DNA of 64,000 nucleotides, taken from a virus. Positions within the stretch are counted from its first letter, which is position 1, and every line of letters starts with the position of its first letter. The DNA lies in IMG/VR virus record IMGVR_UViG_3300030294_000015, positions 30,153 to 94,152 of that record; one strand, given 5' to 3'. The notes under the pieces were generated by a model. The model was not told where the DNA came from and ran no database searches. It saw only the letters and a list, made by a program, of their open reading frames with translations. This document shows, in pieces, positions 1-64,000 of this stretch. The translations under genes and the position numbers were made by a program.

Positions 1-87
1 AATGGATTTAAACTAATCGATGAAAAATTTGATGAACATGAATTGAAAATTTCTGATGTTGAAACAATAGGTAAAGATACATATTAG
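1..87 (+). CDS. 3' end of an unidentified protein
   Basis: The window opens inside a reading frame that runs from base 1 to a TAG at 85-87 and gives 28 residues (beginning NGFKL, ending GKDTY). The start lies outside the window, so neither family nor function can be judged. A strong hairpin terminator follows directly, so this is the last gene of its transcript. Confidence 0.6.
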   Translation, partial: NGFKLIDEKFDEHELKISDVETIGKDTY

Positions 88-89
88 TG

Positions 90-120
90 GAATGGGGGTA
101 ATTCCCCCATTCTATATTTT
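90..120 (+). terminator. Rho-independent terminator
   Basis: A perfect 9-bp stem (GAATGGGGG with CCCCCATTC) closes a TAATT loop and is followed by a T-rich stretch. It ends the transcript of the partial gene at 1-87. Its TAATT loop resembles those of many other terminators in this window. Confidence 0.85.
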
Positions 121-162
121 ATACACTAATCCTATTTAGAGGATTTTTTGTAAAAATAAATT

Positions 163-183
163 ATTATAATTGTATATTATAAT
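163..183 (+). promoter_or_regulatory. Recurrent promoter-like element
   Basis: Two copies of the self-complementary octamer ATTATAAT are separated by TGTAT and followed by AATGAATAAA. A TTTTTTGTAAAAATA segment lies about 10-25 bases upstream. The same arrangement recurs before 6005, 27186, 35046, 42560, 44409 and 48942. It sits between a terminator and the first gene of a new block, which supports a promoter role. Confidence 0.7.
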
Positions 184-226
184 AATGAATAAAATAAAAA
201 TATTATAAAGAAGGATGTGTATTAAA

Positions 227-909
227 ATGAAAATTAATGGAAGAAAAATCAGAAGCAAATCTATGAAAATGAGAAAGAGAATTAAGAAAGTAAAAGTAAA
301 TAAAATTATAGAACCAAATAAAACAGAAAATATAATATCAAAAGTTTCAAGTATTGCAGCGAACTGGTGGGGAGATAAGGTATGTAATCCTAAATTTGAT
401 AATGGAGACAATGGTTCTAATGGTGGAATGGTAATGATGTTAGCAATACTGAATACTAAATCAGTTGATGAAACTTCTAAAAAGAAATTTATAAAAATAT
501 TAGAAAAAGCTATTATTAATGAATTAGAATCTAGAAAAGAACAACATAGAACTCCAAAAATGACATTAAGTGTTGATTATAATCCCGATATGATACTAAG
601 TAATTGTGCAAAAGTATCAGGAATTTCTGATTCTAATTTTCCATGGAAAACAACTATGTGGATGATAATAATTCTGTATCAGTGAGATATGGATGTCAAT
701 CTCAAATGAAATATCTATATAGTAATAAAGAATGTTGGCGAAAAAATATTACTTCAATTGAAGAAGCTATAAAGGAATATGAAAGAGAAGATTCTTTGTC
801 ATATATAGATGATGAAAAAGAAAGGGATAAAAGAAGAAAAGAATTGATAAGTCAATATAAAGAAGAAATAATAGAAGCTGAAAAAGAGTTAGAAAAAGCC
901 GAAGAATAA
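227..909 (+). pseudogene. Conserved phage protein interrupted by a frameshift
   Basis: Two overlapping frames appear to be one gene. The first part begins at the ATG at 227 behind an AAGAAGG ribosome site and the GTGTATTAAA leader shared with other genes; an in-frame ATG at 215 lies inside the ribosome site. It has a basic N-terminus and reaches the stretch FPWKTTMW, which from memory is typical of a small clostridial phage family. In that family the next residues resemble SVSVRYG, which here appear one frame away, up to the stop at 909. A single-base indel near 660-672 would restore one protein of about 227 residues. Function is unknown. It may be a true mutation or a sequencing error. Confidence 0.6.
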
Positions 910-940
910 AATAATTATAAAGGAAGGAGAATCATAAAAT

Positions 941-1591
941 ATGTTTGAACAAAATATATTTAGTAGTTGGGAATTTAACAAAGATGAAAATAAAAAGATA
1001 ATATTAGATAATTTAGATGAATTAGTGCAAATGATAAATTTGAAATTACATAAAGAAAAAATAGAATGGTTTGATAAATATGAAATATACAATGCGATAA
1101 AATTTGCATATGATTTTATAGAAGAATATAATATAGATATAAAATCAGTTAAAAAGATAGGACATTTATACGTCCTATCTTGGTCTATGAATAGAAAACA
1201 TCCTGATGTATTATTAAAAGAATATACAATGTATTATATACAAGAATTGATTATGAGTAAAATTTTTATAATCAATGACGAAATATTTTATTATAAAAAC
1301 TCAATTATTGAAAATAATAAAATAATATTAAAAAATAATATATTACAACAAATAAAAAAAGAAAATATACAAATTAATTATATTGCAGCTGAAAATGAAA
1401 TAGAATATATTCTTAGATTTCTTTTTAAAACTAATATAAATACAACTCAAATTATACAAAGATTAAAAAATAAATCTATAATAAATGAATATTTAAAAGA
1501 ACAAAGTGTAAATTATAAATATGATGATAAAAAGTTGGTAGAAATTATATTTAATTGCATAAAAGAATTATTAGAAAAAGCTGAAGAATAG
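941..1591 (+). CDS. Hypothetical protein, 216 residues
   Basis: The gene starts at an ATG behind AAGGAAGGAG and continues the operon from 227. The product is hydrophilic, rich in Ile, Asn, Lys and Glu, and predicted mostly helical, with no signal peptide or membrane segment. I recognise no family. Its last residues (LLEKAEE) resemble the end of the preceding gene (ELEKAEE), possibly only by shared composition. Confidence 0.75.
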   Translation: MFEQNIFSSWEFNKDENKKIILDNLDELVQMINLKLHKEKIEWFDKYEIYNAIKFAYDFIEEYNIDIKSVKKIGHLYVLSWSMNRKHPDVLLKEYTMYYIQELIMSKIFIINDEIFYYKNSIIENNKIILKNNILQQIKKENIQINYIAAENEIEYILRFLFKTNINTTQIIQRLKNKSIINEYLKEQSVNYKYDDKKLVEIIFNCIKELLEKAEE

Positions 1592-1620
1592 ATTACATAA
1601 AGAAGGATGTGTATTAAAAT

Positions 1621-1740
1621 ATGAGTTTACCAAGTTATTGTAAATGTAGGAATTGTCCAGATAAAGGAAATTGTGATGATTGTACTACTTGTGATATTTG
1701 TATGATCCAGACAGGTTGTAGTGAATCAGATAATAAATAA
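1621..1740 (+). CDS. Cysteine-rich microprotein, 39 residues
   Basis: A short frame starts at ATG 1621 behind GAAGGATGTGTATTAAAAT, the same leader used by larger genes here. It encodes 39 residues with eight cysteines, at positions 7, 9, 12, 18, 21, 24, 27 and 33, mostly as C-x2-C pairs. This pattern suggests a small metal-binding protein (zinc knuckle or metallothionein-like) or a disulfide-rich peptide. There is no signal peptide, so an intracellular metal-bound form is more likely. The next gene follows after 18 bases with its own GAGGAGG site. No homologue is recognised. Confidence 0.7.
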   Translation: MSLPSYCKCRNCPDKGNCDDCTTCDICMIQTGCSESDNK

Positions 1741-1758
1741 AATGAGGAGGAATAAATA

Positions 1759-2121
1759 ATGAATTATATTGGTAGAGATGAAGTTATTGATTATAGAAAT
1801 AATGAGAATATAATTAATGAAATTAAAGAAAAATTAAAAGAAAATAATTTAGATATTCCTGATATTAGTATTCCTAATTTAATAGAAGACTATGATTATT
1901 TATATACAGCAGATCATTTATATCCATATAGTATAGAAGAATTAGCAGAAGAATTTAATAAATCTATTATAAAGAATTGTGGTGTCAATATATCTAATAA
2001 TTGTAAAACTATTAGTGATATAATACATGTCTCTTTTCAAACTGAATTAAAAAGACAATTAGATGAAAATAAAAGAATACTAAAAGAAACTTTATATATA
2101 AATGTAAAAGGAGAATTATAA
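1759..2121 (+). CDS. Hypothetical protein, 120 residues
   Basis: It starts at ATG 1759 after a strong GAGGAGGAATAA ribosome site and stops one base before the next start, so it is translationally coupled to the large gene at 2123. The protein is acidic, likely helical and cytoplasmic. No family is recognised. Confidence 0.75.
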   Translation: MNYIGRDEVIDYRNNENIINEIKEKLKENNLDIPDISIPNLIEDYDYLYTADHLYPYSIEELAEEFNKSIIKNCGVNISNNCKTISDIIHVSFQTELKRQLDENKRILKETLYINVKGEL

Positions 2122-2122
2122 T

Positions 2123-3721
2123 ATGGATAACAAAGAAAAATATATAGAAAATGATATATTAGACATATTAAAACAAAAAGAAATAAAAATAGGTTCATAT
2201 GTTGATTTTGTTACTAAAAATAATGAATTTCATTTTAAATGTAGAATTGATAATATTACTAAAAAAGATGTATATTTCTTTGTATTAGATGGTAAAGAAA
2301 TTTTAGGTAAACCAATATCTTTTCCAATTAATGATATATTAACAATATCAGAAATAGACCAAAAGAGAAGACTACTATCTAAACAATATAAAGAATTTAG
2401 TATTGATAATGATGAAAATATAGATGAGACAGATGAAACTTATGATGTATTATCACCAATTGAAACATTAGAATTACCAAGTTGGTTCTATAATGAATAT
2501 TCAAAAAATAGAAATAATTTTATATCTACATTACTAAATCATAATAATCAATTAGAAAAGGAGAATGATAATATACCACTAAAATCATTTAAATTAAAGT
2601 CAAATAATCCTATACTAAAAGAATTATATACAATGAAAAAGAAACCATTAAATTCTGTACGTAATATACTTATTAAAGATTTTCATAATAATCAATTAGA
2701 AAAGGAGAATGATAATATGAATAATAAAATTATAGAATTATTAAAAGAAACTAGGAAAGAAATAAAGAAAGAAATGTTTAATTACTCTAAAGAATCTGAT
2801 GGATTTAGATATTATAATAATTTAGCAGATTCATTTAAAATTTTTATAAATAGTTATTATATAGCAGAACCAATGTTATCTGGTAAACTTAATGATTTTT
2901 ATAATAAGGTAAATTTGGCTGGAATAGATTTAGATGGAGATATTGTAAATATATCTTTAAAAGATGGTAGTTATTTTAATAGAGTAGTATGTAAAGATCA
3001 AGATGAAAAATACTTACATATATTATCATCTTATTCAGAAAATCCTTTAAAGATTTTAAAAGAAGACATTACAGTTATTTCCAGTTCACACGCTTTAATA
3101 AATCCACCAGAATACAAAAAACCATATGATAACTCTAAAATAGATAAATTTAGAAATTTCAAATCTGGTGATATAGTAGATATTATTACCAAAGAAAGAG
3201 CAATTAGTGCTGTTCAAATACTTGTAATAAATGATGATATTATTAATATTCAATATTTATCAGCTAGAGGGACTCAATATTTAAATATAAAAAAATCTGA
3301 TGTATTAAATATTGAATTTACTTATAATATAATAAAAAGAAATAATATTAAAGAAGGAGATATAGTCGATATTGAAACAGATCATAATATATTCACTGAA
3401 TATATTATACATGAAATTAAAGATAATGTATTATTAATTTACGATTCAAAGTATTTTGCGATAGAATATACTAGTGTAAATATGAATGAAATAAAAACTA
3501 TTACTAAAATAGATAAAGAAACAATAATAAAAAGACGAATTAAAGATATAAAAATTGGAGATGATGTGCATATTGAATTAAATGATAAGGTTGAATATGT
3601 AGGCACCATATCTAATATAACAGAAGAACAAATTCAAATGTATGATACAGAGTATACTCGATGTGATGATACAATATATACTGTTTTAATCAATGATATA
3701 GAATATATTGCTAAATTGTAA
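2123..3721 (+). CDS. Large protein with repeated SH3-like beta modules; possible internal start
   Basis: This 532-residue product has no recognised family name, but its architecture is visible. Segments with the pattern I-x2-GD-x-VDI recur (near residues 21, 277, 348, 412 and 473), each followed by about 50 residues of alternating beta-strand pattern, like tandem SH3/KOW-type barrels. A helical region lies around residues 195-255. A perfect 35-base direct repeat occurs at 2540-2574 and 2684-2718. The second copy holds an AAAAGGAG site nine bases before an in-frame ATG at 2717, so a shorter protein of about 334 residues could also be made. It ends the first operon and is followed by a terminator. 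Confidence 0.75.
   Translation: MDNKEKYIENDILDILKQKEIKIGSYVDFVTKNNEFHFKCRIDNITKKDVYFFVLDGKEILGKPISFPINDILTISEIDQKRRLLSKQYKEFSIDNDENIDETDETYDVLSPIETLELPSWFYNEYSKNRNNFISTLLNHNNQLEKENDNIPLKSFKLKSNNPILKELYTMKKKPLNSVRNILIKDFHNNQLEKENDNMNNKIIELLKETRKEIKKEMFNYSKESDGFRYYNNLADSFKIFINSYYIAEPMLSGKLNDFYNKVNLAGIDLDGDIVNISLKDGSYFNRVVCKDQDEKYLHILSSYSENPLKILKEDITVISSSHALINPPEYKKPYDNSKIDKFRNFKSGDIVDIITKERAISAVQILVINDDIINIQYLSARGTQYLNIKKSDVLNIEFTYNIIKRNNIKEGDIVDIETDHNIFTEYIIHEIKDNVLLIYDSKYFAIEYTSVNMNEIKTITKIDKETIIKRRIKDIKIGDDVHIELNDKVEYVGTISNITEEQIQMYDTEYTRCDDTIYTVLINDIEYIAKL
2540..2718 (+). repeat. Perfect 35-base direct repeat (2540-2574 and 2684-2718)
   Basis: The 35-base unit starts CATAATAATCAATTAG and contains AAAAGGAG, a ribosome-site-like element. 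Both copies lie in frame inside the large gene at 2123. After copy 2 the sequence continues as ATG AAT AAT, after copy 1 as ATA CCA. It could be a duplicated translation-start region left by gene fusion, or plain slippage. Confidence 0.85.
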
Positions 3722-3738
3722 TACTATTTATATATTTT

Positions 3739-3770
3739 AAAAGGCTGTTAATCAGCCTTTTTATTTTTTA
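3739..3770 (+). terminator. Rho-independent terminator
   Basis: AAAAGGCTG pairs with CAGCCTTTT around a TTAAT loop, followed by TTATTTTTTA. It separates the operon ending at 3721 from the helicase gene. Confidence 0.9.
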
Positions 3771-3811
3771 TCAATTTACATTGTCTAAAACTTATAATTG
3801 AGGTGATATTA

Positions 3812-5419
3812 TTGATAAAAATTATAGTAGACCATACAAAGATTATTATAAATGATTATGATTTAGGAGATTGTGAACCTTTAGAATATTTTTTTAGTAT
3901 ATATAATCCCATTACACATATAAGGTTTCCATTTGGTCTTCATTATATAGAAGAAAGGAGACAACTAATTATTCCTAGAGGTGTAGATATTTCTTATATA
4001 AGAAATTTATTTAAATCAGTTCCACAATTAAATAGAAAACATGACCCTATGGACAAAATAGAACCAATCGGACTAACCAATCCACCTAGAGATAATACGC
4101 AAAGAACAGCATTACGATTTATGTTAGGAAAAGATGAATTTTATTATACTTCTTCTAAATCTATGCTCAGTCTTAATTTATTACCAGGAAAAGGTAAGAC
4201 TTATTGTGCTATTGCAACCACAGCTTTTATTAGATATAGAAGTATCATGCTTACTTCTTCTTTAAAATGGATTAATCAATGGAAAGATGCTATATTAGAA
4301 CATAGTGATATAAAACCTAAAGAGATATTTATCATCTCTGGAACTCCATCTATTCATATGCTATTAAATAGAGGTGTTAATAATTACAAATTTATATTAG
4401 CTTCTATTGATACTATCATATCTTATGGTGAAAAATATGGATTTGATAAAGTATCAGAATTATTTATTAAATTAAGAGTAGGAATAAAATATGTAGATGA
4501 AGCTCATTTAGATTTTAAAGCTATAATGATGATAGATTTTTATACAAATACATATAAATCTTATTATATGACTGGTACTCCTATTAGATCAAATGAAGAT
4601 GAAGATAAGATATATAAAATGTATTTTAAGAATGTACCTTCTATAAATCTATTTGATGAAAATAAAGATCCACATACAGATTATTTAGCATTAAGATATA
4701 ATTCACATCCTAATCCACAAGATATATCTTATTGTAGAAATAAATATGGATTAGATAGAAATAAATATACTGGGAGTTATATTATAAGACGTCCTAATTT
4801 TTATAATATACTTAGAGTTATATTACATAAAACTCTTGCTAAAAAAGGAAAGATATTAATATATATTGGAGTTAATAAATCTATAGATAAAGTAAAAGAA
4901 TGGATTGAATTATACTATCCATTTTTAAAAGGTCATATAGGAGTTTATAATAGTGTAAATAAGGAAGATAAAAGTGAACAATTAAAAAAGAAATACATTT
5001 TATCTACTACTAAGTCATGTGGTGCTGCTATGGATATAAAAGGGTTAGCATGTTCAGTTATACTCGCTGAACCATTCAAATCGGAACCTCTAGCAATACA
5101 AACTTTAGGTAGAACAAGAGATGACAATACTATGTGTATAGAGGCTGTGGACGAAGGATTTAAAGCTATTATGAAATTCTATTACTATAAACAACCAATA
5201 ATGAAGAGGTATGCTAAATCAATAGATGAAGAAAGATATAATGATTATAGTCTAGAAAAACAAGTAGAAGAAATATTTGATATGTATTATGGTGATGGTG
5301 ATTTTCCAGAAATATATCTAGAGAATAATTTAAGATTATTTATGATGAGACAAGAATGTAGACCTTTAAACGAATATGATTCTAAAGGAAGAAAAATAAT
5401 TATGAGAAGGGATGGATAA
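3812..5419 (+). CDS. Superfamily 2 DEAH-type helicase
   Basis: The protein is a nucleic-acid-dependent ATPase of helicase superfamily 2, probably acting in phage recombination or replication-fork repair, as UvsW does in T4. Visible motifs are Walker A PGKGKT (about residues 125-130), Walker B DEAH (229-232), TGTP (254-257) and, in the second RecA domain, QTLGRTRDD (motif VI). I place the start at TTG 3812, six bases after GAGGTGA; an upstream GTG at 3803 lies inside that ribosome site. The gene at 18628 shows the same GAGGTGA plus TTG layout. The product is about 535 residues. The end, LFMMRQEC, loosely resembles the FMTR tag seen elsewhere. A small gene follows after three bases. Confidence 0.88.
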   Translation: MIKIIVDHTKIIINDYDLGDCEPLEYFFSIYNPITHIRFPFGLHYIEERRQLIIPRGVDISYIRNLFKSVPQLNRKHDPMDKIEPIGLTNPPRDNTQRTALRFMLGKDEFYYTSSKSMLSLNLLPGKGKTYCAIATTAFIRYRSIMLTSSLKWINQWKDAILEHSDIKPKEIFIISGTPSIHMLLNRGVNNYKFILASIDTIISYGEKYGFDKVSELFIKLRVGIKYVDEAHLDFKAIMMIDFYTNTYKSYYMTGTPIRSNEDEDKIYKMYFKNVPSINLFDENKDPHTDYLALRYNSHPNPQDISYCRNKYGLDRNKYTGSYIIRRPNFYNILRVILHKTLAKKGKILIYIGVNKSIDKVKEWIELYYPFLKGHIGVYNSVNKEDKSEQLKKKYILSTTKSCGAAMDIKGLACSVILAEPFKSEPLAIQTLGRTRDDNTMCIEAVDEGFKAIMKFYYYKQPIMKRYAKSIDEERYNDYSLEKQVEEIFDMYYGDGDFPEIYLENNLRLFMMRQECRPLNEYDSKGRKIIMRRDG

Positions 5420-5422
5420 AAT

Positions 5423-5755
5423 ATGGTAGATAAAAAAGAAATAACAGATATTATGAATAATCCAGTGGCACGATATATAGTAGAAAATAGTGATAAAATA
5501 AAAAAGACACATAGTATTATAGATAATAAATTAAAAGAAGTTATTTCTAATAATATTATCAAAATAGGAAAATTAAAAAATTCACAAAAGTATCATGGAG
5601 ATTGGGAACCAATAACATTAAAAGGTATATCAGAGAATAGAGAAGTTGATATTATTAAAGAAGAAAATGATCCTATATATGGAAAAAGATATAAAATATT
5701 AGGATTTGATGAATGGATCGAAAATAATTGTTTTGAATATATAAAAGAAAAATAA
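5423..5755 (+). CDS. Hypothetical protein, 110 residues
   Basis: It begins at ATG 5423, three bases after the helicase stop. Its ribosome site (AGAAGGGATGG) lies inside the helicase end, so it is coupled to it. The protein is small, charged and probably cytoplasmic. No family is recognised; a helicase accessory role is only suggested by position. Confidence 0.7.
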   Translation: MVDKKEITDIMNNPVARYIVENSDKIKKTHSIIDNKLKEVISNNIIKIGKLKNSQKYHGDWEPITLKGISENREVDIIKEENDPIYGKRYKILGFDEWIENNCFEYIKEK

Positions 5756-5775
5756 TTATGAGGAGGGATAAATAA

Positions 5776-5892
5776 ATGCTAGGTCATATATTAGATTATT
5801 CAATTGGAATTTTATGTATTATATTTGCAATTGCAATAATTATAACACCATTGTCAAAAGAAAAAGAAGAAGAGATTGAAAATGACGAATAA
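5776..5892 (+). CDS. Single-span membrane microprotein, 38 residues
   Basis: A short frame at ATG 5776 sits behind GAGGAGGGATAAATAA. Residues 5-24 form a strongly hydrophobic segment (ending AIAIIIT) followed by an acidic tail rich in Lys and Glu (KEKEEE). This is a typical single-pass membrane peptide with a cytoplasmic charged tail. Its role is unknown. A terminator follows directly. Confidence 0.65.
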   Translation: MLGHILDYSIGILCIIFAIAIIITPLSKEKEEEIENDE

Positions 5893-5923
5893 ATAGAAGG
5901 AGAATATTCTCCTTCTATATTTT
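5893..5923 (+). terminator. Rho-independent terminator
   Basis: A perfect palindrome, AGAAGGAGAATATTCTCCTTCT, flanked by ATAT and followed by TATATTTTA, closes the helicase operon just before a promoter-like element. Confidence 0.8.
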
Positions 5924-5938
5924 ACGTAAAAGTCTATA

Positions 5939-5959
5939 ATTATAATTGTATATTATAGA
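5939..5959 (+). promoter_or_regulatory. Recurrent promoter-like element
   Basis: ATTATAAT, TGTAT and ATTATAGA follow one another and are followed by AGTGAATAATA. A TTTTACGTAAAAG segment lies upstream. It sits right after a terminator and 46 bases before the start at 6005. Confidence 0.75.
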
Positions 5960-6004
5960 AGTGAATAATATAATAAAATATTTAATTTAAAGGAGTGTAT
6001 TAAA

Positions 6005-7405
6005 ATGGATATATTAATGAATGAAAAGGAATTAGTAAATATCAAAGAACAATTCTCATTTGACAAAATGGAAAGAGGTGTAAAGGGTTTATATGGTGCT
6101 GAGTACTATAATAAAGAAATGAAAGAATTTGAAAGTTTATTAAATTTTAAATTACTTGAATTAAATGAATTCAAAAAGATATCTATCAATGTAGAAGCAA
6201 TCAAAGAAGGATTCAAAATTATTATGAAATCTAAATATCATAATAGAATGAATATCGGATATCAAATTATACTTGCAAATAATATGGAAAGATTATTTGT
6301 AGATTACTTAAAATGGTTAGAGGGTTTAAAGAAATCAGATAAATTCTATGATACTTATATTTCAGACTTAAATAAATTTATGAATTCTAGACCAGAGGAT
6401 AAAAAGAAAGTTGAAGAATATTTAGATTTGTCTAAATCTGAAAAGAAAGAAGAATCTAAAGTAATTCAATTACCTGCGTCTAAAGAGAAAGAAGTAGAAA
6501 TTGTAAAAGGTAAAAAAGAAGCCAAAATGGAAAACAATGTTATAGATATTTCTCAATCAGAAGTAAAACCAGTAGAGCAAGAAGTTAGTAAAGACAATAA
6601 AGAAAACAATTTAAATAAAGAACAAGTTGTAAATGTCTTTAAGGATATCAAATCAGATTTTGAAGATGTAATGAGTTCTGTACAAGAAAAATTCAATAAG
6701 CTAAAACTAAAACAATGGCAATTAGTTGCCATTACTGGAAATGTATATAAAGCTATCGCAAATACAAATTCGTCAATATATAAATATGTATCACAATTAT
6801 TAGATTTAACATTTGTAGGTATAGAAGATAAAAAGGATTTAATTTATGATTCTTTATTAGCATTAGTAAATGAAGATTTATTACTTGCAGATTTTATTAC
6901 AGGCATTGAAACTCAATTATCTAAGAAAGAATACTTAGTAATATCTGGAAATATTATAAGGAATTTTGGAAAGTTGAAAACTGTAATATCAAATATGATT
7001 CCAGATATATTAGTAGATGCATTAGATGGTGTTGTTGAAAATGATCAAAAAATTAATATTATGGAAATGATACAAGAATTATCAGGTTTAAATTTACTTG
7101 ATATAAATAAATTCTGTGATATTGTAAAAACAGAAATACAAAAATCATCTGATACTCCAGAAGAAGATTTAAAAGAACTTCAAATAATAGTTGAAGGTGA
7201 TAAAAAAGAAGCTGCTATGTCTATGAATCCAGTACAACAACCACAAGAATTAAATGTTAATAGAAATATGGTTTCACAACAAATGACTTTTCCAGTAATT
7301 GGGGAACCTAGTGATTTACATGATTATGAAGGTAATGAAGGTGGGTTTGTTGTTGGAGGACGATTACCAAAAGTAATAGAACTATCAGAAGAAAAAGACA
7401 AATAG
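6005..7405 (+). CDS. Hypothetical helical protein, 466 residues
   Basis: The start is ATG 6005 behind AAAGGAGTGTATTAAA, the cassette leader. The N-terminal 140 residues and residues 205-395 look helical, joined by a charged Lys/Glu linker (about 140-205). The C-terminal 60 residues are Gln/Pro/Gly-rich and look disordered. There is no signal peptide. The gene is alone between a promoter-like element and a terminator. I do not recognise the family. Confidence 0.75.
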   Translation: MDILMNEKELVNIKEQFSFDKMERGVKGLYGAEYYNKEMKEFESLLNFKLLELNEFKKISINVEAIKEGFKIIMKSKYHNRMNIGYQIILANNMERLFVDYLKWLEGLKKSDKFYDTYISDLNKFMNSRPEDKKKVEEYLDLSKSEKKEESKVIQLPASKEKEVEIVKGKKEAKMENNVIDISQSEVKPVEQEVSKDNKENNLNKEQVVNVFKDIKSDFEDVMSSVQEKFNKLKLKQWQLVAITGNVYKAIANTNSSIYKYVSQLLDLTFVGIEDKKDLIYDSLLALVNEDLLLADFITGIETQLSKKEYLVISGNIIRNFGKLKTVISNMIPDILVDALDGVVENDQKINIMEMIQELSGLNLLDINKFCDIVKTEIQKSSDTPEEDLKELQIIVEGDKKEAAMSMNPVQQPQELNVNRNMVSQQMTFPVIGEPSDLHDYEGNEGGFVVGGRLPKVIELSEEKDK

Positions 7406-7417
7406 TAATTATAAAAT

Positions 7418-7450
7418 AAGGGAGGAGCTTAAAGTTCTCCTTTATTTTTT
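7418..7450 (+). terminator. Probable terminator
   Basis: AAGGGAG can pair with CTCCTTT around a GAGCTTAAAGTT loop, with one G-T pair, followed by a run of Ts. It follows the gene ending at 7405. Confidence 0.6.
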
Positions 7451-7498
7451 ATTTTTTACTCTCTAATCAACCTAAATGTAAGAGAGGGGATAGTTTAG

Positions 7499-8239
7499 AT
7501 GGAGTATATGGATTATGAAAAATTATCTGACGTAATTATGAATATTAGTTATAATACAGTTTTAAAAATGAATGTAGTATTGGGGAGAAAAGATAAGAAT
7601 AGTAGAAGAATTCATTTTTATAAAGAATTTTCATATAATAGTAGTAAGTATGTAAATGCTAATGAATTATATAATATAAATAGAAATTTTGATTATTATC
7701 TTTCAATAGAGAAATTTGAAAATGGTAAAGATTTCTTAATGATAAGAAATGAAAATATAATGGAATTACGATTATTTTTAAATAAAGTTGTAATAAATTG
7801 GTTAATAGATGATAATATATTTGATTATAGAAATGATAAGTTAGTTCTATTACAAGGAGGATATAAACCTGTAGAATATACATTATATGCTGATAAAAAG
7901 ATAATATTTTTACCTACAGTAATACATAATATAGATGGTACATATGGTAAAGGAATAAGAATATTATTAAATTCTGATTATAGTTTTGTAGATATGAATG
8001 CTTCTAAATTTTATGGTTTCTTATATAATATGAATTCAATTAATTTATTTCAATGTGCTCAAAATATGTTAAACTTTTTACAAAGACCAGAATTTGGAAC
8101 TAATCATACTGCATTTAATTATAAAAGTGAGTTTGATTCTGTCGTTGATGATATATCTGGTGGAGGGGATTCTATTAAAGGTGGAAGTTCAGTTGTAATG
8201 AAAAGAAAAAATGTATTTGATGAAATAGATAATATTTAA
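7499..8239 (+). CDS. Hypothetical protein, 246 residues
   Basis: It starts at ATG 7499 behind GAGAGGGGATAG. The first 190 residues look like a compact alpha/beta domain rich in Tyr and Asn, and the last 35 residues are Gly/Ser-rich and flexible. No motif or family is recognised. Confidence 0.7.
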   Translation: MEYMDYEKLSDVIMNISYNTVLKMNVVLGRKDKNSRRIHFYKEFSYNSSKYVNANELYNINRNFDYYLSIEKFENGKDFLMIRNENIMELRLFLNKVVINWLIDDNIFDYRNDKLVLLQGGYKPVEYTLYADKKIIFLPTVIHNIDGTYGKGIRILLNSDYSFVDMNASKFYGFLYNMNSINLFQCAQNMLNFLQRPEFGTNHTAFNYKSEFDSVVDDISGGGDSIKGGSSVVMKRKNVFDEIDNI

Positions 8240-8295
8240 TTTATAAATGAACTTATATGTAAATAATTACCAATAATGAAGGGAGAGTAAATATT

Positions 8296-8631
8296 ATGAA
8301 AAAAGAAACAATAACTACACCAAAGTTCACAAAGAAAAATTGTGAACTCTTTCTATCTGGGTTAAAAATGGAAAAATTTGCTATTAGTTTAATAGTAGAA
8401 GCAATGGAGATATGTATTAAACATAAAACAAATCATGTAGATTTGGTTATGAAAAAAGTATATTCTGAATTAACTGAAAAACATCATACATTAAAAAGAG
8501 AATTAGAATGGGATTTGTATAAAACAATTAAATCTATTGATAAAGATTTAGTGAAAGAAAAATTAGGATATAATGATCATATTACAAATAAAAAATTCTT
8601 TATATTACTTTTAGAAAGATACGGATATTAA
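8296..8631 (+). CDS. Hypothetical protein, 111 residues
   Basis: It starts at ATG 8296 behind GAAGGGAGAG. It is a small, basic, all-helical-looking protein with many Lys and Glu residues. No family is recognised. A palindromic terminator follows, facing the convergent structural genes. Confidence 0.7.
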   Translation: MKKETITTPKFTKKNCELFLSGLKMEKFAISLIVEAMEICIKHKTNHVDLVMKKVYSELTEKHHTLKRELEWDLYKTIKSIDKDLVKEKLGYNDHITNKKFFILLLERYGY

Positions 8632-8637
8632 AAATAG

Positions 8638-8663
8638 ATACAAGGTGTATATACACCTTGTAT
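8638..8663. terminator. Bidirectional terminator between convergent genes
   Basis: ATACAAGGTGTA pairs with its complement TACACCTTGTAT in a palindrome. A TATTTTAT tail lies on the plus side and A-rich sequence, T-rich on the other strand, on the left. It sits between the gene ending at 8631 and the minus-strand gene ending at 8674. Confidence 0.8.
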
Positions 8664-8673
8664 ATTTTATGTT

Positions 8674-9468
8674 CTAATTCAATGTATACATGATGGGCTG
8701 ATTATAATTATCAGCCCCAACAAATGAATCATTGAATAATTGTATTATTTCCTCTCTTTTTTGGGCTTTAGTTTGAAGATCATCTAATCTTAAATTTGTA
8801 TTAGTAAATATAGTTTCTAATTGATCATAATACTTCAAATTTTCATATAAGAAAGTTGCTATATCTGCTTGAGCGAATTGTTCAAAATTTTCCATTTTAG
8901 TTGGTTCTATAGTTCCTAAATTATCGCTATGTTTAATTAACAAATTTACTTTAAAGTATTTTATATTAGTTTTACTCAAAAATTCTCCAGTAACACTTGT
9001 TAATTTTAATTTATTAGGAGTTTTAAAATCTATATAAATTCCATTACTAAATAATGATTGTCTATCTGCTGCTCCTTGAATTGCTGCAACTTGATCGAAA
9101 GAATAATTCATATTCATATTAAAAAATCCAAATGGAGATGTAGCAACATCATACCATCCTGGATTATCCATTCCAAATGCAGTTGGATCATCCCATGGGA
9201 TATCTTGTACACCTAATACTTCTATATTACCAGGAATAGTTTTCTCATCTATAATATAATATCCTTGACTATCAGTACTCATCTTAGAAGTATCAAATGT
9301 ATAAGGTATTATATTTGGAAAGTAAATAGAGAAAGTTTTCAATGTATAAGTAGATATCCATTCACCCCATTTATCTTTACAAATATCAGTTGGTAAATTT
9401 AAAGGTTTAGTACCTAATCTTAATTCTATAAGATTAACAAGTTTACTCATACTATTAGATAATGCCAT
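8674..9468 (-). CDS. Probable virion structural protein, 264 residues
   Basis: It starts at 9468 on the minus strand behind GGAGTGTATTAAT. The middle of the protein is rich in Trp, Pro and Asp (for example VQDIPWDDPTAFG) and the rest mixes beta and helix, as is common in neck or tail-completion proteins. It lies directly downstream of the prohead protease on the same strand, which supports a head or neck role. I do not recognise a named family with confidence. Confidence 0.65.
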   Translation of the reverse strand: MALSNSMSKLVNLIELRLGTKPLNLPTDICKDKWGEWISTYTLKTFSIYFPNIIPYTFDTSKMSTDSQGYYIIDEKTIPGNIEVLGVQDIPWDDPTAFGMDNPGWYDVATSPFGFFNMNMNYSFDQVAAIQGAADRQSLFSNGIYIDFKTPNKLKLTSVTGEFLSKTNIKYFKVNLLIKHSDNLGTIEPTKMENFEQFAQADIATFLYENLKYYDQLETIFTNTNLRLDDLQTKAQKREEIIQLFNDSFVGADNYNQPIMYTLN

Positions 9469-9489
9469 ATTAATACACTCCTTTATTTT

Positions 9490-10350
9490 TTATGAATTTA
9501 GATATTGTTTTTCACAATAATCCATTATATCATTTTGAATATGATCTTCTAAATTTACAATAAATGTATCTCCATCTTTACTACAAATTTGTACTTGTCT
9601 ACCATTTTCTTTCAATTGAATAGTATTATGCATTAAATCAAATGATTCTTTAAAGAAATATAGATTAGAAGATTCTTGTTTAATATAATCTATTAGATCG
9701 TTATTTGTAATTGGTATTAATAATCCAGCATCATTTTCTTGTACTATAAATTGATTACCTACATTTTCTTTACCATGTGCTATAGTAGCATTTTCTGTTA
9801 CTCCTATGACCTTTTGTACATATGCTCTTTTATGTGAAGGGTAAATAACTCTATCCCAAGTTATAATAGTAATATTCTCAACTTCTGCTCCTTTTGAAGT
9901 TTGGTTAACTGTACCTAATGCTCTCAATGAGAATGAAGGCTTATCACCATCTCTCAAATCTAAATCAAATGCTTCTCCATAAGCAGTATTAGATCCTCTT
10001 ACTTGTGCTTTTATATCATTTCCTTCTGTATAGAACTTTACGATTTTTTGACAACGTAATGATGGTTCTATAATTTGTTGTCTTGTAATTTCTTTTGATA
10101 GAGGATGTCCTTCTTCACCAAATAAATTACCTGTACTACATAACTCAATTAATCTATCTGCCTTTAAAGCAGGATTCATTTCTTTAGAAGCATAAAATCT
10201 TTTATTTCTATTTAAAACATTCATATCTTGTAAAATAACTTCTGCTGTAACTCTTCTTCCGTTATCAGATATAATTTTTGTATCAGCTTCATGTTGTACT
10301 GTAGCTGTTTCTATTATAACATATCCGATTCTTTTATCATAATTTGTCAT
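9490..10350 (-). CDS. Prohead core protease, T4 gp21-like
   Basis: This serine protease probably cleaves scaffold, capsid and internal proteins inside the prohead during maturation. The gp21-like (S80) hallmarks are visible: NVLNRNKRFY (about residues 44-53), GEEGHP with the likely catalytic His82, and PSFSLRALG with the likely nucleophile Ser141. Its 286 residues fit the family. It is transcribed away from the plus-strand capsid block at 10463-15498. Many proteins in this window carry hydrophobic-X-Glu sites that could be its targets. The start at 10350 has a GGAGGAACAAT site. Confidence 0.82.
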   Translation of the reverse strand: MTNYDKRIGYVIIETATVQHEADTKIISDNGRRVTAEVILQDMNVLNRNKRFYASKEMNPALKADRLIELCSTGNLFGEEGHPLSKEITRQQIIEPSLRCQKIVKFYTEGNDIKAQVRGSNTAYGEAFDLDLRDGDKPSFSLRALGTVNQTSKGAEVENITIITWDRVIYPSHKRAYVQKVIGVTENATIAHGKENVGNQFIVQENDAGLLIPITNNDLIDYIKQESSNLYFFKESFDLMHNTIQLKENGRQVQICSKDGDTFIVNLEDHIQNDIMDYCEKQYLNS

Positions 10351-10373
10351 ATATTGTTCCTCCTTAATATATT

Positions 10374-10435
10374 AATTAATTTAAAGTTCATTCTATAAAT
10401 CCATTAGGAATGATAGGGTTAACTTTAAATTAATT
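10374..10435. repeat. 15-bp perfect inverted repeat in a divergent promoter region
   Basis: AATTAATTTAAAGTT at 10374-10388 is the exact complement of AACTTTAAATTAATT at 10421-10435, with 32 bases between. It lies between the divergent starts of the protease and the gene at 10463. It could be an operator shared by both promoters or form a cruciform or RNA hairpin. There is no T-run, so it is not a terminator. Confidence 0.7.
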
Positions 10436-10462
10436 GAAAATTGAAAGGAGATGTGTCTGAAT

Positions 10463-12472
10463 ATGGCTAAATTTGATGATATAGAATCAAGATTATATAA
10501 TCTAAAACTTGGTAATCCTGTTCAAGAATCTATAGATATTGAGTATATATACTCGGGAATTAATAGAGATAATATCGTTAATATTATGTCTAAAATAACA
10601 CCTAATCAAATAAATACAAGTAATTTATTAGAGAATTGTTGTACTAAAATTTTAAAATATGATTTTACTAATAAAGAAAAGAAAATTGTATCTGAATCTT
10701 TATATAGAATACTACCTTATGTACCTAAGATTAAAAAGTATAAAGATTTAATAACAGAAGTATCTAATAGAATTGAAAATAATTTGATAGATAAAAATAT
10801 TAAAACATTTATAGAATGCGATCGTATAATAAATAATCAAGAAAAATTAGAAGAATATTCTAATTTTAGTTCTATTTTTGAAAGTTATTATGCTCATAAT
10901 GATATAGAAAGAGTTGTTATTGAATCTTGTGATATTATTAATTCTTATAAAATGATTCCTGAATTAAAATTAAATGTAGCTCTAGAGAATACTATATATA
11001 ATATGGATAAGACTAAACAGAAATATAATAAGAAAGAATTAGTAAATCTTATATATGAATATTTTTGTATAAATGCAAATCCAGAAATATGTAAAAATAT
11101 TATTAAAGAATCTTCTATAGAATTAAGTGATATTGATATTAAATCAATAATAGAAGGAAATACTGGTAATAATATAGATCAGAAATTTAAAGAATTAATA
11201 AGAAGTGGTAAAGCTAACAAGAGTACAACAGAATCATTAATAAAGAAAATATATATAGAAAATGATAAAAATATTGTAGAAGATTTACCTACTTTATTAA
11301 GATGGTTAAGAATAGGTGCTATTCTTGGGATAGCTGCTTATAATCTACCAGTAGGATTTATTTTATTATTAGCAGATCATATAATATCTATTAGAGTAAA
11401 TAGATCACAGATTGAAAAAAGTATCAAAATATATAAAAAAGAAAAAGGAAAGATAGAAGATAAAAAATATTCTGTATCTAATCCTAATACTATCAAAAAA
11501 TATAATGAATTAGATAAAGAATATGAAAAGTCTATAGAAAAATTAGAAACTTATAGAGATTCATTATATAGTGATAAAGAAAATGATGATAGATTGATGA
11601 ATGAGTATTGTGATGATATTATTAAAGCAAAGTCCTATATTCTTACTTTATCAAAAACCATTACAAATTATTGTAAAAATAATGACATAAAGAATCTTAT
11701 AACAGAATATATATCAGATATATCTGATATAGAGGAAAGTACTATTCTATTTGAATCTTTAGATAATTCAAAATTAATTGCAAAAAATATTATTAATATA
11801 AAAGATATATCTCAATATTTAGATAAACCTAAAATAGCAGGTTCTTTAACTTCAGACATTAGTAAATTTAATAAAGGTACAGATGCTAATGCAAATGAAC
11901 TAGAATTTGATGATTCTGTAGAAGAGATGGTTTATTTTAATGGTATTTATAATGCTTTATCTGAGAATACATTTACAGCTAAAGCTAAATTATTAGCTAT
12001 AAATGCTAAGAAGAAAGTAGAAGGGTTATCAGATAAAGAAAAAATGATTTCAAAAGAAATAGATGATACTTTTAATAGAGTAAAAGATAAATTAGATGAG
12101 CAAACAACAAATAAAAATAGAGAGGCTGTCGTTAGAGGTACAATATTACCTTCTATGTCATCATTAATTAAACTTGTTTTAGGTTCTTATGTAGTAGGAA
12201 CTATTGTAACTCCATTATTAGGTGTAATAGGATTTGTAGGAATGATAGCTTTATCTAAAAGATCTACTGATGAAGAACGTAGATATATATTAGATGAAAT
12301 TGATGTACAACTAGACGTAGTGGATAAGAAAATATCAATGGCAGAGAATAAAAACGATATGAAATCTTATGAGCAATTATTAAGAATACAAAAGAAACTA
12401 AAACAAGAAAAACAAAGAATAATATATAAAAAAGGTGCTAGAAATATATATCATAGTCCAACAAAAGATTGA
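10463..12472 (+). CDS. Candidate membrane-spanning virion protein, about 669 residues
   Basis: I chose ATG 10463 because ATG 10451 lies against the AAAGGAG site. The protein is mostly helical and coiled, with hydrophobic segments near residues 280-305 (LPVGFILLLADH) and 575-600 (LGVIGFVGMIAL). An early PVQESI sequence fits the hydrophobic-X-Glu maturation pattern seen in other genes here. It is the first gene of the block that includes the acidic repeat protein and the major capsid protein, so an internal head or injected protein is plausible. The family is not recognised. Confidence 0.7.
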   Translation: MAKFDDIESRLYNLKLGNPVQESIDIEYIYSGINRDNIVNIMSKITPNQINTSNLLENCCTKILKYDFTNKEKKIVSESLYRILPYVPKIKKYKDLITEVSNRIENNLIDKNIKTFIECDRIINNQEKLEEYSNFSSIFESYYAHNDIERVVIESCDIINSYKMIPELKLNVALENTIYNMDKTKQKYNKKELVNLIYEYFCINANPEICKNIIKESSIELSDIDIKSIIEGNTGNNIDQKFKELIRSGKANKSTTESLIKKIYIENDKNIVEDLPTLLRWLRIGAILGIAAYNLPVGFILLLADHIISIRVNRSQIEKSIKIYKKEKGKIEDKKYSVSNPNTIKKYNELDKEYEKSIEKLETYRDSLYSDKENDDRLMNEYCDDIIKAKSYILTLSKTITNYCKNNDIKNLITEYISDISDIEESTILFESLDNSKLIAKNIINIKDISQYLDKPKIAGSLTSDISKFNKGTDANANELEFDDSVEEMVYFNGIYNALSENTFTAKAKLLAINAKKKVEGLSDKEKMISKEIDDTFNRVKDKLDEQTTNKNREAVVRGTILPSMSSLIKLVLGSYVVGTIVTPLLGVIGFVGMIALSKRSTDEERRYILDEIDVQLDVVDKKISMAENKNDMKSYEQLLRIQKKLKQEKQRIIYKKGARNIYHSPTKD

Positions 12473-12491
12473 TATAAGGAGGTAATAATAT

Positions 12492-13490
12492 ATGGGTTTT
12501 TATAGAAGTCTACTACATGAAGTTAAACGTAGTAATCCTAATGGTAAAGAAGAAGATTTAGATGATGTAAATGAAAATGATGATACCAATTATGATCTAG
12601 GAACTGAAACTGATAAATCTAATGATGATGAACATGATATTCAAGATGGTGCTAATGATTATGATTTAGATAATGAAATGAATCAAGATGATGACACACC
12701 AGATACAACCGAAAATCAAGACACATCTAATAATCAAGATGATGATATACCAGAAAATGACACTGATCCAGAACATGATGTAAATGATAGTAGTACTAAT
12801 TATGATTTAGGATCTGAAATGGATTCAGATGGTGGTTCTAATCCTGAAAATAATAATGATTCGGAAGATAACAATAATGATGATATGGAAATGAATGATA
12901 ATAACGCTCCAACTGATATACCAGAAAATGATACTGATCCAGAACATGATGTAAATGATGATACTAACGATTATGATTTAGGATCTGAAATGGATTCAGA
13001 TGGTGGTTCTAATCCTGATGCTGGAAATGACACTAATAATGATAGTGAAAATTTTGGTGACAATAATGTAGATTCATCTGGAATGTCAGATACTTCCACT
13101 GATGATCAAAATACTGATCCAGATGCTAAAATAAAAGAAATAGAGAATATTATTGGAACATTGAACCCAGAACAATTAAAACTTCAAAATGTAAATTTGA
13201 AGAAGCAATATATTGAACTATATAATAATTGTGGTAATATAATACAACGTTTAAATGATGTAAATAAAAATAGCGAGACTGAGGGTGAAATTACTTTTGC
13301 TATTCAAAGCATACAGGATTTAAAAAAGATTATATTTGATTATCTAATTAATACATATGATACAAAGACATATGTACAAAATTCAGTTAATTACACAGAA
13401 TATTTAGTCACTCTTAATTCAGTACATAATCTTTTAAAAGAGATTAATGGTAAGAATGATAAACAAAATAAAAATAATGTTAATAAGTAA
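12492..13490 (+). CDS. Acidic repeat protein upstream of the capsid gene (scaffold candidate)
   Basis: It starts at ATG 12492 behind AAGGAGGTAATAATAT. The first 210 residues are extremely rich in Asp and Asn and contain repeated blocks DIPENDTDPEHDVND and YDLGSEMDSDGGSNP. The last 110 residues are helical. Its place directly before the major capsid protein and its acidic, probably disordered nature fit a scaffold or head-decoration role, but there is no sequence proof. It could also be an internal DNA-mimic-like protein. Confidence 0.7.
   Translation: MGFYRSLLHEVKRSNPNGKEEDLDDVNENDDTNYDLGTETDKSNDDEHDIQDGANDYDLDNEMNQDDDTPDTTENQDTSNNQDDDIPENDTDPEHDVNDSSTNYDLGSEMDSDGGSNPENNNDSEDNNNDDMEMNDNNAPTDIPENDTDPEHDVNDDTNDYDLGSEMDSDGGSNPDAGNDTNNDSENFGDNNVDSSGMSDTSTDDQNTDPDAKIKEIENIIGTLNPEQLKLQNVNLKKQYIELYNNCGNIIQRLNDVNKNSETEGEITFAIQSIQDLKKIIFDYLINTYDTKTYVQNSVNYTEYLVTLNSVHNLLKEINGKNDKQNKNNVNK
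12747..13018 (+). repeat. Two near-identical 101-base direct repeats (12747-12847, 12918-13018)
   Basis: Both units begin ATACCAGAAAATGA and end GGTTCTAATCCTGA, and differ at only a handful of bases in the middle. They lie in frame and encode the DIPENDTDPEHDVND and YDLGSEMDSDGG blocks. This is a recent in-gene duplication, able to expand or contract by recombination. Confidence 0.85.
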
Positions 13491-13563
13491 TTTATTTTTT
13501 AATTTTATTACTGAATTGTTGAACTATAAAATAATATTATAATATTTAAAGGAGGTCATAATT

Positions 13564-15498
13564 ATGGCTACAGGAGGAACTAGAAAAAAGGATAACTACG
13601 CAGATGGGTACGAAAATAGCTCGTATGCTGGGTTATGTGAAGAATATAGTACATTAGCTAAAGATATAAGGGCACACGAAGGTTGTGATTTATTTGGACA
13701 ACCAGCTTTAGCGTTAAATAATCCAAACGTTGTTGCATCATTAGAAAATTTTTGGTTGAAGGACTCTTATGATCCAGTGTTATATGATGGAACTCATGGA
13801 AAAACATACAACCAAAGAGCTTTACAAGAACATATTTCAGATATGAAAGAATTATTTAAAAACGACGTAGAGGCTATCACAGAGTATACAGCAATGAACT
13901 CTGTAAATCCAATTGTTACTACTGGTCTTCCAATGCATAAATTAATTATGCTTAAAAATATTTTTAAACAAGGTATTATTCAAACTAATGTTGCTGTTGA
14001 ACCAAGATTTACAATTAAGATGCAACATAGATATTTGGTAAAGCCTGATGGAACTGCTCTTGATTTAGTATTAGATCAAGATAAGATTACAGATGCATTT
14101 AATTCAATAAATCCAGTTAGAACCATTACATTAGATTTTACTGGAAACATTTGTAATACAGCTTCATTAGCATCTGGTTCAAGATTGGTTGAACAATGTG
14201 GTGGTATATTAGGTAGAGACAATTTAAATACAGATTTAGCTATTACAGCTATTTATGTTGAAATGCCTACAACAGTTGCTACCACTTTAGCAGAAACTGC
14301 AACTGTTAATGTATCTCAAGGTGCTGGTAGTACATATCCAGATAAAGGAAGTGATACTGCTGTAACTGATGGTTCTACTTCTGGTGAATGGGGGCAAGGT
14401 AGTTATAATGTAGGTGCTACTTCTGGTGGATATACTGGTGTTAAACCTGCTGCTCCAGCTCCTACTACAACAGAAACAACTATTGTTAAATTAAAAAAGA
14501 ACATTATGTTTACACCTCAATATGGTCCAAACAATGTTCAAGGATTTACTCAAATTGTAGATCTTTCTGCATACTTACCAGGAGTAAATGAAATGATTTC
14601 TGGTACATTAGTAAATAACGAAATTATGCTTACAAGTGGAACAGGATATATTAAGAAAGTAGATATTAGGGTTCAATTAGATCCTTCTAATGCTATGCTT
14701 TCAACATGTAAAGCTAAATGGGGACATGATGAAACTTATGTTGTAATCCCAAATAGAAATCCAATGAATATTCCTATCTCTCCTGAAGAAGTAAAGGATA
14801 TTCAAGCTATGTATGGTGTAAGTCAATTATCTATGTATATGAGTATTATAAATGATGTACTTGGAAATGTTAAAGATGATACTATAAGAAGAGAATTATA
14901 TGCTTCTTATGATAGTATGCCATCATCTGAAAGAAGATATAGTTGGTTTGACTTTGAACCAAGAGAAGGATATAACAGAGATCATGTAAGTTGGAGATAT
15001 GCTTCATTTATGGATCTATTTGATACATTTGTAACTTCATTACTTTATATATTAAATGATGAAGATGTTACTGTATCTGTATTTGGTAGACCTGATATAA
15101 TCAGAAAGATTACTCCTACTGATTATAGTTATCAAGCTCCTTCTTCAGTAGGACCTGTTGATCTTGAATTTACAAGAACTATAGCTACTTCTGATAACAG
15201 AGTATATAACTTTATTAGTTCTCAAAAATTAGGAAATAGTAATGATTTAACAGTTATACTAAATCCGAATAATAGTGAAAGAATAATCTATAGAGTGTAT
15301 GATTATCAATTCTATATTTCTAATGAAATTAGAAATGCAGAGAACTATACATTACCTGGAATTCATGCGTTTGAAAGATTCAAATTTATGGAATACCAAC
15401 CAGTACAAGGTAAATTTAGAATATTCAATCCATCAGGTAGAAATGATCAAAATAGTAAATACACTGATCAAATTAAAGATTTAGCTGGAATAGAATAA
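13564..15498 (+). CDS. Major capsid protein
   Basis: This 644-residue product is the probable major capsid protein. The segment around residues 115-165 (NPIVTTGLPMHKL, then PRFTIKMQHRYLV) and the overall layout match major capsid proteins of large myoviruses as I remember them. The gene has a strong AAAGGAGGTC site, clear codon use without rare runs, and its own strong terminator, all signs of high expression. A Thr/Ala/Gly-rich insert at about 235-300 could be a surface loop. AITE followed by Tyr near residue 103 is a possible but unproven protease site. The neighbouring prohead protease supports the assignment. Confidence 0.8.
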   Translation: MATGGTRKKDNYADGYENSSYAGLCEEYSTLAKDIRAHEGCDLFGQPALALNNPNVVASLENFWLKDSYDPVLYDGTHGKTYNQRALQEHISDMKELFKNDVEAITEYTAMNSVNPIVTTGLPMHKLIMLKNIFKQGIIQTNVAVEPRFTIKMQHRYLVKPDGTALDLVLDQDKITDAFNSINPVRTITLDFTGNICNTASLASGSRLVEQCGGILGRDNLNTDLAITAIYVEMPTTVATTLAETATVNVSQGAGSTYPDKGSDTAVTDGSTSGEWGQGSYNVGATSGGYTGVKPAAPAPTTTETTIVKLKKNIMFTPQYGPNNVQGFTQIVDLSAYLPGVNEMISGTLVNNEIMLTSGTGYIKKVDIRVQLDPSNAMLSTCKAKWGHDETYVVIPNRNPMNIPISPEEVKDIQAMYGVSQLSMYMSIINDVLGNVKDDTIRRELYASYDSMPSSERRYSWFDFEPREGYNRDHVSWRYASFMDLFDTFVTSLLYILNDEDVTVSVFGRPDIIRKITPTDYSYQAPSSVGPVDLEFTRTIATSDNRVYNFISSQKLGNSNDLTVILNPNNSERIIYRVYDYQFYISNEIRNAENYTLPGIHAFERFKFMEYQPVQGKFRIFNPSGRNDQNSKYTDQIKDLAGIE

Positions 15499-15504
15499 TA
15501 TATT

Positions 15505-15537
15505 TCTACAGCAACTTAATTGTTGCTGTAGATTTTA
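15505..15537 (+). terminator. Strong terminator after the capsid gene
   Basis: TCTACAGCAAC pairs with GTTGCTGTAGA around TTAATT, followed by TTTTA. It lies seven bases after the capsid stop codon. Confidence 0.9.
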
Positions 15538-15561
15538 ATGTTATATAAGGAGGATATATGT

Positions 15562-16722
15562 ATGATAACAAAACAAAAATACTTTACTTATGATTTTAGT
15601 AAACTTGACACTCTTATGTCTAAACTAAAAGATGATCATTCTACACATATTTTAAATGATATTAAAGATGAATTAAACAGATTCTTTAATGATGCTAAAT
15701 GTATTAATGTATTATTCAATATCAATACAGACAAATTGTTTTTTGGAATGTGTGTTATGCCTGTATTAAGAGATGATGATATAGATAATATAATTAAAGG
15801 AACTGATATAAAGGTAAGAATAGCTAGTTATTATGTAGAGATAGATTCTAAATTACTAGAACTAAATCTTTCATCAAGAGAACTAACTGCTTGCTTATTA
15901 CATGAAGTAGGTCATGTAATAAATGATACATCTGGTACAGAAAAAATTAAAAATGCAGTATCTGTATATTTGGCTCAGAAAGATAAAAATCTTAGAGAAA
16001 ATATGGATAAAGATAGAGAGATATATAGAATGGGTATAGAGACAGGTATATCTAAATTAAATAGTATTTTCGGAATAGATGATGAAGAAATTATTGCAGA
16101 TTCATTTGTTGTAGCATGTGGCTATGGCGATGAATTAAGTAATGCATATAAGAAGATATTAAGTTCTACTGGAAAATTAAACAAGGGAGTAAAGAATAAA
16201 TTAATCACTTTACAATGGACTTTATCATTAATATTACATATGAAAGCAAGTAGACTACCTGCATTACATTCTTTAAAAATGTCTGAGAAAGTAGAACCAT
16301 CTATTCTAATAAAAAATTCTATATCTCATACAGTAGCTGAAATTTCAAAATATGGTCTTCAAAGTAATAATGAAGGTGCATTAATAGATAAGATTAGTGG
16401 ATTCTTTGATGATGTTTCATATAGAGATATACGTCAATTAGAAGATGAATTGTATGAGTATAATATTAGAGTAAAGAATTGTGAACAAGAGGATGATGCA
16501 TTAATTCTTACTAGAGAATTAAATAGTAGAATTTCTATATTAGATGATTTAATGCTTAGTAAGAAATTAAATGATGGTAATTTTAAAAAATGCTCTGATT
16601 TGAAAAATAGATATATATATGTAAGGAAACAACTTACTGATAAGAAATTATATTCAGGGAAATACCTTGGAATCTTTCAATGGGAGAATACTACTAAAGG
16701 ACAACAAAATCCTTATTTATAA
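15562..16722 (+). CDS. HEVGH zinc metallopeptidase-like protein
   Basis: The start is ATG 15562 behind AAGGAGGATATAT; the earlier in-frame positions lie within or before the ribosome site. The 386-residue product has the zinc-protease signature HEVGH (residues 114-118) in a hydrophobic helix (ELTACLLHEVGHVI). A downstream acidic stretch, DDEEIIADSFVV (about residues 174-185), could supply the third zinc ligand, as in many gluzincin-like families. There is no signal peptide. Its place right after the capsid gene suggests a virion or head-maturation role, or host protein cleavage; the substrate is unknown. It is separate from the gp21-like protease at 9490. Confidence 0.75.
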   Translation: MITKQKYFTYDFSKLDTLMSKLKDDHSTHILNDIKDELNRFFNDAKCINVLFNINTDKLFFGMCVMPVLRDDDIDNIIKGTDIKVRIASYYVEIDSKLLELNLSSRELTACLLHEVGHVINDTSGTEKIKNAVSVYLAQKDKNLRENMDKDREIYRMGIETGISKLNSIFGIDDEEIIADSFVVACGYGDELSNAYKKILSSTGKLNKGVKNKLITLQWTLSLILHMKASRLPALHSLKMSEKVEPSILIKNSISHTVAEISKYGLQSNNEGALIDKISGFFDDVSYRDIRQLEDELYEYNIRVKNCEQEDDALILTRELNSRISILDDLMLSKKLNDGNFKKCSDLKNRYIYVRKQLTDKKLYSGKYLGIFQWENTTKGQQNPYL

Positions 16723-16726
16723 ATTA

Positions 16727-16747
16727 ATAGATAATGTATATTATAAA
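16727..16747 (+). promoter_or_regulatory. Weak match to the recurrent promoter-like element
   Basis: TGTAT followed by ATTATAAATATGA matches the right half of the recurrent element, but the left octamer (ATAGATAA) is diverged. It lies upstream of a terminator hairpin, so an active promoter here is uncertain. Confidence 0.35.
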
Positions 16748-16751
16748 TATG

Positions 16752-16784
16752 ATAGATAACAGAATTTCTGTTATCTATATTTTA
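16752..16784 (+). terminator. Rho-independent terminator
   Basis: ATAGATAACAG pairs with CTGTTATCTAT around AATTT, followed by ATTTTAAAA. It separates the metallopeptidase gene from the endonuclease gene. Confidence 0.8.
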
Positions 16785-16804
16785 AAATTATGGAGGTATA
16801 TAAT

Positions 16805-17718
16805 ATGAAAAACTTTATGACAAGAGGTGAAATTGTAGATCAGAATTATTTAAGAGAGTTACAAGAAAAAATAGATTTTGAATCTACCTTGCCAGAAAAG
16901 AAAATATTTATGACGAGAAGCCAGATTCCAGAAAAAACACATCCATTAATTGGATTTAACACAATTACAAATTTTGGTACATATATGGAGGTGATTAAGT
17001 ATAATAATTGTTTTGATATGGATGTTATCATGATAAATTTATTAAGTAATGGAGATATAAAATATACAACAAAAAATATAAGAACTTCATATATTAAAAA
17101 AGGAAATATAATGTCTCTATATGATAAATCATGTTATAATACTGGGTATATCGGAGAAGGTCATTATTCTTTTAAAAGTAATGAAAATATGCATAAAAGT
17201 TGGGTTCATATAATGGAAAGAGGATATGACTCTAAATTAAAAGAAAAATACAATACATATAAAAATGTAACTGTAGATCCTTATTTTCATAATTTACAAA
17301 ATTTTGGAAAATGGTATGATGAAAATTATTATGAATTTGAGGGAGAAACTATGTGTTTAGACAAAGATATATTAATTAAAGGTAATAAAATATACAGTCC
17401 TAATACATGTTGTTTTGTTCCACAATACATAAATGTATTGTTTACTAAATGTGATAAAACACGTGGTGATTTACCATTGGGAGTTACACAAAAATATAAA
17501 AAATATTATTCACATATTAGTATAAAAAATGAGAATCAAAAAATAGGTGGTTTTGATATACCAGAAGAAGCTTTTTATGCTTATAAAGAAGCTAAAGAAA
17601 CTGAAATTAAAAGAATAGCTGATTATTATCTTTATGAAAAGGAGGAATCTATATACCACAATATAGAGATATAGTTTATCCTGCGATGCTTAGATATAAA
17701 GTAGAAATAACAGATTAG
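16805..17718 (+). pseudogene. Free-standing homing endonuclease (HNH/AP2 type), C-terminal frameshift
   Basis: The first 290 residues (16805-17674) match, from memory, phage homing endonucleases of the HNH/AP2 class: GYIGEGHYSFK, then NFGKWYDENYYEFEGE, LDKDILIKGNKIYSPNTC and FVPQYINVLF, then a basic DNA-binding tail. The usual end of this family (like AMLRYKVEITD) is present but in another frame, reaching a TAG at 17718. A one-base indel near 17650-17660 therefore separates them; the uncorrected frame stops at 17674 after YHNIEI. The loss is small, so the protein may still work. The N-terminus carries two FMTR motifs (16814-16825 and 16907-16918). Confidence 0.7.
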
Positions 17719-17784
17719 AAAATAATAGAAAATTAATTTTCTATAAACTATAAAGTATATAATATAATTTGAGGAGGAATATAT

Positions 17785-18570
17785 ATGTCATTAAACGACG
17801 CTGGAAATTATAATAATAATAAAGATAGGGATTATAGAGTGACTGTCTATAGTTCAAATACATTTAGTAATGTTGATAGTACAATAGAAAAATCAAAATT
17901 AACTTATACATTTTGGAAGGGTTTATTAAAAATATCTATAGCACCAATGATTCCAAGTAATGATGATTCAGTAAATTTTGATTATAAAAAAGAAAGTTCT
18001 ATTTATCTTTCACCAATGCTTGCTTCTATGGGTTATAAAAAATTTAAAGAATTTATGGAAAATCCAGATAAATTTGAATCTAGAAGTATTCCAACTAGAA
18101 GTGGTGCATTAATTAAATTATGTAAAGGAGAACAATATGGTATTAAAGGACATGTATTGGTTATTGAGAAAATAGGAGAAGATGGATCTATTATAGGAGG
18201 TCATTTATACGAATTTAATACAGATAAGTATTATGGTATAGATAATATAAATGAAGATGATTTTAGTTTTGATAAATCATATTATAAAGATCTTGAGATA
18301 GATTTCTTATTACTAACATTAAAATCATTTTATGAATATTCTGTTGGATCGTCTGCTTACTTTAATATGGATTATAATAGATTTGAACAATCTAGATTAA
18401 CAGGTAAATTGAATAAAATAGGAATTGCTCTCAATATAGAAGATAAGTCTGGGTATAATAAAGGATATGGTGGAAGTAAAAATAGTCCTTTTGAATCTAA
18501 TAAGAATAATAACTCTTCATCAAATAATGATGAATATTCTTATAATGATATAGAAGAACAACTTGAATAA
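17785..18570 (+). CDS. Possible ssDNA-binding protein, 261 residues
   Basis: It starts at ATG 17785 behind GAGGAGGAATAT. The beginning (YRVTVYSSNTFSN, then FWKGLLKISIAP) resembles a conserved protein of many large phages that has been suggested to bind single-stranded DNA. The tail is Asn/Ser-rich and ends with an acidic tip (DIEEQLE), as in SSB-type proteins that recruit partners. It lies upstream of chaperonin, intron gene and primase in a replication-like block. The call is tentative. Confidence 0.55.
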   Translation: MSLNDAGNYNNNKDRDYRVTVYSSNTFSNVDSTIEKSKLTYTFWKGLLKISIAPMIPSNDDSVNFDYKKESSIYLSPMLASMGYKKFKEFMENPDKFESRSIPTRSGALIKLCKGEQYGIKGHVLVIEKIGEDGSIIGGHLYEFNTDKYYGIDNINEDDFSFDKSYYKDLEIDFLLLTLKSFYEYSVGSSAYFNMDYNRFEQSRLTGKLNKIGIALNIEDKSGYNKGYGGSKNSPFESNKNNNSSSNNDEYSYNDIEEQLE

Positions 18571-18578
18571 ATTAATTT

Positions 18579-18610
18579 AAAAGGGAATTTATACTTCCCT
18601 TTTATTTTTT
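18579..18610 (+). terminator. Rho-independent terminator
   Basis: AAAAGGGAA pairs with TTCCCTTTT around TTTATAC, followed by ATTTTTT. It follows the gene ending at 18570. Confidence 0.9.
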
Positions 18611-18627
18611 CTTGTGAGGTGAAAATT

Positions 18628-19215
18628 TTGCAAAAAGTGTTATTTTCATTTAGTCTAATATTTGATATTGAATATGGTTTATATAAACATATTATGAATG
18701 AATATGATGAGAATTACTTTAAATTTAAATTTAAAGATGATATTTATTTAAAGAATATAATTATGTTTAGAGACAAACCAAATCCTTTATCAAAGATATG
18801 TACAAAATTGACTAAAGATAATATAGATGATATATATGAAGATATAATGAAAAATGAATATGATAAAGTATTAGAAAATGTTATAAGCACAGATTTGATA
18901 GATTACATATCAATTCTAAAAGGTACTAATAGATATGAACCTAATATATTATGTAAAAATAAACAAGAAGAACAAATATGTAAACAGAATGATCTTATAC
19001 CAATCTATAATATCGATAATGAATGGGAAATTTTTTCCAAAGAATTTTATTCATTATATTTTAGATATTTTGATGAAATCGATATAACAGAGATAGATGG
19101 AATGAATATATACTTTTCAAATACATTATATAATATAATAAACAAAAAACAGTTAATATCTATAAATAATATAATAAGATTTATAGATTTATATACAATT
19201 AAAAAACCAATTTAG
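18628..19215 (+). CDS. Hypothetical protein, about 195 residues
   Basis: I place the start at TTG 18628, six bases after GAGGTGA; a GTG at 18619 is inside that ribosome site. The helicase gene has the same layout. The protein is mixed alpha/beta and acidic, with no recognised motif. It is followed after 13 bases by the chaperonin gene and probably shares its transcript. Confidence 0.65.
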   Translation: MQKVLFSFSLIFDIEYGLYKHIMNEYDENYFKFKFKDDIYLKNIIMFRDKPNPLSKICTKLTKDNIDDIYEDIMKNEYDKVLENVISTDLIDYISILKGTNRYEPNILCKNKQEEQICKQNDLIPIYNIDNEWEIFSKEFYSLYFRYFDEIDITEIDGMNIYFSNTLYNIINKKQLISINNIIRFIDLYTIKKPI

Positions 19216-19228
19216 GAGGAATAATAAA

Positions 19229-21130
19229 ATGAAAATTGTAAAGAATAATGTTATTAATAAGGAAGCAACTAGATTATTTCAATCTGAAACTTTAAAAGGA
19301 TTAGCTGAGTCTATCTTAACATCTGCTGGACCTATGGGTTCATTGTCCAAGATAATACTTCACATGGCTCAAGATCCAAATAGCCCAAATAGAAATAGAC
19401 CTATAGTAAAGTATACAAAGGATGGACATAGTATACTAAGTTATATAACTCATTGTGATAATGGTTTATTATGTAATTCAGTAGCAAATGATACATATGA
19501 TGTAACCGCTTATGTAAAAAAGAAAACAGGTGATGGATCTACAGGAGCAGTTAATATGGCTTCTTTAATATTTGATAATCTTATAGAAATTGAAACAGAA
19601 ACAAAACTACCTCCTAGAGAAATTATGAAACAATTTGGACAAGCTGTAGACTTAATTTCAGAAAAGATTAAATCTTATGCTATACCTTTTACATCTGATG
19701 AAGCTTATAATATAGCTTATATATCTTCAAATGGTGATGAAGAAATAGCTTTAAATATTAAACAAATTTATGAAGAATTTGGTAATGATGTATTTATTGA
19801 TGTAGATATATCAACAGATGAAATTAGTAGAATGAAAATATTAGATGGTATGAGTATTAATACTGGATTTAATAGTCCTGCTTATATAAACAATCAACAA
19901 AAAGGAACTGCTAATATTCAAAAGCCTAGAATTTACTATTTTAGAAATACAATTGATACACCAGAACAAATTGAATTGTTAGCTTCTATTATAATGAATA
20001 ATATTCTAACACCATATCATACAAGACAACTACAAAATGTAAAGCCTACTGTTATTTTAGCACCACATTTAGCTAATGATACTTTGGTTGAATTAAATGA
20101 AGTAATTAAATTAATGAATATGTATAATAGTCCTGAATTAATTGCTAATAAACCACCATTACTTGTAGTTACAAATATCAATGCAGATGAAGCTACAGAT
20201 GATATTGCTCAATTATGTGGATGTCCTATAATAAGAAAGTATCAATCTACAGAACAAAGAGATAAAGATAGATCAGAAGGAAAAGCTCCTACATCAACAA
20301 CTATAACTGAAGAATGGTATGGAACTGCTGATGTAGTCGAATCTGATGCTGTATCAACTAAGTTTATAAATCCTAAATTAAAATTCTCTACAAAAGGAAA
20401 AGAAAGAAAAAGAATTTGTGAACAAAATAGAGAAAAATTTGTTTCAGAAGAAGATGATGATGAATCTGTGGATAGTTCAGAATTCAAAGCACTAGTATCT
20501 TCATTAGAAGCAATGTTAAAAAAAGAAAAGAATGAAAATGCTACAATAGATATAATTGGTAGATTAGAAAGAAGAATAAAGTCACTAAAATCTAAAGTTG
20601 TTATATACCAAGTTGGTGGTATAAGCGTAACTAAAAGAGATTCAGTACAAGATTTAGTTTGGGATTCTGTTAAGAATTGTAGATCTGCTGTTAAATCTGG
20701 TGTTGGTTATGGATGTAATATGGAAGGATATTTTGCATGTAGAGAACTTCTAGAAAGACCAACAGAATTAGATTTATCAGAAACAAATGTGAAGTTTATA
20801 GAAATGGTATTTGATTCTTATAGATCATATATTACTAAATTATATATGTTCTCATTTGGTATCGAACAAGAAGATGCAGAACAATTATTAGATACTAATT
20901 CTAGAGATAGTATTATAGACATAGCTAAAGGATATAATGAAGGGGATGTTGAGTACAGTGATTCTATTAAATCATCTATAGATACTGATGTAGTTGTATT
21001 AGAAGCTATTTCTAAAATAGTATCATTAATGATGACATCTGCACAAACTATAATTCCAGATCCAATGTTAGACTCATATACTTCAACTGCTGAAACAATA
21101 CTTAAAAATAGATTAGTTCAAAATGTATAA
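19229..21130 (+). CDS. GroEL-like phage chaperonin (Hsp60 family)
   Basis: The 633-residue product is a group I chaperonin-like ATPase expected to form a ring that folds phage proteins. Equatorial-domain hallmarks are visible: GPMG (about 34-37), YTKDG (62-66) and the ATP-binding GDGSTGA (101-107). In the second half, KSGVGYGCNMEG matches the GroEL EEGVVAGGG region, and SLMMTSAQTIIPDP matches the end of the equatorial domain. The apical region carries an insert rich in charged residues (about 385-430), making it longer than GroEL (548). No GroES partner is seen nearby. Phages phiEL and AR9 are known to encode such chaperonins that work without a co-chaperonin. Confidence 0.85.
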   Translation: MKIVKNNVINKEATRLFQSETLKGLAESILTSAGPMGSLSKIILHMAQDPNSPNRNRPIVKYTKDGHSILSYITHCDNGLLCNSVANDTYDVTAYVKKKTGDGSTGAVNMASLIFDNLIEIETETKLPPREIMKQFGQAVDLISEKIKSYAIPFTSDEAYNIAYISSNGDEEIALNIKQIYEEFGNDVFIDVDISTDEISRMKILDGMSINTGFNSPAYINNQQKGTANIQKPRIYYFRNTIDTPEQIELLASIIMNNILTPYHTRQLQNVKPTVILAPHLANDTLVELNEVIKLMNMYNSPELIANKPPLLVVTNINADEATDDIAQLCGCPIIRKYQSTEQRDKDRSEGKAPTSTTITEEWYGTADVVESDAVSTKFINPKLKFSTKGKERKRICEQNREKFVSEEDDDESVDSSEFKALVSSLEAMLKKEKNENATIDIIGRLERRIKSLKSKVVIYQVGGISVTKRDSVQDLVWDSVKNCRSAVKSGVGYGCNMEGYFACRELLERPTELDLSETNVKFIEMVFDSYRSYITKLYMFSFGIEQEDAEQLLDTNSRDSIIDIAKGYNEGDVEYSDSIKSSIDTDVVVLEAISKIVSLMMTSAQTIIPDPMLDSYTSTAETILKNRLVQNV

Positions 21131-21145
21131 TAACAAATAAAATAA

Positions 21146-21179
21146 TACCGATGGATTTAATTTCCATCGGTAATTTTTA
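21146..21179 (+). terminator. Rho-independent terminator
   Basis: TACCGATGGA pairs with TCCATCGGTA around TTTAATT, followed by ATTTTTAT, just after the chaperonin gene. Confidence 0.9.
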
Positions 21180-21194
21180 TAAGGAGTTGATATA

Positions 21195-21983
21195 ATGGAA
21201 ATGTCTTTTCCAGAATATATTGAAAATCCATCTGGTAATAAAAATGGTGTTTGGACACATAGAGCTATGTATAAAGATATGTATGGTCAAAAACTTACTA
21301 AGATAATAGTAAGAGAAACTGGTAAAGTAAACTACACTTTATATTATACTAAAGATACATATACAATACATTTTAAAATACCATCTGAAGTTGTGCCTAA
21401 ATTTTATTATGACACAGTAATTATGTTTTATATCAATGATCAATTTATTTCTAATAATAATAATATTAGAAAGTATAATGTAAAATTCTATTCTAATGAT
21501 CCAGCATTTGTATTTACATTTGCTTATTCCTTTTTAAAGAATGATATGTTTATAAAAGATTTAATTCCAAAAATGAGTAAAGAAGCAGTTAAGAAAGCTG
21601 CGGTAGAAACAAATCCTAAAAATGAAATTGGATATGTAAAATCTATTTACTTTGCTTATCTATTAATGGATAAATATAATCTATGGAGTAAGTCTACATT
21701 TACTATGTATGGTGAAAAATATGATAAATCTAAATTATTATCAAAGATAGAAAATGCTGATAAGAAAATAGATGATAGACAAAAACAAGCAGAAGATATT
21801 AGGAAACAAAATAAGATAGAAAAAGAGAAATCTAAAAATAAAAGGAAATCAAATCCTAATGATGTGAAAATTACTAACAATGTAAATACTTCGAGTAAGA
21901 TAATGTCTAGTATTAAAACTAAAACTGTGGGTACAATAAAGAATATAAGTAATAATAAAAACCCCAATTTTAAAAAGTTTTAG
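21195..21983 (+). CDS. Hypothetical protein with basic tail, 262 residues
   Basis: It starts at ATG 21195 behind AAGGAGTTGATATA. Residues 1-180 look like a globular domain rich in aromatic residues, and 190-262 form a very basic Lys/Asn tail with coiled character, a possible nucleic-acid-binding end. It precedes the intron-split gene and the primase. The family is not identified. Confidence 0.7.
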   Translation: MEMSFPEYIENPSGNKNGVWTHRAMYKDMYGQKLTKIIVRETGKVNYTLYYTKDTYTIHFKIPSEVVPKFYYDTVIMFYINDQFISNNNNIRKYNVKFYSNDPAFVFTFAYSFLKNDMFIKDLIPKMSKEAVKKAAVETNPKNEIGYVKSIYFAYLLMDKYNLWSKSTFTMYGEKYDKSKLLSKIENADKKIDDRQKQAEDIRKQNKIEKEKSKNKRKSNPNDVKITNNVNTSSKIMSSIKTKTVGTIKNISNNKNPNFKKF

Positions 21984-22020
21984 AATTATATATTATATAC
22001 TTGAAGGAGGAGATTAAATT

Positions 22021-22962
22021 ATGAAAAAATTTATGACAAGGGACGAAAACAAAAAAATCATCAGTGTTTCAGATTGGCAGGCAGAACCACAAGATTTATT
22101 AATTATGCAAATAAATGATTATATAATCGCACCTGTTTCAAAATATTTCAATGCGGATCAAAGTATGGATTATTTTTCAGTAAGATCTAAAAAAGCATAT
22201 AATAGACCTGAACTTAGAGCACTAATAGTACATAAATTGAATTACTTTGAAAAGTTCTATGATACTGATAAAGAGTTGTTAGCTGTATATGCTAATATAA
22301 AGTATCTTATAGATTGTGAGCCTAACTATACTAAAGAATCATTATTCTATGATCTAAAGAAGTACATAATTCATGGACCATCCTTATCATTAAAAATGGA
22401 CTATATGAATAAGGATAATTATAGACCAGCAAAAATTAAATTTAATGGAAGCGATAGGTTATTATACTATGATAATAGTCATATATATATAATGATGAGA
22501 ATATCATTAACTATGACAGCTATTATTCCATTACTAACTCATTTTGCCAATAAGAAAAAAGTACAATTGATAGAACCCTTTCTATTAGAAATTTATTCTT
22601 ACATTATTAGATCATATAGTGATTTTGTAGATTTATATTCTAAATATACAGGAACTTGTGCTACTATTATATCTAAGAATAAAAGATATAATAGTATATG
22701 GAATAATCAGGATATAAGATCTATAAATGAAACTACTCAAACAATAGCATCTGTAAATAATATCATAGTAAACATTATGCCAAAATATATATATAATGAC
22801 TCCGCAGTCACTTTGAACTTCGCATCTGTAGGTAATGTTATTAAGTATAAAATAACTGATGCTGGGTATGATTTTGCTTATTCTTCTCTCAGTTCATCAG
22901 ATAGGGATTTTGAAGAGATAAGCTCATTTGATAAGTATGAGGCATTGCTAAGTAAGTGTGAT
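22021..22962 (+). CDS. Intron-split conserved phage protein, exon 1
   Basis: Exon 1 begins at ATG 22021 behind GAAGGAGGAG and encodes 314 residues starting MKKFMTRDEN. Joined to exon 2 at 24554 it gives a protein of about 501 residues. The exon end is inferred from a P1 helix: exon GTGAT pairs with intron GTCAC (22970-22974), with the conserved U-G pair at the splice site after T22962. Beyond it the frame soon stops at 22992. The joined product resembles, from memory, a conserved unnamed protein of large phages found beside primase genes. Function is unknown. It is mainly helical with no membrane segment. Confidence 0.7.
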
Positions 22963-24553
22963 CGGTTTGGTCACTTCTCTATAGTAATATAGAGTCGAAT
23001 AACTCTCTATAAATTGCTGGGAAGCTCACAAAAGTTCATAAACCATAATAGAAATAAAAATGGTAACGAAAGCAGAAACAATATATGAACCTGACATATG
23101 CTGAAATAAAAGCCTATTATATAGGTGCTAAGTGTTATTGACAAGGAGTAATCAGCAGCAAATTAATATTATCATCTTAAAAAATACGAATAAGAAGGGA
23201 AAGATATTTATACAATTAAAATCATTTATGACACGAGATATACCTAATCCTAATCATACATTTCTAAAGAAAAACGGTTTACAACAATTCATGATAAGAG
23301 AACCATTTTTATTTGAAGAATGGGTACAAATATGTACATTCTTACCAGAAGTGAAAGAATATTATTGGATAAGTAATCATGGTAAAGTATTAAATAATAA
23401 ATCCATACCATTTGTACATATGAATATTAACTTGGATAACCGTGGATATGAACAAATTTCATTGTCTACAAATAATGGAGGTAAAACTTTTAAAGTACAT
23501 AGATTAGTAGGAATAGCATTTAATTATATAGATAATTATGAAGAATTGACAGTGAATCATTTAGATGCAAACAAACGTGATAACTATTCATATAATTTAC
23601 AATGGGCTACTAATTATGAAAATATGAGACATGCATGTGAACATGGTTTGTTTCCTGTTGGTGAAGATTCCTTTTTAAGTATATTATCTAATAATGATGT
23701 AGAAAATATATGTAAATATCTTCAAGAAGGATTACCATTTGAAACTATTATAGAAAATGTTCCAAACATGAATAATCTTAGATACCCAATATCTTCAATA
23801 TGGTCTATTTATAGTAGATGGGCATGGAAACATATTTCTAAAAAATATGAGTTTAGTATCTATAAAGGTAATAGATTTAAATTTAATAATAATGAAATTA
23901 TTAAAATATGTGAATATTTGGAACAAAATCTAGATTATAAAGAAATAATAAAAGGATTAGGATATGATATAACTAATATGTCTAAAGAAACTTTAAAGGA
24001 ATATAATCATTCTATTAGTACTATAAGATTAAAACAAACCTATACTGAAATATCTAAAGATTACAATTTTCATACTGAAAGAAGTTATCAAAAATTTAAT
24101 ACAGATGAAATACATGAAATTTGTTTTTATTTACAAAGCGGTTTAGATTATGAAAAAATACTAAAAAGAATGAATGTTGTTCCTAATAATGAAACAGAAC
24201 TGTATAATTATAAATGTGTAATATCAAGAATAAAAAGCAGAAGATGTTTTCAAAATATATCAAACAATTATGAATTTTAAGATGATAATTAATTTGTTCA
24301 ACGACTATCGAAAGCTATATACTAAGACGATATTCTTAGTTGAAAATAAGGTATTAGAGATAATACACGAAGCAAGTAGAGTAGAGCCAAGTGGTAAGGT
24401 TTCTCGTAATAAGAGATATAATACCTTTTAAATCGAAACAAGAGAGCTGCCTATATATTCGTTATAGGTAGATGATATAGTCTACTATCTTACTTAACAG
24501 TAAGGAAGTTTATAATAAAACTGTACTATCTAACGAATAGTATGAATACTAGG
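22963..24553 (+). ncRNA. Group I intron with an HNH endonuclease gene inside
   Basis: The four classical group I core elements are present in order: P (AATTGCTGGG, 23013-23022), Q (AATCAGCAGC, 23149-23158), R (GTTCAACGACTA, 24296-24307) and S (GATGATATAGTCT, about 24471-24483). P1 is GTGAT with GTCAC. P10 can form between GAAGCC at the 3' exon and GGTTT at 22964-22968, which places the last intron base at G24553 and keeps the frame. The endonuclease gene lies between Q and R. The RNA is expected to self-splice using guanosine. Confidence 0.8.
23228..24280 (+). CDS. Intron-encoded HNH homing endonuclease with NUMOD4 domain
   Basis: The protein probably cuts intronless copies of the host gene to spread the intron. 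It has a NUMOD4-like part (FEEWVQIC, then YYWISNHGKVLN), an HNH core (KVHRLVGIAFN, then LTVNHLDANKRDNYSYNLQW) and a C-terminal half of three helical repeats, each of the type ICKYLQEGL to YEF, likely for DNA recognition. The start is uncertain: ATG 23228 is the first ATG, but the frame is open upstream to 23132, overlapping the intron core. FMTR (23225-23236) and FMIR (23288-23299) precede the domain. There is no clear ribosome site other than AAGAAGGGAAAG at about 23191. Confidence 0.8.
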   Translation: MTRDIPNPNHTFLKKNGLQQFMIREPFLFEEWVQICTFLPEVKEYYWISNHGKVLNNKSIPFVHMNINLDNRGYEQISLSTNNGGKTFKVHRLVGIAFNYIDNYEELTVNHLDANKRDNYSYNLQWATNYENMRHACEHGLFPVGEDSFLSILSNNDVENICKYLQEGLPFETIIENVPNMNNLRYPISSIWSIYSRWAWKHISKKYEFSIYKGNRFKFNNNEIIKICEYLEQNLDYKEIIKGLGYDITNMSKETLKEYNHSISTIRLKQTYTEISKDYNFHTERSYQKFNTDEIHEICFYLQSGLDYEKILKRMNVVPNNETELYNYKCVISRIKSRRCFQNISNNYEF

Positions 24554-25117
24554 GAAGCCTTAGTTCTCCAGAATAATGTAAATGGAGAACAAGCAATGCA
24601 ATTAATAAGAATGTCATTTGGACCTTTTGATAATAATGAAATAGAATTTTATAGAAGAAGATTAAATGTTGATAACTCTGGAGTTATTCATACATTCCAG
24701 AAAGACTTAATATTTAATATCTTTTATAAGTATTTCGGTGATACTATGTCTGTTAATACTATAAATGAAACAGATTATATTATTTTATTATTAGCTGCAA
24801 AGAAAATATCAGAACAATCTAAATGTAGATATCTTCCATATGTATTTAGTGGCAGAATTACTCGATATGTAAGGAAAACAAAATTAAATAAAAAAGAAAA
24901 AGATAAAATGATTACTTCTCCTGATTATAGATTGATTCAACAAATGTATAGAACATCAAAAGTTTTAGACCAAATGGAATCTTATGCCGCTACTATTTTA
25001 TATAGTGATTTTGAAATGATTGATTATAAGAATCCTCAAAATGATGGTGTAATGTTACCAAAGTTTCCTGAATTAGTTGTACATGAAATACAGAAGTATG
25101 TGTTATGGATTTCCTAA
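24554..25117 (+). CDS. Intron-split conserved phage protein, exon 2
   Basis: Exon 2 gives 187 residues starting EALVLQNNVNGEQ and ending at TAA 25115-25117. The nearby ATG at 24542 is within the predicted intron and has no ribosome site, so exon 2 is translated only after splicing to 22021-22962. The spliced junction reads LLSKCD then EALVLQ, which keeps one open frame of about 501 residues. The stop overlaps the start region of the primase gene. Confidence 0.7.
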   Translation, partial: EALVLQNNVNGEQAMQLIRMSFGPFDNNEIEFYRRRLNVDNSGVIHTFQKDLIFNIFYKYFGDTMSVNTINETDYIILLLAAKKISEQSKCRYLPYVFSGRITRYVRKTKLNKKEKDKMITSPDYRLIQQMYRTSKVLDQMESYAATILYSDFEMIDYKNPQNDGVMLPKFPELVVHEIQKYVLWIS

Positions 25118-25118
25118 T

Positions 25119-26162
25119 ATGAATAATGAAACTATTAATAGAATAAATAATAGATTATTAGAAATCCCAGGTGCTAAGTTGGTACAAGGAAATCGATGGA
25201 TTATTATTAGATGTATGTATTGTGGTGATTCATTAAATAGTACTCATGCACATTTCGGTATTCATTTACCAGTGAATGAAGATGATTTATATTACTTTAA
25301 TTGCTTTAAATGTCATACTACTGGAAGATTGACAACAGATACATTAATGACATTCGGTATTTTTGATGTGGATATTATAAGTGGATTATCTAATTGGAAT
25401 AAAAGAGTATTATCTAGACCTGAAAATAGAATATTTAAAGATCAAATATATATGGTGAAAAATTCACATATAAATCAATCTAAATTAACTGATGCTAAAT
25501 TGAATTATATAAATAATAGATTAGGAATTAATATGACTTATAAAGATATACTAGATAAAAAGATAATTCTTAATATAAATGATTTATTAGATGAAAATCA
25601 TATTACTAAACTTACTAGAGACCCTAATGTAGTAAAACAACTAGATGGTGGGTTTCTAGGTTTCTTATCTCAAGATAATGCTTTTATTAATATGAGAAGA
25701 TTAGTTAATGAAGAAAAAGTAATGGAACCTCTAAGAAAGAGATATGTAAATTATAATCTATTTGGTAAATTTGATAATACTCAAAAATATTATACTATTC
25801 CTACTACAATTAGATTAGATAATCCTAAAAAGATAAAATTAAAAATAGCAGAAGGACCTTTTGATATTTTATCTATATTTTATAATTTATCTAACCAAGA
25901 TACTGATAATTGTATTTACTCATCTATAACTGGTTCTGGATATATTAACATATTAGAATTCTTTCTTATTAAGAAAAGATTAATAAATATGGAAGTAGAT
26001 ATCTACATGGATAGTGATATAAAAGAAAGAGTATTATATGCTATAAAGCAATTATTAGACTACTTTGGTGTACCTTTACGGCTTCATCGTAATATTTATC
26101 CAGGAGAAAAAGACTTCGGTGTCAAACATTCAAAAATACAGGATCAGATATTGAATATCTAG
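25119..26162 (+). CDS. DNA primase (zinc ribbon plus TOPRIM)
   Basis: The protein makes RNA primers for lagging-strand synthesis. Zinc ligands are visible as C-x2-C at residues 32-35 and 62-65. The TOPRIM part shows KIAEGPFD (catalytic Glu, about residue 244) and DIYMDSD, the DxD metal site. Its 347 residues fit phage DnaG-like primases. I chose ATG 25119, one base after the stop of the upstream exon; longer versions from TTG 25077 or ATG 25098 overlap that gene. Translation is probably coupled, because no strong ribosome site is seen. Confidence 0.85.
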   Translation: MNNETINRINNRLLEIPGAKLVQGNRWIIIRCMYCGDSLNSTHAHFGIHLPVNEDDLYYFNCFKCHTTGRLTTDTLMTFGIFDVDIISGLSNWNKRVLSRPENRIFKDQIYMVKNSHINQSKLTDAKLNYINNRLGINMTYKDILDKKIILNINDLLDENHITKLTRDPNVVKQLDGGFLGFLSQDNAFINMRRLVNEEKVMEPLRKRYVNYNLFGKFDNTQKYYTIPTTIRLDNPKKIKLKIAEGPFDILSIFYNLSNQDTDNCIYSSITGSGYINILEFFLIKKRLINMEVDIYMDSDIKERVLYAIKQLLDYFGVPLRLHRNIYPGEKDFGVKHSKIQDQILNI

Positions 26163-26194
26163 AAGGATAGGTCAAATCCTATCCTTTATTTTAT
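26163..26194 (+). terminator. Rho-independent terminator
   Basis: AAGGATAGG pairs with CCTATCCTT around TCAAAT, followed by TATTTTAT, directly after the primase stop. Confidence 0.85.
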
Positions 26195-26212
26195 AGAAAG
26201 AAGGAATTTAAT

Positions 26213-26557
26213 ATGATATACATAATAAATGATGAAGAACAAGAAAAAGTTAAGAAAGCTTTAGCTGATAATTCTATTGAATTTAAAAACTTTGATACTC
26301 CGTTAGATGCTTTTGTATATGAAGAATCTATATATAGAACAAATGAATATGAAAAAGAAAATAATGTTAAATTTACTGAAGAATGTAGAGATACAATGGA
26401 AGGAACAATAGAAGGATTTTTGTCTACAAATAATTTTTTAGATAATGATCACTTATGTGATTTAGTTGAAGAAGCTATTGATAATGCAATGGATTATTGT
26501 AAAAAAGAAAATCTAAAAGTATTTATGACTAGAGAAGAAGAAACAAAGGAGGATTAA
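26213..26557 (+). CDS. Small acidic protein ending in an FMTR motif, 114 residues
   Basis: It starts at ATG 26213 behind AGAAAGAAGG. The protein is acidic with predicted helices. Near the C-terminus it carries VFMTREEE (FMTR at 26522-26533), the same tetrapeptide found at the N-termini of two other genes and in both homing endonucleases here. Function is unknown. The next gene starts two bases after its stop. Confidence 0.7.
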   Translation: MIYIINDEEQEKVKKALADNSIEFKNFDTPLDAFVYEESIYRTNEYEKENNVKFTEECRDTMEGTIEGFLSTNNFLDNDHLCDLVEEAIDNAMDYCKKENLKVFMTREEETKED

Positions 26558-26559
26558 TA

Positions 26560-27066
26560 ATGCTGAATAATGAAACTATAGACTGTTTTGGACACTGGTG
26601 TTTTGAAGATATGGTTTGTATGACATGTAATGAAGAAAGTAAGTGTCAAACTACAAAACGAAATAAAGAAATAGAATATAAAAAATCTATTAAAGATGAA
26701 AGATGTCATAAATGTATGGATTTAGTAAAATGTCACCAACAAATAAAAAATTGTTTCGGTAATCTTAAACAAGATTGTATTACATATAAATGTAAATGTA
26801 GATACGAGTGTGATAAAAATTCATATAAAGAACTAAAGGTAAAATGTGTAAAATCAATTACTATGAGAGTAGAAACAATTGATAGATTTGAATTTGAAAA
26901 AGATAAAGAATATACATTGTATTGTACAGACAGCGGATTATTATCAACAGAAAAATCTTCTTATGGTGTTGTATTAGGTAGAAAAGATCACTATAGACTA
27001 GGAGATATATTTGATAGATATTTTATTATTATTCCGATTTATAAGGATTTAAAGTTAGTAGAATAA
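26560..27066 (+). CDS. Cysteine-rich protein, 168 residues
   Basis: It starts at ATG 26560 behind AAAGGAGG inside the previous gene. The first 100 residues contain many Cys (for example CMTC, CHKC, CKCRYEC), suggesting several zinc-binding knuckles. The last 70 residues form a separate beta-rich part (YTLYCTDSG to YFIIIPIY). No named family is recognised. Confidence 0.7.
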   Translation: MLNNETIDCFGHWCFEDMVCMTCNEESKCQTTKRNKEIEYKKSIKDERCHKCMDLVKCHQQIKNCFGNLKQDCITYKCKCRYECDKNSYKELKVKCVKSITMRVETIDRFEFEKDKEYTLYCTDSGLLSTEKSSYGVVLGRKDHYRLGDIFDRYFIIIPIYKDLKLVE

Positions 27067-27069
27067 TTA

Positions 27070-27096
27070 TAAGAGGGATTATCCCTCTTATAATTT
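27070..27096 (+). terminator. Rho-independent terminator
   Basis: TAAGAGGGAT pairs with ATCCCTCTTA with almost no loop, followed by TAATTT. It ends the primase-downstream pair of genes. Confidence 0.75.
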
Positions 27097-27113
27097 ATCA
27101 GTAAATATTTGAT

Positions 27114-27134
27114 TGTATAATTGTGTATTATAAT
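27114..27134 (+). promoter_or_regulatory. Recurrent promoter-like element
   Basis: TGTATAAT, TGTGT and ATTATAAT follow one another and are followed by AAGAATATAG. The upstream TTATCAGTAAATATT matches the spacer type seen at the other copies. It lies after a terminator and before the gene at 27186. Confidence 0.65.
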
Positions 27135-27185
27135 AAGAATATAGTATTATGTCATCAAATAAAATAAATAGAGAGGAAATAAATT

Positions 27186-27446
27186 ATGGACATTAAAAAA
27201 GAAAACCAACTACAAAAAGATATAAAATTAAAAAGACAAAATATAGAAGAAAAATATAAGTATGATAAAGATAAACTAATAATTATATTAGAACAAATTG
27301 CTGGTATATGTAGAAGAAATAGAACTTTAGTTGGGGAAGGAGTGTTTACAGAATTTTGTAAATACTTATATGAAAATGGATATGATGGTTATCATATAGG
27401 TGTTTATTTAAAAGATTGGAGAAGTGAAGTACTAGAAAATATATAA
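27186..27446 (+). CDS. Hypothetical protein, 86 residues
   Basis: It starts at ATG 27186 behind GAGAGGAAATAAATT. The protein is small, basic and helical. No family is recognised. Confidence 0.65.
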   Translation: MDIKKENQLQKDIKLKRQNIEEKYKYDKDKLIIILEQIAGICRRNRTLVGEGVFTEFCKYLYENGYDGYHIGVYLKDWRSEVLENI

Positions 27447-27453
27447 GGAGTAT

Positions 27454-27735
27454 GTGTGTAAAATAAAATTGAAACAAAAAGTATCAGATTCGATACAAAT
27501 GAACAAGATATTTATAGAATCACAGTATTCTATATCATCTTTAAAACTAATGATAAAATTTTATCATAATATGTGTAAATATAAAAATGATAATTCAGAT
27601 TTTAAGTTTAATGATTATGTATCGATATTTATACAATCATTATCACATGAAAGTAATATGTCTTATAAAGATATTAGTAGTATCTTATATAATTGGTATT
27701 ATGAAATAGAAAATTTATCTATAAAAAATAAATAA
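27454..27735 (+). CDS. Hypothetical protein, up to 93 residues
   Basis: The frame opens at GTG 27454, only three bases after AAGGAG, so the true start is uncertain; no in-frame ATG lies nearby. The ATG at 27452 in another frame runs into a stop after four codons. The sequence is helical and Lys/Ser-rich. It is co-transcribed with 27186. Function is unknown. Confidence 0.5.
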   Translation: MCKIKLKQKVSDSIQMNKIFIESQYSISSLKLMIKFYHNMCKYKNDNSDFKFNDYVSIFIQSLSHESNMSYKDISSILYNWYYEIENLSIKNK

Positions 27736-27762
27736 GGAGTTTAATACACTCCTTTATTTTTT
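27731..27762 (+). terminator. Rho-independent terminator
   Basis: AATAAGGAGT pairs with ACTCCTTTATT around TTAATAC, followed by a run of Ts. It overlaps the last bases of the gene ending at 27735. Confidence 0.85.
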
Positions 27763-27812
27763 ACGAAATATGAAAGTTAAACATTTTATTAATTGAAAGG
27801 AGGTATCTTCTA

Positions 27813-29012
27813 ATGACTAAATTTACAAATAAAAAGTATACTAATACTATATCTAATCTTATAGATGGTATGAATAATAGATTAAAAAATCCATTCTATA
27901 TTCATAATGATAAACAACCACCAACACCTGTTGATTATTATAATCAATCATCTACCCAAACATCAATAGATGAAAATCTATTGCAAGAATATAAAGATTT
28001 AGGTGAAGATTCACCTATAAAATTTAATAAAATAGAAGACTTTATTCTATATGGGATTCAACAAATAGAAGTAAATTATAATATAACTGATAACGGTTTA
28101 GAATCAGATACTTTACAAGGAGAAGCGTATGTATTACCAAATACGTTTATACCAAAGAAAGGTGATTTCTTTAGAATAAAATATCTTAAACAACCATTAT
28201 TATTTAAAATTGTTAGTTGTACTATAGACACTATAGATAATCTAAGCAACTTTTATAAAATTCAATGGGTATATGATAGACCAGACACAAGCGATATAGA
28301 CAAACAAGTTGTAGAGAATCTAGTAGCTATTGTAGAAAATATAGGAACAGAGTTTAAAACAGTTATTAAAAAATCTGAATATAAATTTATAGAACTAATA
28401 GATCAAACTCTATCTAAATTAAAAGAATATTATAAAGTATTATTTTATTCTGATAGAGTAGAGACATTTATTTTTTCTAATATGACTAATTTTTTCTATG
28501 ATCCTTACGCAGTTGAATTCATTAAAAAACATGATTTAATAAGTACTCTAGATGATTACTTATATATAACACAACAAATAGAATTACATAATACATTTAT
28601 ATTAGAATATGATAAATCATTATTTAGAGCAATAGAAAAACAAGATAAGAAAATAGGAAAGTATATAGGATCTTCACAAGCAGAATTTATACAAGATGTA
28701 TTTGGAGTGTTCTCTTATAGATCTGAGCCTTATTATAAGATAATATATAAGGATTATAAATTTCCTAATCTAGAAATAATAGATTTTATAGATGAAGATT
28801 TGGTAAATAGAATAGGGACTGATAATCTATACTATGAAGACGAATTAAAATATAGAAATATTATAATTAAGTATTTAAATAATGATACTGTAGACCTTTC
28901 AGATATTAATGCTATAGATGGTATTCAATATACAGCAAATAAATATTTATTTTACGAATTATTATTTATTATATATATACTTGAAAAGAACGTAAAGATT
29001 TTATTAGGTTAA
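27813..29012 (+). CDS. Candidate virion structural protein, 399 residues
   Basis: It starts at ATG 27813 behind AAAGGAGGTATC. Residues 60-170 form a beta-rich domain (GEAYVLPNTF, then KKGDFFRIKYL) like a tail or baseplate barrel, and the rest is helical. No exact family is recognised. It is followed by two small genes on the same transcript, and a structural role is inferred from style only. Confidence 0.6.
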   Translation: MTKFTNKKYTNTISNLIDGMNNRLKNPFYIHNDKQPPTPVDYYNQSSTQTSIDENLLQEYKDLGEDSPIKFNKIEDFILYGIQQIEVNYNITDNGLESDTLQGEAYVLPNTFIPKKGDFFRIKYLKQPLLFKIVSCTIDTIDNLSNFYKIQWVYDRPDTSDIDKQVVENLVAIVENIGTEFKTVIKKSEYKFIELIDQTLSKLKEYYKVLFYSDRVETFIFSNMTNFFYDPYAVEFIKKHDLISTLDDYLYITQQIELHNTFILEYDKSLFRAIEKQDKKIGKYIGSSQAEFIQDVFGVFSYRSEPYYKIIYKDYKFPNLEIIDFIDEDLVNRIGTDNLYYEDELKYRNIIIKYLNNDTVDLSDINAIDGIQYTANKYLFYELLFIIYILEKNVKILLG

Positions 29013-29047
29013 CATTTGAATAAATATCTATAAGGAGGACTTTAAAT

Positions 29048-29158
29048 ATGGATTTGGATTTGAATTTAGAAACCGTATTATTTTTAGAATTAGATACTGA
29101 TGAAGCTGCTGAGACTATAGAAGAAGATTTCAGCTTTATTGATTTTTGGATAGATTAA
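29048..29158 (+). CDS. Acidic microprotein, 36 residues
   Basis: A short frame at ATG 29048 sits behind AAGGAGGACTTTAAAT. It encodes 36 residues dominated by Asp, Glu and Leu with almost no positive charge. It could be a small inhibitor-like or mimic protein, but there is no family evidence. The gene at 29173 follows with its own AAAGGAGG site. Confidence 0.6.
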   Translation: MDLDLNLETVLFLELDTDEAAETIEEDFSFIDFWID

Positions 29159-29172
29159 AGGAGGAATAAATA

Positions 29173-29733
29173 ATGTCTAATGTAACAACAAAAAATGTAA
29201 ATGTATATCCATCACCAGGAAGATTAGTATATGAAATAACACCACCGTTAAGAGGAGCTGTATATAGTATAGAATTAACTACATTGGTAATATTAAAAAT
29301 GATTAAATCAGGACATAAAGTAGAAGAGAATATTTCTGATACAAAAAAAGTATTTTTAAATGTAGAAAATTATGATAGAGATAATACTCAAGATACAGTT
29401 ATTACCAATACGACAGCTGTAACAAATAGTGAATTACTTTCTAAGTATAGTGTATTAAATACAGATTATACAAATTTAAAGACATCTTATGACGAATTGG
29501 AAGCTAAGTATACTGCGTTACAATCCGAGAATACAACATTAAATGCTAAGGTAGATAGTTGTACATCTCAAATAAGTGATTTAGAACAAAAAAATAAAGA
29601 TCAAAGTACTGAAATTGAAAAATTGGAAGAGGATTTAACTTCTAGTACAAATACAACAAGTAATAATACTTCTACAACTGATAATACATCAACAAATAAT
29701 ACAACAACTTCAACAGATACAACAACAAAATAA
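29173..29733 (+). CDS. Coiled-coil protein with Thr/Asn-rich tail, 186 residues
   Basis: It starts at ATG 29173 behind AAAGGAGGAATAAATA. The first 75 residues look globular with a Pro-rich turn (PSPGRLVYEITPPLRG). Residues 85-150 form a heptad-like coiled coil, and the last 35 residues are nearly all Thr, Ser, Asn and Asp. This layout is common in virion fibre or attachment parts, but no family is recognised. Confidence 0.65.
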   Translation: MSNVTTKNVNVYPSPGRLVYEITPPLRGAVYSIELTTLVILKMIKSGHKVEENISDTKKVFLNVENYDRDNTQDTVITNTTAVTNSELLSKYSVLNTDYTNLKTSYDELEAKYTALQSENTTLNAKVDSCTSQISDLEQKNKDQSTEIEKLEEDLTSSTNTTSNNTSTTDNTSTNNTTTSTDTTTK

Positions 29734-29741
29734 AAAAATAA

Positions 29742-29770
29742 TAGAGCACAATTTCGTGCTCTATTTTTTA
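29742..29770 (+). terminator. Rho-independent terminator
   Basis: TAGAGCAC pairs with GTGCTCTA around AATTTC, followed by TTTTTTAA. It closes the plus-strand block before the minus-strand RNA polymerase cluster. Confidence 0.9.
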
Positions 29771-29969
29771 ATATAGTATTATAAATGTGTGTTATCGTCG
29801 TACATTTACTTCACCCCCTTCGCTGTCGAGAATAAAGTATTTATATATTTAGCATAAACATCCCTTCTTTCTTGAATTATGTATTTAGTGTTAAATTAAA
29901 GATGCACAATTCTTATAATTATTTTATCTTTACACTATAATAATATACAATTATAATATTAAAGTTTTA
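29771..29969 (-). other. Intergenic stretch with leftward promoter-like element; possible small RNA
   Basis: No gene of useful length is present. On the minus strand a copy of the promoter-like element (29937-29957: ATTATAAT, TGTAT, ATTATTAT, then AGTG) points left into about 170 bases. That segment has unusual G-rich sequence (GCGAAGGGGGTGAAG near 29820) and a strong ribosome site before an eight-codon frame that starts ATGTACGAC. A small RNA or leader peptide is possible. No tRNA fold was found. Confidence 0.4.
29937..29957 (-). promoter_or_regulatory. Recurrent promoter-like element, minus strand
   Basis: Read on the minus strand it is ATTATAAT, TGTAT, ATTATTAT followed by AGTG. GTAAAACTTTAAT lies upstream. 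It faces left, away from the RNA polymerase gene and toward the terminator at 29742-29770. Confidence 0.55.
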
Positions 29970-30004
29970 CAAAATAAAGATAGTAGGGATTAACCTACTA
30001 TCAT
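29970..30004 (-). terminator. Terminator of the minus-strand RNA polymerase operon
   Basis: GATAGTAGG pairs with CCTACTATC around GATTAA (29979-30002). On the minus strand it is followed by TTTATTTTG. It lies just beyond the stop codon of the polymerase gene. Confidence 0.85.
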
Positions 30005-30007
30005 ATT

Positions 30008-30214
30008 TTAATAGAATTCTATTGGTTCTAATTTTCTTTGTGTCTCTGGTAATATTAATGTAAAATTATATAAAGCTTGTATAACTTCATTAGTAGGCTT
30101 CCTTACATTTTTACCACCTAGATCCACATAAAATCTTTTTGATTTTAGATATTCATCTAATTCTTTATTTGCTTCTAAAGTATAAGCAATTTTTACACTA
30201 TATTGATCTCCATC
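30008..30214 (-). CDS. RNA polymerase beta'-like subunit, exon 2
   Basis: Exon 2 encodes 68 residues starting DGDQYSVKIAYT and ending PIEFY. Joined to exon 1 it completes the catalytic metal-binding loop as GDYDGDQ, the counterpart of the universal DFDGD motif of beta'. The frame is also open upstream within the intron (LSDYDLRNLK), but the P10 pairing places the exon start at base 30214. The product ends soon after the catalytic loop, so the rest of beta' must come from another gene, as in phiKZ-like phages with split subunits. Confidence 0.8.
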   Translation of the reverse strand, partial: DGDQYSVKIAYTLEANKELDEYLKSKRFYVDLGGKNVRKPTNEVIQALYNFTLILPETQRKLEPIEFY

Positions 30215-30655
30215 CTTCAGATTTCTTAAATCGTAATCTGATAATTTATAAATTAAGACGATTTAAAAAATGTTAGTGTAACCTGTAGACGCAACTCTAC
30301 CAGAAGACTTTCATCTTCCTAGACTATATTATCTTGAATCTCTTCAAGCTACCTCTTTCGGAATTATCATAAGCTTATAATCCCTACTCTACTCGCTTCG
30401 TGTATATTTATTATACCTTATTTTTAACTAGACATATCTCTATGTAAACTAGTATATAGCTTTCGATAGTCGTTGAACGTTCCCTATTTATATTAAATAA
30501 GGCTTCGATGCTGATTACCCAATTATTAATTATTCTCAAGCATTCACACTTAAAGTTTCCAATTATGTTGTAGCTAATTAACTTTCTAAGGCTTTCCAGC
30601 AGTTAAGGTAGTTTTTGTTTCGGCTTTTGCCAAGAAGACTACAATGGAGAGGTTT
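30215..30655 (-). ncRNA. Group I intron (441 nt) in the RNA polymerase beta' gene
   Basis: On the minus strand the core elements appear in order: P (AACTGCTGGA), Q (AATCAGCATC), R (GTTCAACGACTA, complement of 30467-30478) and S (GATAATATAGTCT). P1 pairs exon GGAGACTAT with intron GTAGTCTTC and ends in the conserved U-G pair at the splice site. P10 pairs exon GATGGA with intron TCCATT. These two helices fix both ends and restore the beta' catalytic motif. No endonuclease gene is present. The R-side core is almost identical to that of the intron at 22963-24553. Confidence 0.88.
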
Positions 30656-32080
30656 ATAGTCTCCTTCAGTAGATGATAACGCTAAAGAACATATGTTTAG
30701 TGTATCTTTAAAACTGGAACTTGTATTGGTTCCTATATCTTCTTCTCTTATCTTTGGATAATAAGGATAGAATTCATTATTTATATATACAGGTTCTGTT
30801 TCTACTGTAGATGATATCCTAATTTTGTTAGGAAATTGTCCAAAATAAGTATTCATAGGATATCTAGTAATTAAAGCATGTTTATCTTTACACATTTCTA
30901 CAGCAGCCATATAGAATAAATCACACCATGTTAATCGTCTATTGTAAATAGATGTAACCTCATCCATATCTTCTTTCTTTTCTGTATTAGGTGTATTATT
31001 ACCTTTAAAATACATATATCTAATTTCACCTGTTGTTAATTCTACTTCTATAGGAATAAATCTATTAGAATATCCATGAATAAATCTCTTCATATATTTC
31101 TTTATTACATCATCAGAGAATTGTACAAAAGGTTCTTTTACTTGTACTAATTTGGCTTCACCTTTTTCATCATATAATATTTTTTGATTAGTACCACCAA
31201 ATTCATTTTCAAAGAATCTTCTACAATAGAATAATATATAAGGAAATAAATTTGCTATTGCAGATGCTAAAGGTAATGCACAATGCCTATTATCTACCAT
31301 TAAATCATCTACAGACTCTACATTCAAATTAGTTTCAGAGACGACTAATCTAGAAGAATAGTCAGATGTTTTGGACATTACAGATCTTTTTATAATACCA
31401 TATTTCTTTCCTAGATTTGGTTCTTTTGTAAACCAATCATAAATTTGTACTAATAATTCTTGTACTCTTCCTATAGTTGCAGATGTCATAGAGAAACCAA
31501 AGTCATCTGTTTCCTTCAAAGCATTTACTGCTATTATAATAGAATTATACATTTTATTAATTTCACCAACACCTAATGATTTATTCCCTGTATTTACATC
31601 TCTATAATATGCTGGGATAATAATATACTTATCTATGAATAGTGTACCGTTCTTTTTATTATTTGATATAAAGTCTATATTAATATCTCTCTTTAATGAA
31701 TCTGTGGATTTAAATTTCATTTTATCTATATTACTTTTAAGAAACTCAATTCCATTATCCCCATTTTCATCTTCTTCTAATAATCCTTGAGAATTTATTT
31801 TAAACTTCTTTACACCATGTACACATTCTTTAACTTTTCTATCCATTCTACACCATATTTTATAAGATAGTGGATCTATAAAAGATTTATATAAATCAAC
31901 ATAAGCAAATATATTTGCTCTTTGATCTTTAGATATTCCGAATACATCATTAGATAATAAACCATCTGACGTTGGAATACCACTACTAACAAAATATATT
32001 GGATTTGTGATTTGTTTAAGATTATTCTCTTTAATTAATCTTGCTGGGTTGAGTGTTTCGATTTTGACATGTCTTTCCAT
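30656..32080 (-). CDS. RNA polymerase beta'-like subunit, exon 1 (N-terminal part)
   Basis: This is the N-terminal half of a phage multisubunit RNA polymerase beta'-type protein (475 residues; 543 after splicing). Visible features are PIYFVSSGIPTSDGLLSNDVFG at the N-terminus, split here as PIYFVSSGIPT and GLLSNDVFG, typical of phage beta' subunits; KRSVMSKTSDYSSR (about 231-244), part of the double-psi barrel; and RYPMNTYFGQ, the counterpart of the NRAPTLHR region. The exon ends at STEGDY. It is the last gene of a minus-strand block headed by baseplate genes, which suggests a virion-packaged polymerase that would transcribe early genes. Without splicing, translation would run 25 residues into the intron and stop at 30578. 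Confidence 0.85.
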
Positions 32081-32111
32081 TTTATATCATACTCCTTTCT
32101 TAGTTTTGAGT

Positions 32112-32147
32112 TAAAAAAGAAAAGGCTCAGGATTAACCTGAAACCTT
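32112..32147 (-). terminator. Hairpin terminator or attenuator before the RNA polymerase gene
   Basis: AAAGG and CAGG pair with CCTG and CCTTT around ATTAA, with a T-run on the minus-strand side (CTTTTTTAA). It overlaps the 3' end of the 101-residue gene. Part of the transcription probably stops here, which would lower expression of the polymerase gene. Confidence 0.7.
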
Positions 32148-32438
32148 TTTCATTGTAATACCTATTGTATTATTATTTATATTATAATTTACGTTATATT
32201 TATCATATATTGATGATGAATTAATTATAGGTATTGGTTTTTTAGGATTGTTTAATTCAAAGTATATTGTATCATTATTTATAAATAAATTGTTTATAAA
32301 GAAGTTTTTAAATAATGCACATATTGTATACACAGTCATGATAGCATCATGATTATTAGAAAAATAAGAATATTCTAATATATTATTTTGTTTTACAAAT
32401 TCCATCCTATCTAGTTCTATAACTTTCAATTTCATCAT
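32133..32438 (-). CDS. Hypothetical protein, 101 residues
   Basis: It starts at 32438 and overlaps the end of the preceding gene by four bases (ATGA type), so translation is coupled. The protein is rich in Asn and Ile with mixed structure. No family is recognised; its place in the baseplate and polymerase block suggests a virion role. Confidence 0.65.
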   Translation of the reverse strand: MMKLKVIELDRMEFVKQNNILEYSYFSNNHDAIMTVYTICALFKNFFINNLFINNDTIYFELNNPKKPIPIINSSSIYDKYNVNYNINNNTIGITMKKVSG

Positions 32439-32689
32439 CTCCTTCTTTTAGGCTGTTTAGTTGGTTTCTTAGAAGGAGGTTGTTTCTGATTATTTTGTTT
32501 TGTATTAGACATACCAGAACCCATAGCTGCAAGTAACGCTGCTGTACCTCCCATAGCTTCACCTTCTAATTGTCTTTGACCTTCATCAGTCAACATTTTA
32601 GCAGTAATATCCATATACAGTTTATGGAATAACTTATTTCTCATATTCTCTAATTCTGTAAAAGGGATTTTCTTATAATGATTTATCAT
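32435..32689 (-). CDS. Small protein with basic Lys/Pro tail, 84 residues
   Basis: It starts at 32689, 11 bases after the hub-type gene. The first half is helical, the middle is Gly/Ala/Met-rich, and the end is a basic KKPTKQPKRRR-type tail. It may be a small tail-assembly or chaperone protein. No family is recognised. Confidence 0.65.
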   Translation of the reverse strand: MINHYKKIPFTELENMRNKLFHKLYMDITAKMLTDEGQRQLEGEAMGGTAALLAAMGSGMSNTKQNNQKQPPSKKPTKQPKRRR

Positions 32690-32700
32690 TATAAGTTTAT

Positions 32701-34512
32701 CTAAATACTTGCTAGTTGAGCCAGCTGATGACGAGTAAAAAGGAGATCTTCAGCAGTCATATTATATTCTTTATCTACATGATTACATTTAGGACAAGTT
32801 CTCTCAGGTAATATATAACTCAATCTATTATCATTAGTTTTAATCTCTTTATAAATACAATTCCACATTTTTTGGAATTCATTAGACGATAGTTCTTTAG
32901 TTATAATTGTACCATACTTTTTAATTTTATTTTTTAATACTTTTCTTAATCTATTAGGTTCATTATTCTTAAATTCAGAAGTAAAGTCAATTGGTCTATA
33001 TTCACCTTTTTCTCTATCTATATAGTATATAGTATCTACATAAGTAAGAATATTTATTATACTTCCATATTTAGCTCTAAATTCTGGTTCTAATAATAGT
33101 GGTTCCATTCTAGTTTTCCAGACTGATGGTGATTTAATCTTTAATATATAATCATCTGAAATTTGATAACCTTTACCATTTATAACATAAGGAGAATCAT
33201 CAGGATTATTTAATAAATCAGAATACTCTTGTTTTACTTTATCAGTTTCAAATTTCATCATATTCATTATAGGAATATCTGCACTTATATAAGGGAATTG
33301 ACATTTTTCACATTGAGAAGCTAAAATATTAGAATATTTGAATGATCCTATATAAGCTCCTCCATATACATGATCTAAATCATCATCTCTTAATGACTTT
33401 AGCCATGTAGTTGCATCTGATGGTTTTTTACTTCTTATATGGTCATATAATATAGTGAATTTCCTTAAAGTTTGTGTGTATTCACTAACATCTTTTTCTA
33501 ATGGTGCTGCTAATTCATTAACTTCAAAACCTTCTAATTCTTCAAAAGAAAATGTTCTTTTAGAATTCCATAATACATGTTCTATAACATCTTTATGTCT
33601 TGTAGATTTAGCATTATTGACATTTATTGGTGATCCTACTTTAAATGTAGACATATCAATTACATTTTTAATAGGATGTAATAATTTAGAAAGATTACCT
33701 TTCATATCATCGAATGCTTTATCTAATTCTTCTTGGGATAATATTAAATCTTTTTCTTCTTTATTATCTTCTTCTATACGAGACTCTTCATCTGGAATAT
33801 CTATATAATCTTTATTATCAGAATCTTCTGATGATTTAGTTATCTCTTTAAAATCATTATCGTCAAAAATAGTATCTCTTCTATTATCTTTCTCTGATAA
33901 TAATGCTCCTGATTTCATAATAGTATGGTCATTTTTTCTATCTATAATTTTTACTTTAGATTCTTCTTTATTTTCTTCTAATACAGAATGTTGATCTGTA
34001 ATATCTTCTATAGTTTTTTCATCATCATAAACTATTTCTAAAGTAGAATTTTCTTCTTGTTTTTCTTCTTCTAAGTCAATAGAAGATTTTGGAAATTCAC
34101 TATTTAAATCAACTTTTGTTGTTTTTTCTTTAGGTTCTTCCGTATATAAAACAAGTTCTTCATCTTTATTATCCATTATATCATCTCCTACTATTTCTAA
34201 ATCTTCATTATTCTTATAATCATCTGGAATATCTAAATCATCATATTCAGAATCAGATGGTATATTTTCTAATTCTTTTTCTTTAACTTTCATTGCTTCT
34301 TGTTTTGCGTTATTGAATTCTTCATTTTCTTTTGCTAGTTCTTCTATTCTTTTATCTACTAATCCTAGAACTTCATCTTGTTCTTTCTTAGTTTTTTCAT
34401 TAGAGATTTTTAATTTTTCTTCTCTCTTTGCTTGTTCTGTAAGCTTAATAGCTTCTTCAGAACTTATTGTTTTCTTCTTTTTCATATCAGATAAAGATAA
34501 TTGATCTTCCAT
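32701..34512 (-). CDS. Baseplate hub-type protein with zinc ribbon, 603 residues
   Basis: The first 260 residues are highly acidic and probably disordered (long runs of Glu, Asp, Ser). The folded C-terminal part has two cysteine pairs: CEKCQF (about residue 402) and CPKCNH near the end (about 577), followed by ELLF-like residues (EDLLFTRHQL). This C-terminal zinc ribbon resembles hub-assembly proteins of T4-like baseplates (gp26/gp51 type). The upstream neighbour is a gp25-like wedge protein. The acidic N-terminal extension is unusual for the family. The precise hub subunit is not certain. Confidence 0.68.
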   Translation of the reverse strand: MEDQLSLSDMKKKKTISSEEAIKLTEQAKREEKLKISNEKTKKEQDEVLGLVDKRIEELAKENEEFNNAKQEAMKVKEKELENIPSDSEYDDLDIPDDYKNNEDLEIVGDDIMDNKDEELVLYTEEPKEKTTKVDLNSEFPKSSIDLEEEKQEENSTLEIVYDDEKTIEDITDQHSVLEENKEESKVKIIDRKNDHTIMKSGALLSEKDNRRDTIFDDNDFKEITKSSEDSDNKDYIDIPDEESRIEEDNKEEKDLILSQEELDKAFDDMKGNLSKLLHPIKNVIDMSTFKVGSPINVNNAKSTRHKDVIEHVLWNSKRTFSFEELEGFEVNELAAPLEKDVSEYTQTLRKFTILYDHIRSKKPSDATTWLKSLRDDDLDHVYGGAYIGSFKYSNILASQCEKCQFPYISADIPIMNMMKFETDKVKQEYSDLLNNPDDSPYVINGKGYQISDDYILKIKSPSVWKTRMEPLLLEPEFRAKYGSIINILTYVDTIYYIDREKGEYRPIDFTSEFKNNEPNRLRKVLKNKIKKYGTIITKELSSNEFQKMWNCIYKEIKTNDNRLSYILPERTCPKCNHVDKEYNMTAEDLLFTRHQLAQLASI

Positions 34513-34531
34513 AACTTATATTCCTCCTCTA

Positions 34532-34909
34532 TTATAAATCACTTAATGATATTGTATTATTTTCACTATTAGTTATTAATTTATATATAGTGTTTTCTAC
34601 TTGTATTTCTATAGTCAAAACACCTTTGGATGTGGTTGATTGTTTTATATCTATACTCACATTAGATAAATTTGGTAGGTATGTCGCTATTTGTTTTTCA
34701 ACTTCTAACGTTAGAGATGATATGTCTTCCATAAACATATTTCTCCAATTTTTATGTATTCCTATACCCATATCAGGATGAGTTTCTATTTCTCCTGGGT
34801 TTAATAAGAATAGTCTTATTAATAATATGGCTACAGCATCATCACCTTCATATACTTTAGGTTTATTATAATTATCTTTAGATAATACATATTCTCTTAT
34901 AGCTGCCAC
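34532..34909 (-). CDS. Baseplate wedge subunit, gp25-like
   Basis: This 125-residue protein matches the gp25/lysozyme-like baseplate wedge family: LLNPGEIETHPDMGIGI in the middle, then LEVEKQIATYLPN and a beta-rich end. It forms part of the wedge that triggers contraction of the tail sheath, so the phage has a contractile tail. It is the first gene of the minus-strand block ending with the RNA polymerase gene. Confidence 0.85.
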   Translation of the reverse strand: MAAIREYVLSKDNYNKPKVYEGDDAVAILLIRLFLLNPGEIETHPDMGIGIHKNWRNMFMEDISSLTLEVEKQIATYLPNLSNVSIDIKQSTTSKGVLTIEIQVENTIYKLITNSENNTISLSDL

Positions 34910-34986
34910 ATAAAATCACCTCACGATCTATATAATTAAATTTAATTAATAGTTTAACTTTTAAAAAATAACTGTTAAGGTTTTAA

Positions 34987-35007
34987 TTTATAATTGTATA
35001 TTATAAT
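34987..35007 (+). promoter_or_regulatory. Recurrent promoter-like element
   Basis: TTTATAAT, TGTAT and ATTATAAT follow one another and are followed by AGTGAATAATA. It lies in the divergent region and serves the gene at 35046, whose leader AAGGAGTGTTGTAAAA resembles the other cassette leaders. Confidence 0.7.
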
Positions 35008-35045
35008 AGTGAATAATATAAATAAAATTAAGGAGTGTTGTAAAA

Positions 35046-35822
35046 ATGAAATTGAAAGATATGAATTTAGGTATTAAATTTGTAGTAACAGGAGATTGGA
35101 TATCATATATACAGTATAATACAGATGAAAAAATAACAGATGTAAGAACTCAAAGAGAATTTAAAAGTTTTGAATATATTGAATTAAAAAATATGATAAG
35201 AATATTGGTTAAAAATGATTATGCTAGAATTGCTGTTATACCAAGTACATATAGTGAATTCAATTGTATGTATTACAGCTTTTTACTATTTAATAAGCCA
35301 TCTATTACAGATAAGGTTTTATCTTCTAATAAGATCGTGCAATATATTATAGAACAAAACAATTTAGAAGATATGGATGTATCTCTCATGAAAATTAATA
35401 ATAGTAATTCAAGAAAATATTTAGATGATTTTGATGGAGATACTTTAAATATTATGTATGAAAAGATACCAGCAAATAATTATGAGGAATATCATTATAA
35501 AAATGATAGAATAATAAAAGATATTATAGACTTCTATGAAATAAAGAATGATAAAGATTATTCTAAATTAGGAAAATACATAGATAGTATTTTCCCTAGA
35601 TGTATAGAAGAAAAAGTATATTTATCACAATTAATAATAGCATTATTAACTAATTTCCATGATATTGATAAAATGAATCAAACATCAGTATCACGTGTTT
35701 CATATGGTGATATAATTAAAGGTAATTATGATTTTGGAGATATTCAAAATATATTTATAGAATATCCATTAGAATATAAAATGTTACAAGATATATACCA
35801 AGCGTTACCTACTGTAGAGTAA
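35046..35822 (+). CDS. Hypothetical protein, 258 residues
   Basis: It starts at ATG 35046 behind AAGGAGTGTTGTAAAA. The fold looks mixed alpha/beta with a helical second half. The sequence DDFDGDTLNI near residue 125 looks like a polymerase Asp motif by chance but lacks any polymerase context. Function is unknown. Confidence 0.7.
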   Translation: MKLKDMNLGIKFVVTGDWISYIQYNTDEKITDVRTQREFKSFEYIELKNMIRILVKNDYARIAVIPSTYSEFNCMYYSFLLFNKPSITDKVLSSNKIVQYIIEQNNLEDMDVSLMKINNSNSRKYLDDFDGDTLNIMYEKIPANNYEEYHYKNDRIIKDIIDFYEIKNDKDYSKLGKYIDSIFPRCIEEKVYLSQLIIALLTNFHDIDKMNQTSVSRVSYGDIIKGNYDFGDIQNIFIEYPLEYKMLQDIYQALPTVE

Positions 35823-35835
35823 ACATGAAAATGAT

Positions 35836-35866
35836 TTAAAGAGGATATAAAAATCCTCTTTATAAT
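35836..35866 (+). terminator. Weak terminator hairpin
   Basis: AAAGAGGAT pairs with ATCCTCTTT around ATAAAA, followed by ATAATAAAT. The T-run is poor, so read-through into the regulator gene is likely. Confidence 0.55.
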
Positions 35867-35890
35867 AAATAAAATTATGGGGTGATTAAA

Positions 35891-36331
35891 ATGAGTATCG
35901 GGAATAAAATTAAATTATTAAGAGAACAAAATTGTTTATCACAAAGAGATTTAGCTTTTAAATGTAATGTATCTCAAACTACTATAGCTATGTATGAGAA
36001 TGACAAAGTATTATACATGAATAAAGAATTGATAAAATTTATTGCTAAACTATTTAATGCTGATTATAATTACATATTAGAAAAAGATTATGATACAGAG
36101 AATGAAAATTACATAATAGGTACGATGTTGGCTTACCTTAGAAAACAACATAAAATGACTCAAACATATTTATCTGATTTAGTTGATTCATCTAGATCAA
36201 CTATAAGTAGAATAGAAATTGGAGCTGTAGATATTAGGAAATCTGTACATAAAGAACTTAAAGAAAACATAATAATAATATTTCCAGAATTAGAGAATTA
36301 CATAAATGATTTATCAAAAGAAATTGCTTAA
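35891..36331 (+). CDS. Transcription regulator with two Cro/CI-type HTH domains
   Basis: It starts at ATG 35891 behind GGGGTGATTAAA. The 146-residue protein contains two XRE-type helix-turn-helix units: residues 5-60 (LSQRDLAFKCNVSQTTI) and 75-130 (MTQTYLSDLVDSSRSTI). Two HTH units in one chain could bind a DNA site as one molecule. It probably controls phage genes; nothing else suggests lysogeny. The gene is bounded by hairpins. Confidence 0.8.
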   Translation: MSIGNKIKLLREQNCLSQRDLAFKCNVSQTTIAMYENDKVLYMNKELIKFIAKLFNADYNYILEKDYDTENENYIIGTMLAYLRKQHKMTQTYLSDLVDSSRSTISRIEIGAVDIRKSVHKELKENIIIIFPELENYINDLSKEIA

Positions 36332-36345
36332 AATTTAATAATCAT

Positions 36346-36378
36346 AATAAAGAGGATTTTGTTCCTCTTTATTTTTTT
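36346..36378 (+). terminator. Rho-independent terminator
   Basis: AATAAAGAGGA pairs with TCCTCTTTATT around TTTTGT, followed by TTTTTT. Confidence 0.9.
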
Positions 36379-36404
36379 AAACTTTATACTAAGAGGTGAT
36401 TAAA

Positions 36405-39400
36405 ATGGGAAGATTTAGTGTTAGTATAAATGAATCTGGTAATACAATTCAACATCTATATTTTCTTTCTAAAGATAATATGGATAATAAAACTTTATAT
36501 CCCAGAATACCAGATAATTATTTTACTAAGAATGACTATGAAGATAGTACAACAAAAAGAGTGTGTTTTGCTCATTCTATAAATAAAGCTTTAATGGGAA
36601 TTTCTATGAGAATGAAAGGTATGGAATTGTATGTACATATTCCTAAAGATTCAAATATCAAAACTCATAAACCTAATTCTAAAGAAGTTCCTGACGTTAA
36701 AATTACAGGAGAAACTTGGGTTACAGAACCTGTTAAAATAAAATGTATTGGTAAAATAAGAGTTATAGATGATGCTGGAAAAGATGGACATCCATTTAAA
36801 TATGGTAATAATACAGCAGAATTATATGATTGGAATTGGGAATGGATTGAAAAATATAAAGAAGGTATAAATGAAGGTATGGTTATTTCAGAAAAAGATT
36901 TTTCTAATAATCTAGAGAAATGGGAGAATGATAAATATCCCGTATTATTAATTACTGGTTTATCTGGTGGAGGAAAATCTACTTTAGCATCTCAATTAGC
37001 TACTCAACATAAAGCAGATATAGTTGAACTGGATGGATTAGAATGGAATTTTGATAATTCAAGAAATCATTTTTTAACAAAATTTATAAATGAAAATCCT
37101 CAATATAAAAAATCTATTCAAGACCATTGGAAAGATGAAAAAGGTAAAATTCCTGCTAAAAAATTTATCTACTTTTGTATTTCACATGCTTTAAAAAATA
37201 ATATTAAAATCATAATAGAAGGTGTACAAATTTATTATGTAATGATAGGGTCTAAAGAAGATTTGATTTATATGACAGATAAACCTATAATAATTAAAGG
37301 TACATCTCCTATAATATCAAAATTAAGACAATTTAAAAGAATAATAAATGGCGGGGAAGAAGGACAACCTTTATCAACACTTATTAAAGATAATAATTAT
37401 TTAACTGATTTTAGAAATAAAATAAAGTCTACTATTAAAGAAAATGAGGAGAGTGATAATATGGGTATACTATTTCCTTTTGCAGAAAATGTATTGAATC
37501 TTAAAAAGATTGATATAAACTACTCAGATAAATTTTCAGATGTTACTGATATTGTAAATTCATTGTCTAAAGATGAAAAATATGAGTTAGCTCCAAGCGA
37601 TTTTTCAAAACCGAATGGTCATTTTACAAATTCTCGAAATTGTGTATATAGAAAAGTATATAAAAATGGGAAAGAAAATATGGGATTTATTGAATTATAT
37701 ATTTTTGATGATAAAACTAAAGCATATACTGCTGTAGCTATAAAACCTAAATATAGAGGTAAAAGTTTAACTAAATTAATGGTGGATGAAGCTATAGATT
37801 CGATATCTAATAAAAAAGGTTTAAAAAAGATAATGTGGGGTGCTATAAAAAAAAATATACCATCTAATAAATTAGCAAAAGATATGAATTTTAATTTATG
37901 TGATTCAGATGATGTAGATAACATATATGAGTTGAAATTAAATAAAAAAGATAAATCAATAGAAGAAGCTTATCTAATAGAATCATCTATATATAAGAAG
38001 AAATACTCATGTCCTTATTGTGATAATAAATTAGATAGACAAAAACTAGTAAAGCATGTAGATGAAAATCATGAGGATTTTATTCCTGAGAATTATACTG
38101 CTACTAGAATTATATTTAATTTAGTAAATAAGAAAGAAAAAGGAACTTGTGTTATATGTGGTAAAGAAACACAATGGGATGAGAATAAAGCTAAGTATGA
38201 TAGATTCTGTTGTGAAAAATGTGTTCAAGAATATATAAAACAACGTAATGAAAGTATGATGAGAACACATGGTAAATTATATGTAACAGATGATCCAGAA
38301 TTTCAAAAGAAAATGCTTTCTAACAGAAGTATATCTGGAGATTATTTATGGTCAGATGGAGTTAAACGTTCTTATACTGGTTCTTATGAAAAGAAATTAT
38401 TAGAATTCTTAGATAAAGTAATGGGATTTAAATCATGTGATGTTATCACTCCAGGTACTACAGTATACTATATAGATGATGATGGTAAACAACGTGCTTG
38501 GATATTAGATGATGAAATAACACCATATAATTTACAAATAGATGTAAAAGATGGTGGAGATAATCCTAATAATAAAGAGATGCCTGAATATAGAGCTAAA
38601 CAAATAGCAAAAGAAAAATCTATTTATGATCAAAAGAAATATAATTATCTAAGACTTACTAACAATAACTTTGGACAATTAATTAATACATTAGCTCAGA
38701 TAAAACAAAATCTATTAGAAAATAATGAAGATAAGATTTGGAATATTAATGAATATATGGCTATGGGAAGTTGTAATCCAATAGTTTCTGGTTCAGCTGA
38801 AGGTAATAATGTTATTCAACAAAGACCTATAAAATATATTGTACCTGCTATGGTACAAAATACATTTGTAGAACCATTATATTCTAGAGATGAATTCTTG
38901 GAGAAACTATATAGAATACAAGATGGTAAACTTGTATTAACAAATAAAAAAGATATCTCTAAAGAATTTGATATATCTAATAAGTTATTAAAATCTAGTC
39001 AAGCAGAAGATATGCAAGAAGATCTAGAACAACTTCTTACAAAAGAATCTTATGTAGATCATAATATAATGTATGAATTAATGACTGGACATAAATTATT
39101 AGATAAGAACCAATATTTCTTTGATGAGAATTTAGAAATAGAATTAGAAGGTTTCTATAAATCTAAATTAAGAAAAGAAATAATAGAATCAACTTTCTCT
39201 AATCTTCTAAATAAATATAAAATAATTATATCAGAAAATATGCATAAAATTAGTTATAAGAATCTATCTATAGAAAGAGATAAGAATGGATATTATGCTT
39301 ATAATGAATTTACAAGAAAAAGAACCAAGAGTTATCAATTGATAAATGAAATATCTGATGATATTTTAGAAATTCTAAATAATGATGACTTTCTAAACAA

Positions 39401-39431
39401 TACAAATGAAGATGATTCCTTAATGAATTAA
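36405..39431 (+). CDS. Multidomain protein: phage N-domain, P-loop kinase, GNAT, zinc fingers, nuclease
   Basis: I chose ATG 36405 behind AAGAGGTGATTAAA. The 1008-residue product looks like a fusion of at least five parts. Residues 1-150 form a domain known from clostridial phages (LYPRIPDNYF, then KRVCFAHSI). Residues 180-380 contain a P-loop kinase-like region (TGLSGGGKST, 184-193). Residues 395-515 resemble a GNAT acetyltransferase (VAIKPKYRGKSLTKLM). Zinc sites are CPYC with H-x4-H (about 535) and CVICGK with FCCEKC (about 582-605). Residues 645-760 resemble a Vsr-type nicking endonuclease (GSYEKKLLEFL, IDVKDGGDNPN, NYLRLTNNNF). INE followed by Gly (157-158) could be a protease site between domains. 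The true substrate is unknown. Confidence 0.75.
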   Translation: MGRFSVSINESGNTIQHLYFLSKDNMDNKTLYPRIPDNYFTKNDYEDSTTKRVCFAHSINKALMGISMRMKGMELYVHIPKDSNIKTHKPNSKEVPDVKITGETWVTEPVKIKCIGKIRVIDDAGKDGHPFKYGNNTAELYDWNWEWIEKYKEGINEGMVISEKDFSNNLEKWENDKYPVLLITGLSGGGKSTLASQLATQHKADIVELDGLEWNFDNSRNHFLTKFINENPQYKKSIQDHWKDEKGKIPAKKFIYFCISHALKNNIKIIIEGVQIYYVMIGSKEDLIYMTDKPIIIKGTSPIISKLRQFKRIINGGEEGQPLSTLIKDNNYLTDFRNKIKSTIKENEESDNMGILFPFAENVLNLKKIDINYSDKFSDVTDIVNSLSKDEKYELAPSDFSKPNGHFTNSRNCVYRKVYKNGKENMGFIELYIFDDKTKAYTAVAIKPKYRGKSLTKLMVDEAIDSISNKKGLKKIMWGAIKKNIPSNKLAKDMNFNLCDSDDVDNIYELKLNKKDKSIEEAYLIESSIYKKKYSCPYCDNKLDRQKLVKHVDENHEDFIPENYTATRIIFNLVNKKEKGTCVICGKETQWDENKAKYDRFCCEKCVQEYIKQRNESMMRTHGKLYVTDDPEFQKKMLSNRSISGDYLWSDGVKRSYTGSYEKKLLEFLDKVMGFKSCDVITPGTTVYYIDDDGKQRAWILDDEITPYNLQIDVKDGGDNPNNKEMPEYRAKQIAKEKSIYDQKKYNYLRLTNNNFGQLINTLAQIKQNLLENNEDKIWNINEYMAMGSCNPIVSGSAEGNNVIQQRPIKYIVPAMVQNTFVEPLYSRDEFLEKLYRIQDGKLVLTNKKDISKEFDISNKLLKSSQAEDMQEDLEQLLTKESYVDHNIMYELMTGHKLLDKNQYFFDENLEIELEGFYKSKLRKEIIESTFSNLLNKYKIIISENMHKISYKNLSIERDKNGYYAYNEFTRKRTKSYQLINEISDDILEILNNDDFLNNTNEDDSLMN

Positions 39432-39437
39432 TTAAGA

Positions 39438-39458
39438 AATATGATTGTATATTATATC
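39438..39458 (+). promoter_or_regulatory. Partial match to the recurrent promoter-like element
   Basis: AATATGAT, TGTAT and ATTATATC follow one another and are followed by CTTGAGGGAG. It lies 23 bases before the small gene at 39481. The left octamer and the TGAATAA tail are diverged. Confidence 0.45.
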
Positions 39459-39480
39459 CTTGAGGGAGATGAGATAATAT

Positions 39481-39642
39481 ATGATAATGAATAGACGTGA
39501 ATTAATTAAATCTGTAAATCCAGCTTATAATATTTATAATACATTACACAATACCAAACAAGAAAATAAAGATAGTCATAAAAAAGAAGATTACATAATA
39601 AAATTTCAAGATGTTTTAAACAAAGCTAAGGGGGAATTATAA
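39481..39642 (+). CDS. Small hypothetical protein, 53 residues
   Basis: A short frame at ATG 39481 lies behind GAGGGAGATGAG. Its product is basic and helical (starting MIMNRRELIKS). Its TAA is directly followed by the ATG of the next gene, whose ribosome site (AAGGGGGAA) lies within this gene. It is real by coupling, but its function is unknown. Confidence 0.65.
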   Translation: MIMNRRELIKSVNPAYNIYNTLHNTKQENKDSHKKEDYIIKFQDVLNKAKGEL

Positions 39643-40758
39643 ATGAAAAGTCCTGATAATATTAATAACAATGATGGTTACTTTGATTTTTCTATAAAAT
39701 TAAATAACTTTAAAGGTAAGCCTATGAAAATTGCTAATTTTCTAAATAAATTATTTAATGATAAAAATATAAATGCAGTAATATCTATGAAGAATACTAC
39801 AGAATATAAAGGTTGTAAAATAACACTTAAAAATATGGAAAGAGAATTTATGATAGACAAAGTAAGTATTCTTAATACAAAAACAATAAATTGGTATATG
39901 GTTTCTAAGTATGCTCAAATGACTGAGGGTTTTATGAGATTTGCTGAAGATAAACTAAAATGGGAATGGATTTGTTATAGAGTACTTAAAGGAGAATTAA
40001 AAGTATCTAAAAAATTTATGGATGATTATAAAGATACTTTTGATGACTTACAAGAAACTATAGATATTGATTATGAATCTCCAGAATTATATGAAGATGA
40101 AGATATGGATATCTGTGGTGACATGCATAATATGTCTATTAAGAATAAAAACAAAGATGATATACTACCTTATATGAATAATAATATACCTCCATTTTAT
40201 CCATTTTCAATACCAGGAGCATCTAGGTATCAAGATCAAAATATTACATATTCACTTCCACCTGATATACCAAGTACGGATAAAGAACAATTAGATTCAT
40301 TTTTAGAAAGTATATCAGAACAATATGGTATTCCTAAAGATGAAATAAAAGTTGATATGTACAATCTTACCACTGGACAATATTTTAATAATATAGATTT
40401 AAATAATATAAATAAAGAAGAAAAGAAAAAAGAATTGACTGACACTTATATTACATTGGATAACTATAAAGAACATTTAATAGATATTGATAATTATGAT
40501 TCTAATATGTGGAGTTGGGTGTCTAGAAAATGTTGGTTATCTCCAGAATTTGTACATAAGTTTAAAGAGAAAATATACTTAGCTGGATTAATGAATGATA
40601 ATCCGCATTTCGTAGAATTAATGAATTGTGATTGGTTCTTTGATAAATATATATCTGTATTTGAAGAAGTTAAAAGGATAAAGGATGTTATGAATAAAGG
40701 ATTAAAAGTGCCTAAAGTAACAAGTGATAATAGATTAATACCAGAAAATGAATTGTAA
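39643..40758 (+). CDS. Hypothetical protein, 371 residues
   Basis: It starts at ATG 39643 directly after the previous stop codon. The N-terminal 160 residues look globular, a Pro/Asn-rich linker follows (about 175-215), then an acidic and helical C-terminal part rich in Trp (WSWVSRKCW). No family is recognised. It may be virion-related by its neighbours. Confidence 0.7.
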   Translation: MKSPDNINNNDGYFDFSIKLNNFKGKPMKIANFLNKLFNDKNINAVISMKNTTEYKGCKITLKNMEREFMIDKVSILNTKTINWYMVSKYAQMTEGFMRFAEDKLKWEWICYRVLKGELKVSKKFMDDYKDTFDDLQETIDIDYESPELYEDEDMDICGDMHNMSIKNKNKDDILPYMNNNIPPFYPFSIPGASRYQDQNITYSLPPDIPSTDKEQLDSFLESISEQYGIPKDEIKVDMYNLTTGQYFNNIDLNNINKEEKKKELTDTYITLDNYKEHLIDIDNYDSNMWSWVSRKCWLSPEFVHKFKEKIYLAGLMNDNPHFVELMNCDWFFDKYISVFEEVKRIKDVMNKGLKVPKVTSDNRLIPENEL

Positions 40759-40790
40759 AATAAAAGAGGGTAATTCCTCTTTTATTTTTT
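40759..40790 (+). terminator. Rho-independent terminator
   Basis: AATAAAAGAGG pairs with CCTCTTTTATT around GTAATT, followed by TTTTT. Confidence 0.9.
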
Positions 40791-40831
40791 ATGTAAAACA
40801 TTTGAATAATATAAAAGGAGGAGATTTTATT

Positions 40832-42400
40832 ATGATAACAGGGAAATTAACTCTAGAGATTTTAGAAGAATCTAAAAATGATATTAATAGAGATAATGAT
40901 ACAACTTCAAAAGATGATGGTGTAAGTATATTCTCATATATAGAAGATATTCCATATTATGATGCTGGAAAATTAATTGATATGGGGGTTTATAATGCTT
41001 TAATTACCAGCAATTTCTTTGATGTCTTGCCAGATAATTTAGTTATAGGAGAAAATATTAATACAAATAAATGGTTTAAGGAATATAAATTATTATGTAA
41101 TGGCATAGTCACTCAGGAGTATTTAGATATGTCTAAAGAAAGATTAAGAAAATTACAAGAATTATATTCAGATTATAAACAAATAAAAGAATCTGGAGAT
41201 ATAAAATTAATTAATTCTAGAAAACAATCTATATTAGAATTAGGACATAATCCAGAAATACCATTTAATTTGAAAACAAGATTAAAAATAAATCAAATGA
41301 GAAGATTTGAATTGGAATCTAAACTGTTTAATTATGAATTAATTAATATGGAGAATGAAAATGTATCTATAACAGAATCTAGTGTCAAAGATGATATTAA
41401 GGAAGCTGTATACATTGTATTATCATATACTGGGACAGGCTTTGGTAAGATAATAACTAAATTAACAGAATCTAAGTATTCTCATGTAGGTATATCATTT
41501 AAAAGTGATTTATCAACTATTTATTCTTTTCAAGCTACCGTAAATGGATTTATAACAGAGTCTATTGATAAATTTTTAAAAGAGAATGATAAATCAGTGA
41601 TAGGGGTTTATGGTATAGTATTACCTAAGTTTAAAGTAGATAAAATGAAGTCAAAAGTAGAAGAAATAAAATCTAAAGATTATAGTTATGGATTCTTTAA
41701 TGCTATAACAGCTTTTTTAAATAGACCTATAAAACCAAATAATGCTATGATTTGTTCTCAATTCGTAGATACAATATTAAAGTCATCTAAGACTACAATA
41801 TTAAGAAAAGATAGTTCTACTGTTATACCAAAAGACTTTGATAAATCTAAGAGTAAAAGATTGATTAAATTATATGAGGGGTTGATTAAAGATTTTAACC
41901 CTAGTAATATAATTAAATTAATGAGCCAATATTTAGATAAAAATCCTATTAAAGAATCTGTAATGTTAGAAGTAAAAGAATTTCCTGCTGGGTTTGATGA
42001 TGATGGTAATTTATTAATACAGAATATGAAAAAAATAAACTATGATCTAGAATATTCTAAATGCCATAAGTTATTAAAGAACTATGAAAAGACAGATAAC
42101 TATTATCCTATGGCTTATGAATTATGTAAACTTTGGTATATGAATAGTTTATTGGAGGAGAAGATTTATAATCCTAAAATAGATCTTGAAGAAAAGAAAC
42201 AATTATTTACTATAAGATCTAAGATACTTAATGACTTTAATAGATATTTACCTATATTATGTGAACATGAAAAAGGATTTAATTTTACTAAGTATTATAA
42301 CGATACACCTTTTTCAGATGCTGTATATAAAATAAATCATAGTACAATAAAATATAGTATTGATTTATTAAAAAATATTAGATTATTAATGATTCCATAA
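40832..42400 (+). CDS. Protein with permuted papain-like (NlpC/P60-type) amidase domain
   Basis: I chose ATG 40832 behind AAAGGAGGAG. The 522-residue protein has, at about residues 190-330, a permuted papain fold as in YiiX/YebB-like enzymes: VYIVLSYTGTGFGKII, then SKYSHVGISF with the probable catalytic His218, and AMICSQFVDTIL with the probable nucleophile Cys308. Such enzymes cleave amide or ester bonds in peptidoglycan or lipids, so a role in host-wall opening or virion entry is plausible. SITE followed by Ser (182-183) lies just before the domain and fits the maturation-site pattern seen in other proteins here. The N-terminal and C-terminal parts are unknown and helical. Confidence 0.75.
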   Translation: MITGKLTLEILEESKNDINRDNDTTSKDDGVSIFSYIEDIPYYDAGKLIDMGVYNALITSNFFDVLPDNLVIGENINTNKWFKEYKLLCNGIVTQEYLDMSKERLRKLQELYSDYKQIKESGDIKLINSRKQSILELGHNPEIPFNLKTRLKINQMRRFELESKLFNYELINMENENVSITESSVKDDIKEAVYIVLSYTGTGFGKIITKLTESKYSHVGISFKSDLSTIYSFQATVNGFITESIDKFLKENDKSVIGVYGIVLPKFKVDKMKSKVEEIKSKDYSYGFFNAITAFLNRPIKPNNAMICSQFVDTILKSSKTTILRKDSSTVIPKDFDKSKSKRLIKLYEGLIKDFNPSNIIKLMSQYLDKNPIKESVMLEVKEFPAGFDDDGNLLIQNMKKINYDLEYSKCHKLLKNYEKTDNYYPMAYELCKLWYMNSLLEEKIYNPKIDLEEKKQLFTIRSKILNDFNRYLPILCEHEKGFNFTKYYNDTPFSDAVYKINHSTIKYSIDLLKNIRLLMIP

Positions 42401-42450
42401 CATATTAATGACATTTTTTGCTACCTCATTTTAATATACCTAATTAATGT

Positions 42451-42484
42451 AATGTAGGTTGGAATTAACCAACCTACATTTTAT
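42451..42484 (+). terminator. Strong terminator
   Basis: AATGTAGGTTGG pairs with CCAACCTACATT around AATTAA, followed by TTAT. The interval from the gene end at 42400 holds nothing else recognisable. Confidence 0.9.
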
Positions 42485-42497
42485 GTAAAAATAGAAT

Positions 42498-42518
42498 ATT
42501 ATAATTGTATATTATAAT
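42498..42518 (+). promoter_or_regulatory. Recurrent promoter-like element, perfect copy
   Basis: ATTATAAT, TGTAT and ATTATAAT match the copy at 163-183 exactly. TTATGTAAAAATAG lies upstream and TATGAATAAATA downstream. It serves the gene at 42560, whose leader GAGGGGTGTATTAAA is also of the cassette type. Confidence 0.75.
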
Positions 42519-42559
42519 TATGAATAAATACAATAATATTATTAGAGGGGTGTATTAAA

Positions 42560-43099
42560 ATGAATAAATTAGGTTTAATAAAAAGAGAAAGATTAGGAGC
42601 AATAAGAGAGTATGATAATTCAGATGGTATTAAGAGATTGAGTAGAGAAAATCAATATAAAATATTAGATATTATATTTACTAAATTTACAAGTACATGT
42701 GATATTGAAGATGGTAGAATTGCTAATTTCGAGTTTACAGATGATAATTTTATAGCAGATATTAGTTATGATACTAGTTTGGTTAATGATAATAATATAT
42801 CTTTTATTAAGACATTGATTACTCTAAATAATAACATACTCAAAATACCAATATTAGATAAATTATATAATGAAAATAAAATTAAAGATTACATAATAAA
42901 TACACAAGGACAGTCGTTGTATATTATGTTTAATACAAAAGAAACATTAGTGGCAGAATGTAAATTATATGATGAATATATAACTTACATTATATACAAT
43001 GAGAATGAACCTATACTAGATATAAGTCTAAATAGAAATATAAATCAAAACATGGTAAATTATATAAAAGATATATTATTGAAAATAATTGAATTGTAA
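42560..43099 (+). CDS. Hypothetical protein, 179 residues
   Basis: It starts at ATG 42560 behind GAGGGGTGTATTAAA. The protein is rich in Ile and Asn with an alpha/beta pattern. No family is recognised. It is first in an operon of small genes ending at 44308. Confidence 0.7.
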   Translation: MNKLGLIKRERLGAIREYDNSDGIKRLSRENQYKILDIIFTKFTSTCDIEDGRIANFEFTDDNFIADISYDTSLVNDNNISFIKTLITLNNNILKIPILDKLYNENKIKDYIINTQGQSLYIMFNTKETLVAECKLYDEYITYIIYNENEPILDISLNRNINQNMVNYIKDILLKIIEL

Positions 43100-43144
43100 T
43101 AAATTGGGTTAATTCAATTTAATTTTTAAAAGGAGTTGTTATTT

Positions 43145-43801
43145 ATGGGTTTTATAGATATTGTATGTGTTAAATTTAGTGATGGAAAAATAATGTTTGC
43201 TGGAATGTATTATAATGAATATGAGTTTTTATCATCATTGTATGATAATATTAGAGATTATAATGAATATGTTAATAATTCTATATCAGATAGATTTCAT
43301 TCAAAAAGAAAAGGAAAAATAAATTTTGAAGTAGCTGAAATGTATTCTGATAGGTTAGGATACCGTAAAATAAAAGCTTGTAGAAATACGAATACAATTA
43401 AACAAGAATTTTCTAAAGTTATCAAAAAGGATGGAATGTTAATTGTTCAACATCCAGAACCTAGATTTATTGAATATTTAGAAGGGATACCAGAATGGTA
43501 TGTTAAAATAGAAAAGAAAATAGATTCAGTAATAAACGAAGAATTCTATACAGATCAAAGATATTGGGAAATAAAACGTAATGAATTTCAAAAAGAACAA
43601 GAAATAAATATGAAGCAAATAAAAATATCATCAATAAATAAAGAAGAAAAAGAAAAGAAAAAAATAAAAGATAAAAAAGACTACGAAAAATATTTAAAAC
43701 ACAAAGAGTATATAGATAGAAATATTAAAATAGAAGATGATTATGATGTATCATCAGAAGCATATGCGGAATTAAGATTTTTGTGTGAGTGGTTTAGATA
43801 A
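43145..43801 (+). CDS. Hypothetical protein with coiled C-terminal half, 218 residues
   Basis: I chose ATG 43145 behind AAAGGAGTTGTTATTT. Residues 1-110 look globular (starting MGFIDIVCVKF), and 120-200 form a highly charged Lys/Glu helix. Function is unknown. Confidence 0.7.
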   Translation: MGFIDIVCVKFSDGKIMFAGMYYNEYEFLSSLYDNIRDYNEYVNNSISDRFHSKRKGKINFEVAEMYSDRLGYRKIKACRNTNTIKQEFSKVIKKDGMLIVQHPEPRFIEYLEGIPEWYVKIEKKIDSVINEEFYTDQRYWEIKRNEFQKEQEINMKQIKISSINKEEKEKKKIKDKKDYEKYLKHKEYIDRNIKIEDDYDVSSEAYAELRFLCEWFR

Positions 43802-43852
43802 ACTTTTATTATTGTTAAAAACAAATAATTAAATAAATAGGAGATGATTAAA

Positions 43853-44308
43853 ATGATGATGGTAAAAACAATTGAAGTTAATATAGGGTTAATCAATTAT
43901 GCTAATGATTGGAATTTTCAAAATCTCTATAATAATATGATAAAAATATCACCAAAAGATTTTAATAATATTAGAGCACATTTTATTATAAATAAATACA
44001 ATAATATTAAAGAAATTGTAAAGAAAGAAGCTATGTATATACTACGCATCTTTTCTAATATACATAATTTAAGAAAAATAAATAACGAGGAATTCTTTAA
44101 AACTCTAATCATTAGTGACGATACATTAATATTCACAACAGAGAATACTATATTTACATATATATATAAAGAAACTAATATGGAAATATTAGTTTTGGAT
44201 AAAAATGAAGATCTTGTGTTTAATATATATTTCCATACCAATGATATGAATACAAATGAATATGATATTGTGTATGAAACTACTAAAGAAATATTACATC
44301 AACTATAA
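43853..44308 (+). CDS. Hypothetical protein, 151 residues
   Basis: I chose ATG 43853 behind TAGGAGATGATTAAA; two more ATGs follow directly. The protein is rich in Ile and Asn, with a helical first half and a beta-rich second half. No family is recognised. Confidence 0.65.
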   Translation: MMMVKTIEVNIGLINYANDWNFQNLYNNMIKISPKDFNNIRAHFIINKYNNIKEIVKKEAMYILRIFSNIHNLRKINNEEFFKTLIISDDTLIFTTENTIFTYIYKETNMEILVLDKNEDLVFNIYFHTNDMNTNEYDIVYETTKEILHQL

Positions 44309-44340
44309 TAAAAGGGTTTAAAACACCCCTTTTATTCTTT
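44307..44340 (+). terminator. Rho-independent terminator
   Basis: AATAAAAGGG pairs with CCCTTTTATT around TTTAAAACAC, followed by CTTTAT. It overlaps the stop codon of the gene ending at 44308. Confidence 0.85.
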
Positions 44341-44349
44341 ATAAATTTT

Positions 44350-44370
44350 AATATAATTATATATTATATT
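44350..44370 (+). promoter_or_regulatory. Recurrent promoter-like element, diverged copy
   Basis: AATATAAT, TATAT and ATTATATT follow one another and are followed by AATGTAAACAG. It lies after a terminator and before the gene at 44409. Confidence 0.6.
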
Positions 44371-44408
44371 AATGTAAACAGAATAATAGAAATGAGGAGG
44401 AAATTAAA

Positions 44409-44645
44409 ATGAATAATTGTGGAGAAATAAATAAAGGTAGATGTCAATGTTGTGGAAAAGAAAATGTTAATTTAACACGTAAATATTTTCACTATAAATT
44501 ACCTAATGATTTAAAGTGTGAATGTTGTGGGACATCTGATAATACTCATTTTGTAATAGTAGAACATTGTAAAGATTGTGTACCTAAAGAACCAGAAGAA
44601 GTCAAAGTTGTATTATCAACTAAATTTTTAGAAATGACTAGATAA
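44409..44645 (+). CDS. Small zinc-ribbon protein, 78 residues
   Basis: It starts at ATG 44409 behind GAGGAGGAAATTAAA. The cysteines are arranged CQCC, then CECC, then HCKDC, with His between, which is a double zinc ribbon often seen in small clostridial phage proteins. The tail EPEEVKVV is acidic, and it ends LEMTR. It may be a regulatory or RNA-binding protein. The dCTP deaminase gene follows. Confidence 0.75.
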   Translation: MNNCGEINKGRCQCCGKENVNLTRKYFHYKLPNDLKCECCGTSDNTHFVIVEHCKDCVPKEPEEVKVVLSTKFLEMTR

Positions 44646-44679
44646 AAATAAATTGTATATAAATGAGGAGGAAATTAAA

Positions 44680-45444
44680 ATGAGCATTTTGTCAGATAAA
44701 GAAATAATTAATGCTGTGAAAAGAGGGGATATTTATATTGATAACTTTAATCCAGAAAGGATTTATAAAGATAATAGTTATACTGGAAAATTAGGTCCGA
44801 ATAGTTATGATTTAACTTTAAATGAAAAGTTATTAGTTTATACAGAACTTCCATTAGATATGAAAAATAATAATCCTACTAAAGAAATTATAATACCACC
44901 AGAAGGGCTAGTACTTCAACCAGGAGTTTTATATTTAGGAAAGACAAACGAATATACGAAAACTAATAAATATGTACCTTTCTTAGAAGGGCGTTCATCT
45001 ACTGGTAGATTAGGTATGTATGTGTTCGTTACAGCTGGTGCGGGTGATGTAGGCTACCATGGAAATTGGACATTAGAAATAGTGGTAACTCAACCATTAA
45101 GAATTTATGCTAATACATCTGTATGTCAAATTATATATCATACAGTAGAAGGCGAAGTTAAGAATACATATAAAGGTAAATATTTTGGTGCCACTGATAT
45201 ATTACCTACCATGATGTATAAAGATGAAATATTTAATAAAGAAGAAAAGAAAGAGGGATTGTTTGATTGCTTATATACTCAAGGTGCTAAATATTTAAAA
45301 GATATTGAAGAAGAAAGAACTAAAGAAAAAATAAAAGATGAAGGTTCTTTATATAAAAATGATACACAAGGTAGTATATATTTAAAAGATATTAGGGATT
45401 ATGTTCAAGATGCTTCTTTATTTTATATAAAGATGAAGTTATAA
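44680..45444 (+). CDS. dCTP deaminase-like protein with C-terminal extension
   Basis: I chose ATG 44680 behind GAGGAGGAAATTAAA. The enzyme should convert dCTP to dUTP, feeding thymidylate or uracil-DNA synthesis. Family marks are LGPNSYDLTL, then GRSSTGRLGM (about 104-113) and NWTLEI with the likely catalytic Glu133. The known core ends near residue 185 (PTMMYKDE). Seventy further residues follow, partly repeated (AKYLKDI and SIYLKDI), which is unusual. The extension may reflect a frameshift, since the adjacent frame continues from about 45396 into the next gene without its own start. Confidence 0.8.
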   Translation: MSILSDKEIINAVKRGDIYIDNFNPERIYKDNSYTGKLGPNSYDLTLNEKLLVYTELPLDMKNNNPTKEIIIPPEGLVLQPGVLYLGKTNEYTKTNKYVPFLEGRSSTGRLGMYVFVTAGAGDVGYHGNWTLEIVVTQPLRIYANTSVCQIIYHTVEGEVKNTYKGKYFGATDILPTMMYKDEIFNKEEKKEGLFDCLYTQGAKYLKDIEEERTKEKIKDEGSLYKNDTQGSIYLKDIRDYVQDASLFYIKMKL

Positions 45445-45545
45445 AAGAATGGGGGTTATTTAAATACCCACATAATTTTAGACGATTAAAGGATGTTCAA
45501 GAATCTACTAATAAGGAAAAACAAAGATATTGTAGAAAAGAACCT

Positions 45546-46304
45546 ATGAGTTCATTTCATCCTATATCTAATGAAGAATTACAAAAAATAAGGGGTATAG
45601 ATTCATCTATTATATCTATTATAAATAATGAAAAATTGAATCATCTATTATTTCCTATAAGTAAAGATAATTTAAAAGATGCTCAAGAATCTTGTTTAAA
45701 GGAAATGAAAGAAAAATTAGCTAAATCTCTTACACCATTTAAACCTTATGTACATAAATTTGAGAATAATTCTAAGGTAGACTATGATGAGAGTGAGGAG
45801 TCTGAGATTAATAATCATTTATATCATATAGAAAATACTTGTAATTATATACAAGAAAAGAAAGAAAAACTTACAAAGGCAAAATATTTCATAACTTTTA
45901 AATTGAAATCTGTAATAGAAGAATATTCTAAATATTATGATGAAAATTATGATTGTTTATTAAAATGTATGAATAATATAAATATCAAATTAATAGATAA
46001 CAATGTATATTTTTCATATTGTGGTAAGTTATACGAGTGTTTTAAATTGTATGATGATATTATAAATGATATAAAAGAAAAAATATCAAAACAATTATTA
46101 TCTAAATTTAAACCAATAATAATTCATTTTACACCACGAATTCCTTATGTAGAAGATATATTTGGGGAAATACAAACTTTATCTGAAGATGATTTTGAAA
46201 TCTTGGAGGTATTGATAAATAGAAGTAATAAATTTATTGTAAAATTTAATGGTGATAAATTTATACCTTTAGAAAATATTAAAGAAATAAAAAGAGGTGA
46301 ATAA
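45546..46304 (+). CDS. Hypothetical protein, 252 residues or longer upstream
   Basis: The ATG at 45546 has no good ribosome site, yet the frame is open back to 45396 and holds protein-like sequence (YKDEVIKEWGLFKYPHNF). That points to a longer ancestral product or a frame fusion with the deaminase gene. The main part is helical and Lys-rich. Function is unknown. The last codons contain the AGAGGTGA site of the next gene. Confidence 0.55.
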   Translation: MSSFHPISNEELQKIRGIDSSIISIINNEKLNHLLFPISKDNLKDAQESCLKEMKEKLAKSLTPFKPYVHKFENNSKVDYDESEESEINNHLYHIENTCNYIQEKKEKLTKAKYFITFKLKSVIEEYSKYYDENYDCLLKCMNNINIKLIDNNVYFSYCGKLYECFKLYDDIINDIKEKISKQLLSKFKPIIIHFTPRIPYVEDIFGEIQTLSEDDFEILEVLINRSNKFIVKFNGDKFIPLENIKEIKRGE

Positions 46305-46305
46305 T

Positions 46306-46809
46306 ATGGATAAAATAAATGCAGAATCTATATCATCTAATTGTATAAAATTAGGTACTAAATTATATCATATTGTAAAAGATAATGTGATAGAAGTTAC
46401 AGTAAAAAGAATAGACTCGAATGAATATGGTATATATGTATATGCTGAAAATGATAAAGGTATACAATATAGATTTATTCTAATTAATTTTAGTATTGGA
46501 TAAACTCATTTTGGTAAAGAGGTATTTCTTAGTTTAAAAGATTATGAAGATTGGAAAGAAAATAGAATAAATCCAGAAGAATTAAGAGAACAATTAGCTA
46601 ATTATGCTCATGTAACTTGGAGTGATTGGATGAGATATGTGTTTTCAAAATCAGAAAGAAATATATATGGTACAATTACAATACCAAAGTCAGATGTGAA
46701 TAGATGGGAAAGACAAATGAATACTAACTATGATGATTTATTAGATGAAAAAAAAGAATCAGATAGAAAAGAAGCTGATGATATAATAGAAATTATAAAT
46801 GAAATGTAA
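46306..46809 (+). pseudogene. Conserved phage protein with an in-frame TAA
   Basis: The frame starts at ATG 46306 behind AAGAGGTGAATA. After 65 codons it meets TAA at 46501-46503, then continues in the same frame for 99 codons (THFGKEVFLSL, then HVTWSDWMRYVFSK, RWERQMNTNY, ESDRKEADDII) to the stop at 46809. The second part matches, from memory, a well-known family of small phage proteins that normally includes a similar first part. One nonsense change therefore splits it. The second part has no start with a ribosome site. Confidence 0.65.
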
Positions 46810-46814
46810 TATAT

Positions 46815-46842
46815 AAGTAGGATTAATTTCCTACTTTAATTT
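46815..46842 (+). terminator. Rho-independent terminator
   Basis: AAGTAGGA pairs with TCCTACTT around TTAATT, followed by TAATTTT. Confidence 0.85.
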
Positions 46843-46857
46843 TAAGGAGGAATTATT

Positions 46858-47592
46858 ATGTTTAAAAATTTACCAGAGATATACAAAGGAAAAGTAATAC
46901 CAAGGAATTTTGGACATATTGGACATTTAACAGGAAGTAAAATGATTGATAATCACGATATATTATTAAGTGAGAAAAATCAATATCAATTTACCACTTC
47001 TTTACGTAATAAAAATGATATAGTTATAATTACTGAAAAAATAGATGGAATGAATGCTGGAGTAGTTAAGAAAAATGGATTAATTTATCCTATAAATAGA
47101 AAAGGATATGATGTTCGTCAGTCTATGTTAATCAATGAAGAATTATATTTATTGATGTCAGAATGGGCTAAATATGTAGATGACAATTATATGTTATTTG
47201 ATTCTATTTTAGAAGAATGTGAACATATGGCATTTGAAAATGCCATAATCCAACATACTTTAAGATATAAATTTAAAACTAAGCCTGTATTTTTATTAGC
47301 TAAATTTGATTCTAAAAATAAAAAAATTAATTATAATTCATTATCAGAATTATCAAATAAATATGGATTCGTAATGCCTCCATTACTAAATATAGGTATA
47401 GCAGTACCACCAGATTTAATATTAAAACAATATCCAGTAGGTAAAGCAGGTATAGATGATAAGATTATGGAAGGTATTGTATATAGTTATGAACACGAAG
47501 GTGAACATGAATCCTGTGCTAAATTTGTTGCTAATCCTATAATGGGAACTATTAATACAAGTTTAAAGTATTATAATAAATGTATTTGGTAA
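46858..47592 (+). CDS. RNA ligase (nucleotidyltransferase superfamily)
   Basis: The enzyme joins or repairs RNA ends and may repair tRNAs cut by host defence. Motif I is TEKIDGMN with the adenylated Lys61, motif IV is EGIVYSYE (about 214), and motif V is AKFV (about 229). Its 244 residues are shorter than T4 Rnl2 (334), so the C-terminal domain is reduced or absent. The N-terminus GHIGHLTGSKM is also typical of phage RNA ligases. The start is ATG 46858 behind AAGGAGGAATT. Confidence 0.8.
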   Translation: MFKNLPEIYKGKVIPRNFGHIGHLTGSKMIDNHDILLSEKNQYQFTTSLRNKNDIVIITEKIDGMNAGVVKKNGLIYPINRKGYDVRQSMLINEELYLLMSEWAKYVDDNYMLFDSILEECEHMAFENAIIQHTLRYKFKTKPVFLLAKFDSKNKKINYNSLSELSNKYGFVMPPLLNIGIAVPPDLILKQYPVGKAGIDDKIMEGIVYSYEHEGEHESCAKFVANPIMGTINTSLKYYNKCIW

Positions 47593-47647
47593 TGGTTTTT
47601 TACTATATCATAAACATAGTATTGTATAAATTTAAAGGGGTGATTAA

Positions 47648-47833
47648 ATGAATGTATTTAACGTTAAACAAAAAGAAAGTAACGATAATATACAATTAGA
47701 AATAATTCATAATAATATTTCTAATTATATTGATTTTGAATTTGATATAAATCAAATAATAATAGATGAATTTTCAAATCTAAATCATTACAAAGAAATA
47801 TATAATTTTCCATTTAAAGATATTATTTCATAG
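47648..47833 (+). CDS. Hypothetical protein, 61 residues
   Basis: It starts at ATG 47648 behind AAAGGGGTGATTAA. It is a small acidic protein rich in Ile and Asn. No family is recognised. Confidence 0.55.
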   Translation: MNVFNVKQKESNDNIQLEIIHNNISNYIDFEFDINQIIIDEFSNLNHYKEIYNFPFKDIIS

Positions 47834-47879
47834 AAGTTCATAAACATGAGATAATAGAAAAGTCAGGGGGATTTAAATA

Positions 47880-48845
47880 ATGAATATGGAAATTTATAAC
47901 GGTGATAGATTCTATTATAAACATTCTTTGAATAATAATTTGAATCTAAGAGTTGTAAGAATTAAGAATGAGAATACTTTTAATTGTAAAAGAAATGATG
48001 GACAACTTATAAAAATATCTAAACAAGAATTATTAGATAATTATATAAGAATAACTCCTCATGGAAGTCTTTTTATATCCATTGTAGATATGGGAGACAA
48101 ACTACAAGATGTTGTGTTATCTATATTTAGAATGTCTGATGTTAAAGAAAAAACTACAGCTGAACCTTGGTGTGTGTGTAGACAACATATATCAGATATC
48201 TTTAGTGAGACAATGAATCAAAATCCGTATTTGAAATTTTCTGGGGTTTCAATATCTCAAAATACAATCATGAAAGGTCATGATTTTAAAGAAGTATTGG
48301 CTTGTAATGGAATTGTAGAAAATAAAAAATATAGTATTTATCTAGATGATAGTATAGAAGATTTATTATTTCTAATAGATAAGAAATATCTATCTAGAAT
48401 GGATAATGTGTTAGAAAATTTAGATAATAAAATGAATGACGATTTTCATGAAGGTTATGTAAAATCATTAAAAGAACTATTAGAAAAGAATGATTTCATG
48501 TATGATTTTTTAGAAGGATTTGGAATACAAAGAGTTTCATTTCCTATTATGGAACCAGAGGGAACAGAACTTCAACCATTACATAGATATGAAATAGAAA
48601 AAATAACTTCATGTGAAATGCTTAAAACATATGTTATACCATTTAATTATTCTATAAATATGAATGAAGTAAAAAGATCATATCAATTAGTATGTGATAT
48701 TAACAATAATATATTTATTATTGCATATGACAAAGGTAAATATATGACAGAGTCATTAAAAGAGTCAATTAAGAGAAATAATGATGTATATATGAATCTA
48801 AAAGATATTGTAGCTAATAATAAAATATTACAAAGTAAACAATAA
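47880..48845 (+). CDS. Hypothetical protein, 321 residues
   Basis: It starts at ATG 47880 behind CAGGGGGATTTAAATA. The first 60 residues look like an SH3-type beta domain (NGDRFYYKHS), followed by a larger mixed domain containing EPWCVCRQHISD. I do not recognise a family. The promoter-like element for the next gene overlaps its stop. Confidence 0.7.
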   Translation: MNMEIYNGDRFYYKHSLNNNLNLRVVRIKNENTFNCKRNDGQLIKISKQELLDNYIRITPHGSLFISIVDMGDKLQDVVLSIFRMSDVKEKTTAEPWCVCRQHISDIFSETMNQNPYLKFSGVSISQNTIMKGHDFKEVLACNGIVENKKYSIYLDDSIEDLLFLIDKKYLSRMDNVLENLDNKMNDDFHEGYVKSLKELLEKNDFMYDFLEGFGIQRVSFPIMEPEGTELQPLHRYEIEKITSCEMLKTYVIPFNYSINMNEVKRSYQLVCDINNNIFIIAYDKGKYMTESLKESIKRNNDVYMNLKDIVANNKILQSKQ

Positions 48846-48864
48846 TATAATTATATATTATATA
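48844..48864 (+). promoter_or_regulatory. Recurrent promoter-like element, diverged copy
   Basis: AATATAAT, TATAT and ATTATATA follow one another and are followed by ATTGAATAAA. It lies upstream of the gene at 48942. Confidence 0.6.
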
Positions 48865-48889
48865 ATTGAATAAAATAAATATATTATGA

Positions 48890-48920
48890 TTAAATCATAT
48901 TAGTTTATAATATGATTTAA
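48890..48920 (+). promoter_or_regulatory. 5' leader stem-loop
   Basis: TTAAATCATAT pairs exactly with ATATGATTTAA around TAGTTTATA in the leader of the gene at 48942. No T-run follows, and AAGAGGAGG comes six bases later, so this is more likely an mRNA-stabilising hairpin or regulatory site than a terminator. Confidence 0.6.
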
Positions 48921-48941
48921 GACTAAGAGGAGGATTTTAAA

Positions 48942-49805
48942 ATGGAAAATTTTAATCAACTAGAACAAATGGACAGTGCAAAAAGTAGAATCGAGGCTTA
49001 TCAAAATCAAAAGATGGGTTTTGTAAAACCAGATGGACAAGCAGAAACAACAGATGAAAAGGACAATATCATTATCACTTTTGAAAAAGAAGAATTTGTA
49101 GGAGCACATCAAACTAGTGTAACAACAGCTAATCTATTAGCTAAGAACATTGCTAACAAAATGTCAAAAGTATTTAGTGACCTTGCAGGGGCAATTATAG
49201 TTCCAGGAATTCACGGACAACCAGAGTTAGTATTTTATTTTAGAGATGTACCTGCTAGAGAGGGTATTCCAAAAGCATTAGTACAAATAAAAGACAAGTT
49301 AAGAAATAACAATAATAGCAACTATTCTGAATCTGCTCAAGCATTACAATCAATGACTTCTATTTACAAAACTAATAAAGTATATGATTTGAATGACGAT
49401 GCTAAGAAAGCTTTATCAAGATTTATGCTTAAAGATGCTAATAGAAATATCAATTGGGGACAAAGAATTACAGAACAAGGATCTAATGGATATAATGGTG
49501 GAGGAGAAATATTAGTAAAAGTTTCTGGATTAAACTTAATAGAATTCATCAAAGCTATTTATGGATATAAATATAAAACAACTGTAAATGGTAGTGAAGT
49601 AGTAAACTATTATGATTATACTATTAATCTTATATCTCCAGTAAATGCTGCTTATAATATCTATAATAATAGAACTAATACTCCATTGGTAGATTATGCT
49701 ATTACTATAAGTGCTATAGATAGAACAGAATTACAAAAGGTTGCACAAATATTTGGTCAACCTACTGCTATTGGTGCAGTTGCAATGTGTATACCAGAAA
49801 TGTAG
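48942..49805 (+). CDS. Hypothetical protein, probably abundant, 287 residues
   Basis: It starts at ATG 48942 behind AAGAGGAGG. It has its own promoter-like element, a leader hairpin and a terminator, and smoother codon use than its neighbours, suggesting high expression. The protein has an alpha/beta fold with Gly-rich loops (GSNGYNGGGEIL). No family is recognised; an abundant virion or DNA-organising protein is possible. Confidence 0.7.
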   Translation: MENFNQLEQMDSAKSRIEAYQNQKMGFVKPDGQAETTDEKDNIIITFEKEEFVGAHQTSVTTANLLAKNIANKMSKVFSDLAGAIIVPGIHGQPELVFYFRDVPAREGIPKALVQIKDKLRNNNNSNYSESAQALQSMTSIYKTNKVYDLNDDAKKALSRFMLKDANRNINWGQRITEQGSNGYNGGGEILVKVSGLNLIEFIKAIYGYKYKTTVNGSEVVNYYDYTINLISPVNAAYNIYNNRTNTPLVDYAITISAIDRTELQKVAQIFGQPTAIGAVAMCIPEM

Positions 49806-49815
49806 TTATTAAATA

Positions 49816-49849
49816 AATAAGAGGGGTTTGATTCTCCTCTTATTTTTTA
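49816..49849 (+). terminator. Rho-independent terminator
   Basis: AATAAGAGG pairs with CCTCTTATT around GGTTTGATTCT, followed by TTTTT. Confidence 0.85.
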
Positions 49850-49874
49850 CATCAAAATATAAGGAGGAAAATAA

Positions 49875-50042
49875 ATGGAAATGGATTTGAGAATGTTTAT
49901 AGAAGCGATATTACAAAAAGGTAGAGAATATATTACACTAAGTGGAGTTGGTGTTGTAGATGAAAAGGGTAATAGTATAACAGGTATACAATTTGATATT
50001 GATAAAAATAATAGAATAATATTAAAAACAGGAGGAAAATAA
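49875..50042 (+). CDS. Small hypothetical protein, 55 residues
   Basis: A short frame at ATG 49875 lies behind AAGGAGGAAAATAA. The protein has a helix followed by a beta hairpin (GVGVVDEKGNSI). Its end contains the GGAGGAAAA site of the next gene, so the two are coupled. Function is unknown. Confidence 0.65.
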   Translation: MEMDLRMFIEAILQKGREYITLSGVGVVDEKGNSITGIQFDIDKNNRIILKTGGK

Positions 50043-50043
50043 T

Positions 50044-50451
50044 ATGTCAGAATTTAGTTTTAAACTTGGAGAATTAAATGAAATAGTAGAGGAGAAAGGT
50101 AATACATTTAAAGCATTAAGAAGAATATCATTTAATGAAAGACCAGAACAATTAGATATCAGAGGATGGTATATGAATGGTGATGGAAAAGAAATAATGG
50201 GCAAAGGTGTTCAATTATCAGATGAAGGTGCTAATAATCTTACTGTATTTATGGTAAGAGAAAAGTATGGGGATACAAAAGAAATAATAACAGAGTTAAA
50301 GAAAAGAGAAGATTTCTTTCCGTCATTAACTAGTGCTTTATCTAATGAAGAATTAGAACAAGTTGGTGTTGATATATCTAAAGTAGATTCATCAGAGTTC
50401 TATGATCCTATAAGTGATTTCGATTTAAATAATGAGGAGGAAGCTATATAA
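50044..50451 (+). CDS. PC4/YdbC-like ssDNA-binding protein, 135 residues
   Basis: It starts at ATG 50044 behind GGAGGAAAATAAT. The region around residues 26-65 (LRRISFNERPEQLDIRG, then GKGVQLSDEG) matches the PC4/YdbC single-stranded nucleic-acid-binding fold, whose core reads LDIRKW and GKGI. It may protect ssDNA or aid transcription. FMVREKYG (50248-50259) is a variant of the FMTR motif. The C-terminus is acidic. The next gene starts at the adjacent base. Confidence 0.65.
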   Translation: MSEFSFKLGELNEIVEEKGNTFKALRRISFNERPEQLDIRGWYMNGDGKEIMGKGVQLSDEGANNLTVFMVREKYGDTKEIITELKKREDFFPSLTSALSNEELEQVGVDISKVDSSEFYDPISDFDLNNEEEAI

Positions 50452-51291
50452 ATGGATAATAAATTATATAAGAAAATTTACCCAACAGGATTCACAGGAT
50501 TAGACTTTATAGAAAATGATAAAGATTTATTTCCTGTAATAACAGATAATCCTTTAGTATTAATTATAGGTAAAAAAGACTGTGATAAAAGAACATTAGC
50601 TATTCAGATTGCAAATAATATTGTTAAGGGTTATGATAAGGGGACCATCATACATGATGATTTAGATGATGAATGTGAGTGTAATTTAATTGATAAAAAA
50701 GAAAATTACTTACATAGATTTACATATGAAATTGATATAAATGATTTATATTGTAAATTTAAAATGATATCCAAAACAAAAACAGAATTATATGATATAG
50801 TTACTCCTACTGTTTACATTTTAAATAATAAATGTATTAAACGTAGTAATAGTAATGATATAAATGAAAAAATATGTGATTGTAAAAATATAAATAATGT
50901 TTTAAAACGAATTATTGAATTATGTAGATCTGTAAATATTATATTAATTATGACTGTTACTTTGATAGAAGAATCTAATTTTCCACTCACAAAACCATTT
51001 AAACCTGCGACAATACCATTAAATATTCCTTCTATTTCTACAATATTATTATCTAATACAATTTTAAGATTAAATAATAAAGATAATGGCTTATATGAAA
51101 TAGAAATGATTAAAAATATAGATGGAAAACCAAATTTAAAATGCCAATTAGATTATAAAGATAGAAAATTCTATGATATAGAAAATAAAAATGGAGGGCA
51201 TAATAAATTCTTAGGTAATGATGGAAATTGGCATAATAAATTTTTAGGTAATGATGGACAGTTACATGATATAGAAAATGGTGATGAATGA
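50452..51291 (+). CDS. RecA/DnaB-fold protein with degenerate P-loop, 279 residues
   Basis: It starts at ATG 50452 behind GAGGAGGAAGC. YPTGFTGLD and LVLIIGKKDCDKRTLAIQ resemble the RecA/DnaB core, but the Walker A (GKKDCDKRT) lacks the normal GKT end. KNIDGKPNLKCQLDY near the end matches the DnaB-type KNR-x-G tail. The last 40 residues repeat HNKFLGNDG twice. It may be a non-hydrolysing helicase relative or loader beside the ssDNA-binding protein. The stop overlaps the next start (ATGATG). Confidence 0.6.
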   Translation: MDNKLYKKIYPTGFTGLDFIENDKDLFPVITDNPLVLIIGKKDCDKRTLAIQIANNIVKGYDKGTIIHDDLDDECECNLIDKKENYLHRFTYEIDINDLYCKFKMISKTKTELYDIVTPTVYILNNKCIKRSNSNDINEKICDCKNINNVLKRIIELCRSVNIILIMTVTLIEESNFPLTKPFKPATIPLNIPSISTILLSNTILRLNNKDNGLYEIEMIKNIDGKPNLKCQLDYKDRKFYDIENKNGGHNKFLGNDGNWHNKFLGNDGQLHDIENGDE

Positions 51292-52349
51292 TGGCTAAAA
51301 TTTTAATGGAACAAATAATCAATTCTTATTTAATAAGATATGATAGAATGTCAGAATTAGTTAAGAATAGTTTCAAAGCATATAAGAATGCTAGTGAAAT
51401 GAATATATACATAGATGTATATTCTATAGTGAAATCATTATACAGTAATAATTATGAGATGAAAGAGTATTCTACTTTATCTTCTTGTATTGTGAATATA
51501 TGTGCTCATTATAGAGAGTTCTTCAGATATATAGGAGTTAAAACTAATTTCTATATAATATACTCTAAGAATTGTCCATACATAAATAATCAATTCTATA
51601 AAAATTATAATTTTAAATCACAATCTAATTTTAACGCAGATAAGTCTATAGATGATATGATACAATTCAATATAGATTTATTAGACTTATTATGTAAATA
51701 TCTTCCTGATATTTACTTTATAAAAGGTACATTTGAAACAGGTGTAATAATATATGATTTAATATTAAGGAATGAAAAGAAAGGACATTCAATTCCACAT
51801 TTAATATTAACAAAAGATATTTATAATTATCAACTAGTTGCAACTAATGACAATATATTTATCTTCCGACCTAAGAAAACAGGAAAAGGAGATGAATCAT
51901 ATTTCATAGACAGTTACAATCTTATGAATAGATATTTAGTCGATAGAGACACAAAAAAACAAACATTAACCTTAATGAATGGTTTAATGTCATTATTTAT
52001 GACATTGACTTCAGTAAAGGAAAGAAATATAAAAATGTTATGTAATGTGACTACGGCTATGTCTATCTTACAGAGAGCTATTGATAATTATAAAATCCTG
52101 AATGGATATAATAGTGATATGAATATTGTTTGGAATGGAATTGAAAATGATAAATTAAAAATATCATCAATCGAATTTGAAAACAGATTTAAAGCTATTG
52201 ATATTTCATATCAGCAACAAATATATTATACTACACCTGAATGTAAAAATGTAGAACAAAGTTTAGTAAACTTATCCGATCCTAAAACAATGAAAGCAAT
52301 TAATGCTGAATACTTTATACATAATCAATTAGACTTTGATAGATTATAA
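51288..52349 (+). CDS. Possible PIN/FEN-like nuclease, 353 residues
   Basis: It starts at ATG 51288, overlapping the previous stop. MNIYIDVYSIVKSLYSN and ICAHYREFFR recall 5'-3' exonuclease/PIN-like domains with an early Asp, and HLILTKDIYNYQLVA could be a second acidic strand. Not all metal ligands can be placed, so it could also be an inactive structural relative. It lies with the ssDNA-binding and RecA-like genes, which fits DNA metabolism. Confidence 0.55.
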   Translation: MMAKILMEQIINSYLIRYDRMSELVKNSFKAYKNASEMNIYIDVYSIVKSLYSNNYEMKEYSTLSSCIVNICAHYREFFRYIGVKTNFYIIYSKNCPYINNQFYKNYNFKSQSNFNADKSIDDMIQFNIDLLDLLCKYLPDIYFIKGTFETGVIIYDLILRNEKKGHSIPHLILTKDIYNYQLVATNDNIFIFRPKKTGKGDESYFIDSYNLMNRYLVDRDTKKQTLTLMNGLMSLFMTLTSVKERNIKMLCNVTTAMSILQRAIDNYKILNGYNSDMNIVWNGIENDKLKISSIEFENRFKAIDISYQQQIYYTTPECKNVEQSLVNLSDPKTMKAINAEYFIHNQLDFDRL

Positions 52350-52369
52350 AAAAGAAAGAGTGAAATAAT

Positions 52370-52633
52370 ATGAAAATAATTAATGATTATAATGAACTAC
52401 AATTGATATTACTTGAACAAGACGCTTTACATGAATTATCCTTTGATGAAGTAATTAAAAAGAAATTAGAATGTGAATCAAGAAATGTTTCATATACAAT
52501 ATTATCTGTATTAGATGAAAATAATGGGGGTAAACCTTATATAAGACAAGGTATTAGATATGTGAATAATATTGGATGTTATTTCTTGGAAGGAAAATTT
52601 GTATTTAAAGATGATTTTATAGAAATGAAATAA
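52370..52633 (+). CDS. Hypothetical protein, 87 residues
   Basis: It starts at ATG 52370 behind AAGAAAGAGTGAA. The protein is small, with a helical first half and a beta-rich second half. No family is recognised. Confidence 0.6.
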   Translation: MKIINDYNELQLILLEQDALHELSFDEVIKKKLECESRNVSYTILSVLDENNGGKPYIRQGIRYVNNIGCYFLEGKFVFKDDFIEMK

Positions 52634-52642
52634 TTTGATTAT

Positions 52643-52673
52643 TAAGGTAAGGATAATTCCTTACCTTATTTTA
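52643..52673 (+). terminator. Rho-independent terminator
   Basis: TAAGGTAAGGA pairs with TCCTTACCTTA around TAAT, followed by TTTTAAGG. It is nearly identical to the one at 52920-52958. Confidence 0.9.
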
Positions 52674-52684
52674 AGGAGAATATT

Positions 52685-52915
52685 ATGGCTGTTGGAAAGG
52701 ATAAAGAGAGAATTATAATTACACTTAATAAAAATATAAATGAAGTAGTTATATCATTATCTAAAGAAGATACTAGAGGTAGATCAAATTATATAAATAG
52801 ATTAATAGAACTTGATTTAAAAAGAAGAGGAATGAATGTACATAAAATAAAGAAAGATAATGATTATAAAGAAGAAATCTTAAATAAAGTATTTGAAGGA
52901 AAATTTGATGAATAA
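52685..52915 (+). CDS. Ribbon-helix-helix DNA-binding protein, 76 residues
   Basis: It starts at ATG 52685 behind TTAAGGAGAATATT. RIIITLNKNIN forms the beta strand and SNYINRLIELDLKRRG the second helix of a CopG/Arc-type ribbon-helix-helix domain (about residues 8-45). It probably acts as a dimeric transcription regulator. Near-identical terminators flank the gene. Confidence 0.75.
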   Translation: MAVGKDKERIIITLNKNINEVVISLSKEDTRGRSNYINRLIELDLKRRGMNVHKIKKDNDYKEEILNKVFEGKFDE

Positions 52916-52919
52916 AACA

Positions 52920-52958
52920 TAAAGGTAAGGGTAATTCCTTACCTTATTTTATTTTTTC
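52920..52958 (+). terminator. Rho-independent terminator
   Basis: AAGGTAAGG pairs with CCTTACCTT around GTAATT, followed by a long T-rich tail. Confidence 0.9.
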
Positions 52959-52974
52959 TAAAGGAGGTAATATT

Positions 52975-54153
52975 ATGGCTATTACTACAGATAAATATAG
53001 ACATAAAATTAAGATAATGTATGAACAAGATGGTACTTTAAAAGAATTTGGTAAAGAATCTATTACTAATTTAATAGTAAATTATGATTACGACAAATAT
53101 AATATGCCACTTATGTTTTTAAAGATATCATTAGAGAAAACTTTAATAGATGATATGATTAAAAATAAAAGTAAAAAGTTTATTACTCTATATATAGACA
53201 AATTTGTATATGGACAATCAATACAAATTTATTCTTCTTATGTAAAAGATCAATTTATATATTTTATGGATGAAAATTTAAATGATAATAATTCTTTAGA
53301 TTATAATTCAGCTAATTCTGATTCTACTAATCAACGGTTAATTACTATAGGATTAATGAAATTAGCTAATATAAACGATAATAAGTGTACTATCAGTGGA
53401 ATATATAATAATGTGGGTTTGCTAGAATTATTACTTTCTAATCTTACCCATATGAAGCTCTTAATGGAACCTCTACCAAAAAATCAAGAGGTTACTAACT
53501 TTTCAATTCCTATATTAAATAGTGTTATAAAATTTATAGATTATGTGAGTAATCAATATTCTGTTTACAATACTAATTATAGATTTTTTATAGATTTTGA
53601 TAAAACTTATCTTTTAAGTTCAGTTGGTAAGTCTGTTCCATCATCGGATGAAAAATATAATAAAGTAATATTTCAGGTAGCAGATATAGCATCTACGAAT
53701 TCTAGAATAGAAGGTATGACAATAGATGATAATGCTCAGTGTTATATAATACATCTTACTAATACAGATTTAAATATGTTTCAAAATAAAGCAGTTACTA
53801 TGAATAATAATACTTTAGTAGGAGTTGATTCTCAAGGCAATACAACTACAGTAGCATTAAATAATGATAGTACAATAGATACTAAATCTAAAGTAGAAGT
53901 AATTAAAACAACTAATTTAGACAATATTAGTAATATTAAAAATAGTATAGATACGAATAATACTATAATAAATATTATAAAATCTGAAATAGATAGTACC
54001 ATACTTACAATAAATAAAGAATACATAATACAAGGACATTCAGATACAAGAATAAATGGTAATTATCTATTGGCTTCTAAGAAAGAAATATATACTAGAA
54101 AAGATGATGATTTCTCTATAAATTGTATATTTACATTACGTAAAATTTCCTAG
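52975..54153 (+). CDS. Candidate tail/baseplate hub protein, 392 residues
   Basis: It starts at ATG 52975 behind AAAGGAGGTAATATT. The beta-rich design, with NYRFFIDFDKTYLLSS in the middle and YIIQGHSDTRINGNYLL near the end, resembles gp27/Mu gp44-like hub proteins and their late-control relatives. The convergent virion genes follow. The assignment rests on pattern memory, not on a diagnostic residue. Confidence 0.55.
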   Translation: MAITTDKYRHKIKIMYEQDGTLKEFGKESITNLIVNYDYDKYNMPLMFLKISLEKTLIDDMIKNKSKKFITLYIDKFVYGQSIQIYSSYVKDQFIYFMDENLNDNNSLDYNSANSDSTNQRLITIGLMKLANINDNKCTISGIYNNVGLLELLLSNLTHMKLLMEPLPKNQEVTNFSIPILNSVIKFIDYVSNQYSVYNTNYRFFIDFDKTYLLSSVGKSVPSSDEKYNKVIFQVADIASTNSRIEGMTIDDNAQCYIIHLTNTDLNMFQNKAVTMNNNTLVGVDSQGNTTTVALNNDSTIDTKSKVEVIKTTNLDNISNIKNSIDTNNTIINIIKSEIDSTILTINKEYIIQGHSDTRINGNYLLASKKEIYTRKDDDFSINCIFTLRKIS

Positions 54154-54171
54154 TGCTATAATTGCACTAGG
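54149..54171. terminator. Bidirectional terminator
   Basis: CCTAGTGC pairs with GCACTAGG around TATAATT. T-rich sequence follows on the right and, on the minus strand, on the left. It separates convergent genes and overlaps the stop codon at 54151-54153. Confidence 0.85.
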
Positions 54172-54178
54172 AACTATT

Positions 54179-55444
54179 TTAACCTGGTAATCCTGAAGTA
54201 TTTACTTTTTCTGAAGTGTTGTCTTTACCTTGTACAGTCGCTTTATCTTCTGGTTTATCAGTAGTTTTATCTTTTGATCCTACATGATCTTTAACATGTG
54301 CTCTAATAATCTGCATATAATTTTTATACATTTCTTCTAACACTTGACATTTAGCAGTCATCAATTCTCCAACTATTTTTATATACAATTCAATCTTTTT
54401 AACAGCTGAATCAGAACCACCTGATTTATCTACATCTGATTGGTTTACATCTGCATTATTTTGACCATTTTGATTAATGGTTGCATTACTAGGATTGGTT
54501 GTATTTTTTGTTCCTGGAGTATTAGAAGCTCCTCCTGGCTTTTGTCCTTGAGCAGATATTTCTACTTCATTAAATATTGTAGTATTGTATAAAAATGATT
54601 TATATGAATCTACACTAAAGAAATCAAATGATTCTTTTTGTGGTGTGGTAGTTGGTCCATTAGTTCCTCCTACTGCACCATTATTAGTAGGAGTAGAAGT
54701 TGGAGTTGAAATAGGTGTATTAGCATTTCCATTATTAGTGGGTGTTGATTGTTCTCCAGTATCTTTTTCTTCTCTAGCCATTTGTTCAATCTTTTGTTGT
54801 ACTTGTTCAGCAGCAGCTTTAATATTCTTAGAATCTGTTTCAACCTTTTTTGTAATTTCTTGATAATTAACACAGAAATTATAAGCATCAGTTAAATTAA
54901 ATTCTGATGCAGATATAGATTCTTCAGCAGCTGATCCTCTAAAGTATATCTTTACAGCTTCAGCAAAGTTTATATCTGTATTTTGTTTTTGTATTTGTTC
55001 TATCTTATTAAAATAAGCACCTACAAATGTTTCTTCATCTACCAATTTAGGTTCTAGTGAACTGAAATTAAATGCTGGAGCATAAGTTCCTAATAAATTA
55101 GGTTGTCCCTTTTGATATTGATACATGGTGAATGTGTAATTTTGAAGAAACTTCTTTTTAAGAATTATATCTTTATATTGTATAAGATAATTCTTATCTC
55201 TCTTTATCAAAGCATTCATAGACTCTATAAACCTTCCCCATATACGTGTTAAAGCAGCAATAATTTTATTAATAGCAGCTTTAATCTTTTCTGATACACC
55301 TTCTGTCAATATAGTCATATTTTTCATTGTATTCTCATTTTGAGCTGTTAAAATAGATTCTCTTACAGCAGCTTTGAAATATGATCTATTTATTGTAGAT
55401 TCAGCTAAGTAAATAGCATAACTAAATTCGTCTGTGTATTCCAT
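54179..55444 (-). CDS. Virion-type paralogue 1 (421 residues)
   Basis: This is one of five tandem minus-strand paralogues. All have an N-terminal region of about 45-85 residues, then a hydrophobic-X-Glu site (here ILTE followed by GVSEKI, Glu48), then an amphipathic helix and a conserved xRDxxYLI-type turn (KRDKNYLIQYKD). The middle contains GSAAEESISASEF, similar to the other paralogues, and a Pro/Thr/Asn/Gly-rich linker (about 235-320). Such sets suggest internal head proteins injected with DNA. The precise function is unknown. Confidence 0.68.
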   Translation of the reverse strand: MEYTDEFSYAIYLAESTINRSYFKAAVRESILTAQNENTMKNMTILTEGVSEKIKAAINKIIAALTRIWGRFIESMNALIKRDKNYLIQYKDIILKKKFLQNYTFTMYQYQKGQPNLLGTYAPAFNFSSLEPKLVDEETFVGAYFNKIEQIQKQNTDINFAEAVKIYFRGSAAEESISASEFNLTDAYNFCVNYQEITKKVETDSKNIKAAAEQVQQKIEQMAREEKDTGEQSTPTNNGNANTPISTPTSTPTNNGAVGGTNGPTTTPQKESFDFFSVDSYKSFLYNTTIFNEVEISAQGQKPGGASNTPGTKNTTNPSNATINQNGQNNADVNQSDVDKSGGSDSAVKKIELYIKIVGELMTAKCQVLEEMYKNYMQIIRAHVKDHVGSKDKTTDKPEDKATVQGKDNTSEKVNTSGLPG

Positions 55445-55460
55445 TTATAATCACCTCTCT

Positions 55461-56612
55461 TTATATAAAATTAAGAACACTAGGTTCATGTAATATTCTA
55501 TTTGTTTCTTCTATCATAGCAGCTTCTGTTAATTTTAATTTTTGTACAGCAGCAATTGCTTGATAACAAACTGTCTTAGAAGATTTATAACAAGCTTTAA
55601 AAGCTTCTAATTTAGCAGTAAATGCTTGAGAATGAATTGTACTATATTGTTGTACTTGTTCTGTTTTTCCTTTTATAAATAAATTTAGATACTTTAAAGT
55701 TTCTGGATTTACAGTGTATTCAGTTGATGATTTTCCATGTACGTCATCATCAAAATCAATACTAACTTTATTAGAATCTCCATCCTTATTTGTTTTTAAT
55801 AAACTCTGCATATAATTCTTAATATCAGAATATTGATTTTCTATTTCTTTTTTAGTATCTTCTACAGATTTTAAAGCTATTTTATATTCTTTTACAAATT
55901 GATATGCAGCTGATACATTACTAGCTTTAATAGTAATAATATCTTTTTCATCTGTATCATTTCTAAATACTTTAAATAATTCTTTACCATATTCAGATGC
56001 ATTAATTTTTCCACCAGTTTTACCTATTACTGTTGCTCTTACAGACTCATAGAATTCAGTGTCTACTTTTTTCTTAAATTCTTCATACTTAGTTTTAGCA
56101 AATTCTAATTTCTCTGAATCTGATTTTGAGTTATCTAAAGTATTAATATCCATATCTACTAAATCATTTTGGAAATTAGCTTTTATATCTATTATAGGAA
56201 TTGTCTTTCCTTCTTGTCCAATAGTATATATATAATCTTCATAAGTAAATTCACAATCTTCATTAAACTTATCTAACCAATCTTTATGTTTAATTATATA
56301 TGAATCTGATCTTACTATACCATTTAAAGCTCTTACAAATCTATCCCATAAATTCCTAATAAATTTTAAGAATTTATCTATTATACCAACTATCTTTGAT
56401 GTAAAATCAGCAAATCCTTCATTAACTGCAACTACATCAGAATTAGATTCTAATAATGATCTATATAATTTTTTATTTACTTCCATCATATTTACTTGTG
56501 ATTCTAAAGAGAATTTTAAAGCACTATTAAAATAGTTTTCTTCAAATCCAGATATAGTAGACAATTGATTATTATTAGTTTCTTTTAAACTTAAACAATT
56601 TATATCAAACAT
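55461..56612 (-). CDS. Virion-type paralogue 2 (383 residues)
   Basis: It shares the layout of the five-gene family: candidate cleavage at AVNE then GFADF (Glu65), a helix (IIDKFLKFIRNLWDRF), a turn VRSDSYIIKHKDW, and a block GKINASEYGKELFKVFR that closely matches paralogue 3 (SGELSASEFSKELFKIFR). The end is helical. It lies 16 bases upstream of paralogue 1, in the same transcript. It is likely packaged in the head. Confidence 0.7.
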   Translation of the reverse strand: MFDINCLSLKETNNNQLSTISGFEENYFNSALKFSLESQVNMMEVNKKLYRSLLESNSDVVAVNEGFADFTSKIVGIIDKFLKFIRNLWDRFVRALNGIVRSDSYIIKHKDWLDKFNEDCEFTYEDYIYTIGQEGKTIPIIDIKANFQNDLVDMDINTLDNSKSDSEKLEFAKTKYEEFKKKVDTEFYESVRATVIGKTGGKINASEYGKELFKVFRNDTDEKDIITIKASNVSAAYQFVKEYKIALKSVEDTKKEIENQYSDIKNYMQSLLKTNKDGDSNKVSIDFDDDVHGKSSTEYTVNPETLKYLNLFIKGKTEQVQQYSTIHSQAFTAKLEAFKACYKSSKTVCYQAIAAVQKLKLTEAAMIEETNRILHEPSVLNFI

Positions 56613-56647
56613 TTCTATATTTCCTCCTTAATAAAAATATTAAAATA

Positions 56648-56677
56648 ATGGAAAGGTAATTAAATACCCTTCCATAT
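56648..56677 (-). terminator. Terminator within the minus-strand paralogue operon
   Basis: On the minus strand ATGGAAGGGTA pairs with TACCTTTCCAT around TTTAAT, followed by TATTTTAATATTTTT. It lies between paralogues 3 and 2. Confidence 0.8.
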
Positions 56678-56682
56678 ATTTA

Positions 56683-57729
56683 TTAAATAAATGAAAAATT
56701 ACTATCGTCAAATTCAAAACTTTCGTTCTTAGAATCTTTTTTACCAGATCCAGTGATTAATTTAACAGCAATAGATTTGTTTTGTCTATTTCTAGCTTTG
56801 ATTGCTGATAAATATCCACCATTATAAGTTTGAAGAACTGATATTTGTGATTTATAAGCATCAATCCATCTAGTATCTTTTCTTTGGTGTTCACCATTCG
56901 CTTCACTACCTGTTTGTTTTTGAAGTTTTGATTTTTCACCCTCTATAACTCTAATAGTAGCTTCAAGTTTTGTTTTTATAGCTTTATAGGCTTTAAGTGC
57001 ATCTTCTTTATCTTTCTTGGCAGATTTAACTTGTTCACATATATCAGATGTACTTACTTTTACATCTACTTTACTATCTTCTCCACCTCTAAATATTTTA
57101 AATAATTCTTTAGAAAATTCAGATGCAGATAATTCTCCAGATTGTCCTAATGCTTTTGCTCTTATTTCCGAAGTTATATTTTCTGATGATTTATCTTCGG
57201 ATTTAGAATTAATAGAATCACTTAAACCACCTATTCTACCAGCAGCTGCATCAACACCATTACTTCCTTCAAGAGTAAAGTTATATCCTTTGAATTCAAA
57301 CCCAGAAGTACTTGCACTCTTAATTTTACTTTCATATTTCTTAATAAAATCTTTATCACTCATAATAAATCTATTAAGCATAACCATAAATTTATCAAAT
57401 AACGATTTGATCTTTTGTCCTATTTTTTTAAAGAATTGAACAGCCTTGTCAATAAATCCACCATCACCAAATGCTTCGTTTACTGGCATTTCTACTCTGT
57501 TTCTTTCAAAATAAGATAATTCTAAAAATCCTTGTTCTTGGCATATATCAAGATATTCTTCTTCCATATAAGCATTAATAGCTTCTGCACCTTCCATAGT
57601 AGGTTCATATGGAAATTCTAAACCATGTACGTCAGCAAATTCTTTTTGTATACCTTCTTCTGAAATATCTATACTTCCACCAAATGCACCTTCATTAAAT
57701 ACACCAGATGTTCCTGAATATCTTCCCAT
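56683..57729 (-). CDS. Virion-type paralogue 3 (348 residues)
   Basis: The start MGRYSGTSGVFNEGAFGG resembles those of paralogues 4 and 5 (MGRFGTSAIF and MGICRGNTTSIG), so the N-terminal part is also shared. The candidate cleavage is PVNE then AFGDG (Glu85), followed by a helix (FFKKIGQKIKSLFDKF) and MSDKDFIKKYESK. The C-terminus ends KNESFEFDDSNFSFI, another Glu-Ser site. It is likely an internal virion protein. Confidence 0.7.
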   Translation of the reverse strand: MGRYSGTSGVFNEGAFGGSIDISEEGIQKEFADVHGLEFPYEPTMEGAEAINAYMEEEYLDICQEQGFLELSYFERNRVEMPVNEAFGDGGFIDKAVQFFKKIGQKIKSLFDKFMVMLNRFIMSDKDFIKKYESKIKSASTSGFEFKGYNFTLEGSNGVDAAAGRIGGLSDSINSKSEDKSSENITSEIRAKALGQSGELSASEFSKELFKIFRGGEDSKVDVKVSTSDICEQVKSAKKDKEDALKAYKAIKTKLEATIRVIEGEKSKLQKQTGSEANGEHQRKDTRWIDAYKSQISVLQTYNGGYLSAIKARNRQNKSIAVKLITGSGKKDSKNESFEFDDSNFSFI

Positions 57730-57766
57730 TGAAAATTCCTCCTTCTATCTTTTATAATATTATTTT

Positions 57767-57801
57767 AAAGTTAAACCCTTCAAAATAAAGAGTTTAACTT
57801 T
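57767..57801. terminator. Inverted repeat, probable minus-strand terminator
   Basis: AAAGTTAAAC pairs with GTTTAACTTT around a loop of about 15 bases. It lies between paralogues 4 and 3. The minus-strand side lacks a clean T-run, so it may attenuate rather than stop transcription. Confidence 0.55.
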
Positions 57802-57813
57802 TCTTTTTATTGT

Positions 57814-58956
57814 TTATATCATTTCTAATGAATCTAAAGTGTCCAAAGTGTCATCATAAGTAGATTCTGCTAATGCATCAAGATATACTTGTTCATGTAT
57901 TTTAGAATTAGCTACTACTTTAGTAAATAATGCTTTACATTGTGCAATATGCATCTTTAATGAAGTAATATACACACCATTGATCATATTATTAGCAGTT
58001 TGAGATACTTGTACTGATCTACTAAATGCATTTAATATTTTAGTATCATTAGTATTACTGGATGCTGAACTTGTTCCTTTAAAATTAGCTGATTTTATTT
58101 CTATCTTTGAATTCTTTTCACTATTTAGTTTTCCACTAGCAGAATTTATTTCTGATAATAATTTCTTAAAGAAAGTTTCATTTTCTTTTTGAGATTTATT
58201 TAATTTAGTGATTATATCTTTAGTACCTAAGACATTAGTAATTTGTTTTTTCATAGTATCAGTTAATTGTTCATACGAATCTTTATCATCAAATAAAGAA
58301 TCCATATATTCTTTCTTGAAATTACCTCTACTTGCACCAGAAACAAATTCAGATAATAAAGATTCTAAATAATCACCATTACCAATTTCTTCTTCTCTCT
58401 TCTTTAATTGTTCTTCACTCATACCATTCACATCAGTTAATAAACCATTAGCTTTATTACTGAATTTAGAATAAGGTAATTTAGATAAATCTAAATCTAC
58501 TTTAGGTACTCTAAATTTAAATTTACCTTTATATTTAGATGCATTGTTTTCAAAAGCATTTTGATGTTTCTTGTAGAAAGCATTATAATCTCTACTTAAA
58601 AAAGAAGCTATTTTTACTTTTAAAGCTTCATAAAGAGATTTAATTTTTTGCCATGCTTTCATAACCATAGCTTTGATCTTAGCCCATATTCCATCAATAC
58701 CTTCACTAACAACTTCTATAGCAGCAGCTTCTTCTATAGCACCTGATTTTTCTAAATCATCTTTCTTAAATATACATGCTAATTCATTGAATTCTTTTTG
58801 CATTGAATCGTCAAATGATATTCCTTCATTAATTGTAGCTTCACCTATAAGTCTTAAATAAGCACCTGCATCGTAATTATAGTTTTCAATTACAGGTATA
58901 TCTGTATTAATTACGCTATTCTCAGCGAAAATAGCAGAAGTTCCAAATCTTCCCAT
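57814..58956 (-). CDS. Virion-type paralogue 4 (380 residues)
   Basis: It is closest to paralogue 5. Shared blocks include AAAIEVVSEG (Glu85, candidate cleavage), MVMKAWQKIKSLYEA and FLSRDYNAFYKKH. Residues 195-215 read FVSGASRGNFKKEYMDSL, close to VIPGTSRSSFSKDFVEHY in paralogue 5. The start MGRFGTSAIF sits behind AAGGAGGAAATATATC. It is expected to be an internal virion protein. Confidence 0.72.
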   Translation of the reverse strand: MGRFGTSAIFAENSVINTDIPVIENYNYDAGAYLRLIGEATINEGISFDDSMQKEFNELACIFKKDDLEKSGAIEEAAAIEVVSEGIDGIWAKIKAMVMKAWQKIKSLYEALKVKIASFLSRDYNAFYKKHQNAFENNASKYKGKFKFRVPKVDLDLSKLPYSKFSNKANGLLTDVNGMSEEQLKKREEEIGNGDYLESLLSEFVSGASRGNFKKEYMDSLFDDKDSYEQLTDTMKKQITNVLGTKDIITKLNKSQKENETFFKKLLSEINSASGKLNSEKNSKIEIKSANFKGTSSASSNTNDTKILNAFSRSVQVSQTANNMINGVYITSLKMHIAQCKALFTKVVANSKIHEQVYLDALAESTYDDTLDTLDSLEMI

Positions 58957-59016
58957 GATATATTTCCTCCTTTTTATTTCTTAATTTATTATAAAGTTAA
59001 TTACATAAGTATTATT

Positions 59017-60138
59017 TTAATCATTTAGATATTCTAAAGACTCATTTAAAGTAATATCAGCAATAGCATCAAGTAATGTTTCCTCTGTAAATTTACTTCT
59101 AGAAACAACTTTAGTAAATACTGATTTACATTGAGAAATATGTTTTTTAACTAAGCTTATATAAGCTCCATTAACAACATTATTTACTGATTGAGCAACT
59201 GTAATCTTTCTACCTAAAACATTTACTCTCTCCATATTAACAGCATTATTACCTTCATATGTAGAGTAAGTCTTCTCACCCATTTTTAGATCTTTCATAT
59301 CATCTTCTTTTTTATATTTAGAAGTAATATTTTTACAATTGTCTATATCAGATATTAGTTTCTTAAAGAAATCATTGTTTATTTTTTGTGCTTTATCTAG
59401 AGCAGAAATCATATTTTTAGTTCCAAGTACTTTATTTATCTCACTTATTATTTCAGCGGATAATACTTCATGACTATCTTTATCGTCTAGATAGTGTTCT
59501 ACAAAATCTTTACTAAAAGATGATCTTGAAGTTCCTGGAATTACTTCTGTGATTAATTCTTCATACAAATCACCATTATCAATTTTTTCTTTATCTTTAT
59601 CTAATTCATCTTTAGTTTCTCCCATTGTATCAGATACAATCTTCAATGCTTTAGATGTTTTAAAAGGCAAATCTGATTCAATATTTTTCTTAGGATTTCT
59701 GAAAGTATATTTACCTTTAGTATTCTTAGCATAGTTATTAAAAGTATTTTCATGTTTCTTATAGAATTTATTATAATCTCTAGTTAAGAATGACATTACT
59801 TTAACCTTTACTGCTTCATATAAAGATTTAATCCTTTGCCAACCTTTCATAACCATAGATTTAAGTTTACCCCATACATCAGCAATACTTTCAGTAACAA
59901 CTTGTATAGCAGCAGCTTCTGTTACCAATCCTTGTTCTTCTAATTCTTGTTTTCTAATTTCACATGCTAATTCATTCATTTCAAATTGCATAGATTCATC
60001 AAACATATCTAATTCATTTTTCATAGATTCAGAGATTATTCTAAAACAAGCTCCTTCTCCACCATACCCTTCTAATACAGGAATTTCTTCATCATTATAT
60101 CTTCCGATAGAAGTAGTATTTCCTCTACAAATACCCAT
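59017..60138 (-). CDS. Virion-type paralogue 5 (373 residues)
   Basis: It is a sister of paralogue 4, with the candidate cleavage at VVTE then SIADVW (Glu83), followed by MVMKGWQRIKSLYEA and FLTRDYNKFYKKH. It starts at 60138 behind AAAAGGAGGTAAATTAA. The recent duplication of paralogues 4 and 5 suggests dosage or diversification of an internal protein. Confidence 0.72.
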   Translation of the reverse strand: MGICRGNTTSIGRYNDEEIPVLEGYGGEGACFRIISESMKNELDMFDESMQFEMNELACEIRKQELEEQGLVTEAAAIQVVTESIADVWGKLKSMVMKGWQRIKSLYEAVKVKVMSFLTRDYNKFYKKHENTFNNYAKNTKGKYTFRNPKKNIESDLPFKTSKALKIVSDTMGETKDELDKDKEKIDNGDLYEELITEVIPGTSRSSFSKDFVEHYLDDKDSHEVLSAEIISEINKVLGTKNMISALDKAQKINNDFFKKLISDIDNCKNITSKYKKEDDMKDLKMGEKTYSTYEGNNAVNMERVNVLGRKITVAQSVNNVVNGAYISLVKKHISQCKSVFTKVVSRSKFTEETLLDAIADITLNESLEYLND

Positions 60139-60153
60139 TTAATTTACCTCCTT

Positions 60154-61188
60154 TTAAAATAATGATGAGCCATCATTATCATCTATAGAATTAACTGGAG
60201 CTGAATCTATTATATCATCAGCTTCAAACTTTTTAGAAGCTTCTTTTTTTGCTTCAGAAGTTGCTTTATTATCAGCAGATTTCATCTTAATAGCAACTAC
60301 ATCAGCAACCTTTGCAAATTTTTCTGCAATATCATGTTGTTTCTTTGCTATCATCTTTTTCTTATCAGGATCTAATGATGATGAACTTTCTACTCTATAA
60401 GCATTAGCCTGTAATAATTCAGCTTGTAAGTCAAAATAATCTGAAATCTTTGTTCTTATATAGAAGAAGAAGAATATTAATTCTCTAGTCATAGGAATTA
60501 TATTCATTACTATAGCAATCAAAGCACCTCCAGATAATGCTCCTATTGCTAATGAAGATCCTAATAACCCTTTTTCTTTACTATATCCAGATAATACATA
60601 TGCTAAAGACTTTTGGAAATCACCTTTACTACATGATTTATTAAATCTATCTAGATTTCTAAATAATAAATGATCTCTAGATTTATTTAAGGATATCTTA
60701 TCTAATTCTAAATCAAAATTATCAGCATTAGGAGATTTAATAAATTCTACACATGTTGATATTAATAAAGAAGTAGCAGATACAACTGATAACACGTATG
60801 TATTATAAAGTACCATAGGCATCTCCACATTTAGCATAAATCCTTTTACAAAAGCATTCTTATTTTCTTCAATATTTTGAATAGCTTTATAAATAGTATT
60901 TACAGAATCTTGATTTCCTTTAAATTCAGTAATCAATCCTGATATAATATCTAATGAATCTAATGTAGATTTATATCCACTATAAGTAGTAATATCACCT
61001 TTGGATTTTTCAATATCACCAAAATCTATATCATCAAATTTTTCTCCAATTAACTTCTGATATAATCTATCACATAATACAGTTATAGAGTTTTTCTGTT
61101 CAACTTCATTCATAGCTGTTATAACTCTTAATGTATCCATATTAAATATATTAAAATGCTCTTGTATAACTTGATCATATATACTCAT
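60154..61188 (-). CDS. Membrane-spanning virion-type protein, 344 residues
   Basis: Two long hydrophobic regions are visible: about 118-145 (MVLYNTYVLSVVSATSLLIS) and 205-240 (SSLAIGALSGGALIAIVMN, then ELIFFFFYI). The C-terminal third is Lys/Ala-rich and coiled and ends acidic. Such proteins in virion operons often form membrane channels during DNA entry. No named family is recognised. It lies between the paralogue block and the large repeat protein on the same strand. Confidence 0.65.
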   Translation of the reverse strand: MSIYDQVIQEHFNIFNMDTLRVITAMNEVEQKNSITVLCDRLYQKLIGEKFDDIDFGDIEKSKGDITTYSGYKSTLDSLDIISGLITEFKGNQDSVNTIYKAIQNIEENKNAFVKGFMLNVEMPMVLYNTYVLSVVSATSLLISTCVEFIKSPNADNFDLELDKISLNKSRDHLLFRNLDRFNKSCSKGDFQKSLAYVLSGYSKEKGLLGSSLAIGALSGGALIAIVMNIIPMTRELIFFFFYIRTKISDYFDLQAELLQANAYRVESSSSLDPDKKKMIAKKQHDIAEKFAKVADVVAIKMKSADNKATSEAKKEASKKFEADDIIDSAPVNSIDDNDGSSLF

Positions 61189-61207
61189 TTATATTTCCTC
61201 CTTTCTA

Positions 61208-63352
61208 TTATCTCATTTTAGACATAAGATTAACAATCTTTCTATAATCATTACCTTTATCTTCTCTTTCTAATGATCTGAAAGATAATTCTTCGTAAAG
61301 ATCATCACCAGTATCAAAAATAAATTTTCCAACTTCATTTATTTCATCAAATATAGAAAAACACATTAAATTATATGCTTCCATAATAGGTCTTATAACC
61401 TTTGGATCTTCTACATCTATGTCTTGCGATTTCTTTAAGTATTCTACTTCTTCTTGAGTAATAGCTAAAGAAGTTATAGCAGAAGCATCATTAATAGAAC
61501 CTATTGTTCTTTTAATTCTACTCTTTATACCTCTTCTTATTAGTACTTTCCAAAGTTTAGAAGAAGAACCTTTTCTAGATTGTGATAATGCATCTAACTT
61601 AGCTTGGTCTACAGCAAATAAGAAATCTCTAAAGAAAGATATTTCTCTAGTACTAGCTTTGATAAGTCCTATTAACCAATTTTTATCTATATGTTTAATA
61701 GCAATTCTTTTCATTATATCATCTGAATTAACAGGATATAATTTTGCTTTAACACCAATAACAGATTGAGCTTGAATTGGTCTACCACCATTTTCACCTT
61801 TAGATACATAGTTTACTATCATAGTAGTTGGTACTAATTCATTAGGTTTTTTAACATCATTATCTAATAATTGATTCTTTAAATAATCAATATTATTACG
61901 TACTTTATCTGAATTAAATCTATCTCTATCTAAAGTCATTTTATCTGTAAACTTATCATCTTCTCTTTCATCTCTTTTTTCTCTATACTCTTGATTAGCG
62001 TCATATCTATCATCATCTATTTTATCTCTTTTTTCTCTATGGGTGTAATCTTTATTTTTAAATTCTAAATCATTATTAGCTTTAGACTTTTGAAATGTTA
62101 AATTATCAGCATTATGTTGATTAGTTGTATCATTTTGTTTAACAGTTTGATTATATGATCTATCAGATTGAGAATTCTTTATATAATCTTGATGTGATTT
62201 GTATGTGTTGTCAGCTGCATTAAGTCCTCTTTGATATAAATCTTTACTAGCACTCATATTATTATTTATACCATTTTGTCTTGCTTGAAGATCAGCTTTA
62301 TCTACATTTAATGCATAAGTTGGATTTTCCATATATTCATCTTCATCAAAATAAATACCATTTGCTGTTGTACCTTCTTTAACAGCTTGTTTTTTCATAG
62401 CAAACATAGCATCTCTATCTTTTCTATCTATATCTATAGAATAAATAGGATCTTTACCATATCTTCTATCATCATAAGGAATTCCATGCAAAGTGTATCT
62501 AGTATTACCAGTTCCATTTAAATTAGTATATTCTTCTTTAACAGCTTGTTTTTTCATAGTAAACATAGCTTGTCTATCTAATTTATCTATCATCAAAGAA
62601 TATTGTGGATCTCTACTATATTTAATATCATCATATGGTATACCATGAGATGTTACTCTTTTCATACCAACAATATTTAAAGGATTATAAAATTCTTTAA
62701 CAGTTTCTTTTTTCTTTTTTTTATTAGAGTCTTCTGTATCTATAATACTATCGAGATAATCAATTTCATCATCATATAAACCAAAGTCATCCTTCTTTTC
62801 ATTTAAAACATATGATTCTTCTAATGAATATGGTGGTTTATATATAGTATAATCTGATAATGAATGACTCTCTTGTATACTTGATGGAAGATAGTTAGAT
62901 AGATTAGCTCTATCTATTAAATACATTTTATATAATTCTTCATTCTCTACTTTGACAGCACCTTCTAATACAAGATTATCCATCATATTCATAAACTTAT
63001 CAATTGACATTGAACCATCTAATTTTAAATTTGTATGGAAATTCTTTAGATATGATATACCATCTTCTGCATTAGTAATAGACAATGCAGAGAATAACAT
63101 TTGTAACATACTTACTGCTTTTCTCTCTATAGCTTTAGAATACATTGAAGATGTTTCTATAGACATTCCTCTAGATACTATACATGGAAACACTAATGTC
63201 AAATTTTGTGTAGCAGATGCAATAGATCTAAAACTCTTATTTTGTTTTCTATTATTTATAGCATCTACAATATCAGCATTTTTTAAATCATCTAGCATAT
63301 CAAGAACATCTCTAATTACTGTTTCATGTATCATTGTACAATAATTTATCAT
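61208..63352 (-). CDS. Large virion-type protein with 53-residue repeats, 714 residues
   Basis: The first gene of the minus-strand block, starting at 63352 behind AGGAGGAATAAG. Residues 1-155 are helical and globular. From residue 220 a 53-residue unit repeats: VKE at 218-220, 271-273 and 324-326, each followed by a GIPYDD-type block and, in two units, MKKQAVKE. Residues 380-500 are charged and coiled (many Asp, Arg, Asn), and 505-714 form a further helical domain. VLE before Gly131, IQE before Ser162 and each VKE fit the hydrophobic-X-Glu maturation pattern. It is probably a virion protein processed by the gp21-like protease. Confidence 0.68.
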   Translation of the reverse strand: MINYCTMIHETVIRDVLDMLDDLKNADIVDAINNRKQNKSFRSIASATQNLTLVFPCIVSRGMSIETSSMYSKAIERKAVSMLQMLFSALSITNAEDGISYLKNFHTNLKLDGSMSIDKFMNMMDNLVLEGAVKVENEELYKMYLIDRANLSNYLPSSIQESHSLSDYTIYKPPYSLEESYVLNEKKDDFGLYDDEIDYLDSIIDTEDSNKKKKKETVKEFYNPLNIVGMKRVTSHGIPYDDIKYSRDPQYSLMIDKLDRQAMFTMKKQAVKEEYTNLNGTGNTRYTLHGIPYDDRRYGKDPIYSIDIDRKDRDAMFAMKKQAVKEGTTANGIYFDEDEYMENPTYALNVDKADLQARQNGINNNMSASKDLYQRGLNAADNTYKSHQDYIKNSQSDRSYNQTVKQNDTTNQHNADNLTFQKSKANNDLEFKNKDYTHREKRDKIDDDRYDANQEYREKRDEREDDKFTDKMTLDRDRFNSDKVRNNIDYLKNQLLDNDVKKPNELVPTTMIVNYVSKGENGGRPIQAQSVIGVKAKLYPVNSDDIMKRIAIKHIDKNWLIGLIKASTREISFFRDFLFAVDQAKLDALSQSRKGSSSKLWKVLIRRGIKSRIKRTIGSINDASAITSLAITQEEVEYLKKSQDIDVEDPKVIRPIMEAYNLMCFSIFDEINEVGKFIFDTGDDLYEELSFRSLEREDKGNDYRKIVNLMSKMR

Positions 63353-63477
63353 TCTTATTCCTCCTAACTTGATTAAATTAATAATATGTTAAACTCCTTA
63401 AAATGTAGAAAAAATAAAGGTTAAGGGATATTATTAATATATTTATCAATATTATGTTTTAGATTAATACTTTAATA

Positions 63478-63510
63478 TAAAAAATAAAAGAGGGAAGTTT
63501 ATCCCTCTTC
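63478..63510 (-). terminator. Terminator of the small minus-strand gene
   Basis: AAGAGGGA pairs with TCCCTCTT around AGTTTA. On the minus strand it is followed by TTTTATTTTTTAT. The rest of 63353-63526 holds no gene that I can support. Confidence 0.8.
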
Positions 63511-63526
63511 TAATATGTATGTAATA

Positions 63527-63658
63527 TTAATAAATTCTCCACATCCAGATCTTTAAATATGTAATTTTACTTCTAATTCTTTTTAATTCTTCCATTATAC
63601 TTATTCTTTCATATGTAAGATTGTCGCCTATTATCATTTCCATTTCTACTGGGTTCAT
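63527..63658 (-). CDS. Small hypothetical protein, 43 residues
   Basis: On the minus strand an ATG at 63658 opens a 43-residue frame (starting MNPVEMEMIIG, ending KIWMWRIY) behind TTAAGGAGAGATGATAAAT. An in-frame ATG at 63667 is closer to the ribosome site and could also be used. The protein is helical. It has its own promoter-like element and terminator, which supports a real gene of unknown function. Confidence 0.55.
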   Translation of the reverse strand: MNPVEMEMIIGDNLTYERISIMEELKRIRSKITYLKIWMWRIY

Positions 63659-63722
63659 ATTTATCATCTCTCCTTAATTATGTAATAGTATTATGTCATA
63701 TTAATTGTTTCCTCCTTACATT

Positions 63723-63743
63723 ATTATAATATATAATTCAAAT
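63723..63743 (-). promoter_or_regulatory. Recurrent promoter-like element, minus strand
   Basis: Read on the minus strand: ATTTGAAT, TATAT, ATTATAAT followed by AATGTAAGGAGG. It serves the small gene at 63527-63658. A strong AAGGAGG next to it precedes only a two-codon frame, which may be a leader. Confidence 0.5.
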
Positions 63744-63791
63744 ATTTTTTGTATTGAAAACATTCCAATAATGTAAAAGGAGGTGTTTAAA

Positions 63792-64000
63792 ATGGCTTTT
63801 TCAATTTCATCAAGTGAAATTAAACAAATTAGATTAGCCTGTGGTTTATACGAAAGAGCTGATCTAGAATGGTATGATAAATTCTTTAGATATGGATGTT
63901 TAAATCCAGAAGATCAATTGACTACATCTAGAGAATATTTATTTTGGACTAAACCTGATTTAAATATATGTAATAGCGATGGTACTTTAAATAGTTCTAT
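63792..64000 (+). CDS. Start of a probable virion protein (cut by the window end)
   Basis: It starts at ATG 63792 behind AAAGGAGGTGTTTAAA and runs off the window after 69 codons. The sequence SREYLFWTKPDLNIC resembles the REYLFFTKPDL motif of structural proteins in large clostridial phages as I remember them. The rest is outside the window. Confidence 0.6.
   Translation, partial: MAFSISSSEIKQIRLACGLYERADLEWYDKFFRYGCLNPEDQLTTSREYLFWTKPDLNICNSDGTLNSS

Follow-up and report, generated by a model that had tools for sequence, protein, structure and literature searches.

How can a phage RNA polymerase gene encode an active enzyme if its reading frame breaks off among the codons for its catalytic aspartates? 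This question is raised by a gene on the minus strand of a 64,000-nucleotide stretch of viral DNA (hereafter the window), which covers positions 30,153 to 94,152 of IMG/VR record IMGVR_UViG_3300030294_000015. An earlier note, made from these letters alone, had proposed that a group I intron is inserted in the catalytic Asp loop of a phage beta' gene, and that splicing of this intron would operate as a switch for the enzyme. It is very probable that the element belongs to the group I introns, probably to subgroup IA, and lies between residues two and three of the DYDGD motif in the gene for the N-terminal half of the virion RNA polymerase (vRNAP) beta' subunit of a phiKZ/AR9-type jumbo phage. 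The exon/intron boundaries, the homology of the gene, the conserved RNA structure, the existence of alleles with and without the intron, and an endonuclease-like ORF in the intron of a sister virus are direct observations, from which we infer splicing, an active protein and past homing.

The interrupted gene and its catalytic motif

Exon 1 (30656..32080, minus strand) contains 475 codons and ends in STEGDY, while exon 2 (30008..30214, minus strand) resumes with DGDQYSVK and comprises 68 codons and a stop. The 441 nt that separate them (30215..30655, minus strand), which begin with AAA and end with AAG, constitute the intron, as delimited by an Rfam match, covariation, and homologues at the same site. 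It lies between the Tyr and Asp codons of GDY|DGDQ, within the metal-binding active-site codons of the gene. Translation of the joined exons yields 543 residues; the sequence at the expected joined junction is GGAGACTAT^GATGGAGAT, and an empty, intron-free motif site reads GGAGACTATGATGGAGAT. Without splicing, translation would end after 500 residues, having read 25 codons of the intron and not reached DGD, in agreement with the earlier claim that the polymerase lacks its active site unless splicing takes place.

The exon 1 protein is matched by PHROG 2986 (RNA polymerase beta subunit; E=1.5e-58), and its nearest characterized relative is the first segment, or exon, of AR9 gp145 (E=1e-55), with identities of approximately 31-35% to AR9 gp145, LPJP1, BpSp and SA1. 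Pfam does not recognize this protein, although PHROGs and profile-to-PDB searches do, and a single-sequence search of the PDB with the window protein gave a best match of only E=0.9. Homology over the whole length, combined with a catalytic DxDGD that is rebuilt by joining, places the product among the beta' N-terminal subunits of phiKZ/AR9 type. AR9 gp145 is among the virion RNAP subunits, and the vRNAP genes of AR9 are late genes (PMC5312081); the proximity to AR9 gp145 and the PHROG match make it most likely that the window gene encodes a virion-RNAP beta' N-terminal half of the AR9 gp145 type, whose packaging is suggested by orthology.

In order for the junction to be credible, related genes should read through it. 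A homologue in which GDY is not followed by DGDQ had been named as a potential refutation; in intronless LPJP1, BpSp, SA1, Goe21 and S6, and in approximately 32 IMG/VR genes, the motif is uninterrupted, (G/A)D(Y/F)DGD(Q/T/M), with Listeria phage LPJP1, Bacillus phages BpSp and Goe21, and Staphylococcus phages SA1 and S6 reading GADYDGDT, GGDYDGDT or GADFDGDM. A profile of 23 homologues matched the AR9 nvRNAP beta' chain 7s01_d (E=2.5e-21), with DYDGD aligned on DYDGD, as well as cellular beta' 7xya_D (E=8.3e-17) over a stretch that contains NADFDGDQ, and in the solved beta' chains matched by this profile the motif lies on the catalytic loop. The intronless homologue L027, modelled with AlphaFold in place of the joined window protein (mean pLDDT 81.8, pTM 0.54), resembled the same kind of beta' chains by fold, the best being 7s01_d (E=6.5e-20), with low global TM-scores (~0.34) and an uncertain domain arrangement. 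Intronless homologues, profile and fold match together indicate that splicing would rebuild the metal-binding motif of beta', and PHROG 2986, AR9 gp145 and 7s01_d bear out the placement of the intron in the catalytic Asp loop of a phage beta' gene.

A further ORF of the window (35046-35822, plus strand; 258 aa) also carries the letters DDFDGD. Pfam RNA_pol_Rpb1_2 matches around this motif with E=0.068, and no match was found in PHROGs; it is possibly a chance occurrence, or possibly a remnant of another polymerase subunit.

Intron RNA structure and splice sites

A covariance-model scan restricted to the region matched the intron core to RF00028 (Intron_gpI) with E=1.3e-9 and 42.9 bits, on the minus strand as had been proposed. 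The family cut-off is 50 bits, and because the window intron scores below it, a default scan of the whole window at the Rfam gathering cut-offs lists no matches. The intron at the same site in the relative L038 exceeds this cut-off (79.1 bits).

Eight introns that occupy the identical site (those of the window, L020, L021, L025, L026, L038 and L089, and the second intron of L060) were aligned following removal of their endonuclease ORFs. The pairs of P1, P3, P4, P7 and P10 are standard in 95.8% of cells, versus 89.9% in shuffles, and 19 cells are changed on both sides, versus 6.0 in shuffles; slid versions of the pairing scheme are all far worse. The P3, P4 and P7 core is 95.8-100% paired in the eight introns, which is the pairing of a group I core. 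P3 is formed by CTACCT (30606..30611) and AGGTAG (30349..30354; this and all following coordinates of helices refer to the minus strand), with compensatory changes at two pairs; P4 involves TGCTGG (30596..30601) and TCAGCA (30509..30514), both strands being identified by the RF00028 match and the covariation alignment; and P7 associates GACTA (30467..30471) and TAGTC (30322..30326), invariant in the same-site alignment. The remaining elements, namely P2, the P6 hairpin CCTTATTTAATATAAATAGGG (30482..30502), the P8 hairpin (30333..30348; z -2.6), and the P9 and P9.1 hairpins (30285..30318; z -2.1 for the 3' domain), rest on single-sequence folding, the alignment slipping in P2, P6, P8 and P9 in a manner that precludes covariation scoring; the P1-P2 region is predicted to be far more stable than its shuffles (z -4.8). 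Between P7 and the 3' strand of P3 lies an insert of approximately 110 nt, which alone folds no better than shuffles (z -0.5). Subgroup IA introns carry P7.1/P7.2 hairpins between these two strands, and the long insert suggests that the window intron is probably a member of this subgroup.

The two splice sites are defined by different helices. P1, of 10 bp including a terminal U-G, pairs the exon strand AGGAGACTAT (30656..30665), supported by covariation and folding, with the internal guide GTAGTCTTCT (30633..30642); four of its pairs are changed on both sides among the same-site introns, as in GACTAT/GTAGTC to GATTAT/GTAATC. P10, of 6 bp, pairs TCCATT in the intron (30643..30648) with GATGGA at the start of exon 2 (30209..30214), and displays compensatory changes at two pairs (TCC/GGA in the window, ACC/GGT in L020, and GCC/GGC in L026 and L038). 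The window boundaries read TAT|AAA ... AAG|GAT, and a U-G pair is present at the 5' splice site in 8/8 same-site introns; the L021 junction carries an ambiguity of one base. When both strands of the 64 kb were scanned for places whose next 40 nt would form, with these exon ends, a P1 of at least 8 bp abutting a P10 of at least 5 bp, 25 overlapping starts were found among 127,880, roughly the number that one location alone would contribute when 40 nt are slid along. The compensatory changes in P1, P3 and P10 render both splice sites independently well supported, and the suggestion that P1 and P10 fix them separately has thus stood up to the comparison of the eight introns.

These features can be assembled into a splicing pathway, in which the intron RNA would fold within the transcript and the 5' exon end, GACUAU, would dock on the guide through P1. 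Guanosine would then cut at the 5' splice site, exon 2 would be aligned by P10, and ligation of the exons would generate an uninterrupted 543-residue beta' half with its three catalytic aspartates.

A hotspot for introns in polymerase genes of related phages

The initial scan for relatives returned two copies of one close relative only, while a scan with the exon 1 alignment led to 80 loci, which together with named phages represent approximately 65 distinct genes. Within these genes, introns are confined to two places: TRYPI(D/E)SYFN, around residue 410, which we take to be the NRxPxLH-type active-site motif and which is interrupted in 8 genes, and GG-D-Y/F-D-G-D, around residue 479. In the latter motif 25 introns could be delimited, and all five codon boundaries of GG|D|Y|D|G|D are occupied: GG|D in L030, L056, L060, L068 and L070; D|Y or D|F in L073 and phiKZ gp180; Y|D in the window, L020, L021, L025, L026, L038, L060, L089 and L094; D|G in L082 and AR9; and G|D in L059, L088, L099, Madawaska, MarsHill, phiR1-37 and Serratia phage 2050HW. 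The gene of the last phage is more distant and was found via DNA similarity, not by the profile, and for L068 the intron start could be placed only to within about a base. The codons for DxDGD in the virion RNAP genes of jumbo phages serve as a landing pad, where different introns have settled at different boundaries.

By an established view, homing introns prefer active-site codons of the highest conservation (PMC12908238), which accounts for the choice of this site; the GDY|DGD boundary ranks first of 536 for conservation in the gene. A stretch near residue 45 is almost as conserved, yet it carries no introns. Nearly all of the 25 motif introns follow a U and end in G, and since the codons involved mostly end in T, the U rule alone favours codon boundaries. 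More than half of the related genes are free of introns altogether.

A singular arrangement is found in L060 (8464-8980 of that locus; IMGVR_UViG_3300032167_000242), where two tandem group I introns, both free of endonuclease, flank a microexon of 6 nt, GATTAT, which encodes only 'DY' (GIGG|intron|DY|intron|DGDQ). Both exceed the RF00028 cut-off (95.4 and 78.9 bits), and a third intron is located upstream in the same gene, in the TRYPI motif.

Introns in this motif have been annotated before, in AR9 and in Madawaska/MarsHill. The orthologous AR9/PBS1 gp145, a three-piece gene in GenBank, contains two group I introns, one of which lies in the same motif; it differs from that of the window in being inserted one codon later (DYD|GD) and in carrying a 494-codon endonuclease ORF, and the second AR9 intron is in the TRYPI motif, unlike in the window gene. 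In phiKZ a group I intron interrupts the homologous beta' catalytic motif, as in the window, but at D|FDGD, with an HNH ORF (gp179), and the record used does not mark it as an intron. In that record (L004:1857-3299) gp180 is annotated as ending at GAD, before the unannotated intron that contains gp179, and exon 2 (FDGDTVSFN...), at approximately L004:3300, is absent from the annotation. Staphylococcus phages Madawaska and MarsHill and Yersinia phage phiR1-37 have the same gene and motif interrupted, with the intron positioned at DFDG|D instead. The MarsHill intron (L014:6830-6987) measures 158 nt, which is very small for a group I intron, and is apparently reduced; in Madawaska, whose gene is nearly identical, the intron at this site is 1472 nt long and includes an endonuclease ORF. 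The IMG/VR contigs of L006/L007/L020 (143,890 and 263,571 bases) share with the window the gene, the intron and the site, their intron differing in its length of 1231 nt and in a NUMOD4-type ORF in the P7.x loop. In phiPA3, a phiKZ-like phage, a virion RNAP gene likewise has a group I intron after its conserved aspartates, although this gene, gp210, encodes the beta subunit and not beta', and the endonuclease of the intron was shown experimentally to be active and to be used in phage competition (PMC11620839). Disruptions inside the DxDxD motif of beta' genes have been described for crAss-like phages (PMC7886860). An intron in the beta' motif is accordingly of a kind already known, and the interesting parts are the hotspot and the 'DY' microexon; in the literature, which was covered incompletely, no description was found of a motif occupied by introns at each of its codon boundaries.

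Mobility of the intron and rival explanations

The 441 nt of the window intron hold no ORF of at least 60 codons, whereas endonuclease ORFs lie inside the same-site introns of L020, L021, L025, L026, L089 and L094. In the sister L020, whose exon 1 is 82% identical to that of the window, the same intron at the same site holds a 290-codon endonuclease-like ORF with a weak NUMOD4 match, under the Pfam cut-off; the ORFs of L021, L025, L070, L089 and phiKZ match HNH_3 or NUMOD4 above it. The place of the ORF within the intron varies, being the P7.x loop in L020 and the P6 loop in L025 and L030; intron ORFs were therefore acquired more than once. An intron-free allele as close as L020 was not found for the window lineage. 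On the gene tree the Y|D intron state changes six times, five of these changes being forced by well-supported branches, and such a sporadic pattern fits a mobile element, not a control device that is maintained. A homing intron would have settled in those codons of an essential gene that are conserved best, and there an imprecise loss would be lethal. Lacking an endonuclease ORF, the window copy would now be inherited vertically, or move only by means of endonucleases encoded elsewhere.

A 75-nt segment of the window intron (30407..30481, minus strand; intron nt 175-249), which corresponds to the loop that bears the endonuclease-like ORF in L020, is 96% identical to part of an intron in a DNA polymerase gene of the same virus record, and over intron nt 178-272 there is 81% identity with a third intron, which lies at approximately 22981-24541 of the window. 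The simplest reading would be that introns of one genome have exchanged segments, and such an exchange may also have been the route by which the window intron lost its ORF. The third intron, of group I and on the plus strand, includes a NUMOD4/HNH-like ORF (23132-24280) and splits an unnamed gene (parts at approximately 22021-22990 and 24541-25117), which in the L020 sister virus is one uninterrupted frame of 518 aa. The intron outside the window (L110; G000:C1 ~24398-22650, minus strand), also of group I and with a 447-codon endonuclease-like frame, directly follows KIDTNSLYG of an apparent phage family-B DNA polymerase gene; it has no Rfam match at E<=0.01.

The lack of an endonuclease ORF could also be a sign of decay, with an intron that no longer splices and either a pseudogene or two parts translated separately as a split subunit; RNAP subunits of such phages are indeed split elsewhere into separate polypeptides (PMC5312081). 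However, the core helices and both splice-site pairings are intact and covary, the exons are conserved with respect to the sister (82% identity for exon 1, and 72% for exon 2, compared to L006), and no in-frame ATG, GTG or TTG occurs between the last in-frame stop and exon 2; we consider either form of decay highly improbable. An intein, or another in-frame protein insertion, has in its favour nothing beyond the interruption itself and does not account for the RF00028 match; the frame stops after 25 codons and meets more stops before exon 2, which rules it out.

The suggestion that splicing serves as a switch, being delayed to late infection or dependent on GTP or a ligand and thereby timing the appearance of active virion polymerase, draws on the unspliced 500-aa product, which has no DGD, on the late expression of AR9 vRNAP genes (PMC5312081), and on the co-option of group I introns for regulation, known in principle (PMC3984707). 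Nevertheless, no conserved leader, ligand-binding element or unspliced isoform was found, and at 30150-30750 none of the other RNA families described in Rfam matched at E<=1. The unspliced extension is not conserved (0 codons in L073, L082 and phiKZ, approximately 25 in the window and L020), the intron is missing from more than half of the homologues, near-twins that share 99.5% identity over the first exon differ (none in Goe21, two in AR9), and the Y|D intron has appeared or disappeared at least five to six times along the gene tree, while conservation of the site suffices to explain the position. This part of the earlier proposal is consequently not supported beyond the trivial inactivity of an unspliced product, and there is very little chance that it is correct. 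Less improbable, if still doubtful, is the idea that the endonuclease-free copies at the landing pad (window, L038, L060, L073, L082) are kept because they shield the site against endonucleases of other introns or gate the polymerase, such a role in persistence being hypothetical.

The mobile group I intron, which remains by far the preferred reading, carries implications beyond this locus. In a giant-phage polymerase gene, the 15 nucleotides with the highest conservation have been repeatedly invaded by introns, at each codon boundary, and annotation can easily miss the active site of polymerases split in this manner. The resulting natural set of matched alleles (no intron, intron only, intron with endonuclease, and two introns with a 6-nt exon) offers material for studies of how introns settle and compete.
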